From an uncultured delta proteobacterium (GTDB lineage: Bacteria; Bdellovibrionota_C; UBA2361; CAIXSY01): DNA of 35,997 bases. A program made the position numbers and the translations under genes. The DNA is taken from assembly GCA_903922175.1 (NCBI GenBank), contig CAIXSY010000301.1:1-35997 (forward strand). The letters are read 5' to 3'. Below, piece after piece: positions 1 through 35,997 of the stretch. Under the pieces are notes generated by a model. It searched no databases. It saw only the letters and a list, made by a program, of their open reading frames with translations, and was not told the origin of the DNA. Within the stretch, counting starts at the first letter, position 1; the number at the start of each line of letters is the position of its first letter.

Positions 1-74
1 CTCAGGCTCTCGCAGCTTAAGGCAAATATTTAAACTAACTCACTGACTCACGGCAGTCGTGTATCAATTCACCT

Positions 75-111
75 AAAAACTGACCGCGACGGATTCCGCT
101 GCGGTCAGTTT
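75..111 (-). terminator. Intrinsic terminator, probably bidirectional
   Basis: An 11-bp perfect inverted repeat pairs 77-87 with 101-111 around a 13-nt loop. Read on the minus strand the stem ends in GCGGTCAGTTTTTAGG, so a U-run follows it; on the plus strand only three T follow. It lies about 280 nt beyond the stop codon of the minus-strand response regulator and could end that transcript, or that of a plus-strand gene entering from the left edge. Confidence 0.6.
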
Positions 112-202
112 CGCCCCGTTGCAGGTGGTTTTATTAATCTCTTGCCTGTTTTCACCTCAAGAAAAGTAGCTTTTCGGAAACAGGGTCTTTCCGGACAGGC
201 TC

Positions 203-379
203 TAACTGCTCGCACCTTCCTCGTCCTGTGTAAAATAACCCAACAAAATGACCCTTTCTGAGAATCGATGACGCTGACGTCTAATGTCTAACGCCGGGCT
301 CCGGCGAGCAGCGTCGAGTCGACGTCAGACCTCGACGCCTTACGTCCGTCAGCGTTAGTCGATTAGGGGCGAGGAGTTA
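203..379. repeat. MITE-like inverted-repeat element, copy E (degenerate)
   Basis: The left end TAACTGCTCGC (203-213) pairs with GCGAGGAGTTA (369-379) with one mismatch. Inside it ACGCTGACG and CGTCAGCGT form a second inverted repeat, and GCCGG-GCT-CCGGC a small hairpin. The ends resemble those of copies B-D in this window. It sits directly behind the response regulator stop. No transposase is encoded. Membership in the family is inferred from the short end match only. Confidence 0.4.
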
Positions 380-393
380 CCTTTTCAAATAGA

Positions 394-1809
394 TTAGCTG
401 CTACTCTCCGTCGTCGACGGAGCCGACTCACCGATCCCGAGCTTGTCCATCTTATACTTCAAGATGCGCCGACTTATTCCAAGAAGCTCCGCCGCACGGG
501 TCTGCACGTAATTAGTCTTTTTGAGGGCTTTGACGATCATCTCGGTCTCGAACCTCTTCTCGGCGTCATCAAACTTAACCTCCCCTTCGGCTGCGTGCAG
601 CTTAAAGGACTCGGTCTTTGATTGGTGCGTCACCTTTTTCGGCAGATCCCCCTCGACGACCTGCTCGCTAGGAAGGAGCGCCATCAAGCTTTCAACTACG
701 TTCTCCAACTCGCGCACGTTACCCGGCCAATCATAGCGCACCAGCACCTCCATGGCCTCTTGGCTGAAGCTAAGTTTTTTGTTGCCATAGCGCGGCGAGA
801 ACTTATCCACAAAGTGCCTGACCAGATTTGGAATATCTTCGAAACGATCACGCAGCGGCGGTATCGCCAAATTAATCACGTTGATGCGATAGAACAGGTC
901 TTGGCGAAAGCCCTTTTCGGCGATCAGATCTTCGAGGCTTTTGTTGGTAGCGGCGATGATACGAACATCAACCTTAATCGGCTTGGAACGACCGATACGG
1001 TAGAACTCCTGCTCCTGCAAAAAGCGCAGCATTTTGACCTGCACCGCCATACTGAGTTCGCCGATCTCATCGAGGAAAAGCGTACCGCCATCAGCCAGCT
1101 CAAAATGTCCGATCCGGCGGTCGACCGCATGCGTGAACGCGCCCTTCTCGTGCCCAAACAGCTCCGACTCAATCAGCGTCTCGGGAATGGCCGCACAATT
1201 AATAGGGATAAAGGGAGAGTTGCGTCGAGCGCTGAGCTTATGCAGCTGTCGCGCAACAAGCTCTTTGCCCGTGCCAGACTCACCCGTAATCAATGCGGTC
1301 GTGTTGCGCTCCGCTACCTGCTTGACCTTCTGAAACAGCCCCTCCATCGACTGCGAACGCCCCACCATCGGCCCGAAGTCAGCCTCCGGTGTCGCCACCT
1401 CAATCCGAGCCCCCTGTGTGGCCGCAATAACAGTGCCCCCCGAGGAGTCGAGGGTGTTGACGATCAATGTGGTGAGCTCTTCGATGTCGAAGGGCTTGTT
1501 GAGATAGTCAACTGCGCCAGCTTTCATGGCATCAACCGCCGTGCGCACGGCACTCGTCGCCGTCAACATAATCACGGGAACCTTGGGATTTATCTCGCGC
1601 AGACGGCGCAGAGTTTCAATCCCGTCGAGCTTGGGCATGATCACGTCAAGCAGCACAAGGTCCGGGTTGAGATCGTCAAATAGTGACAGCGCACTCTCAC
1701 CATCCTCGGCAACGGAGACTTCAAAATTAGTGCGCAACAAGAGACGTAACGAGTCACGAATACTCGACTCGTCATCAACGATTAGAACCTTCTTTAGAGA
1801 ATCCGCCAT
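394..1809 (-). CDS. Sigma-54-dependent NtrC-family response regulator
   Basis: A 471-aa two-component regulator with three domains in order. The receiver (about 1-120) has acidic D12/D13, phospho-acceptor D55 in LVLLD, T83 and K105. The AAA+ sigma-54 activator domain (about 147-375) has Walker A GESGTGKE (176-183) and Walker B LFLDE (244-248). A Fis-type helix-turn-helix lies near 425-458. The sigma-54 contact loop reads GAFTHA (223-228) where GAFTGA is canonical. It should act as a cytoplasmic enhancer-binding activator once phosphorylated. No sensor kinase is adjacent, so signal and targets are unknown. The start is the ATG at 1807-1809, preceded by a GGTGG stretch. Length and domain order fit the family well. 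Confidence 0.95.
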
Positions 1810-1966
1810 ATTAGACCACCATAGTGGAGGAAAAACTGGTTTATAGGCAGCACAAAAACGCTTGGACAGTTAATAAGATGCTCATATGTTCAATATCGTC
1901 ACATCGTTGTACAAATTTGTGCTTTTTATAATATCTAGTGTTTTTAGCCTGTTAGGGCGTCCGAGG

Positions 1967-2264
1967 GTAATTGCTCAATAACCCCGGGTAGCTTAATAAT
2001 TCGCGAGCGTGGTCGTGCTCGTGGCCTGCCCTGAGTTTGTCGAACGGTCGCGGTCAAATAGTGTGCTAACTCGGCCACATCGACCAGGAGCGCGTCCACG
2101 ATCACAAAAACAAGCCATTTATTCTGGCGAAGAGCCTAATATGGGAATACTCCGCATAAATGGCAATTCATGCTGATCGATAAAGCTAACGTCAAACGCG
2201 GGGCGTTGACGTTTCACCTCCGGCCGGGTTGTCCGATTTTCTGCTATGAGGGGCGAGCAATTAC
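1967..2264. repeat. MITE-like element, copy A (right end uncertain)
   Basis: The left end GTAATTGCTCAATAACC is nearly identical to the ends of copies B, C and D. The following 40 bases (CGGGTAGCTTAATAATTCGC, then GAGCGTGGTCGTGCTCG) closely match copy D. A possible right end GAGCAATTAC is at 2255-2264 (10 bp), but interior pairing is poor, so the element may be truncated or composite. It carries TGAGTTTGTCGAACG, a short motif also found in copy D. The rest of the 1810-2275 gap shows no gene. Confidence 0.5.
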
Positions 2265-2275
2265 CGTAGACATAG

Positions 2276-2527
2276 CTATCCGCGGTGACACCTAGCCGTC
2301 GAGTGGCAGCCGGCCGATATTCGCGTTGCCCCCTCACAGAGCAGCTCGTGCGGCGTCACGCCATGCTTCATGGCTGACCTCATCAGCGAGCGAATGACAC
2401 GCCACTCGCCACGCCTCTCCCAATCTGCTGCTGCCTCTCTGAGAAGCTTATCGGAGATATTCTCTCCCTCCATCTGCATCGCTTTCTGAATTCCCTTCCA
2501 GATTCCCCAGTCCCTGTCGTAGATCAT
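2276..2527 (-). CDS. Small hypothetical protein (83 aa)
   Basis: I do not recognise this protein. It is supported mainly by an excellent ribosome binding site: GGAGG lies about 8 nt before the ATG at 2525-2527. Residues 1-63 are polar and helical-looking, rich in Trp, Glu, Arg and Met, ending near HGVTPHELL. The last 20 residues are Cys/His/Arg-rich and look like read-through into non-coding sequence beside repeat copy A, so the original C-terminus may have been replaced. No partner gene is adjacent. It could be a remnant of a larger gene. Confidence 0.45.
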   Translation of the reverse strand: MIYDRDWGIWKGIQKAMQMEGENISDKLLREAAADWERRGEWRVIRSLMRSAMKHGVTPHELLCEGATRISAGCHSTARCHRG

Positions 2528-2573
2528 GGCTGCTCCTCCATAAGTTTCATCTTCATAACTACTCGTCGACTAT

Positions 2574-2744
2574 GGGCTTCCCGTGCACGTCAGGCTGCGT
2601 TAAAACACACCTCTGCATCCCCCTGCGTACCTGTGGTAAAAAAATCATTAATGATTCCACCACAGAGGACACTGGGGTACGCAGAGGAAAACAAGTAGAA
2701 CATAATCTTTGCGCAGTCTGACGTACGGCTGCACGGAAAAGCCC
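2574..2744. repeat. Nested palindromic element (171 bp)
   Basis: The outer arms 2574-2599 and 2713-2744 (GGGCTTCCCGTGCAC against its diverged complement) pair imperfectly but extensively. Inside lies a second near-palindrome at 2610-2687: CCTCTGC...TGTGGT on the left and ACCACAGAGG...GCAGAGG on the right, centred on the perfect palindrome AATCATTAATGATT. ACCACAGAGGACAC-type repeats occur in many bacterial genomes. It is about 135 nt beyond the rsuA-type stop codon and could also act in transcript ending. The 2528-2879 gap holds nothing else I can support. Confidence 0.6.
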
Positions 2745-2879
2745 TCGTAGGTCTAGGTTTACCTCGCTCGTATTTGCACAATAATTCACAGGTCATACAA
2801 GCCTCGGTAGCCACTTTAGCAGATCCCGGAGCAGATCGATCCCTGGCGTGAACGTTCAGTCTACAGATTACGACCAAAG

Positions 2880-3596
2880 TTAAGCGAAAAGCGCAGTCTC
2901 CTCTTCCCGCAACGGGCGCCACTGCCCCTCGGCTAAGCCAGTGAGCGTAAGCGCCCCCACCGTGCTGCGGTGCAACGCCACTACTTTATTGCCCATTTGC
3001 TCCCACATGCGCTTGACCTGGTGATAGCGCCCTTCGTGAAGTATAAGCTCAACATGATGAGAATCTCTAACGAGCACCTCAACCGGCAAGAGAGGTGTGC
3101 GTTCATCTTCAAGCATAAGGCCACCGGCTTCGAAGAGTGCTTTTTCATCGCCGCGAACTGCTCGCTCTAGGGCAACCTCATACCTCTTCGGCACCTGTCC
3201 ACGTGGTGAGGTGACGCGGTGCAAAAAACTGCCATCATCGGTGAGGAGAAGTAGCCCAGTGGTGTCCTGATCAAGTCGCCCGATGCAACACAGCGGCGGG
3301 TTACGCGCCAAAAACCTTTCGGGCAGAAGCTTAAAGACCGTCTCCCCTTCACTCTCACTATGCGTGCAGACATACCCTGCCGGTTTGTGGAGCATAATAT
3401 AGAGCTGCTCGACATCAAGCGCCTCGCCATCAAAACGCACCTCATCAGCCACGACCCTATCATCTGCCCGTAGCTTCATCCCATCGACACGAGCTACCAC
3501 CTCAGCTCGGATGAGCCCGGGCACCTGGCCACGTGAGCAGTACCCAAGATTAGAGAGGAGTCGATCGAGGCGCTTCTTGCTGGTCTTGTTTTCCAA
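2880..3596 (-). CDS. rsuA: RsuA-family 16S rRNA pseudouridine synthase
   Basis: A 238-aa enzyme that isomerises a specific uridine in rRNA to pseudouridine. An N-terminal S4 RNA-binding domain (KRLDRLLSNLGYCSR...) is followed by the catalytic domain with the family signature GRLDQDTTGLLLLTDDG; the catalytic Asp is about residue 109. The motifs YIMLHKPAGYVCT and EGRYHQVKRMW are typical of the RsuA/RluB/RluE branch. I chose the TTG start at 3594-3596, with AAGAGA just upstream, because longer in-frame starts would overlap livG by over 120 bases and add a non-homologous leader. It still overlaps livG by 47 bases. Whether the target is U516 of 16S RNA or another site is inferred. Confidence 0.9.
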   Translation of the reverse strand: MENKTSKKRLDRLLSNLGYCSRGQVPGLIRAEVVARVDGMKLRADDRVVADEVRFDGEALDVEQLYIMLHKPAGYVCTHSESEGETVFKLLPERFLARNPPLCCIGRLDQDTTGLLLLTDDGSFLHRVTSPRGQVPKRYEVALERAVRGDEKALFEAGGLMLEDERTPLLPVEVLVRDSHHVELILHEGRYHQVKRMWEQMGNKVVALHRSTVGALTLTGLAEGQWRPLREEETALFA

Positions 3597-4392
3597 AGTA
3601 GATCTCTTGTAAAAGTTGATTCGAACGAACTTTTTCGGGAACATCATCAAGCACGACACGCCCGGAATCGAGAACGACGATCCGTCCACAAAATTTCTGA
3701 ATGAAATTGATATCGTGCTCAATCACGATAACGGTCTTGCCCATCTGATGAAGTTTTTTGATAAGCCCGACGACCTCCTCCTTCATCTTCGGAGAGACAC
3801 CTGCCGTCGGCTCATCGAGCAGAAAGAGCTCGGCACCGTAAGCCAAGGTGCGCACAATCTCAAGCAAGCGCATCTGTCCGCCAGAAAGGCTCGATGCCTT
3901 ATGCGAGGCCTTAACCTCTAAATTTACCTCACGCAGGTGTTCGCGCGCCATGGCGATATTATCACGCGTGACCTTGCCCCAGGGGAAGAAGGTCTTATAC
4001 ATCGGTGCCCGGCCCTCGATGGCGGTGAGCACATTCTCGAGCACGCTCATCTCACGAAAGATGCCGAAATTCTGGAATATCCGGCCGATACCGTGCTCAG
4101 CCCTACGATAGGGCGCTTCGTGCTGTATCTCCTTGCCGCGAAATAGAATCTTGCCCTGCGTTGCCGGACAAAATCCGCTGATGCAATTAAAAAGAGTGGT
4201 TTTCCCCGAACCGTTCGGTCCGATAATACCGACAGTCTCACCCGAGGTAATAGCAACGTTGACACCATTAAGAATTGAAGAGCCTCCCAAGGTGCAGTAG
4301 AGATCCTGAGTACTCAGCATCACCTCTCTGACCTCGGAGAGGTCGCCAACATTGGGCGGCTCTGTTGTGGCTGTGATCTCTTGATTGTTCAT
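3550..4392 (-). CDS. livG: LivG-type branched-chain/hydrophobic amino acid ABC transporter ATPase
   Basis: A 280-aa cytoplasmic ATPase energising import through the two adjacent permeases. Visible motifs are Walker A GPNGSGKT, the LivG-type Q-loop in RIFQNFGIF, signature LSGGQMRLLEI, Walker B ELFLLDEPTAGVSP and the H-loop IEHD. The insertion around FFPWGKV after the Q-loop is usual for LivG rather than LivF. The ATG overlaps the livM stop by one base, implying translational coupling. A LivF partner and a periplasmic binding protein are not in this window. The N-terminal extension of about 28 residues before the ABC core is slightly long. Confidence 0.92.
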   Translation of the reverse strand: MNNQEITATTEPPNVGDLSEVREVMLSTQDLYCTLGGSSILNGVNVAITSGETVGIIGPNGSGKTTLFNCISGFCPATQGKILFRGKEIQHEAPYRRAEHGIGRIFQNFGIFREMSVLENVLTAIEGRAPMYKTFFPWGKVTRDNIAMAREHLREVNLEVKASHKASSLSGGQMRLLEIVRTLAYGAELFLLDEPTAGVSPKMKEEVVGLIKKLHQMGKTVIVIEHDINFIQKFCGRIVVLDSGRVVLDDVPEKVRSNQLLQEIYFGKQDQQEAPRSTPL

Positions 4393-5444
4393 TATATTTT
4401 ACGCTCCACGGGGAAGATCGCCTCACGCTTCCAATACACCACCCCGAATAGAATCAGGGCATGCAAAAGTTGACGCATCGGTCCAAGAATACTCGAATCA
4501 ATATGGGTAAAGCGCAGGGGTTCGGGCAAAAGAACGAGAAAGAAGGTTGCCGCGATGACTCCCCAAAAAGCGCCAGGACTTCCAACAACGACGATGGTGA
4601 GAACAAAGACCATCTCCGGAAAGGCAAACGAAGAGGGGTCGATGTAGTTCAAATAGTAGGCGAAAAAGCTTCCAGCTAACCCGGCGGTTGCCGAGGAGAT
4701 AAAGAAACACACATTGCGATCGATGCGCGTCTTTTTCCCCAAAGCGAGCGAAGCCACCTCGCTCTCAGCTTGGGCGCGAAGCGACCGTGCGAACGAACTG
4801 CGGAAGAGAAGCCAGCAGTACCCCTGGACTATAATCACGAAGATCAGCAGCAAAACCAGAAAATTGGAATTGGTATAGAAAAAGTTCTCACTATTGTAAT
4901 CGGTCACCCAGCGTGAAAGGAAGTAATCGAGGATGTCGCTCCGCGGGCGTGGAATTCCAGGTATTCCAAGTACGCCGCGGGTCAAACTCTTCCAATTAAT
5001 CAGCAGAGCCGAGATCACCGAGGCAAAGGCGATCGTACCGATGGCGAAATATTCCTGGGTTAGGCGCAAAGAGATCGCGCCGATGCTCACCGCAAAAAGA
5101 CCACTCAAGGCAATGCTCGCGAAGATACAGGGGAAGAACGAGTAACCGCCTAGTTGGACGGGCTCAAACCCAAGCGCGAAACAGGCGCTGCCAACACAGG
5201 TGCAAAGCTCCGTGCAGGCCTCTTGGCTTGAGACACTGTGCAGCGGAAGCCAGATAGTGAAATCGGTCGACATCAGCGCCGTGGTATAGGCACCCACAGC
5301 ATAGGCAGCAATATGCGCCAGGTTAAAAAGACGGGCGACACCAAAGGTAAGATTAAATCCCTGCGCCAGAATGAGGTAAATGCCAACCAGGATAGCCAGA
5401 TGGACGCTATAGTCAGATAAAAGATATTCGATGAAGGTATCCAT
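4392..5444 (-). CDS. livM: LivM-type ABC transporter permease
   Basis: A 350-aa polytopic inner-membrane permease of the HAAT (LivM/LivH) family. It begins with a hydrophobic helix and the typical LAQGFNLTFGVARLFNLAHIAAYAVGAYTTAL region, and ends with VVGSPGAFWGVIAATFFLVLLPEPLRF, both characteristic. A Cys-containing stretch near residues 77-95 (CTELCTCVGSACF) lies in the first periplasmic part and is unusual for the family. Five bases separate it from livH. It pairs with LivH to form the channel for branched-chain or related amino acids or amides; the substrate cannot be told from sequence. Confidence 0.9.
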   Translation of the reverse strand: MDTFIEYLLSDYSVHLAILVGIYLILAQGFNLTFGVARLFNLAHIAAYAVGAYTTALMSTDFTIWLPLHSVSSQEACTELCTCVGSACFALGFEPVQLGGYSFFPCIFASIALSGLFAVSIGAISLRLTQEYFAIGTIAFASVISALLINWKSLTRGVLGIPGIPRPRSDILDYFLSRWVTDYNSENFFYTNSNFLVLLLIFVIIVQGYCWLLFRSSFARSLRAQAESEVASLALGKKTRIDRNVCFFISSATAGLAGSFFAYYLNYIDPSSFAFPEMVFVLTIVVVGSPGAFWGVIAATFFLVLLPEPLRFTHIDSSILGPMRQLLHALILFGVVYWKREAIFPVERKI

Positions 5445-5449
5445 AGCGA

Positions 5450-6340
5450 TTATGCTGAACGTGAGCTTACCTTAAACAGTCCCTGCGGCCTAAAGAGCAA
5501 GATCCCCAAGATAATCACAAAGGCAAAGGCATCTTTATACCCCGCCGGAAGACTGTATCCCCAAAAATCAAGCCCGATGCTTAAGTTTTCAATCAGCCCA
5601 AGGAGGTAGGCTCCGGCGATAGTTCCCCAGATATTACCTAAGCCACCAAGAATCATCGCTGCAAAGGCCTTGATAGTGTAGGCATTGCCCATCGTCGGCT
5701 GCAGGTTTGTCTCGAAACCGACGAGCACCCCGGAAAAGGCCGCCAACAGCGTGCCCGCCGTAAACACCAAAAAACTTATGCGGCGCGCGCTAATCCCGAT
5801 CGTCTGTGCGGCAAACTCTTCTTGCGCCAGGGCGCGAATCTTACGCCCGAAGCTCGTCAGATGAATTACAAAGGCGAGGAGGAAGAGGATAATAAGCGCA
5901 CTAGCGATAATTAAAATCTGTGTTGGAGTAATGAACATCCCCCAGAACTCGATGCTGCGTATCTCAAACCCCGTGGTCAAACTCTTGACGTTAACCCCGA
6001 AGAGCATCGACACCGAAGACTCAAGGATGGTGGAGAGGGCCAAGGTGGTGACAAACGGGAGAAAGATACTAAAACGTAAAAAAGGCTCAACAAATATATG
6101 CAGTGATATCCATGAGAGAATCACGGTTATCAGCACCGTGACGAGGCTCGCCTCCCATAGCGGATAGCCCTGCATCACGTAGGCGAAATAGAAGGCATAG
6201 GCACCGGCCATCATCAGGTGTCCATGAGCGAAGTTGAGGATCCGCAGTAATCCAAAGGTAAGCGATAGCCCAGAACTGGCTAATGCATAGATGCTGCCCG
6301 CAATAAGTGCGTTCAGCAGAAGCTGCGGTAATATCTCCAT
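5450..6340 (-). CDS. livH: LivH-type ABC transporter permease
   Basis: A 296-aa polytopic permease. The motif SIYALASSGLSLTFGLLRILNFAHGHLMMAGAYAFY is the LivH signature region, and AFAAMILGGLGNIWGTIAGAYLLGLIENL is the conserved cytoplasmic EAA-like loop region. I chose the ATG at 6338-6340; a TTG at 6347-6349 is in frame three codons upstream but has no better ribosome binding site. It forms the membrane channel with LivM, energised by LivG. Fifty-six bases separate it from the upstream TPR lipoprotein gene, so it probably shares the same transcript. Confidence 0.92.
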   Translation of the reverse strand: MEILPQLLLNALIAGSIYALASSGLSLTFGLLRILNFAHGHLMMAGAYAFYFAYVMQGYPLWEASLVTVLITVILSWISLHIFVEPFLRFSIFLPFVTTLALSTILESSVSMLFGVNVKSLTTGFEIRSIEFWGMFITPTQILIIASALIILFLLAFVIHLTSFGRKIRALAQEEFAAQTIGISARRISFLVFTAGTLLAAFSGVLVGFETNLQPTMGNAYTIKAFAAMILGGLGNIWGTIAGAYLLGLIENLSIGLDFWGYSLPAGYKDAFAFVIILGILLFRPQGLFKVSSRSA

Positions 6341-6396
6341 TCTTAGCAAAAGATATCTAAAATCAGGTAGTTATGCAACATTGCGGGTGACCGCCC

Positions 6397-7374
6397 CTAC
6401 GAATCCTCCGCCGTAGCTGCAATCAGCCCCTCGATAGCCTCGACCATCCGCCCCGGCCAGGTTTGCACCTCCTTATTGCCCAGATCTACCGATGGCCCGA
6501 TCTCTTCCCAGATCAGCTTAAGCTGCTCTTTTGCCTTGTCGTCTAAGGTCGCCGCTACTGCGGGATCGGTAGAAGCGGCAAGACGCACCAGCCGCGCTTC
6601 ACGCATCAAGGAGGTATCAAGATTGCCCTCTCTAAGAAGTTGGCTTTCTGACTCGAAGGCTTCCTTCAGCTGACCGCGGGCAAGAGAGATTAGACTATGA
6701 AGATGCGTCACTCTCGGCTCTTGAAGCAGGTTATGATCGGTGGCGAAGGCTGAAATAAAGCTCTCCGCCGCCTGGGGCTGATCGTATTGCACAAGGAGTC
6801 GTGCATATTCATACGCACTTGGAAGATCATTCTTTAAGACACAGAGCAGATAGGCACAGCAAAGCGTCTCTCTCTGCCGCCCCAAACGGCGAGAGATGGT
6901 GAAGAGCCCGTTCGCGGCTTTGGCAGCAGTTACAAAGTCACGCGTTTCTTCGGCGGAATCTAGAATCTGCTGATAGCGCTTTTCTGCAACGTCCCAGTGC
7001 TCCTGGGCTGCCGCTAGGTGCGCTAAACGAAAAAATATATCCGTCGGCGGCTTTTTATCAATCACGCGCGCAAGCGGTTCGAGGATCTGCGCGGCCTGAT
7101 CAAACTGCGCATTGCCCTCCAGCGCCACCGCAAGGTTTAGGCGCAGGTTCTGCGCGTTGGGCGCCAGGTAGAGCGCCTGGCGTAGTCGACTTTCGGCGTC
7201 GATGTAACGATCTTCAGAAAGATAGGAAAGTCCCTCCCGCGCCAGTTCAACGGCGCGCAGATCAAGCGCCGGCACAAAATGCTGCTCAGAGCGCTCTGAT
7301 GGCGCCAAGGCGCAGGCACTGAGCAAGAGCACCAAAGCAACACAGGTGAGAAGATGAAATCTAGCTAAACACAT
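6397..7374 (-). CDS. TPR-repeat lipoprotein
   Basis: A 325-aa exported protein with a signal peptide and lipobox LLSAC (Cys21), so it should be lipidated and tethered to a membrane facing the periplasm. Residues about 40-240 form tetratricopeptide-like helices, for example REGLSYLSEDRYIDAESRLRQALYLAPNAQNLRLNLAVAL and AEKRYQQILDSA. TPR proteins act as protein-binding scaffolds; the partner here is unknown. It starts five bases after the glycosyltransferase stop and is followed by livH, so these genes look cotranscribed. Family assignment is from repeat pattern only. Confidence 0.85.
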   Translation of the reverse strand: MCLARFHLLTCVALVLLLSACALAPSERSEQHFVPALDLRAVELAREGLSYLSEDRYIDAESRLRQALYLAPNAQNLRLNLAVALEGNAQFDQAAQILEPLARVIDKKPPTDIFFRLAHLAAAQEHWDVAEKRYQQILDSAEETRDFVTAAKAANGLFTISRRLGRQRETLCCAYLLCVLKNDLPSAYEYARLLVQYDQPQAAESFISAFATDHNLLQEPRVTHLHSLISLARGQLKEAFESESQLLREGNLDTSLMREARLVRLAASTDPAVAATLDDKAKEQLKLIWEEIGPSVDLGNKEVQTWPGRMVEAIEGLIAATAEDS

Positions 7375-7379
7375 TACGC

Positions 7380-8069
7380 CTAGGCCCCGAGGTTATACTT
7401 GAGAATTGCATAGATCGCACGAAAGCCATCGCGCATGCCGATCTTCTTCCCCTCGGCGTAGGTCCGACCGTAGTAGGATATTCCAACCTCGTAGATACGG
7501 CAATTCTGCCGCGCCACCTTGGCTGTAATCTCCGGCTCAAAGCCGAAACGCTCCTCCTCTATCTCAATCGACTGTATTACCTCACGACGAAACATCTTGT
7601 AACAGGTCTCCATATCCGTAAGATTTATATTGGTAAACACGTTGGAGAGAAGCGTCAAAAAGCGATTGCCGATCATGTGCCAAAAGAAGGCTACACGATG
7701 CGGCTGCCCACCCATAAAACGCGAACCGAAGACAACATCAGCTTTGTTTTTAAGGATCGGATCCATGAGCAACGGATACTCATTGGGATCGTATTCGAGA
7801 TCCGCATCCTGAACGACAACTAGATCGCCTGTCGCATGCCGGAACCCAGTGCGAAGCGCCGCCCCCTTTCCCTGATTTACCTCGTGGTAAAGAACCTTAT
7901 GCACATTGCCCTCAATCTCGCTCTTTAGAAGCGCAGTTGTGCCATCGGTCGAACAATCATCAACAATGATAATCTCCTTATCCTCAACCGGAGATGCCTT
8001 GACCGCAGCAACGATATCCTTAATCGTATCTTTTTCGTTATAACAGGGGATCACAATTGAAAGTTTCAT
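7380..8069 (-). CDS. Family 2 glycosyltransferase (dolichol-phosphate mannosyltransferase-like)
   Basis: A 229-aa cytosolic GT-A enzyme. It begins [16 protein letters not shown], then [25 protein letters not shown] and the metal-binding QDADLEYDP (DxD type), followed by VFGSRFMGG. This pattern matches the DPM1/polyprenyl-phosphate glycosyltransferase branch of GT2, which makes lipid-linked sugar donors. No C-terminal membrane helices are present. I chose the internal ATG at 8067-8069, because upstream in-frame codons lie in the inverted-repeat element B and the family start is exactly here. The sugar and acceptor are unknown. Confidence 0.88.
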
Positions 8070-8119
8070 GTCCGTACTATGCCCGAAGGTTATAAAGGTG
8101 TCATCTTTGGTAAAATAGC

Positions 8120-8342
8120 GTAATTGCTCATTAAGTCTGGGTAATTCTAAATCTTGAACATGAACTGGAACTGTTCCCGATTCCTGCTCCCTTCGACTCG
8201 GTCGCAAGCTCCCTCGCTCAGGACCGAGGCCTGCCCCTTATCCTCTTGATCGGACTAGGAAAAGGGGCAGGGGCAGGAATCAGGAGCAGTTCAAGTGCAA
8301 GTTCAAGCAATTTCCTTTTACCCGAGGTTATTGAGCAGTTAC
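8120..8342. repeat. MITE-like inverted-repeat element, copy B (complete, 223 bp)
   Basis: The best-preserved copy. The 25-nt ends 8120-8144 and 8318-8342 are near-perfect inverted repeats, beginning GTAATTGCTCATTAA on the left and ending TTATTGAGCAGTTAC on the right. A second pair of arms of about 38 nt (8153-8190 and 8270-8307) continues the pairing, with ATTCCTGC / GCAGGAAT at the inner edge. The middle contains a GACTCGGTCGCAAGCTCCCTC block resembling dispersed CTTCGACTTCGCTCAGG repeats. No coding capacity. It sits upstream of the glycosyltransferase operon. Confidence 0.75.
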
Positions 8343-8402
8343 AAAATAGCGACACAATACACTGATATTATTGTTAATACTAGCTCACCAAAAGATGTTC
8401 TA

Positions 8403-8431
8403 TTGACGCTTACGGCGTTCTATCGTAATAT
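8403..8431 (+). promoter_or_regulatory. Strong sigma-70-type promoter
   Basis: TTGACG (8403-8408) and TAATAT (8426-8431) are separated by exactly 17 nt, close to the vegetative consensus. The expected start is near 8438. It drives the plus strand toward the terminator at 8535-8572, giving a transcript of about 135 nt, and lies about 320 nt before lpxD. Confidence 0.65.
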
Positions 8432-8437
8432 TAATTA

Positions 8438-8572
8438 TAGAATTTGAGGGTTCACGCGGGGCGCGGATCTTTCCCTCCCCTTCACTTAGCTTCCCGTGAT
8501 CTGTTTCTCGCTGAACAACGCTCAAAGATACTGGGGCACCTATTTCTGCAAAGAAATAGGTGCCATTTTTTT
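8438..8572 (+). ncRNA. Candidate small RNA or attenuated leader upstream of lpxD
   Basis: The segment is bounded by a near-consensus promoter and a perfect intrinsic terminator and has no convincing reading frame. It can fold into a closing stem: UUUGAG with CUCAAA and GUUCA with UGAAC, then an inner GCGGAUC/GAUCUGU helix around a pyrimidine-rich loop (UUUCCCUCCCCUUC). I compared it by eye with 6S, SRP, RNase P and common riboswitch motifs and saw no match. A separate promoter at 8598-8627 can serve lpxD, which favours an independent RNA over an attenuator. Start and function are inferred. Confidence 0.5.
8535..8572 (+). terminator. Perfect intrinsic terminator with GCAA tetraloop
   Basis: A 13-bp perfect stem (GGCACCTATTTCT at 8535-8547 with AGAAATAGGTGCC at 8552-8564) is closed by GCAA and followed by ATTTTTTT. 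The T-run is on the plus strand only, so it ends plus-strand transcripts. No protein gene lies upstream on that strand within the gap. Confidence 0.9.
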
Positions 8573-8597
8573 GTTTTGCGCACGAAATTCCTCCACA

Positions 8598-8627
8598 TTG
8601 CCTGGAACGTCTTACCCGCAGTATAAA
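8598..8627 (+). promoter_or_regulatory. Probable lpxD promoter with overlapping inverted repeat
   Basis: TTGCCT (8598-8603), 18 nt, TATAAA (8622-8627). The expected start near 8634 leaves a 5' leader of about 120 nt before the lpxD ATG. The -10 box is flanked by CCCGC (8615-8619) and GCGGG (8631-8635), an inverted repeat that might bind a regulator. Only sequence similarity supports this. Confidence 0.45.
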
Positions 8628-8752
8628 CAGGCGGGACGGAAGAAGTCGTATCTGTTCACGGGTAATAACTACCTGATTTCTTGCACGGGAACTGAAACGT
8701 TCGACTGAGGTGAAAGTTTGCTTGGTTTGAATTTTACTTTTCGAGTCATTAC

Positions 8753-9814
8753 ATGCCGCACTCATTACGTCTCTCTGATATCGCTTCTATTACCGGCGCC
8801 GAGCTAATCGGAGATCCCAATGCCGAAATTTTCGGCCTATGCCCACTGGATGAGCCCATAGCGACTCACCTGTCCTTTACCAAGGATATCGCTCCCAAAA
8901 ACTTGACGCCGATCCTAACTCCGCTGCTCGTTCGAGCCCTTATCGTCCCGCAACGCATTAACCGCGCACTACTGCCAACACAGGGCAACTTCCTGCTGGC
9001 CGCAGATCCGTTTGCGGCCATAGTCAAGCTGATCGCGCTTTTTTATCCGGCGCAGAAGCCAAGTGGAAAGATCAGCGATCGGGCCGATATTCACCCTAGT
9101 GCCAAGATTGCAGCGGGCGTCAGTATCGGCGCCTTTGTTGCCATTGCCGAAGACGTGATCATTGAGGAGGGCGTCGTCATCCACCCCCACGTAACCATCT
9201 ATCGCGGCGTACGTATCGGCAAGGGATGCCTGATTCACTCGGGCGTAACCATTCGCGAAGAGTGTCAGATCGGCCCCGGCGTTATCTTGCAGAACGGGGC
9301 GATTATCGGGGCCGACGGATTCGGTTATATGAACGAGTCTAAGCCAGGCTCCCCAATGCTGACGAAGGTGCCGCAAGTTGGCACGGCCGTGCTTGGACCA
9401 TGCTGCGAGGTCGGCGCAAACAGCTGCGTCGACCGAGCAGCACTGGGCACGACACAGATCGGCGCGCACACCAAGCTCGACAACCTCGTCCAGGTTGGCC
9501 ACAACACCAAGATCGGCGCCTTTAGCATCGCCTGTGGCATGGTGGGGATCGCAGGCTCATGCAAGATCGGAAACGGGGTCGTGCTCGGCGGCAATGTCGG
9601 CCTCGCCGATCATCTTACTATTGCCGATGGTGTTCGTCTTGGGGCCAAGAGCGGCGTGATTAGTGACATCACCGAAAAAGGCGACTACGCCGGGTTTCCA
9701 CCTGTACGCGCCCTCTCCTGGCGAAGGCAGCTTAAGGCGATTGCGGAGCTACCCGAGATAATTGAAGATCTGAAGAAACTCTTAATTCAAAAGAATCAAA
9801 AGAAGGAGTCATAG
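8753..9814 (+). CDS. lpxD: UDP-3-O-acylglucosamine N-acyltransferase
   Basis: A 353-aa cytoplasmic homotrimeric acyltransferase. It adds the second, N-linked hydroxyacyl chain from acyl-ACP to UDP-3-O-acylglucosamine, the third step of lipid A synthesis. It has the N-terminal uridine-binding domain (about 1-100), then many left-handed beta-helix hexapeptide repeats (about 105-310), with the probable catalytic His250 in DNLVQVGHNTKIG, and the usual C-terminal helix ending RALSWRRQLKAIAELPEIIEDLKKL. Length is close to the E. coli enzyme (341 aa). It is not beside fabZ-lpxA as in many genomes; instead a VWA lipoprotein gene starts 3 nt after its stop. Confidence 0.96.
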   Translation: MPHSLRLSDIASITGAELIGDPNAEIFGLCPLDEPIATHLSFTKDIAPKNLTPILTPLLVRALIVPQRINRALLPTQGNFLLAADPFAAIVKLIALFYPAQKPSGKISDRADIHPSAKIAAGVSIGAFVAIAEDVIIEEGVVIHPHVTIYRGVRIGKGCLIHSGVTIREECQIGPGVILQNGAIIGADGFGYMNESKPGSPMLTKVPQVGTAVLGPCCEVGANSCVDRAALGTTQIGAHTKLDNLVQVGHNTKIGAFSIACGMVGIAGSCKIGNGVVLGGNVGLADHLTIADGVRLGAKSGVISDITEKGDYAGFPPVRALSWRRQLKAIAELPEIIEDLKKLLIQKNQKKES

Positions 9815-9816
9815 CC

Positions 9817-11463
9817 ATGACGACGTTCAAATTTAAGCGTGCGCTCCTCGTTGTCTTCGCGCTTCATACGATAGCATCTTGCAGCTCTCCCGACGAGAAC
9901 AAGACTCCGCCGCGCCCGATGCGCGAGCTTGTCCTCCAAATTGTCCACGGCCTGGAAACAGCACCGATTCTCAACGCTGCTAAAATACGCTTCGATGCGC
10001 TTAAGACGACCCTGGGCGACGGGTCGGTGGTTAAAATCGCTCTTTCCCAGGTACCCGAACTCGAAGCCGCTCGCAAGCTTGCCAATGGTGAATTGAAGGT
10101 TGACGGATGGCTCGTCGGACCCCAGGCACTTACCCCCTTTGTGAACTCACACATTAAGGGCATGGGCGCCAAACAGGTAGACTGTGTCCCGCTCTTTGGT
10201 TCCCCCATAGTCCTCGCCGCGCGTCAAAGCGACGTATCGATCGTCGGAGCCCAGGACGGTAAGATCTCCTGGAACAACTTCTTTGAAAAAATGAAGACTG
10301 GAGAGACCACCAAGGAGGGTAGCTTAAAAAACTTTTTAACATTGAGCCATGAGAATCCAATGGTTAGTGGAACCGGAATATCATCCCTCGTGCAGCTGGC
10401 TCTATGGTCTCAGACTCCCCCCTCCTCTGCCTCTACCACGGAAGCATTCGATCCATGGATTCGCCTGAACGCGTATGAATCCGTCTTCACTAATTATGAT
10501 GTCGAAAGCGGAGCAACGCGGATGCGCAGCTCCTCGCGTCGGGCCGGAGCAGTCCCCCTCATTCTTACCACTGAACAGCAAGTAATCGACTACAATCGCA
10601 ACCTGCCGCCAGGCGGGAAGGGATACGCGGCGCTCTACCCGCAGGAAGGCTCGTATTACCAGGAATATCAGCTTTGCACCTCCGATGCCGCCTGGGTGCC
10701 CTCTGCCAAGAAAATGGGATTACGGATGTTTACCCAGTTTCTAAAATCAGATGCGATTGCACGGCTGTCTGCGCAGTCGGGGTTTCGCTCCAGCTCAGTG
10801 GCAGAACTTTCTAAAGACTTTGCGCCGGCATCCTTTGGCGTACACCTTGCGGCGCCCTCGCAGATTGCACCATCCTCAACGGAGGACATGGCCTCGACGA
10901 TGATAGCCAAATGGCCGGATCTAGCTAAACCTGCCGCCGTAGTTTTTGTTCTCGACTCCTCAATTAGCATGGCCGGAGAGGCCTTCGAACGCTCACGAGT
11001 GCAGCTCAAACGACTGCTCTCTCTGCAGCCATCACGTGACTCCTCGGCGCTCATAAGCCTCTCCTTTGGGGCTAAGCTAGAGGCCCCCCTCTCGATGGAC
11101 ACGCCAGCGTCAACAAAGGCCCTCACCGAACTCACCGCGATGGGCGGCGCCACCATTCTCGATGGTATTAAGGCTGCCTTTAAGATCCTAGCGTCCCCTT
11201 CTCTTCAAGGGCACCGAAAAGTTATCGTGCTCATTACCGCGGGAGCAGACTCGAACTCCTCGACCTCGATCGAGGAGATCTCTGACGATCTCTTCACCGA
11301 ACAGGTAACGCTCCGCGTCGTCTCGATTACAGGCCTTTTAAATGTCACCACAGAGAGCACTCGCCTGATTCGTGCGCTCAGCTCCGACGGGCAGGTCGAT
11401 TACCGCGAGATAAATGTTGATGCAATCGAAACTGGCTTTGAGGAGTTGAGAAAGAGGCTTTAG
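9817..11463 (+). CDS. Lipoprotein with substrate-binding-like and von Willebrand A domains
   Basis: A 548-aa exported lipoprotein: signal peptide with lipobox IASC (Cys22). Residues about 30-360 resemble a type II extracellular solute-binding fold (LVLQIVHGLETAPIL..., ELEAARKLANGELKVDGWLVGPQALTP). A C-terminal VWA domain starts near 373 with VVFVLDSSISM, keeping the MIDAS DxSxS (D380, S382, S384); the later motif reads TAGAD where TDGxD is common. Substrate-binding plus VWA proteins are a recognised architecture, mostly known from actinobacteria. The AAGGAG ribosome site lies inside the end of lpxD, so translation is probably coupled. Role at the envelope unknown; ligand not predictable. Confidence 0.82.
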   Translation: MTTFKFKRALLVVFALHTIASCSSPDENKTPPRPMRELVLQIVHGLETAPILNAAKIRFDALKTTLGDGSVVKIALSQVPELEAARKLANGELKVDGWLVGPQALTPFVNSHIKGMGAKQVDCVPLFGSPIVLAARQSDVSIVGAQDGKISWNNFFEKMKTGETTKEGSLKNFLTLSHENPMVSGTGISSLVQLALWSQTPPSSASTTEAFDPWIRLNAYESVFTNYDVESGATRMRSSSRRAGAVPLILTTEQQVIDYNRNLPPGGKGYAALYPQEGSYYQEYQLCTSDAAWVPSAKKMGLRMFTQFLKSDAIARLSAQSGFRSSSVAELSKDFAPASFGVHLAAPSQIAPSSTEDMASTMIAKWPDLAKPAAVVFVLDSSISMAGEAFERSRVQLKRLLSLQPSRDSSALISLSFGAKLEAPLSMDTPASTKALTELTAMGGATILDGIKAAFKILASPSLQGHRKVIVLITAGADSNSSTSIEEISDDLFTEQVTLRVVSITGLLNVTTESTRLIRALSSDGQVDYREINVDAIETGFEELRKRL

Positions 11464-11651
11464 GAATTTCTTGACCCGTTTGTTACACATAGGCAGTCGA
11501 GCTACAGCTAAGGCCGTGGGATGGGGCCGAAAGCTGCAGCTGCATCAGATGCAGCCAGCAGAAAGCTGACTACAGATCTCTGAAGTCTCTTCGGAGCGAA
11601 TACGCGGGTCGGTTCAATAGCGACACCTCCTCCACCTCAGGCACAGCCTCG

Positions 11652-12296
11652 CTATCTCTTCATCTCCGACTCAACTACCTTCTTTTTGGCAGACATCGCC
11701 ACCACATTCGACACCTGTTTTGACTTCGAAAGACGCTTCATATCTGCCAGTGTTAGGTAGCGCAGCCACTTTAAGGCCAGGTCAGCGGGAGTTTTGGGGT
11801 TACTGACGATATGGAGCTTGACGGGGTAGAGCTTCATCCACGTCTGTGAGTTGGCGATAGCTCGCAGAACATATTCGGAGAGATTGGGATTACGCGAAAA
11901 GTCCTCCACCTCCTTTGAGGTAAGACGCGGATTTCTCAGGACGAAGAGCTGCACAAGCTTTAACGGATCGCGGATCAACAGCCCACGCGCGATTGAGTTT
12001 CCCAGCGTGGCGAGCTTAATCTTCTCGGGCACTCGCATCCTCGATATAAGTGAACGGATATCGTTGGACAGCGCCGGGGTTTCAACGTGAGCATCTGGGA
12101 CAACGACTTCGCCCTCCGGCTCAGGGATCCCCGCCGATGGGATCGGCAACACATCAGCCGGCGTTCCTAGACGCTCGATCTCTAGGATCTCCTCCGCCGA
12201 CACTTCACCACCTGCACGCGCCTCACCAAGGGCGCGCTCAATCTCTACGACAACGCCGGTCGGCACTACTTCCTCTGCCACGTTTTCCTCAATCAT
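11652..12296 (-). CDS. Conserved hypothetical protein with acidic N-terminal region
   Basis: A 214-aa cytoplasmic protein. Residues 1-85 are a low-complexity segment rich in Glu, Val, Pro and Ala. Residues about 88-210 form a helical repeat region (KIKLATLGNSIARGLLIRDPLKLVQ..., LSEYVLRAIANSQTW, LHIVSNPKTPADLALKWL) of a kind I associate with conserved unnamed proteins of delta-proteobacterial and myxobacterial genomes; helices of similar pattern repeat every 40 residues, HEAT-like. It starts 20 nt after coaX on the same strand, so both probably share a promoter. No catalytic motif is visible; a binding or scaffold role is inference. Confidence 0.8.
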   Translation of the reverse strand: MIEENVAEEVVPTGVVVEIERALGEARAGGEVSAEEILEIERLGTPADVLPIPSAGIPEPEGEVVVPDAHVETPALSNDIRSLISRMRVPEKIKLATLGNSIARGLLIRDPLKLVQLFVLRNPRLTSKEVEDFSRNPNLSEYVLRAIANSQTWMKLYPVKLHIVSNPKTPADLALKWLRYLTLADMKRLSKSKQVSNVVAMSAKKKVVESEMKR

Positions 12297-12316
12297 GTTT
12301 CCTCAGTCACGTCTGC

Positions 12317-13084
12317 TCAGTCATGATTCATCTCCGCGATAAGACGCATCCCCTTGAGGGTCAGATGCGGATCATAGCTCTTAATCCTCTTTGAATGAGT
12401 GGCAAATAGCTTCCCCAGGCCGCCCGTGGCAATAATATTTGGAATCGGCCCCATCTCAGCAACGATACCATCGATCAATCCATCAATCATACATCCATAC
12501 CCAGCCACAGCCCCAACCTGCATCGCGGCGACGGTGTTTTTACCGATCAACGACTTCGGCCAAACGAGCTCAATGCGTGGGAGCTTGGCAGTATTGCGCA
12601 CAAGACCATCAAGTGAGGTGAGAACTCCTGGCGCAATAACTCCGCCCTCGAAACCACCACTCGCACCAACGATATCAAACGAGGTGGCGGTACCAAAGTC
12701 GATCACCATCGACGGAAAGCCATATATCTCCTTAGCCGCCAAGGCGTTAACGACGCGATCGGCCCCAACCGAAGCCGGCTCGGCGATCTTTATCGGCAAT
12801 CCAGTTTTCGTTCCTGGCCCGATCACATACGCCGCGAGTTTAAGACAACGCTCAACAAACTCAACAATGGCCGGCGTTACCTGAGGAACGACACTGCAGA
12901 TTATGCAGCGCTCAAAGGAATAGCCCTGTCCGAGCTGTTGCTCGAGCAGCGTTCGAATAAGCGCGCCATACTCATCGACTGTGCGCCCTGGGTCGGTCTT
13001 AAGACGCAGCTCAAAAGAGAGGCTTTCACCCGAGAAACCGCCGATGACGATATTCGTGTTTCCGATATCAAATGCAAGCAACAT
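12317..13084 (-). CDS. coaX: Type III pantothenate kinase
   Basis: A 255-aa ASKHA-fold kinase that phosphorylates pantothenate, the first step of coenzyme A synthesis. Motifs: DIGNTNIVIG (phosphate 1), GADRVVNALAA (pantothenate site and conserved Asp), IDFGTATSFD (phosphate 2) and NIIATGGLGK near the end. Type III enzymes usually need a monovalent cation and are not feedback-inhibited by CoA. I chose ATG 13082-13084; a GTG two codons upstream (13088-13090) is also possible. Repeat element C begins only 12 nt upstream, so the native promoter is either within or displaced by that element. Confidence 0.94.
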   Translation of the reverse strand: MLLAFDIGNTNIVIGGFSGESLSFELRLKTDPGRTVDEYGALIRTLLEQQLGQGYSFERCIICSVVPQVTPAIVEFVERCLKLAAYVIGPGTKTGLPIKIAEPASVGADRVVNALAAKEIYGFPSMVIDFGTATSFDIVGASGGFEGGVIAPGVLTSLDGLVRNTAKLPRIELVWPKSLIGKNTVAAMQVGAVAGYGCMIDGLIDGIVAEMGPIPNIIATGGLGKLFATHSKRIKSYDPHLTLKGMRLIAEMNHD

Positions 13085-13095
13085 AAACACCTACC

Positions 13096-13244
13096 GTAAC
13101 TGCTCAATAACCCAGGTTAACCCGTGCACCTGCACGTCACGTAAACGTTCCCCTACCCGGAAATACTATATTATATAGGGAACAGACACATTTACGTGCT
13201 GGCGCGCGGGGTAACTTCAATACCAAGACTTAATGAGTGGTTAC
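13096..13244. repeat. MITE-like inverted-repeat element, copy C (149 bp)
   Basis: The left end GTAACTGCTCAATAACCC at 13096 matches copy B, and the right end ACTTAATGAGTGGTTAC ends at 13244. Inner arms CACGTAAACGTTCCC and GGGAACAGACACATTTACGTG pair imperfectly around an AT-rich centre (TACTATATTATATAG). It also contains CCCGTGCACCTGCACGT (13121-13137), repeated exactly at 21572-21588. It abuts coaX and separates it from the divergent 194-aa gene. The remainder of this gap, 13245-13408, shows only the downstream ribosome site. Confidence 0.65.
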
Positions 13245-13408
13245 TTATGTAATCAATCAAAAGTCCAGGCTTCTATCCTAGAGGAGCTTACAACTGCTGC
13301 CGTGAGAAGAAAAGATCACCTTCAGAGGAAACTTTTAATCAAAAACTCCGAACAATAAAGAGTAGACCTATTAAGCTACGTTTAATTCACCCTACGTTAA
13401 GGAGTCTT

Positions 13409-13993
13409 ATGCTAACTATACAACCGTCACCCAATCAATCCGCCTATACCGGCATTAACTTCACGCCACAGCTGAGCCCGCAGATAATGCAAACCGGGTG
13501 CTTCCCTCCTTCTACAACCCAGCCCCTGCCCTCTTGTCAGCCACAGGTTCGAAACGATTGGATTTTTCAGGAGAAGATTACTCAGCTGATCGCCGTTGTA
13601 CAGAACCTAGTCGTGCTCCTCGGACAGCTCTTTGGAGGCGGCAAACAGGGCACGGCCTTATCGACGCCCCCGATTGTGCCGCACACGAACGGATCTGCAG
13701 TGCCACCTGCAGCACCAGTCGGCGCAGAGCCCCCCCTCCTACAGCCAGCAGCTGTCAACAAGGAGAGCGCAGGATTCTCCGGACTAACGGGCAAACTCAT
13801 AGGCAAAGCTGGAAGTTGGCTGCTCGACAATGTCACTCGATGGTTCGGCAGCCCAAGCAACAGCAACACCGCGGGTACGGCGAGCAGCCCAGCCTCCAGC
13901 AGCGCTGGAACTGGACTCCTCGGTTCGTTGTGGTCAGCGGGCAGCAGCATGCTGGGGAAGGCGGCAAGCTGGATCGGGGGACTGTTTGGCTAA
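13409..13993 (+). CDS. Gly/Ser/Ala-rich small protein with repeated amphipathic segments
   Basis: A 194-aa protein of unknown family, with a clear AAGGAG site at 13399-13404 four nt before the ATG. No signal peptide is visible. Residues 1-48 are Pro/Gln/Thr-rich; 49-75 hold an amphipathic or membrane-active helix (IFQEKITQLIAVVQNLVVLL); 76-118 are Pro/Ala-rich linker; 119-194 carry two related segments, GLTGKLIGKAGSWLLDNV and SSMLGKAASWIGGLFG, joined by a Ser/Ala/Gly linker. The repeated LxGKAxSW motif and Gly-rich C-terminus suggest membrane association or secretion without a Sec signal. Function unknown. It stands alone, followed by a hairpin terminator. Confidence 0.7.
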   Translation: MLTIQPSPNQSAYTGINFTPQLSPQIMQTGCFPPSTTQPLPSCQPQVRNDWIFQEKITQLIAVVQNLVVLLGQLFGGGKQGTALSTPPIVPHTNGSAVPPAAPVGAEPPLLQPAAVNKESAGFSGLTGKLIGKAGSWLLDNVTRWFGSPSNSNTAGTASSPASSSAGTGLLGSLWSAGSSMLGKAASWIGGLFG

Positions 13994-14023
13994 GAATAAG
14001 GGGAGCTAGTGTCTCGATGGTAA

Positions 14024-15130
14024 TCAGAGAGGCGGATCGCTTATTAGATCCGCCTTCTTCGATAGGGCCTGCAATTCTTCAGCCCCACTCGGCCGAAATA
14101 AGAGATAATCGAACAGCAGCTTGCCGATGCCACCGTCAACTAAATCGGGGGGTGCCTCCGGCATAGCAGCACATATCGCCGCCTCATTCGCCAAAATCTT
14201 TTCGACCAAACCATAATCAACGGTAAGATAGTTACCCTCTGGGCTATATCTACCAGGTTTATACACGAACGTCGCCTTAAGCACCCCTAGCAGGCTCTCT
14301 CTCCAGCGATGCAGAAAATAAGACTCCCCCGCGCGAAGTGCACTATCGAGGCCCCCAGGACCCATCCCCTTTACAAAGTCGGCAAATCCCGCGACTTTTA
14401 ACTCGCGTACTATGCATGTAAAGGCTATCGCTACATGCGGCTCACAACAGACGCATTCATTCAACCTAACCCAAAAACTAGCAGGAACCTCTGCCCCGCC
14501 GCTGCGTGCAATCAGAGCAATCAACTCCCTTTCTAGCATTGTCAGTACGCGGGCCACATCGCGCCCTAACGGAGCAGAAACAGCTCCTAAGTTTCCAAGC
14601 GTCGATTCGAGCCGCACCCGGTCAGACACACTCCCTCGGGAACCATCAAGCTCCAACATCTCACGCCACACCGAAAGCGGTGGCTCATTCCACTTAGGCT
14701 GAAGATAATTGCACCCTGTTAATGCTGCAGCGTCAGAGACTAACTTCCCCATCAAAGAGACCAAGTTACCGGCCTTGTTGACCTGGGCATCGCCGCAGCT
14801 TCCAGCATCAAGACCCTCGATAGTGATCCGAAGGGTCTGGTTAATCCACACCGCAGTACTCGCGTCACGCGTGCTTACGACAGCGTCATATTTCTCATCC
14901 CTGAAAGACGTTCTGTGAAAAACGACTCGCGTATTGTGAATGACACTTTCTAGATAAACGAATTCCCCATAGGCGGAGGCGGGTCCACCTATTGTTTGTC
15001 GCTCGAAAAGCGCGACTATCGCCGTACTGAGCCTTTGACCATCTAAGATTTTGGGCAATATAGCACTAGCCAATATAGCAATGGCCGGGCCTACCTTCGG
15101 ACACCGATCACCTTCTCTACGCGGACTCAT
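14024..15130 (-). CDS. Hypothetical protein (368 aa)
   Basis: I do not recognise this family. I placed the start at ATG 15128-15130, because GGGAGG lies six bases before it (15137-15142); longer starts up to 15151 would put that site inside the coding region. After a basic N-terminus, a short hydrophobic stretch (VGPAIAILASAIL) might be a weak signal or anchor. The middle has a Cys-rich motif ECVCCEPHVAIAFTC (about 240-255). The C-terminal half is mixed alpha. There is no obvious catalytic motif. It stands between two plus-strand features, with no cotranscribed neighbour. Confidence 0.65.
   Translation of the reverse strand: MSPRREGDRCPKVGPAIAILASAILPKILDGQRLSTAIVALFERQTIGGPASAYGEFVYLESVIHNTRVVFHRTSFRDEKYDAVVSTRDASTAVWINQTLRITIEGLDAGSCGDAQVNKAGNLVSLMGKLVSDAAALTGCNYLQPKWNEPPLSVWREMLELDGSRGSVSDRVRLESTLGNLGAVSAPLGRDVARVLTMLERELIALIARSGGAEVPASFWVRLNECVCCEPHVAIAFTCIVRELKVAGFADFVKGMGPGGLDSALRAGESYFLHRWRESLLGVLKATFVYKPGRYSPEGNYLTVDYGLVEKILANEAAICAAMPEAPPDLVDGGIGKLLFDYLLFRPSGAEELQALSKKADLISDPPL
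14030..14060 (+). terminator. Weak intrinsic terminator
   Basis: AGGCGGATC (14030-14038) pairs perfectly with GATCCGCCT (14047-14055), followed by TCTTC. It is 37 nt after the 194-aa gene and lies inside the 3' end of the opposing 368-aa gene, so it may serve the convergent pair. The T-run is poor. Confidence 0.5.
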
Positions 15131-15266
15131 ATAGAACCTCCCCATCTGCACTGCATCTTCTCAGATTATGACGCATTCGCGCAGAAGTGTATCAATAAAG
15201 TTAGCTAATCAGCATATTTTTTTTGCGCGGCGAGTGGTTTGTGGCGGTAGGTGTGCATAATATCGG

Positions 15267-15322
15267 TTTAAACGCAGAGCGGGCCGAGCTGGGCTACATT
15301 ATGCTGAATAGCTGCGTTTAAA
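15267..15322. repeat. 11-bp perfect inverted repeat upstream of tRNA-Lys
   Basis: TTTAAACGCAG (15267-15277) pairs perfectly with CTGCGTTTAAA (15312-15322) across 34 nt, followed on the plus strand by AAAAACTATTTTCC. It lies in the gap between the 368-aa gene and the tRNA and could end a minus-strand or plus-strand transcript; on the minus strand the arm is followed by CCGATATT, not a U-run. Function unknown. Confidence 0.45.
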
Positions 15323-15350
15323 AAACTATTTTCCCCGGTTTTCCGCAGCG

Positions 15351-15379
15351 TTGACTAAACTTCCGTAACAAGTTAAACA
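15351..15379 (+). promoter_or_regulatory. Possible tRNA-Lys promoter
   Basis: TTGACT (15351-15356) with TAAACA (15374-15379) at 17 nt spacing, ending 17 nt before the mature tRNA 5' end. The -35 is good and the -10 weak. Confidence 0.4.
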
Positions 15380-15396
15380 TATTAACTCCCACGTGT

Positions 15397-15469
15397 GGGC
15401 CGCTAGCTCAGTCGGTAGAGCATCTGGCTTTTAACCAGAGGGTCGTTGGTTCGATTCCAACGCGGCTCA
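15397..15469 (+). tRNA. tRNA-Lys (anticodon TTT)
   Basis: A complete 73-nt cloverleaf. The acceptor stem GGGCCGC pairs with GCGGCTC (one G-U pair), discriminator A at 15469. The D arm contains GCTCAGTCGGTAGAGC. The anticodon stem TCTGG/CCAGA encloses loop CTTTTAA, anticodon TTT at 15430-15432. The T arm is GTTGG-TTCGATT-CCAAC. CCA is not encoded (GTG follows), so it must be added after transcription. The repeats and GrpB gene that follow are typical of a recombination-prone tRNA flank, but no copy of the tRNA 3' end was seen downstream in the window. Confidence 0.97.
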
Positions 15470-15478
15470 GTGTTTCCC

Positions 15479-15742
15479 GCTCGGCGCTCGGGCCAAGGGG
15501 CTACGCCCCTCGCTTCGCTCACCCCGCTTTTTACGCGCTCGGCGCTCCGGCCCGGGGGGCTCGCGCCCCCGGCTTCGCTGATCGCTTGCCTCCCCTGCAT
15601 TGCTTCCTGCTCAGCGTTTGGTTTTCCGCTCGGCGCCCTGTAGTAAGCGCGCGTCAGCGTGTCGAACCATCCGGCCCAGGGGCTACTCCCCTCGCTTCGC
15701 TCACCCCTGCTTTCTTTCGCGCTCGGCCCCCTTGTAGTGAGC
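15479..15742. repeat. GC-rich modular repeats downstream of tRNA-Lys
   Basis: Three or four imperfect copies of a module: GCTCGGCGCTC, then CGGGCC or CCGGCCC, then a GGGGCTACGCCCC-type hairpin, then CTCGCTTCGCT. Copies start near 15479, 15537 and 15671, with partial modules GCTCGGCGCCCTGTAGTAAGC at 15628 and GCTCGGCCCCCTTGTAGTGAGC at 15721. They have no credible coding potential. Similar GC-rich palindromes can be REP-like or recombination targets. Confidence 0.6.
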
Positions 15743-15814
15743 AAGTCAAGCCTTTGGGCAGCGATGTATGGCGTAAGAATGTTCGGCGTAATCTCGCGAA
15801 ACTCCGTGAATCTT

Positions 15815-15890
15815 ATTTTAACGCGAAGGAACGAAGTTACGAAGGTAACAATTTGAATTCCTTCGTTACTTCGTACCTTCGCGTTAAAAT
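15815..15890. repeat. Long hairpin: 31-bp inverted repeat
   Basis: Arms 15815-15845 and 15860-15890 match at 29 of 31 positions (ATTTTAACGCGAAGG... and ...CCTTCGCGTTAAAAT) around a 14-nt loop TAACAATTTGAATT. Each arm also contains internal AACGAAG / GCGAAGG repeats. No coding role; a stable hairpin or mobile palindrome. Confidence 0.75.
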
Positions 15891-15902
15891 GTAACCGCTC
15901 AC

Positions 15903-16020
15903 GCCCCCTGTCGAAGTGCGCCCAATTGTCATCCCGAGGAGCTCTACCCTTTTCCAGCGCCCCTGCACCGAATCTGCTATCACCTCAAAAAGGGTAGAGC
16001 GACGAGGGATGACAGGGGGC
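15903..16020. repeat. Inverted-repeat element with GTCATCCC ends (118 bp)
   Basis: The outer arms GCCCCCTGTC (15903-15912) and GACAGGGGGC (16011-16020) are perfect. Inner arms 15928-15953 and 15988-16013 start GTCATCCC and end GGGATGAC, sharing a 13-bp perfect core CTCTACCCTTTT. GTCATCCC-type repeats are widespread in bacterial genomes as short non-coding palindromes. The following 16021-16265 stretch up to the GrpB gene shows nothing else I can support. Confidence 0.7.
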
Positions 16021-16265
16021 ATAAACGGTTGCTTAAAAATAATCATTGCGCCCTAGCACCGATGCAATATTGACTCGCTCAGCCAATCCCGTATTGCTCT
16101 ACCAACTCCCACTCTGTGCTTTCTCCACGTTTGGATTCTAACACTATTGGCATCTCAACGCCTCTCTATACCGTTTTATCACCTATCCTGTCTTTCTTCC
16201 TCGCCCCCATCCCATAGCACCACTACCTCCTGAAGTGTATACTCATCTCAGGATGTGCCCCTAAC

Positions 16266-16835
16266 ATGAGAGAAAATACCAATGATGCACTCGGTTTAAA
16301 ACGTGGCACGGTCGCCCTGTCGCCATATAATTCGAGTTGGCCGCGGCTATTTGCCGAGGAACGAGATCGTCTTGCACCTATCCTTGTTGATCTCGTGTTC
16401 CCTTATGAGCATGTGGGCAGCACCGCAGTTCCCGGCCTGACCGCTAAGCCAATTATCGATTTTATGGGTGGTGTTGGTTCTATTGACGAGGCAAGAGGTC
16501 TAATCCCCCTGATTGAACCACTTGGGTATGAGTATCGACAAAATGGCGATAAGCCAGATCGCCTATTGCTGGTAAAAGGACCAACAACGTGCAGAACGCA
16601 TCACTTTTCGTTAGTCGTGCGCGACTCGGTGGAGTGGTGTAATTATATCCTTTTTCGAGACAAATTAAGCACTAACCCGTCATTGGCGGAGGAATACGCA
16701 GAGTTAAAGGAATCACTTGCTCGCCAATTTGCAGATGACCGGCCAACGTATACCGCCAGGAAGGCTGCGTTCATTACCAAAGTACTTAGGCCAGACAGAC
16801 ATGCTGATTCGAACAGCCAGGGTGGAATAGCTTAA
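16266..16835 (+). CDS. GrpB-family protein (UPF0157, nucleotidyltransferase fold)
   Basis: A 189-aa cytoplasmic protein of the GrpB family. Signature segments: VALSPYNSSWPRLFAEERDRL at the N-terminus, the nucleotidyltransferase-like HVGSTAVPGLTAKPIIDFMG (about 57-76), then RTHHFSLVVRDSVEWCNYILFRDKL and YTARKAAFITKVL at the end. Members of this family are common, often accessory, and some are linked to CoA biosynthesis or aminoglycoside-like nucleotidyl transfer; the actual reaction here is unknown. Start ATG 16266 has a weak ribosome site. Position behind tRNA-linked repeats suggests acquired DNA, but that is inference. Confidence 0.9.
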   Translation: MRENTNDALGLKRGTVALSPYNSSWPRLFAEERDRLAPILVDLVFPYEHVGSTAVPGLTAKPIIDFMGGVGSIDEARGLIPLIEPLGYEYRQNGDKPDRLLLVKGPTTCRTHHFSLVVRDSVEWCNYILFRDKLSTNPSLAEEYAELKESLARQFADDRPTYTARKAAFITKVLRPDRHADSNSQGGIA

Positions 16836-16904
16836 GAATCATTTGCAGGTTACACTAGCTGCAACAGGTATGCTTAGCTCATTTGTAAATTTTGCAGTTG
16901 TTTT

Positions 16905-17519
16905 ATGATGCCTCAAGTTGTTTCCACCAAGGTTGTGGTTCCGCTTCCAGCTCGAGTTCGGTCAATAGCCGAATTCGAAGAGAAATCAGCCGCTATCGGC
17001 TACTTACAGATGCCCCCTTCGGCCGCGCCGATGATGTATTATCGTGGCTATGGTGCTTGTTTGGTTGACCAGCATGAAAGTGCGGGGCTTCTGGTTGGCT
17101 TTCGTGATAAATGCGCCATGCCACAACACACCGAAGCGGCCACGGGTGTGCCAATTTATCGTCATGTATTGCTTAACCTCACGGCGTGTCACCCATGTTC
17201 CGAAATCATATTTTCAAAGGGTAGCACCTCGTTTGCTCAAATTAAATGTTTTTGCAGAGTTGATAGCGGGGGCTGGATCTCGTACCCATCGAATGAACAG
17301 AGCCCGACGCTTGTAGCGGGACATAACTTGCTCCATTTCCCCTATGGCGTCAGCTTTAGACGAGCGCGACTCGAACAGAACGCCCAAAGCTCCGATTTGC
17401 ACACCCTGGCGGCCGAACAAAATTTGGTGATCATTACCCAGCCCGACAGACGCGACTATGTCATACTTGAGTCACTAGGAACGATGAGCCTGACCCCCAT
17501 CCCGACTCTGGTTTTATGA
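16905..17519 (+). CDS. Hypothetical protein (204 aa)
   Basis: I do not recognise this protein. It is 204 aa, soluble-looking and beta-rich, without signal peptide. Features are a Cys-containing centre (LTACHPCSEIIF, IKCFCRVDSGGW) and an aromatic MMYYRGYGACLV segment. The start is one of two adjacent ATG codons at 16905/16908, with no strong ribosome site. It follows the GrpB gene by 69 nt in the same direction, so both may be on one transcript and belong to the same accessory segment. Confidence 0.6.
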   Translation: MMPQVVSTKVVVPLPARVRSIAEFEEKSAAIGYLQMPPSAAPMMYYRGYGACLVDQHESAGLLVGFRDKCAMPQHTEAATGVPIYRHVLLNLTACHPCSEIIFSKGSTSFAQIKCFCRVDSGGWISYPSNEQSPTLVAGHNLLHFPYGVSFRRARLEQNAQSSDLHTLAAEQNLVIITQPDRRDYVILESLGTMSLTPIPTLVL

Positions 17520-17990
17520 TAAATATTGGCAACGATTGCGGACTGATTTGACTTCGCTGCGCTGCGCAAAGCAATTTTACTGCCATCGGGACTTGAGAAT
17601 ACCTCGCTACGAACCGAGGGGCCGTTTGCCTACCGCAACTTAGAAGAGTGCTTGGCGCTTATCCATGGTTACGTCGAAGAGGTCTCTCGTTTTTCCGTCG
17701 TGGCGTACATGGGGCATCTATAATTGTAGGATCGTCGCGCTTTTGTTTGGGTGGAATGTGGCCCGTGCAACGTTCGGCTGCATTCGACCCTGAGCGAGGG
17801 GCTTGCGGCCGATAAAGAATCATAGCTCGTTGACCTACTGCTAATACATTGTAACTTTTTTTTACCAAACACCACAAGCTATCCTGGGCACATAACCACC
17901 AATAACCACCAATATTCCTGCCAAATTCTGCCTCATGAAGATGGCCAACAAATACTTTGTCTACTTTAGTTACATTTTAATCTTTGAAGG
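17520..17990. other. Gene-free stretch with tandem 10-bp repeat
   Basis: No credible gene on either strand. The only clear structure is a tandem repeat ATAACCACCA at 17892-17901 and 17902-17911, followed by a partial third copy ATA. It lies about 90 nt upstream of the PspA-gene promoter candidate and could be an operator, but nothing else supports this. Confidence 0.4.
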
Positions 17991-17991
17991 T

Positions 17992-18021
17992 TTGAAACAC
18001 CCCTCCCCTTTCGCGTATCTT
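17992..18021 (+). promoter_or_regulatory. Probable promoter of the PspA-like gene
   Basis: TTGAAA (17992-17997), 18 nt, TATCTT (18016-18021), 48 nt before the ATG. The same stretch also reads GAAAC...CGTAT, resembling ECF-type (extracytoplasmic stress) promoters, which would suit an envelope-stress gene. No sigma-54 TGGCAC-TTGC pair, as used by E. coli pspA, was seen. Confidence 0.4.
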
Positions 18022-18068
18022 GAGTGGAGAAGGCCGGCATAACGCCTGCCCCTATGGAGGAAACCGTG

Positions 18069-18734
18069 ATGAAAACTATACGCCGTTGGACATCTGCACT
18101 CACCTCGAGCTTTGAATGGATGATTAGCCAAGTCGAGAACCACGAGGCTCTGGTTACTTCGTCGATGAAGGACGTACAGGAGGCCGGGGCCCGGGCGCAG
18201 GTACAGCTCAAACGCATGCGCCTTGATGGTCAGCAGATGCGCAAACGACTCGCTGATCTGCGCGAGCAGGTAGAGCTCTGGTGCAGTCGCGCCAAAGCTT
18301 CGGCCGATGTCGATGAGAAGCGCGCCCTTGAATGCATTAAACGCAAAAAACGGATCGAGCGCGAAATCGGCGAGATCGAGGAGCAGGAGCGCGACCACAC
18401 CAAGCTCGAGAAGCAGCTCACTCAAGATTTAGTCGTGATCGACGACCGGCTGACGCGACTACGCCAGCAGCGCAATGCCCTGCGCACTCGCCAGTCACGT
18501 GCCGAGGCGCTACGCTCGCTGCAAAATGACGATGGCTTGGTAATCTCAGAAATTGACGAGATCTTCGATCGCTGGGAGACGAAGATTACCGAGTATGAGG
18601 TGCAGGCCTCATGCCGACTTGACGAGAAAGACGACCTTGAAGCTCAGTTTACCAGCGCTGAGGAGGAATCGGCCCTCAAGGAGGAACTAAAAACGCTGCT
18701 CGGTGCGCCCCTTCCAGAGACCAAGGTAGCCTAA
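18069..18734 (+). CDS. PspA/IM30-family membrane-stress protein
   Basis: A 221-aa coiled-coil protein of the ESCRT-III-related PspA/Vipp1 family, which polymerises on the cytoplasmic face of the inner membrane to preserve it under stress. The family pattern is visible: amphipathic N-terminus MKTIRRWTSALTSSFEWMISQVENHEALV, long coiled coil (about 40-150), then IDEIFDRWETKITEYEVQASC and a C-terminal FTSAEEESALKEELKTLLG, equal to the PspA end. I chose ATG 18069 because GGAGG (18056-18060) lies 8 nt before it; starts further upstream lack a site. Thirty-three nt separate it from the polytopic membrane protein, a likely partner. Confidence 0.88.
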   Translation: MKTIRRWTSALTSSFEWMISQVENHEALVTSSMKDVQEAGARAQVQLKRMRLDGQQMRKRLADLREQVELWCSRAKASADVDEKRALECIKRKKRIEREIGEIEEQERDHTKLEKQLTQDLVVIDDRLTRLRQQRNALRTRQSRAEALRSLQNDDGLVISEIDEIFDRWETKITEYEVQASCRLDEKDDLEAQFTSAEEESALKEELKTLLGAPLPETKVA

Positions 18735-18767
18735 ACCAAACAAAACCAACCAAACGGAGAAATACCT

Positions 18768-20192
18768 ATGAACACCACAGACGCAACCATACCGACGACC
18801 CCCGATGAGGGGGTCCTCGCCGAAATTGACAGCGCTCTTGCCGCCGATAGGAGCACTCAGGCGCCGGGCCTCGACCCGGCGCGTGTCGCCGCCAATGCCA
18901 AAGAGGAGCACGTGGCCCATTCACTCTCAAAAATTCTGCGCTTCATTGGCGCTATCGTGATCATCGTCGCCTCAGCCACGTTTCTCCTACAGCGCTGGGA
19001 GGGAGCCGATCATATCATGCGCTACTACTCATTTCTGGGCTTTACCGCCCTGCTCTCGTTAACCGGGTTCATGTGTGGATTAAAGATTCACGAAGATAAG
19101 GGCGCACGCACATTCCTCGGCATCGCCGCGGCGCTGATCCCGATTAACTTCTGTGCCCTGGGCGGACTCGGCTACTCACGAGTACTGGCCCATGCTGGAC
19201 GGGACCTGCACTATAACCTCATCACCCGCTGGGTTGCCCCCACGGATGAAGCTGCACTAACCGCAACGCTTCTTGCATTTGCGGTGATGGCGCTACTCTC
19301 GTTTATCTCATTCTCGGCACTTCTGCGCAGCGAACGCGGGCGGCTAACGGGTTTGTTTATGCTGGCCAATTCGACACTCCTCATCCCCAGCCGCGATGCC
19401 GGGATCATGGCGATGCTTGCTGTCGTGCTCTTTACCGCGCTAACTCAATACGATTACTTCATCCTGCGCAAAGCGCCTGGAGCTCAAACCCGTGAAGGGT
19501 CCATCGTGCGTGCAATTATCGCCATGCCATTTCTTGCGATACTGACACGTGCCCTGTTGGTTTATCTCTTTAATCTCTCTGCCCTATTTGCCGCGGCCCT
19601 ATTTGCCATGCTGGCGCTAACACTCTTTACCTACCTGCCCGCCTACCTTAAGAGCGCCGCTGCCAAAAAGGTCTCTCAATCCTTTAGTTTAGTTCCGGCA
19701 ATGGTCGCCTGGGGGTGTTTTGCCGCGCAATTTGTGGAGCCCATTGCCGTAGCCACGGCCGCCCAGTTCAGCTTCTATACCTTGCCCATCGCAGCGCTCT
19801 TCACGCTTATGTCACTGTACTGCGAGCAATCACTTGCTCCCAGACTGCGTAAAGCCTCGGCGCTCTTCGCCATCGCTTCGATAAGCCTCTGCCTGATCGC
19901 TTTTCCGGGCGCGGTCGCTGCATTCTTGTGCATCACCGTCTCCCTGGTGCTCATAACCTATGGCTACCTGATCGAGAACAGCACCATATTGATCTCGGGC
20001 ATCGCCGGGTTTACCTTCGGAATCGCCTATCACCTGCGCTATGCCATGGATCTGTACAGCTACTGCCCGTGGGTTTGCTTAGCAGCTCTCGGAGTATCTA
20101 CCGTCGTTGCCTCATCGCTGATCGAACGTCACTACCAAAAGATGCTCGCCTCGCTACGAGGATTTCACGGAAAGATTAAGACTTGGGAATAA
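18768..20192 (+). CDS. Polytopic membrane protein paired with PspA-like gene
   Basis: A 474-aa integral inner-membrane protein. Residues 1-55 are a polar cytoplasmic head (MNTTDATIPTTPDEGVLAEIDSALAA...). Then about 13 hydrophobic segments follow from residue 60, for example ILRFIGAIVIIVASATFLLQ, LLSFISFSALL and AVAAFLCITVSLVLITYGYLI, ending in a basic tail. A ribosome site ACGGAGA precedes the ATG. I do not recognise the family; it has no transporter signature. Its tight spacing to the PspA-like gene suggests a shared transcript and a membrane-integrity role, as PspA partners often are membrane proteins; that is inference. Confidence 0.8.
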   Translation: MNTTDATIPTTPDEGVLAEIDSALAADRSTQAPGLDPARVAANAKEEHVAHSLSKILRFIGAIVIIVASATFLLQRWEGADHIMRYYSFLGFTALLSLTGFMCGLKIHEDKGARTFLGIAAALIPINFCALGGLGYSRVLAHAGRDLHYNLITRWVAPTDEAALTATLLAFAVMALLSFISFSALLRSERGRLTGLFMLANSTLLIPSRDAGIMAMLAVVLFTALTQYDYFILRKAPGAQTREGSIVRAIIAMPFLAILTRALLVYLFNLSALFAAALFAMLALTLFTYLPAYLKSAAAKKVSQSFSLVPAMVAWGCFAAQFVEPIAVATAAQFSFYTLPIAALFTLMSLYCEQSLAPRLRKASALFAIASISLCLIAFPGAVAAFLCITVSLVLITYGYLIENSTILISGIAGFTFGIAYHLRYAMDLYSYCPWVCLAALGVSTVVASSLIERHYQKMLASLRGFHGKIKTWE

Positions 20193-20207
20193 GAAGCTTC
20201 TAGGGCC

Positions 20208-20254
20208 AGCGCTGCGCGACCTGTCCTGAGCGAAGTCGAAGGAAGCGCAGCGCT
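20208..20254. terminator. Hairpin between convergent genes
   Basis: AGCGCTGCGC (20208-20217) pairs perfectly with GCGCAGCGCT (20245-20254), with a 27-nt loop containing GTCCTGAGCGAAGTCGAAGG, a dispersed repeat common in bacteria. It touches the mreB stop codon and lies 15 nt after the membrane-protein stop, so it may end both transcripts. No U-run follows. Confidence 0.5.
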
Positions 20255-21267
20255 TAGGAGAGTAGATCTTTATACGTTTCATATTTCTCCATGCACCTCC
20301 CCGCGCCTTCAACGACAGCGGCGAGAGGGTCGGGAGCAACGTGAACGGCGATATTGAGTTCCTGACTGATGCGCGCATCGAGTCCCTTAAGCAGCGCGCC
20401 GCCACCGGCGAGCGCAATGCCCACCGAGAGGATATCGCCCGAAAGCTCAGGAGGCGTATTTTCAAGCGCCTGGCGGATAGCGGCAACGACCGTGGCCACC
20501 ACCTCCTCGATCGCCTGGCGAATCTCGCCTCCCTGAATCACCATCGCGGCAGGAGCGCCCGAGGTAAGGCTTCGTCCACGAACCTCCATCTCCTGGTGAT
20601 CATAGTCGGGGTGAGCACAGCCGATGGTCTTTTTGACGAGCTCGGCGGTTGTTTCGCCAATCAAGAGGTGATGTTGACGGCGGAGCATGTTGATGATCGC
20701 CTCGTCCATGGCATCTCCCCCCTGGCGCACGGACACAGAGTAGACGAGATCCTTGAGGCTAATAACGGCGACGTCTGTTGTCCCGCCACCGATATCGACG
20801 ATGAGGCTGGCGGCCGCCTCGGTTACCGGCAAGTTACAGCCGATGGCAGCAGCCATGGCCTCATCGATTAGGCGCACCTCGCGTGCTTCTCCTTCGAGAG
20901 CATCGCGAATGGCTCGCTTTTCCACCTCCGTAATCCCACTTGGAACACCAACGACGGCACGAGGCTTCATGAAAGAGAAGCCGTGCTTGCGCGTCTTAAG
21001 CAAAAAATGCTTCAGCATCATCCCCGCAGCCTCAAAGTCGGCGATGACACCGGTACGCACCGGGCGTACCACCTTGACACCTTCCGGTGTGCGCCCGAGC
21101 ATAACTTTGGCCTCGGCCCCATAAGCCACCGGCTCACGCCGCTGACCGATATATTTGACTGCTATAATCGAGGGCTCATTGACGACTATGCCGCTCCCCT
21201 CTTCGTAAATGAGAGTATTGGCAGTGCCGAGATCAATGGCGATATCACGCGAGAGTATACGAATCAT
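20254..21267 (-). CDS. mreB: Rod shape-determining protein MreB
   Basis: A 337-aa bacterial actin homologue that polymerises under the inner membrane and guides cell-wall synthesis. Motifs of the actin ATPase fold: AIDLGTANTLIY (phosphate 1), LIDEAMAAAIG, SLIVDIGGGTTDVAVISL (phosphate 2) and GIALAGGGALLKGLD (adenosine site). Length is normal for MreB (about 330-350). It is not followed by mreC-mreD, which often lie downstream; here the next gene is convergent. Start ATG 21265-21267 has no strong ribosome site. A TATACT -10 candidate lies on the minus strand at 21299-21304. Confidence 0.96.
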   Translation of the reverse strand: MIRILSRDIAIDLGTANTLIYEEGSGIVVNEPSIIAVKYIGQRREPVAYGAEAKVMLGRTPEGVKVVRPVRTGVIADFEAAGMMLKHFLLKTRKHGFSFMKPRAVVGVPSGITEVEKRAIRDALEGEAREVRLIDEAMAAAIGCNLPVTEAAASLIVDIGGGTTDVAVISLKDLVYSVSVRQGGDAMDEAIINMLRRQHHLLIGETTAELVKKTIGCAHPDYDHQEMEVRGRSLTSGAPAAMVIQGGEIRQAIEEVVATVVAAIRQALENTPPELSGDILSVGIALAGGGALLKGLDARISQELNIAVHVAPDPLAAVVEGAGRCMEKYETYKDLLS

Positions 21268-21365
21268 AAGAGATTATTTAATGATGTTGAGGCATCAGAG
21301 TATATTCTGGGACAGGAAAGGTAAAGGTCTGGGACGGAGATAAGTTGAGTGAGGCTTTACTGCCG

Positions 21366-21563
21366 ACTAGTACCCCGACCAGAAAGTTTTTTCACTTGGT
21401 CATAAACTCCGGCTTGGCCGTGGCCTCATCCTCTTCGACATCGACTTTTACATTTAAGCCCAAATCTAAGGGTAAATGGCCAAGGCCAAGCGGAAGTTCA
21501 AGGCCAAGATTAGGAGAAAAACTCCAAATTTAGGTGAAAAAACTTTCTGGACGAGGTACTAGT
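21366..21563. repeat. Second MITE-like element with ACTAGT ends (198 bp)
   Basis: The 30-nt arms 21366-21395 and 21534-21563 match at 28 of 30 positions; they begin ACTAGTACC and end GGTACTAGT and contain CCAGAAAGTTTTTTCAC. An inner pair, CTTGGCCGTGGCC and GGCCAAGGCCAAG, gives a nested hairpin. ACTAGT at both edges may be part of the ends or a duplicated target. It lies between the lpxC fusion and mreB. Nothing coding is credible in 21268-21646. Confidence 0.75.
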
Positions 21564-21571
21564 GGGTTTTC

Positions 21572-21588
21572 CCCGTGCACCTGCACGT
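21572..21588. repeat. 17-nt exact repeat shared with copy C
   Basis: CCCGTGCACCTGCACGT here is identical to 13121-13137; the 2580-2590 site shares its first 9 bases, CCCGTGCAC. It continues as CCGTGCAC...GTGCACGG, an imperfect palindrome. It occurs only in gene-free DNA in this window. Confidence 0.6.
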
Positions 21589-21646
21589 GCACGGCAAGCC
21601 ATTATTTGACAAGCAGGTAAGGAAATTTGTAGCCACCACACAATCC

Positions 21647-22963
21647 CTAACCGCCCCGCAACTCCTCTCGCAGGAGCTTGAGCAGCGCGATATTGTCCGA
21701 ATGTCCGGTCATATGCGCCGTAACCTTGCCGCGCAGCGGCCGGCCGAGCAGATAAAGATCGCCGATGGCGTCAAGGATCTTGTGTCGCACCGGCTCATCT
21801 TTAAAACGTAGTTCACCGTTAATGGCCCCTTGATCCCCGAAAAGGACGAAGTTATCGAAGCGCCCGCCCAGGGCCAACCCTTGCTTCTGCAGGGCGCCGA
21901 TGTCTTTGACAAAACCGAAGGTGCGTGACGGCGCAATGGCGCTCTTGTAAGCCTCAACATCATTTAACCGAAAAACCATGTGCTGACGGCCAAGCGGAGC
22001 CGGATAATCAAGCGTGTAGTCGATGACAAAATCATCAGCAGCTTCAATTTCTATCCACTCGCGGTCTTTACCGACACGCAACTTCTTCGAAACTTCAATC
22101 TCGAACCAATCTCCCTGTTGGACATCAAGGCCGATCTCTTCGATCAGAGCGCAAAATTGCCGGGCCGAACCATCCATCACCGGAACCTCTCCGTTGCACT
22201 TTATGAGGAGATTCGAAACACGATAGGCATGTAACGCCGACATTAAATGTTCAATCGTACCCGCGCGCGTGGCACCGAGACTAACCGTAGTTGCAAACCC
22301 CGTTGAACCAACATAATCAACGTGCGCCGGAACTGGGGTGGAATCAGCTATCCCCACAAAATGTATGCCTGAGTTCGGTGGCAACGGCTCGAGGATAAGT
22401 CCACTCTTCTTACCGGAATGGAGCCCCTGGCCATATAAAATGGCGCTCTGTGCCAACGTCCGCTGCTGCACCTTTCTGCCTCTATGCGTTTGCTGGCCAA
22501 AAACTATCGGAGTTATGCGCTCCACAGGCGAACTATCTATGCCTAACTCAGCACGATTTTGGGGACTAGGATCAAGTACCACATCAAGCTGCGCTGCCAC
22601 GGGTGCTGGAGTCAGGACGCGGCGCACCGCCTCCAGCGTCACGTTGAGATCAAGCGGCTTTTCAATAAAATCGGCGGCCCCAAGCCGAGTCGCCGAAATA
22701 GCCGTCGCTATCGTGGCGTGACCGCTAATCATAATCACCGCCGTCTGTGGCGCCAAAGCTTTAATCTCTTTAAGGGTCTCCATGCCGTCGCGACCAGGCA
22801 TCCAGATATCAAGCAACACGACCGCGGGCGCAAGTTCGCGCACTATTTTAATCGCGCTCTCGCCGTCAGCGGCGCTCAAGACGTCGAATCCTTCATCCTT
22901 AAATATATTTTCAAGCGAGCGCCGAATACTCGCCTCATCATCAACAACAAGGATCTGTGTCAT
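21647..22963 (-). CDS. lpxC: Receiver domain-LpxC fusion: UDP-3-O-acyl-GlcNAc deacetylase
   Basis: A 438-aa fusion. Residues 1-120 are a complete CheY-like receiver: D8/D9, phospho-acceptor D52 in VVLLDIWMPG, S80, K102 in FIEKPLD; the sequence is closest by eye to NtrX/NtrC receivers. A linker (about 121-165) follows. Residues about 166-438 are LpxC, the zinc deacetylase committing UDP-GlcNAc to lipid A: E238/H239 in TIEHLMSAL, T348 in SRTFGF, H394/K395 and D398 in RHKILDAIGD, H421 in TGHSDN. The long C-terminal tail of E. coli LpxC is absent. I chose ATG 22963, four nt after purA; 22984 is an alternative. Last gene of the operon. Confidence 0.95.
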   Translation of the reverse strand: MTQILVVDDEASIRRSLENIFKDEGFDVLSAADGESAIKIVRELAPAVVLLDIWMPGRDGMETLKEIKALAPQTAVIMISGHATIATAISATRLGAADFIEKPLDLNVTLEAVRRVLTPAPVAAQLDVVLDPSPQNRAELGIDSSPVERITPIVFGQQTHRGRKVQQRTLAQSAILYGQGLHSGKKSGLILEPLPPNSGIHFVGIADSTPVPAHVDYVGSTGFATTVSLGATRAGTIEHLMSALHAYRVSNLLIKCNGEVPVMDGSARQFCALIEEIGLDVQQGDWFEIEVSKKLRVGKDREWIEIEAADDFVIDYTLDYPAPLGRQHMVFRLNDVEAYKSAIAPSRTFGFVKDIGALQKQGLALGGRFDNFVLFGDQGAINGELRFKDEPVRHKILDAIGDLYLLGRPLRGKVTAHMTGHSDNIALLKLLREELRGG

Positions 22964-22967
22964 AAGT

Positions 22968-25179
<2,212 letters not shown>

Positions 25180-25183
<4 letters not shown>

Positions 25184-26181
25184 CCCCGAGGCAAAAGGAG
25201 TTTATCGACTTCGAGCGCCAGCTTGATCCGCAGATCCGACAGCCCCCCGCGCCAGCGGAATCCAGATGCTGCCTGATGGCCACCGCCACCAAAAGCCTGC
25301 GCCATAAGAGAGAGATCGTGCCCCACTTTTTTGGTGCGCATACTGACCTTCCAATAACCATCTTCCTCGCGCAGGAATATGGCCACCTCGACGCCTTCAA
25401 TGTCACGCATCCTCTCGACGAGGTCTTCAGTATCATCTGACGTCGCCGCATACGTAGCCATCGTCTGCGCCGAGAGCACAACCTGCGCCAGCCTGCCGTC
25501 GTGGCTTATCTCGAGAGAACACAGGGCATGGGCCTGAAGCCGCACCGCTGATAAACGCCGAGTGCCATAGAGTGCCTCTCCGATGCTTGACGGTTCTGCG
25601 CCATAGGCAACGAGCTTGGCGGCAACAGAAAACGTCCCTTCACCGGTCGTTGAATAACGAAACGAGCCCGTATCACCGATAATTCCAGCAAGAAGACAGG
25701 TTGCCACCTCTCGAGTAAACGGGGAGCGCTGGGTGCGGCGGGCCATCTCTTCGAGAAGCATAAAAACCATCTCTGATGCAGAACTCGCCTCTGCCTCAAC
25801 CCAGTTGTGCGTGCCAAAATTATTATTTGAACGATGATGATCGATATTAATTAATAGTGAATGTTTTTTGAGCTGCTCTTTGAGCGTATCGCCCATGCGC
25901 TTCTCATCGCCACAGTCACAGGCGATAACACCATCATATTTCTGTGCCGGAAGAACGGTCCTAACCTCTGCTATCGAAGGTAAAAAGCGATAGCGCGGAA
26001 GAACCCCGCTCTCATTGATAAAAGAGACGCCCTTGCCTAAGGCACGCAGCCCCAAACCTAGCCCGAGGCTCGAACCATAGGCATCGGTATCAGGATTATA
26101 GTGCGAAACAATAAGAAACTGCTCCAGTGACAAGATCCGATCACAGAGCTCATGAAGACTAGCCAAATTGTTGACGGTCAT
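25180..26181 (-). CDS. nrnA: DHH/DHHA1 phosphoesterase, NrnA-type
   Basis: A 333-aa cytoplasmic phosphodiesterase of the DHH family, likely degrading short oligoribonucleotides and possibly pAp. Metal site motifs: VSHYNPDTDAYGSSLGLGLGLR (usually PDGDA, here PDTDA), IACDCGDEKR, the namesake INIDHHRSNNNFG and ATCLLAGIIGDTGSFRYS. The DHHA1 domain ends with FGGGGHQAASGF. It lies 4 nt after rbfA and overlaps truB, matching the rbfA-nrnA-truB block of many genomes. The oligoribonuclease versus pAp-phosphatase balance cannot be told from sequence. Confidence 0.93.
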
Positions 26182-26185
26182 GCTG

Positions 26186-26548
26186 CTACTCTTCGCCCTC
26201 GCTGCTCGGTCTCTTTATCTTGGCAAAAAGCCGCTCGACCTCGTCTACGGTATCGAGCGTATCGTCGTAGTAAAATCGAAGATCCGGCGAAAAGCGAATC
26301 CCTAAAGCCTCACCCACATAACGCTTGAGTAGCCCGGATGCCGATTCGAAGGCCTGAGCTATCTCACCTTGGCGCTCCTTGCCCCCCGTTGCAACCCAAT
26401 ACACCTTAGCGTGCCGCAAATCGGGGCTCGCCACAACGGAGGTAATCGTTACTAACGAGAAACGCGGATCAGCGACGTGAAACAGTTGACTCGCTATCGT
26501 CGTGCGAATCTTTTCGGCAATCTGATATATTCTGCGCTTTTGAGCCAT
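26186..26548 (-). CDS. rbfA: Ribosome-binding factor A
   Basis: A 120-aa KH-fold protein that binds the 30S subunit during 16S rRNA maturation and cold adaptation. Typical segments: RRIYQIAEKIRTTIASQL, SLVTITSVVASPDLRHAKVYW and LGIRFSPDLRFYYDDTLD. Length is normal. Its start is separated from infB by 237 nt, most of it the inserted inverted-repeat copy D, unlike the usual close spacing. Three copies of TTACTCAAT (26555, 26570, 26583) lie immediately upstream of its ATG. Ribosome site weak. Confidence 0.94.
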   Translation of the reverse strand: MAQKRRIYQIAEKIRTTIASQLFHVADPRFSLVTITSVVASPDLRHAKVYWVATGGKERQGEIAQAFESASGLLKRYVGEALGIRFSPDLRFYYDDTLDTVDEVERLFAKIKRPSSEGEE

Positions 26549-26609
26549 AATTGCTTACTCAATCGGAAATTACTCAATTTCCTTACTCAATTGCCTCATT
26601 CACTTGCCT

Positions 26610-26778
26610 GTAACTGTTCAATAACTGCGGGTGGTTCAATAATTCGTGAACGTGGTCCTGGTCGAAATGTTCCTCAAATCAACCAGTTATATCGACCACG
26701 TTCACGATCGTTCGACAAGCTCACGACAGACCACGAGCACGTTCACGTTTCTTCTGCCCACACTCATTGAGCAGCTAC
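26610..26778. repeat. MITE-like inverted-repeat element, copy D (169 bp), inside operon
   Basis: The left end GTAACTGTTCAATAAC at 26610 matches copies A-C, and the right end ATTGAGCAGCTAC ends at 26778. Inside, CGTGAACGTGGTC (26645-26657) and GACCACGTTCACG (26694-26706) form a perfect 13-bp inverted repeat, and a further CACGTTCACG follows. The first 60 bases closely match copy A. It separates infB from rbfA in an otherwise continuous operon, so hairpin formation may influence expression of the downstream genes. Confidence 0.7.
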
Positions 26779-26785
26779 AATCACA

Positions 26786-29518
26786 TTACTCGATAGATTG
26801 AGCGAACTCTTGAATTTCGAAAACCTCCATCACGTCGCCCACCTTAATGTCGTTATAGCCCTCGATGCTCATGCCACACTCATAGCTCGACTGCACTTCA
26901 CGCACATCGTCCTTAAAGCGCCTCAAGCTGCCCATCTTGCCCTCATGAATGACCCGGCTGTCGCGAAGCAGGCGCACGCGCCCACCGCGCTTGATCGTGC
27001 CCTCGGTGACAAAGCAACCTGCGATAGTGCCGATCTTCGGAACCATGAATGTATCGCGCACCTCAACTCGACCGAGCGATACCTCTTTACGCAAGGGAGC
27101 AAGTAGTCCGCTCATGGCCTTCTTCACGTCATCGATCAACTCGTAAATGATGCGATAGAAGCGCACATCAATCCCGGCGTTTTCGGCATCCTGCATCGCC
27201 CGCGGATCACCACGCACACCAAATCCGACAATAATCGCCTTGGAAGCAACGGCCAATTGGAGATCGCTCTCATTCACACCGCCAACGGCAGCATGCAGAA
27301 CACGCACCTTGACCTTGTCCGTCGAAAGTTTTTCTAGAGCTTGGCGCACGGCCTCAACCGACCCATGAACATCAGCTTTGAGCACCACATTAAGCTCTTC
27401 CATCGTCAGATTATTTGCCCGGCGCGCAAACTCCTCGAGGCTAATCGGCCCCGTGGCCAAGGAGCGCACCTCTTTGGCCGCACTCTTCTCAGCACGGTTT
27501 TGGGCCACTTCACGCGCCTGAGCCTCAGACTCCATCACAAAAAAGTCATCACCGGCATCGGGCACATTGGAAAAGCCTGTAACCCCCACTGGACAACTCG
27601 GACCAGCGGCCTCGAGTTTTTCCCCCGTGTGATCAAGCATAGAACGCACACGGCCATAATCCGGCCCACAGACAAAGATATCACCTACGTGCAATGTGCC
27701 ACTCTGGAGAAGGACCGTTGCCACAGAACCACGCCCCTTGTCCTGGCGCGCTTCAATCACCGTACCACGTGCACGATGGTGCGGATTAGCCCTGAGTTCG
27801 CGCATCTCAGATAAGATAAGGAGAGATTCTAGAAGCTCCTTAATACCGGTCTTCTTGGTCGCTGACACCGGCATGTAAAGAGTATCACCACCCCATTCTT
27901 CGGGGTTGAGCCCATGTTCAGCCAGCTGTTGCTTAATCCGATCAGGATTGGCGTTCGGCTTATCCATCTTGTTCATCGCCACAACGATCGGCACCTTGGC
28001 TGCCTTGGCGTGGTTTATGGCTTCAATCGTCTGAGGCATAACCCCTTCGTCCGCGGCCACCACCAAGATAACGATGTCGGTTACCTGCGCGCCGCGCGCG
28101 CGCATCGAGGTAAATGCCGCATGACCCGGCGTATCGATAAAGGTAACCCAACGTCCATCCGGAAGTGAGACTCGATAAGCCCCAATATGCTGCGTAATTC
28201 CTCCGGCTTCTTTCTCGGCCACGGCAGCGTTGCGAATCGCGTCGAGCAACGAGGTCTTGCCGTGATCGACATGCCCCATCACGGTCACCACCGGTGCCCG
28301 CGGCTCGAGGTTGGCGACGTCGTCGCAGCCAGCCTCCTGGAGGAAGTCTTCCTCAACAAAACTGGTCGACTCCACCTGAAAATCGAACTCCTGGGCCAAA
28401 ATAGTGGCCGTATCTTGATCTAGCGCCTGATTGATAGTCGCCATCATCCCCATCTCAAGCAACTTCGCAATCAGATCGGATGCCTTTAAACTCATCTGCT
28501 TGGCAAGCTCACCGACGGTGATAGTGTCACTCACGCGAACAACGCGCTTGGCCGGCTTAATCTTCGCGGCATCCAGCGCCAGTCTCTTATCTTGAGGCTC
28601 GTCTCTCTTACTCTTGGATCCACTTCGTCCGCGGCGACCTCCTTCGCGACCTTCGTAGTCAACGAGATCGACACGTGCAATTTCACGCTTCTTTGTGCGC
28701 TTCTTGGCGGTCTTCTTTCCAAACTCGTCCTCCTCCTCCACAAGAACAGGGATCGCGGCTGAGGGAACTGCACTCTTCTTAACTTCAGGCTTGATGACTT
28801 TACGCACTGGCAGAACGATTCTGCCTAACACCTTGGGGCCGATGGCGGGCTTCTTCAACACGGGAGCAGCCTGGGCAGGAGGAGGCGCGGTGACCACAGC
28901 CACGGGTGGTGGCGGGGCTTCGGCTTCTACCACGCGCACGACGGGCTCGACGACCTGCTCGACAACACTCGACTCCTCTGTCACCACTTCTTCTTGGGGG
29001 GCGAGGACTGCTTCAACTTGCACCTCTCCCGGGGGAGCGGACACAGCTTTAAATAGATCTGCACCGAGGTCATTCAGGGATGGAGAAGGATCGCCCCCCA
29101 CTGGCTCCTGCGCTTCAGTTGCCACGAAGACTTCAGACTCCTCGATCACTTCAGCTCCCTCCGAAGGCTCCGCAGATACTTCGACAGCCTGTGGTGCTAC
29201 CTCATCGGCAGAAAGAGACCCGGCAGCGCCTCCAGGCGCGGCCTTACGTCGACGAATGACATTGCCAGAGCGGCTCTCAACGATAGCTTCAGAGCTTCCC
29301 GTGACCTTGTCGACCCGTGTCGTCACCACCTCGCTCTTCGGTGCAACACCGATGGCTTGTCGAATAATCGCCCGGCGCAGCTTATCAGCCTCGTCAGGAT
29401 CGAGCGAATTAGAATGTGAGGCCTTGCCCTGCATGCCGAGCTCGGTGGCCTTATTAATCACCACTCTATTATCGACACCGAGTTCCTTGGCGAGTTCGTA
29501 AATTCTTAGCTTTGACAT
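26786..29518 (-). CDS. infB: Translation initiation factor IF-2
   Basis: A 910-aa GTPase that places initiator tRNA on the ribosome. Domains: an IF2_N module at 1-50 ([18 protein letters not shown]), a long Pro/Val/Ala/Glu-rich linker (about 60-330), a second IF2_N (about 338-390, [25 protein letters not shown]), a G domain with [20 protein letters not shown] and NKMDKP, then IF2 core and C-terminal domains. The charged basic stretch [39 protein letters not shown] precedes the second module. Start ATG 29518 is backed by AAGAAGAG 8 nt upstream. Length is normal for bacteria with long linkers. Confidence 0.97.
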
Positions 29519-29659
29519 ACGCGTGCTCTTCTTACCTTAAATCGAGTTTCGCTCTACCTCGGGTGCTTCGACACTTTAGCTTTTTTCACCTTACGGCTTC
29601 AAAAACTAAGCTCAGTACCCGTCCTGAGCCGTCCAATTTAACTCTTGCTCCCGCAAGAA

Positions 29660-30025
29660 TCACTTCGTCGAAGGACGGCAAGGCTTCTTCTTTTGTCCCG
29701 TCACCTCTCTGCCAGCAATAACCTCTATGCCAGCAATAAACTGGCGCGTCGCTTCCATCAGCCTCTCCACGTCCTCTTTCGTCAGCGCCAGCAAGACAAC
29801 CGGACGCTCCTTTCCGCGCTTGCCTCCAAAGGCAGTATGCCAGCGCTTAACCTCCCCCATTCTTCGCCAACAGCAGACCTGTGCATGCACATACGCACCC
29901 CGTCCTGGAAGCTTCTGCGCACTGTCAAACAGCACCCTTCCCTCCTGCCGCACAAACCTCAGCAGATCCCCCTTCTGCGCCTCCTCGCGACAACATATGC
30001 AGGTGCGCCTCAAGTGATCTGGCAT
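29660..30025 (-). CDS. ylxR: YlxR-family RNA-binding protein (DUF448)
   Basis: A 121-aa basic protein. The family signature RRTCICCREEAQKGDLLRFVR, and LPGRGAYVH are present; usually a Cys follows GRGAY, here replaced by VH. In Bacillus the homologue RnpM binds RNase P. It sits in its classic place between nusA and infB, 17 nt after nusA. The last 40 residues (FIAGIEVIAGREVTGQKKKPCRPSTK) extend beyond the family core. The 141-nt gap to infB contains no other gene. Confidence 0.92.
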   Translation of the reverse strand: MPDHLRRTCICCREEAQKGDLLRFVRQEGRVLFDSAQKLPGRGAYVHAQVCCWRRMGEVKRWHTAFGGKRGKERPVVLLALTKEDVERLMEATRQFIAGIEVIAGREVTGQKKKPCRPSTK

Positions 30026-30042
30026 CGAGAAGTCCCCTCCGA

Positions 30043-31554
30043 CTAGCGATCCTGCATCGGTAGCCGCGGCGGCATTGACGCCCTAAAGAAGCTATCGGTC
30101 GCCTGCTTAATCGTATCTACTTCAAGATCGCCCACTCCCTCGACAGCTCTCAACTGTTCATACTCGGCAACTACCAAGCTTTGAATGGTAGAGAAACCAT
30201 GCGCGACGAGCTTCTCTTTGAGCACCGAAGAAAGGGCCAGCTTGTCGAGATCCGTAACAACCGATTCGACGACCCCCTTCTCAGCCGCCTCATTCTCAAG
30301 CTTATCTGCCAAATCACGCGCAGATTTGAGAACCTCAGCCACCTTTTCCTGGGTGAATCCCTCGATCTCATTGAGATCATCGAGCGCCGCATCGGCTACA
30401 TCCCGAGCGCTGCGATAGCCATCTTGGAAGAGCATCTCGGCATCCGTGAATGAAAGTCCAGGGATCGCTTCGAGTGCGGCTCGCGCACGCTTGGCGGACT
30501 CTTCTGCCACAGAAACGCTGCGCACATCCAAACGCCAGCCGCTGAGCTTACTCGCCAGCTTAACGTTTTGGCCACGCCGACCGATCGCCAGAGAGAGCTG
30601 ATCGTCCGCGACGATGACCTCCATCGAATGCGCATCCTCGTCAACCACCACACGCGCCACCTCAGCCGGAGATAGAGCGCGGGCAACAAACGACGGATCG
30701 TCGGATGTCCACGTGATAATATCGATGCGCTCACCGCGCAGCTCCTGGACAACGGCCTGAACACGCGATCCTTTTATACCGACGCAAGCGCCGACTGGGT
30801 CAACGCTCGAATCGTTGGAGGCAACTGCGATCTTGGCACGCTCACCGGGTTCGCGCGCGACGCCCTTAATTTCAATCACATTCTCAGCGATCTCGGGCAC
30901 CTCTACGGCAAACAACTTCTTAAGGAAGTCTGGATGGCTACGGGTCAGGATAATCTGCGGCCCGCGTGCCGAACGATCAATATCGAGGATCATGCAACGC
31001 ACGCGATCCCCCTGACGATAACGCTCGCGCGCGATCTGCTCGCGCTTGGGGATAACACCCTCAGTGCGCCCGAGATTAACAACGATACTGCCGCGATCAT
31101 AACGCTGCACGATGCCATTAATCAGCTCGCCCTTAGTGTTCTTATACTCTTCGTATATCACGCCACGCTCAGCATCGCGTACCTTTTGAATAATGACCTG
31201 CTTCGCCGTCTGCGCGGCGATACGTCCGAGCACGCTCGTATCGAGCTTCTTGCCCAGCTCGTCACCTTCCATAGCCTCGGGGTCGTAGTCACGACGCGAC
31301 TCCTCAATCGAGATCTGCGTGCCGGGGTCCTGCACCTCGCCTACGACGACCTTGAATTGCATGACCTCGATTTCGCCGCTTTCTTCGTTGTATTTGCACT
31401 CAAGATTTAGATTGTGCCCGAAGTGCTTACGCCCAGCCGACAACATTGCCGACTCGACAGCCTCTATCAGGACCTTACGGTCAATGCCCTTATCTCTACC
31501 GATTTGACCCAGGAGAGCTTCTAAGTCGAATGACGATGATGATGATGATGCCAT
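30043..31554 (-). CDS. nusA: Transcription termination/antitermination factor NusA
   Basis: A 503-aa RNA polymerase-binding factor controlling pausing, termination and antitermination. Domains: N-terminal RNAP-binding (about 1-125), S1 (GELINGIVQRYDRGSIVVNLG), KH1 (VGACVGIKGSRVQAVVQEL), KH2 (LSLAIGRRGQNVKLASKLSG) and a C-terminal helix-hairpin-helix region (about 350-503) like the AR domains of proteobacteria. I chose ATG 31554 because AAGAAGAG lies just before it; a longer start at 31590 would put that site inside the gene. A run of TCA codons gives Ser3-Ser8, a short trinucleotide repeat whose length may vary. Confidence 0.97.
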   Translation of the reverse strand: MASSSSSSFDLEALLGQIGRDKGIDRKVLIEAVESAMLSAGRKHFGHNLNLECKYNEESGEIEVMQFKVVVGEVQDPGTQISIEESRRDYDPEAMEGDELGKKLDTSVLGRIAAQTAKQVIIQKVRDAERGVIYEEYKNTKGELINGIVQRYDRGSIVVNLGRTEGVIPKREQIARERYRQGDRVRCMILDIDRSARGPQIILTRSHPDFLKKLFAVEVPEIAENVIEIKGVAREPGERAKIAVASNDSSVDPVGACVGIKGSRVQAVVQELRGERIDIITWTSDDPSFVARALSPAEVARVVVDEDAHSMEVIVADDQLSLAIGRRGQNVKLASKLSGWRLDVRSVSVAEESAKRARAALEAIPGLSFTDAEMLFQDGYRSARDVADAALDDLNEIEGFTQEKVAEVLKSARDLADKLENEAAEKGVVESVVTDLDKLALSSVLKEKLVAHGFSTIQSLVVAEYEQLRAVEGVGDLEVDTIKQATDSFFRASMPPRLPMQDR

Positions 31555-31675
31555 ATAGTACTCTTCTTTATAACAAGCCCACGTACCCAATCACCCACTG
31601 CCCTACCTCAACTCGGGCCAAACAATGACAGACGATACACGGCGCTGACTAATTACAATCTCCAAACACTTCAAT

Positions 31676-32185
31676 TTAATGATCAGACTTTCCAAATACA
31701 AAATCAACACGCGCTTCTTGAATCAGAGAAAGCGAGATACGCTCCACCCCAAGAGATTCGCCTTTATTACTCTTGTCATCCTTTTCAATTTCAACACTCT
31801 GGCCATCAAAGGAGAGTAGCTTACCGCGAACCCCTTCCTTCTTCTGCCCGCTCTCGGTTGATCGCGCCACGGTAAGCCGGATGCGCTCCCCAACAGCCCC
31901 TTTGAAATGCTCGGGACGCGAGAGCTTTCGGTTTAGGCCAGGGCTCGACACTTCAAGTGTCGCTTCGCCAGGAATAAGTAAATCGACCGTCGGTAAATTG
32001 GTGATCGACTTTGCTACCCGCGCACAGACACCGAGATCTATTCCCTTCGCACTACCGTCAAGCTGACAGAGATACACCCGCAGTACCCCGTGACTACCGT
32101 TCGGATACTCGAGATCAAAGAGCGCATAGCCGTGCTCGTTGACCACGCGCGCAACCTCATTCCAAACTTCAGTTTTTGACAGCAT
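31676..32185 (-). CDS. rimP: Ribosome maturation factor RimP
   Basis: A 169-aa protein required for 30S subunit assembly. Two domains: an N-terminal alpha/beta half with VNEHGYALFDLEYPNGSHGVLRVYL (about 12-36) and DLGVCARVAKSI, LEVSSPGLNRKLSRPEHFKGAVGERIRLTV in the middle, and a C-terminal SH3-like half. These are standard family motifs. It opens the operon and is followed by nusA after 121 nt. A long leader of more than 300 nt may precede it (see the regulatory region entry). Confidence 0.96.
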   Translation of the reverse strand: MLSKTEVWNEVARVVNEHGYALFDLEYPNGSHGVLRVYLCQLDGSAKGIDLGVCARVAKSITNLPTVDLLIPGEATLEVSSPGLNRKLSRPEHFKGAVGERIRLTVARSTESGQKKEGVRGKLLSFDGQSVEIEKDDKSNKGESLGVERISLSLIQEARVDFVFGKSDH

Positions 32186-32655
32186 AAAGCTCTCTGTAAC
32201 TGCGCTCGACCAGCGTTACTCAGCAAAGCGCGCACCGACTATTCAAAGCCCCCTTAAATACACCCCTGCCCAACGTCCTCTCTTAGTTAAGCCGAGGGAC
32301 GAGAACAACTAACAAACCTCAGGACGGGGGATTCGCTGCCGTGAAAGCAGCGAAAGAAAGAAGGAGACCCGCTCGCATAAGGTTGAATACCCTACGGAGC
32401 CGGGGGATGTTAGCACTTTCAGATGCAATCCGGCAAGAACGGATAAGTAATTAATATGGCTGGCATTCTTGCCTCGGCCGGAGGTAAACGTAAGCGCTCA
32501 CGGGTGCCCAAAGATTATAATTAAGCATTTCAAGCAGTGCACCGATAATTTATAGTCGATAGGCCCTTCAGCAGATTTGTACTTGCCTGCGGGGCGCATT
32601 ATCGCGCAAGAATACGTGCATAGCTGTTATCTTAGCTCTTCTATAAGGACTGATT
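32186..32655 (-). promoter_or_regulatory. rimP-operon upstream region, possible long structured leader
   Basis: No protein gene in these 470 bases. On the minus strand a perfect TATAAT (32514-32519) occurs, but without a good -35, about 330 nt before rimP. Downstream hairpins are visible: TTCGCTGC (32332-32339) with GCAGCGAA (32347-32354), and GGCAAGAA/TTCTTGCC arms near 32433 and 32466. ATCCCCCG occurs twice on the minus strand. Possible roles are a leader controlling the nusA-infB operon or a small RNA on either strand; I could match no known riboswitch. Confidence 0.35.
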
Positions 32656-33498
32656 ATGACATGGAAGCAACTTCTCTCTCTTTCGCTCGCCTGTAGTTTT
32701 GGCCTTCTCTGCTCTTGTACCAGCGGCGGCAGCAGCAGCGACCAGACGGACACTGTTTCGGGCAACGCCTGCTCCGATCTAAATATTAAGATACTCAACG
32801 GCGAGCAGTGCAAGCAGTCGATTAGCCCTGTTGTTCTCGTCATCGCGCTGGCCAACGACAGGAGCTTCGGTGCAACCTGCAGCGGCACGCTTATTACCCC
32901 CACCACCGTGCTAACCGCGGCCCACTGTCTTGTGTTTGACACACCGGTCACGATGGCAGTCCGTGCCGGCCCCCAAACCCTCGCCGTCTCTGAGGTGATA
33001 CCGCATCCGCTCTATCCATATTCAGGCTTAAGTTCCGGATTAGTTCCGGTGACGAACTATGATATCGGCATCATAAAACTAGCTAAGGCAAGCTCGATTA
33101 CGCCGGTCTCAATCGTCGGTAGCCGCAGCGTGGGAAAGAACGAGCAGCTTGCGGTATTCGGCTATGGGCTCGATCAGTACGACAAGGGGGTTGAGGAATA
33201 CGGCGTCGATGCCCTTAAAGCCACCCACGTGCGCGTCTCCGATCGTCAGGAAAACTTGATCATTACCAGCTACGATGACACCAAGACCGGGGCCTGCGAA
33301 GGTGACTCCGGCGGCCCACTTACCGCTCAGGTTGACGGCTCAACCGCCATCGTCGGCGTCGTCCAAGGCGGCACCAATCCCGATCACCCACAAGCAGCCG
33401 GCTGCGGCGATGGATACTTCGATGTCTTTACCGCCGTTCACGAAAGCGACGTATTTAACTTTATCACCAGCCATGCACCGGGGGTGAACGTGCTCTAG
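32656..33498 (+). CDS. Lipoprotein serine protease, chymotrypsin family (S1)
   Basis: A 280-aa exported protease. A signal peptide with probable lipobox LCSC (Cys21) points to a membrane-tethered form. The S1 catalytic triad is complete: His90 in VLTAAHC, Asp136 in TNYDIGIIKL, Ser218 in ACEGDSGGP. The residue equivalent to trypsin Asp189 is Gly212, so specificity is more likely for small or hydrophobic residues than for Arg/Lys. Several Cys may form the usual disulfides (C75-C91, C214 region). Start supported by AAGGA. A clean intrinsic terminator follows, so the gene appears monocistronic. Such S1 proteases are common in predatory and myxobacterial-like genomes. Confidence 0.92.
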   Translation: MTWKQLLSLSLACSFGLLCSCTSGGSSSDQTDTVSGNACSDLNIKILNGEQCKQSISPVVLVIALANDRSFGATCSGTLITPTTVLTAAHCLVFDTPVTMAVRAGPQTLAVSEVIPHPLYPYSGLSSGLVPVTNYDIGIIKLAKASSITPVSIVGSRSVGKNEQLAVFGYGLDQYDKGVEEYGVDALKATHVRVSDRQENLIITSYDDTKTGACEGDSGGPLTAQVDGSTAIVGVVQGGTNPDHPQAAGCGDGYFDVFTAVHESDVFNFITSHAPGVNVL

Positions 33499-33500
33499 CG

Positions 33501-33533
33501 AGGAGCGCTGCTTCGCAGCGCTCCTGGTTTTTT
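33501..33533 (+). terminator. Intrinsic terminator after the protease gene
   Basis: AGGAGCGCTGC (33501-33511) and GCAGCGCTCCT (33515-33525) form an 11-bp perfect stem with loop TTC, followed by GGTTTTTT. It begins 3 nt after the stop codon of the protease gene. Confidence 0.92.
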
Positions 33534-33590
33534 GCTCGTACCTATCGGCGGAAAGAGGAGGTTTCCTTAGCAAAGCGTTACAGTTACGTC

Positions 33591-35324
33591 ATGCCAAAGC
33601 GACCAATTATACTGTTAGTCTTGCTAGCAGCTTGTCAGGTTGTTTTTGTATTGTTTTTTTCCCCAAAGAAGAAGCACGACCTCGCCCCGCTGCCGCCACC
33701 GCTCACTCACGGGAACGGAAAGTGCACAAGCAGCGAAGCTCAAAAGATAATTAGCTCTACCTCTTTAGTCGAGCTTGCAGTTGACCTAACTCCATATGCG
33801 CATACTATTTCGAAGGTGCCCTTTTTACGTTTTAAGCTCCAAAATAAAAGTGACCATAATATCGGAGTATCTTTAACTCCTAATTATGAAACCAGCCTGA
33901 AGCCGGTCCAATGGGACGACCGGACATGGGGCCTGTGTAATTGCTGCTCTCGTGAGGACCTTAGACCTGAAATGCGAACGCTGCTTGAGAGGCTATACGC
34001 GCGCGGAAAACTTATTCAACTTGGCCCCGGTGAAGTATTTGAGTACTACCAAGAAAGCCTTCAGCCCCCGAGCCAGCTTGGGGACGGTTCGTGTCACACC
34101 GTCGAGTTAAACGGCTCACTCTTCGTAACTGATGGGCATACGACCGAACATATTGTGCCAAGTGATGCGCGTCTAGAGATATGGAGTGGCGCACAATCTC
34201 GTATTTCACCCATACCGCCATCTGCCACTAATGTATTTTTTGATCTTCTAAAACTCTGCACTGGTAGACCGAGCTTCGAGACTGAGGCTGAGTTTACTGC
34301 TCTGATGGGTTTACTACCCAGGGCTGTTGCAACGGCCCGATTTGATGACGAGATCCTGCGGCGCTACCCCGAGATAGCTAAAGATTTAGGGAAGAAAATA
34401 GAGATCTTTACTTCGTTACTACAAAAAGCACCGACCAAGGGTGCGAGAGGCTACATTACCTACAAGATTGCAGAAGCTAGGCGCACACTTGCTTTGAGTA
34501 ACGACGACCGAGAGATGGTCAAGGAAGCTGCAAGTGACTTTATCCGAAGTTTTGCATTATATCACGAGATGGAGGCATGGCCCTCACTTTACCATTACCC
34601 GGTCGGTTTTGAGGATAATCCCTACGATGATCGTGATGACCGTGACGTACTTAGAGACATCACACTGATGACGATTCGTGCAGGTCAGACACCGCTAACC
34701 AAGACAAAGGAAAGTCTACCTGAATTTCTTAGATTGAACGAAGACGAGCTAGGTCAGATAATCGACACTGTAGCACCACAGTATTCCGAAGAAATGAGAC
34801 AATTCTTCATTCCAGCAAACGAGTCTTCAGATGACCGAGATTTTTGGGAGAGTGGACGTGGTGGAGCCTATCAAGCTAGCTGTAGCCAGTGTCAGTACTT
34901 TTCGAGCCAGGAATTAGGGAGGCATTCCTTTATAACCGAAGAACGTGAGGAGTTACATAGAGAGAAAAGTGAACAAAGAGAAAGCGAAGGGTATCGCCGT
35001 GGGCGGTTGGCGAACGGGTGGAAGCTAACGGCAAATGAGTGGTGGGAATATTCACGTCCACGATCCGCAGGTTGTTGGAGCAATTCATCACTAGAGGGGA
35101 GCCTTGCATATGGTATTAGTGTCATTGCTGAGCTTTCCGGAAAGCGGGTAGCAATCAGTGCTGATACCGAGAAATTATTGGATCGGCGTCGAGTCAAATT
35201 CAAAAAACGCGGTTGTTGCATGATCGATTCTGATGTAATCGCAGATCTTCGCCAACAGCAACAGGATTTAGTAGTGGAGGTCTCATCTGATTCTATTTTA
35301 ATAAGCAAAGCGACGGAGCACTAG
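33591..35324 (+). CDS. Membrane-anchored hypothetical protein (577 aa), Cys-motif rich
   Basis: I do not recognise this protein. It starts with a hydrophobic segment IILLVLLAACQVVFVLFF (about 6-23) that could be a signal-anchor or a lipoprotein signal (LLAAC), then a basic KKK and Pro-rich stalk. A Cys cluster GLCNCCSRED lies near 113-122, CSQCQYF near 432-438 and GCCMID near 543-548, suggesting disulfides or metal sites in the periplasm. Beyond these it is a mixed alpha/beta protein with charged helices (EEREELHREKSEQRESEGYRRGR). No ribosome site is close to the ATG. The base composition looks more AT-rich than the neighbouring operon genes. Confidence 0.7.
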   Translation: MPKRPIILLVLLAACQVVFVLFFSPKKKHDLAPLPPPLTHGNGKCTSSEAQKIISSTSLVELAVDLTPYAHTISKVPFLRFKLQNKSDHNIGVSLTPNYETSLKPVQWDDRTWGLCNCCSREDLRPEMRTLLERLYARGKLIQLGPGEVFEYYQESLQPPSQLGDGSCHTVELNGSLFVTDGHTTEHIVPSDARLEIWSGAQSRISPIPPSATNVFFDLLKLCTGRPSFETEAEFTALMGLLPRAVATARFDDEILRRYPEIAKDLGKKIEIFTSLLQKAPTKGARGYITYKIAEARRTLALSNDDREMVKEAASDFIRSFALYHEMEAWPSLYHYPVGFEDNPYDDRDDRDVLRDITLMTIRAGQTPLTKTKESLPEFLRLNEDELGQIIDTVAPQYSEEMRQFFIPANESSDDRDFWESGRGGAYQASCSQCQYFSSQELGRHSFITEEREELHREKSEQRESEGYRRGRLANGWKLTANEWWEYSRPRSAGCWSNSSLEGSLAYGISVIAELSGKRVAISADTEKLLDRRRVKFKKRGCCMIDSDVIADLRQQQQDLVVEVSSDSILISKATEH

Positions 35325-35461
35325 TCGCACCTATTGCGTTGCTTTAAAAAGTCCTCGCACTGAAATCGTGGGTTAAAAGTGCTCGTGGTCTACCGTTTTT
35401 GTGGAGTTATCAATAGCTGCAAAATAGTGCAAAAAAGGGGTGGACCGTGCGCACTTCTCCG

Positions 35462-35997
35462 TTACCTGCCTAAAAAATTAATGATAATCTTACTAACCTT
35501 CCTTAACATCTCCGGCTGCTGGTATTGATAGCGATGCTCCATTGCAGGGATTTGATGCCATTCTTTGGGATCGTGCGCGGCATCGAAGAAGCGCTGGCAG
35601 GTAGTCAGGGGAACATTAGAATCCGCCTCTCCTGCGATAAAAAGCTTGGGGCAATTTACCTGTGCAATAAATTCGAGAGCATTGTATCGACGCGCATCCT
35701 CAATGAAGGAAAACGGTATTACCAATTCTCCGTTAGTTCTGGAAATTATTTTTCTGAATCCAGTTTTTTGCCAATCTTCATATTTGCCAGCTAACTCGTC
35801 CTCCCTGCCAGCCTGATAAGGGCTAACAATCAAGCCTAGCTTGCGTGGAGTAAATTCGGCAGCTAATTGGGTGGCGAGGATCCCTCCCATTGAAAAGCCA
35901 AGGATGGCGAGGTCCGTTGGATTACTATCTTTTAGGGTAACTGCTCGCCCCCCCTGTGATAAAAAGTGGGCGACGACGTTGACGTCTAAGGTCAAAC
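35462..35997 (-). CDS. Alpha/beta hydrolase, partial (5' end beyond window)
   Basis: A C-terminal fragment of an alpha/beta hydrolase; the beginning lies beyond the right edge. The nucleophile elbow GFSMGG (LAILGFSMGGILATQLA), an acid in FIAGEADSNVPL and the base in AMEHRYQ complete the Ser-Asp-His triad. The pattern resembles small serine hydrolases of the dienelactone/lysophospholipase type. It is convergent with the 577-aa gene, with 137 nt between them that show nothing notable. Confidence 0.85.
   Translation of the reverse strand, partial: LTLDVNVVAHFLSQGGRAVTLKDSNPTDLAILGFSMGGILATQLAAEFTPRKLGLIVSPYQAGREDELAGKYEDWQKTGFRKIISRTNGELVIPFSFIEDARRYNALEFIAQVNCPKLFIAGEADSNVPLTTCQRFFDAAHDPKEWHQIPAMEHRYQYQQPEMLRKVSKIIINFLGR

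Follow-up and report, generated by a model that had tools for sequence, protein, structure and literature searches.

The window, the whole 35,997-nucleotide stretch of DNA analysed here, encodes on its minus strand a protein in which the receiver domain of a two-component system is joined in one reading frame to LpxC, the committed enzyme of lipid A synthesis. Domain searches, gene neighbourhoods and phylogenetic trees together make it probable that a histidine kinase controls this committed enzyme post-translationally, through an NtrX that traded its DNA-binding output for LpxC. Such a protein would have a single origin in an lpxC-ntrY-ntrX neighbourhood, reached via receiver-AAA+-LpxC proteins that are still extant, and would be the form in which LpxC usually occurs both in the window's phylum and among Nitrospinota.

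The fusion gene and its conservation in the window's phylum

The reading frame of 438 aa begins with an ATG at 22961-22963 and ends with a stop at 21647-21649, while the plus strand of 21647-22963 carries stops throughout. An earlier note on this DNA had placed the receiver and LpxC in one frame at 21647-22963, which is right, and had not stated the strand, which is minus. The features to which we refer below are as follows.

21647..22963, minus strand: gene for the receiver-LpxC fusion, 438 aa; no other lpxC found in this genome
22625..22954, minus strand: receiver (Response_reg), residues 4-113, NtrX-type; Pfam E 1.2e-30, best response-regulator model NtrX
22808..22810, minus strand: Asp52 codon, predicted phospho-acceptor; D in 72 of 72 distinct fused receivers
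22658..22660, minus strand: Lys102 codon, conserved receiver lysine; K in 72 of 72 distinct fused receivers
22466..22624, minus strand: interdomain linker, residues 114-166, variable in the alignment; 121-149 predicted disordered, pLDDT <50
21671..22465, minus strand: LpxC deacetylase domain, residues 167-431, with E238, H239, T348, H394, K395, D398 and H421; Pfam E 1.2e-78, lpxC equivalog above cut-off
22968..24281, minus strand: purA, 4 bp upstream of the fusion and on the same strand
20254..21267, minus strand: mreB-like gene 3′ of the fusion, same strand; likewise downstream in several relatives
8753..9814, plus strand: lpxD, a later step of the lipid A pathway; NCBIfam lipid_A_lpxD 297 bits, cut-off 242

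Both halves of the protein are recognised well above threshold, the receiver with 106 bits against Pfam Response_reg (PF00072, cut-off 30) and the LpxC domain with 265 bits against PF03331 (cut-off 27), and the LpxC part additionally scores 227 bits against the NCBIfam lpxC equivalog (TIGR00325, cut-off 187). The earlier note had called the receiver NtrX-like and had seen no DNA-binding domain after it, in accordance with our searches: the NtrX equivalog NF051870 is the best response-regulator model, and it covers the receiver only, at 110 bits, below its 600-bit cut-off. The fusion has an NtrX-type receiver but is not NtrX, as it carries neither the sigma-54 AAA+ domain nor the Fis-type HTH.

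The receiver landmarks D8, D9, E10, D52, S80 and K102 are all present in the window protein and are invariant across an alignment of 29 members that are 51–67% identical to it, as are the zinc ligands and catalytic residues of LpxC (E238, H239, T348, H394, K395, D398 and H421). The earlier note had listed these residues, E10 aside, from the single sequence, and the alignment bears the list out. In the predicted structure the receiver and the LpxC domain each fold with confidence (mean pLDDT 84, pTM 0.67), and the LpxC half matches the crystal structures of E. coli, Pseudomonas and Aquifex LpxC; the model gives no firm contact or orientation between the two domains. Several positions separate fused from unfused LpxC, among them G188, L194, K255 and C271, and these could possibly form an interface.

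No second, stand-alone LpxC was found in the window genome (assembly of 4.79 Mb in 432 contigs, 94% complete). Since this genome has lpxD, inside the window, and lpxK, elsewhere, lipid A synthesis is probably active, with the fusion as its sole visible LpxC. The cluster rimP-nusA-ylxR-infB-rbfA-DHH-truB-purA, which ends with purA, is found 5′ of the fusion in several relatives as well.

All 46 genomes of the window's phylum were searched, and 37 carry the two domains within a single frame; of these, 34 are full length, two are cut by contig ends and one is divergent (G001). In G011 and G038, and tentatively in G040, the receiver and LpxC halves lie on separate contigs, and the remaining genomes are incomplete or without a full LpxC. 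Contigs of this group are labelled deltaproteobacteria, Oligoflexia, Dadabacteria or simply bacterium.

One reading of the earlier note is not supported by its evidence. It had observed that the C-terminal tail carrying the FtsH degradation signal in E. coli LpxC is missing, and had offered the hypothesis that phosphorylation replaces proteolysis. The tail is indeed short, at 17 residues past the last catalytic His, and as evidence it carries nothing, as unfused LpxCs of Negativicutes and Margulisbacteria end 13–23 residues after the same His. Because unfused tails are also short, and because the LpxC degron is largely confined to Enterobacteriaceae (PMC12444477), a replacement of proteolysis by phosphorylation cannot be read from the tail.

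A candidate partner kinase

In Binatota and in SZUA-224 an NtrY-type kinase (NtrY_N, HAMP, PAS, HisKA and HATPase) lies directly 5′ of the fusion, with the two reading frames overlapping in several loci, and in Nitrospinota ntrY also adjoins the fusion. The order in Binatota is yebC-ruvC-ruvA-ruvB-kinase-fusion, where the yebC and ruv names, at this and the other kinase loci, are what we take these genes to be from their translations. Within the window's phylum no kinase adjoins the fusion, which sits 4 bp after purA instead. An NtrY_N kinase is nevertheless encoded in 40 of the 46 genomes, as a single copy except in G024, and four of the six genomes that gave no NtrY_N match hold kinase fragments or a shortened kinase. 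At the inspected loci the genes run yebC-ruvA-ruvB, mostly a DUF4390-like gene, and then the kinase, with no regulator downstream, so that the yebC-ruvA-ruvB neighbours of this orphan kinase match those of the Binatota kinase. The kinase of the window genome itself (L142 6321-8585) has HisKA, HATPase, HAMP and NtrY_N all above cut-off; the DUF4390 match before it (L142 5428-6066) has an E of 8e-4, which is below cut-off.

In the kinase tree the orphan kinases form one clade with support of 100. They retain the H, N and G boxes, and their DHp motif, WREVARRIAHEIKNPLTPIQLSAQRL, is nearly identical to that of linked NtrYs. On the grounds of synteny, orthology and co-occurrence, the orphan NtrY-type kinase is probably the cognate kinase of the fusion in the window's phylum. 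We also considered a kinase lineage specific to fusions, which the tree does not support: kinases from fused and from separate systems intermingle in it, and their grouping probably tracks the species.

Two genomes of the phylum are exceptional. G001 has no NtrY-type kinase, and its fusion (L071 5404-6639) has by far the most divergent fused receiver, with the acceptor residues kept, while in G002 neither an NtrY-type kinase nor LpxC was detected. Separately, DUF4390 genes occur 5′ of NtrY-type kinases in SZUA-224, Nitrospinota and others (L059 4868-5458, L070 3546-4310, L169 3328-3906), which takes DUF4390-NtrY pairs outside Proteobacteria and beyond the range given in PMC13001219.

Spread across phyla and probable origin of the fusion

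The 29-member fusion alignment was used as the query for a scan of 85,000 genomes, which returned 80 loci, half of them (40) with receiver and LpxC in one frame. These fused loci belong to the window's group, to Binatota and relatives named as deltaproteobacteria, to the Nitrospirae SZUA-224, to Aminicenantes/Acidobacteria, to Nitrospinota and to one Spirochaetes-named bin. The earlier note had asked whether related genomes hold the fusion; beyond the 37 of the window's own phylum it thus recurs in Binatota, Nitrospinota, Aminicenantes and others. The frequency differs between groups. Among 118 further genomes near a Binatota member, about 28 have the fusion and about 75 a stand-alone LpxC; in the Aminicenantes class, about half of the genomes with detectable LpxC have the fusion; and in Nitrospinota LpxC was detectable in 19 genomes, in every one as part of a long frame (538–962 aa). 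Across 72 distinct fused receivers, D9, D52, W54, K102 and P103 are present without exception and position 80 is always Ser or Thr, which settles in the affirmative whether the acceptor Asp singled out in the earlier note is conserved.

The fused LpxCs sampled form a single clade. An LpxC tree of 73 rows has a branch, with support of 100 and length 0.66, that divides the 48 fused sequences from the stand-alone LpxCs, and the LpxCs linked to ntrY-ntrX fall on the stand-alone side. In several Methylomirabilota and relatives of Binatota (L169-L176, L080, L081), lpxC, often a DUF4390 gene, ntrY and ntrX are separate same-strand neighbours, and these neighbourhoods suggest that NtrYX and lpxC have long been linked, and in many lineages. 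Nitrospinota and others have ntrY followed by the gene for a receiver-AAA+-LpxC protein of ~680–780 aa (L177, L178, L180-L182, L066, L068-L070). The AAA+ part of these proteins matches sigma-54 activators (Pfam E 3e-25 to 3e-7) and seems degenerate, since the GAFTGA loop is missing in nine of nine and the Walker A motif is often missing too.

The receiver-AAA+-LpxC proteins would be surviving intermediates between NtrX and receiver-LpxC. It is likely that an NtrX encoded beside lpxC gave up its Fis-type DNA-binding domain and took on LpxC in its place, and that the AAA+ part later decayed and was lost. This loss probably happened more than once, since forms with and without AAA+ are intermixed in the tree. 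A tree of the receivers was set aside as evidence of where the receiver came from: its 119 columns do not suffice for a firm placement of the fusion within NtrX, the L071 branch is very long, and NtrC outgroup rows fall inside the ingroup. The LpxC tree was relied on in its place. The NtrY partner, the lpxC-ntrY-ntrX neighbourhood and the receiver-AAA+-LpxC intermediates are stronger evidence than anything on which the earlier note relied.

Envelope genes also occur next to fusions in these phyla. Downstream of the Nitrospinota fusions come a purN-like gene, lolA and a gene for an M50 protease (RseP-like; L070 8846-11355, L066 8833-11298), and in SZUA-224 the M50 protease gene comes directly after the fusion (L059 9437-10537).

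Proposed control of LpxC and its alternatives

Judged by its sequence, the system is probably a two-component system derived from NtrY-NtrX whose output domain is LpxC. We consider it quite likely that the fusion acts as a response regulator with an LpxC output, by which an NtrY-type kinase would set lipid A flux post-translationally via Asp52. The NtrY-type membrane histidine kinase would sense an envelope or periplasmic signal, possibly relayed to it by the DUF4390-like periplasmic partner, and would phosphorylate or dephosphorylate Asp52 of the receiver. The phosphorylation state would alter the conformation or dimerisation of the receiver, the activity of the tethered LpxC would shift, and the flux into lipid A would be set post-translationally. 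Both the phosphotransfer from kinase to fusion and the change in activity that would result are steps that we infer. As to sign, we lean slightly towards relief of LpxC inhibition on phosphorylation, by analogy with CheB. Several observations count against the mechanism: the divergent fusion of G001 is kept without the kinase, in the window's phylum the kinase lies apart from the fusion, the predicted structure has a disordered linker and no confident interface between receiver and LpxC, and neither the receiver tree nor the kinase tree sets the fused systems firmly in place.

Other roles for the receiver can be weighed against the same evidence. The receiver could set the abundance of LpxC instead of its activity, with phosphorylation deciding the delivery of the protein to FtsH, ClpXP or Lon, much as receivers serve as proteolysis adaptors in RssB and CpdR; in that case proteolysis would be the route by which phosphorylation acts, and would not be replaced by it. 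The flexible linker would suit such a role, and proteolysis is how E. coli controls LpxC, with Lon implicated elsewhere (PMC12444477). However, the fusion has no long C-terminal tail, the best relatives of its receiver are of the NtrX and NtrC types and not RssB or CpdR, and the LapB zinc-ribbon family was found in none of the 46 genomes of the phylum, a count obtained with a short model of limited sensitivity; control through proteolysis is therefore unlikely in our estimation. A receiver that mainly docks or dimerises, tying LpxC to the membrane kinase or setting its oligomeric state with phosphorylation playing a minor part, would account for the conserved pairing with a membrane kinase and agrees with a predicted structure that gives no confident interface. 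Such a role leaves aside the invariance of Asp9, Asp52 and Lys102 in 72 divergent fused receivers and the retention of H, N and G boxes by the kinases, and we give it little credence.

Nor does the receiver look like a remnant. Gene fusions can be neutral, and the receiver might be a functionless vestige of one, but its acceptor residues have been kept over several phyla while the intervening AAA+ part decayed and was lost, which makes this explanation very improbable. The simplest objection, named in the earlier note, is that an assembly or sequencing error such as a frameshift joined two neighbouring genes. The window assembly is fragmented, in 432 contigs, but dozens of independent assemblies, from several phyla, contain the same join, their LpxCs form one clade, and an artefact is refuted. 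Of these readings, control of LpxC activity by phosphorylation of the receiver is the one we favour.

Published links between such regulators and lpxC fit the idea that the NtrY kinase family acts on LpxC. Loss of NtrYX in Rhodobacter sphaeroides raises the lpxC transcript ~ninefold and LPS ~twofold, which may be indirect (PMC7240162), and in Caulobacter NtrYX is reported as a repressor of lpxC (PMC12444477). In D. vulgaris, lpxC is the single target of the regulator DVU2934, and in S. fumaroxidans lpxC lies upstream of the operon orthologous to that of DVU2934 (PMC3333781). DVU2934 resembles the fusion as a two-component regulator devoted to lpxC, with lpxC beside the orthologous S. fumaroxidans operon, but it is an unfused DNA-binding protein that acts on transcription (PMC3333781). 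The link between regulator and lpxC appears direct here, whereas it is transcriptional in Desulfovibrio, Rhodobacter and Caulobacter. The relation to NtrY-NtrX is closest, including Bordetella PlrSR, where genetic evidence has PlrP (DUF4390) acting on the NtrY-family kinase (PMC13001219): the kinase domains are NtrY-type, the receiver is NtrX-type, many members have a DUF4390 gene 5′ of the kinase, and NtrY-NtrX influences the envelope and lpxC transcription. In contrast to NtrX, the regulator in the fusion has no DNA-binding domain, mostly no AAA+, and LpxC as its output. The FtsH-LapB-YejM system of E. coli and the control of LpxC in Pseudomonas likewise act post-translationally on the committed step of lipid A synthesis, as we propose here for the fusion (PMC12444477); unlike the E. 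coli system, the fusion has no degron tail, the LapB zinc ribbon was not found, and the two-component module is covalently attached.

Response regulators with enzyme outputs and LpxC-FabZ fusions are both kinds of protein that are already known. CheB, PleD and RpfG have enzymes as outputs, with a phosphorylated receiver followed by a catalytic domain. The arrangement is the same in the fusion, where phosphorylation is predicted, but their outputs are signalling enzymes. The fusion shares the fold and all catalytic residues of the LpxC family, for which LpxC-FabZ sets a precedent for a fused LpxC; it differs in carrying a receiver at the N terminus, not a dehydratase at the C terminus, and in forming its own LpxC clade. 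In the openly licensed literature we found no description of a receiver-LpxC architecture, which may be described elsewhere or in domain databases, and the words 'receiver' and 'fusion' are absent from a 2025 review of lipid A regulation.

LpxC is essential in most Gram-negatives, and its control varies, from proteolysis in E. coli through other routes in Pseudomonas to transcription in alphaproteobacteria. If the proposed mechanism is true, an envelope-sensing kinase is wired directly to LpxC by one protein family found in several phyla, and the fusion would be, as far as we found, the first case of a lipid A biosynthetic enzyme serving as the output of a response regulator. It would then record a circuit that once acted on gene expression and came to act on the enzyme itself, with its intermediates extant, and would make the signal of NtrY directly testable by an enzyme read-out.

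Two further gene groups were noted in the window. On the plus strand at 18024-20192, a PspA/IM30-like protein is followed by a 474-aa, apparently multi-spanning protein with no Pfam match, and both genes converge on mreB. On the minus strand at 2880-8207, genes for a branched-chain-amino-acid-type ABC transporter (ATPase and permeases) adjoin those for a TPR protein and an AglJ-like glycosyltransferase.
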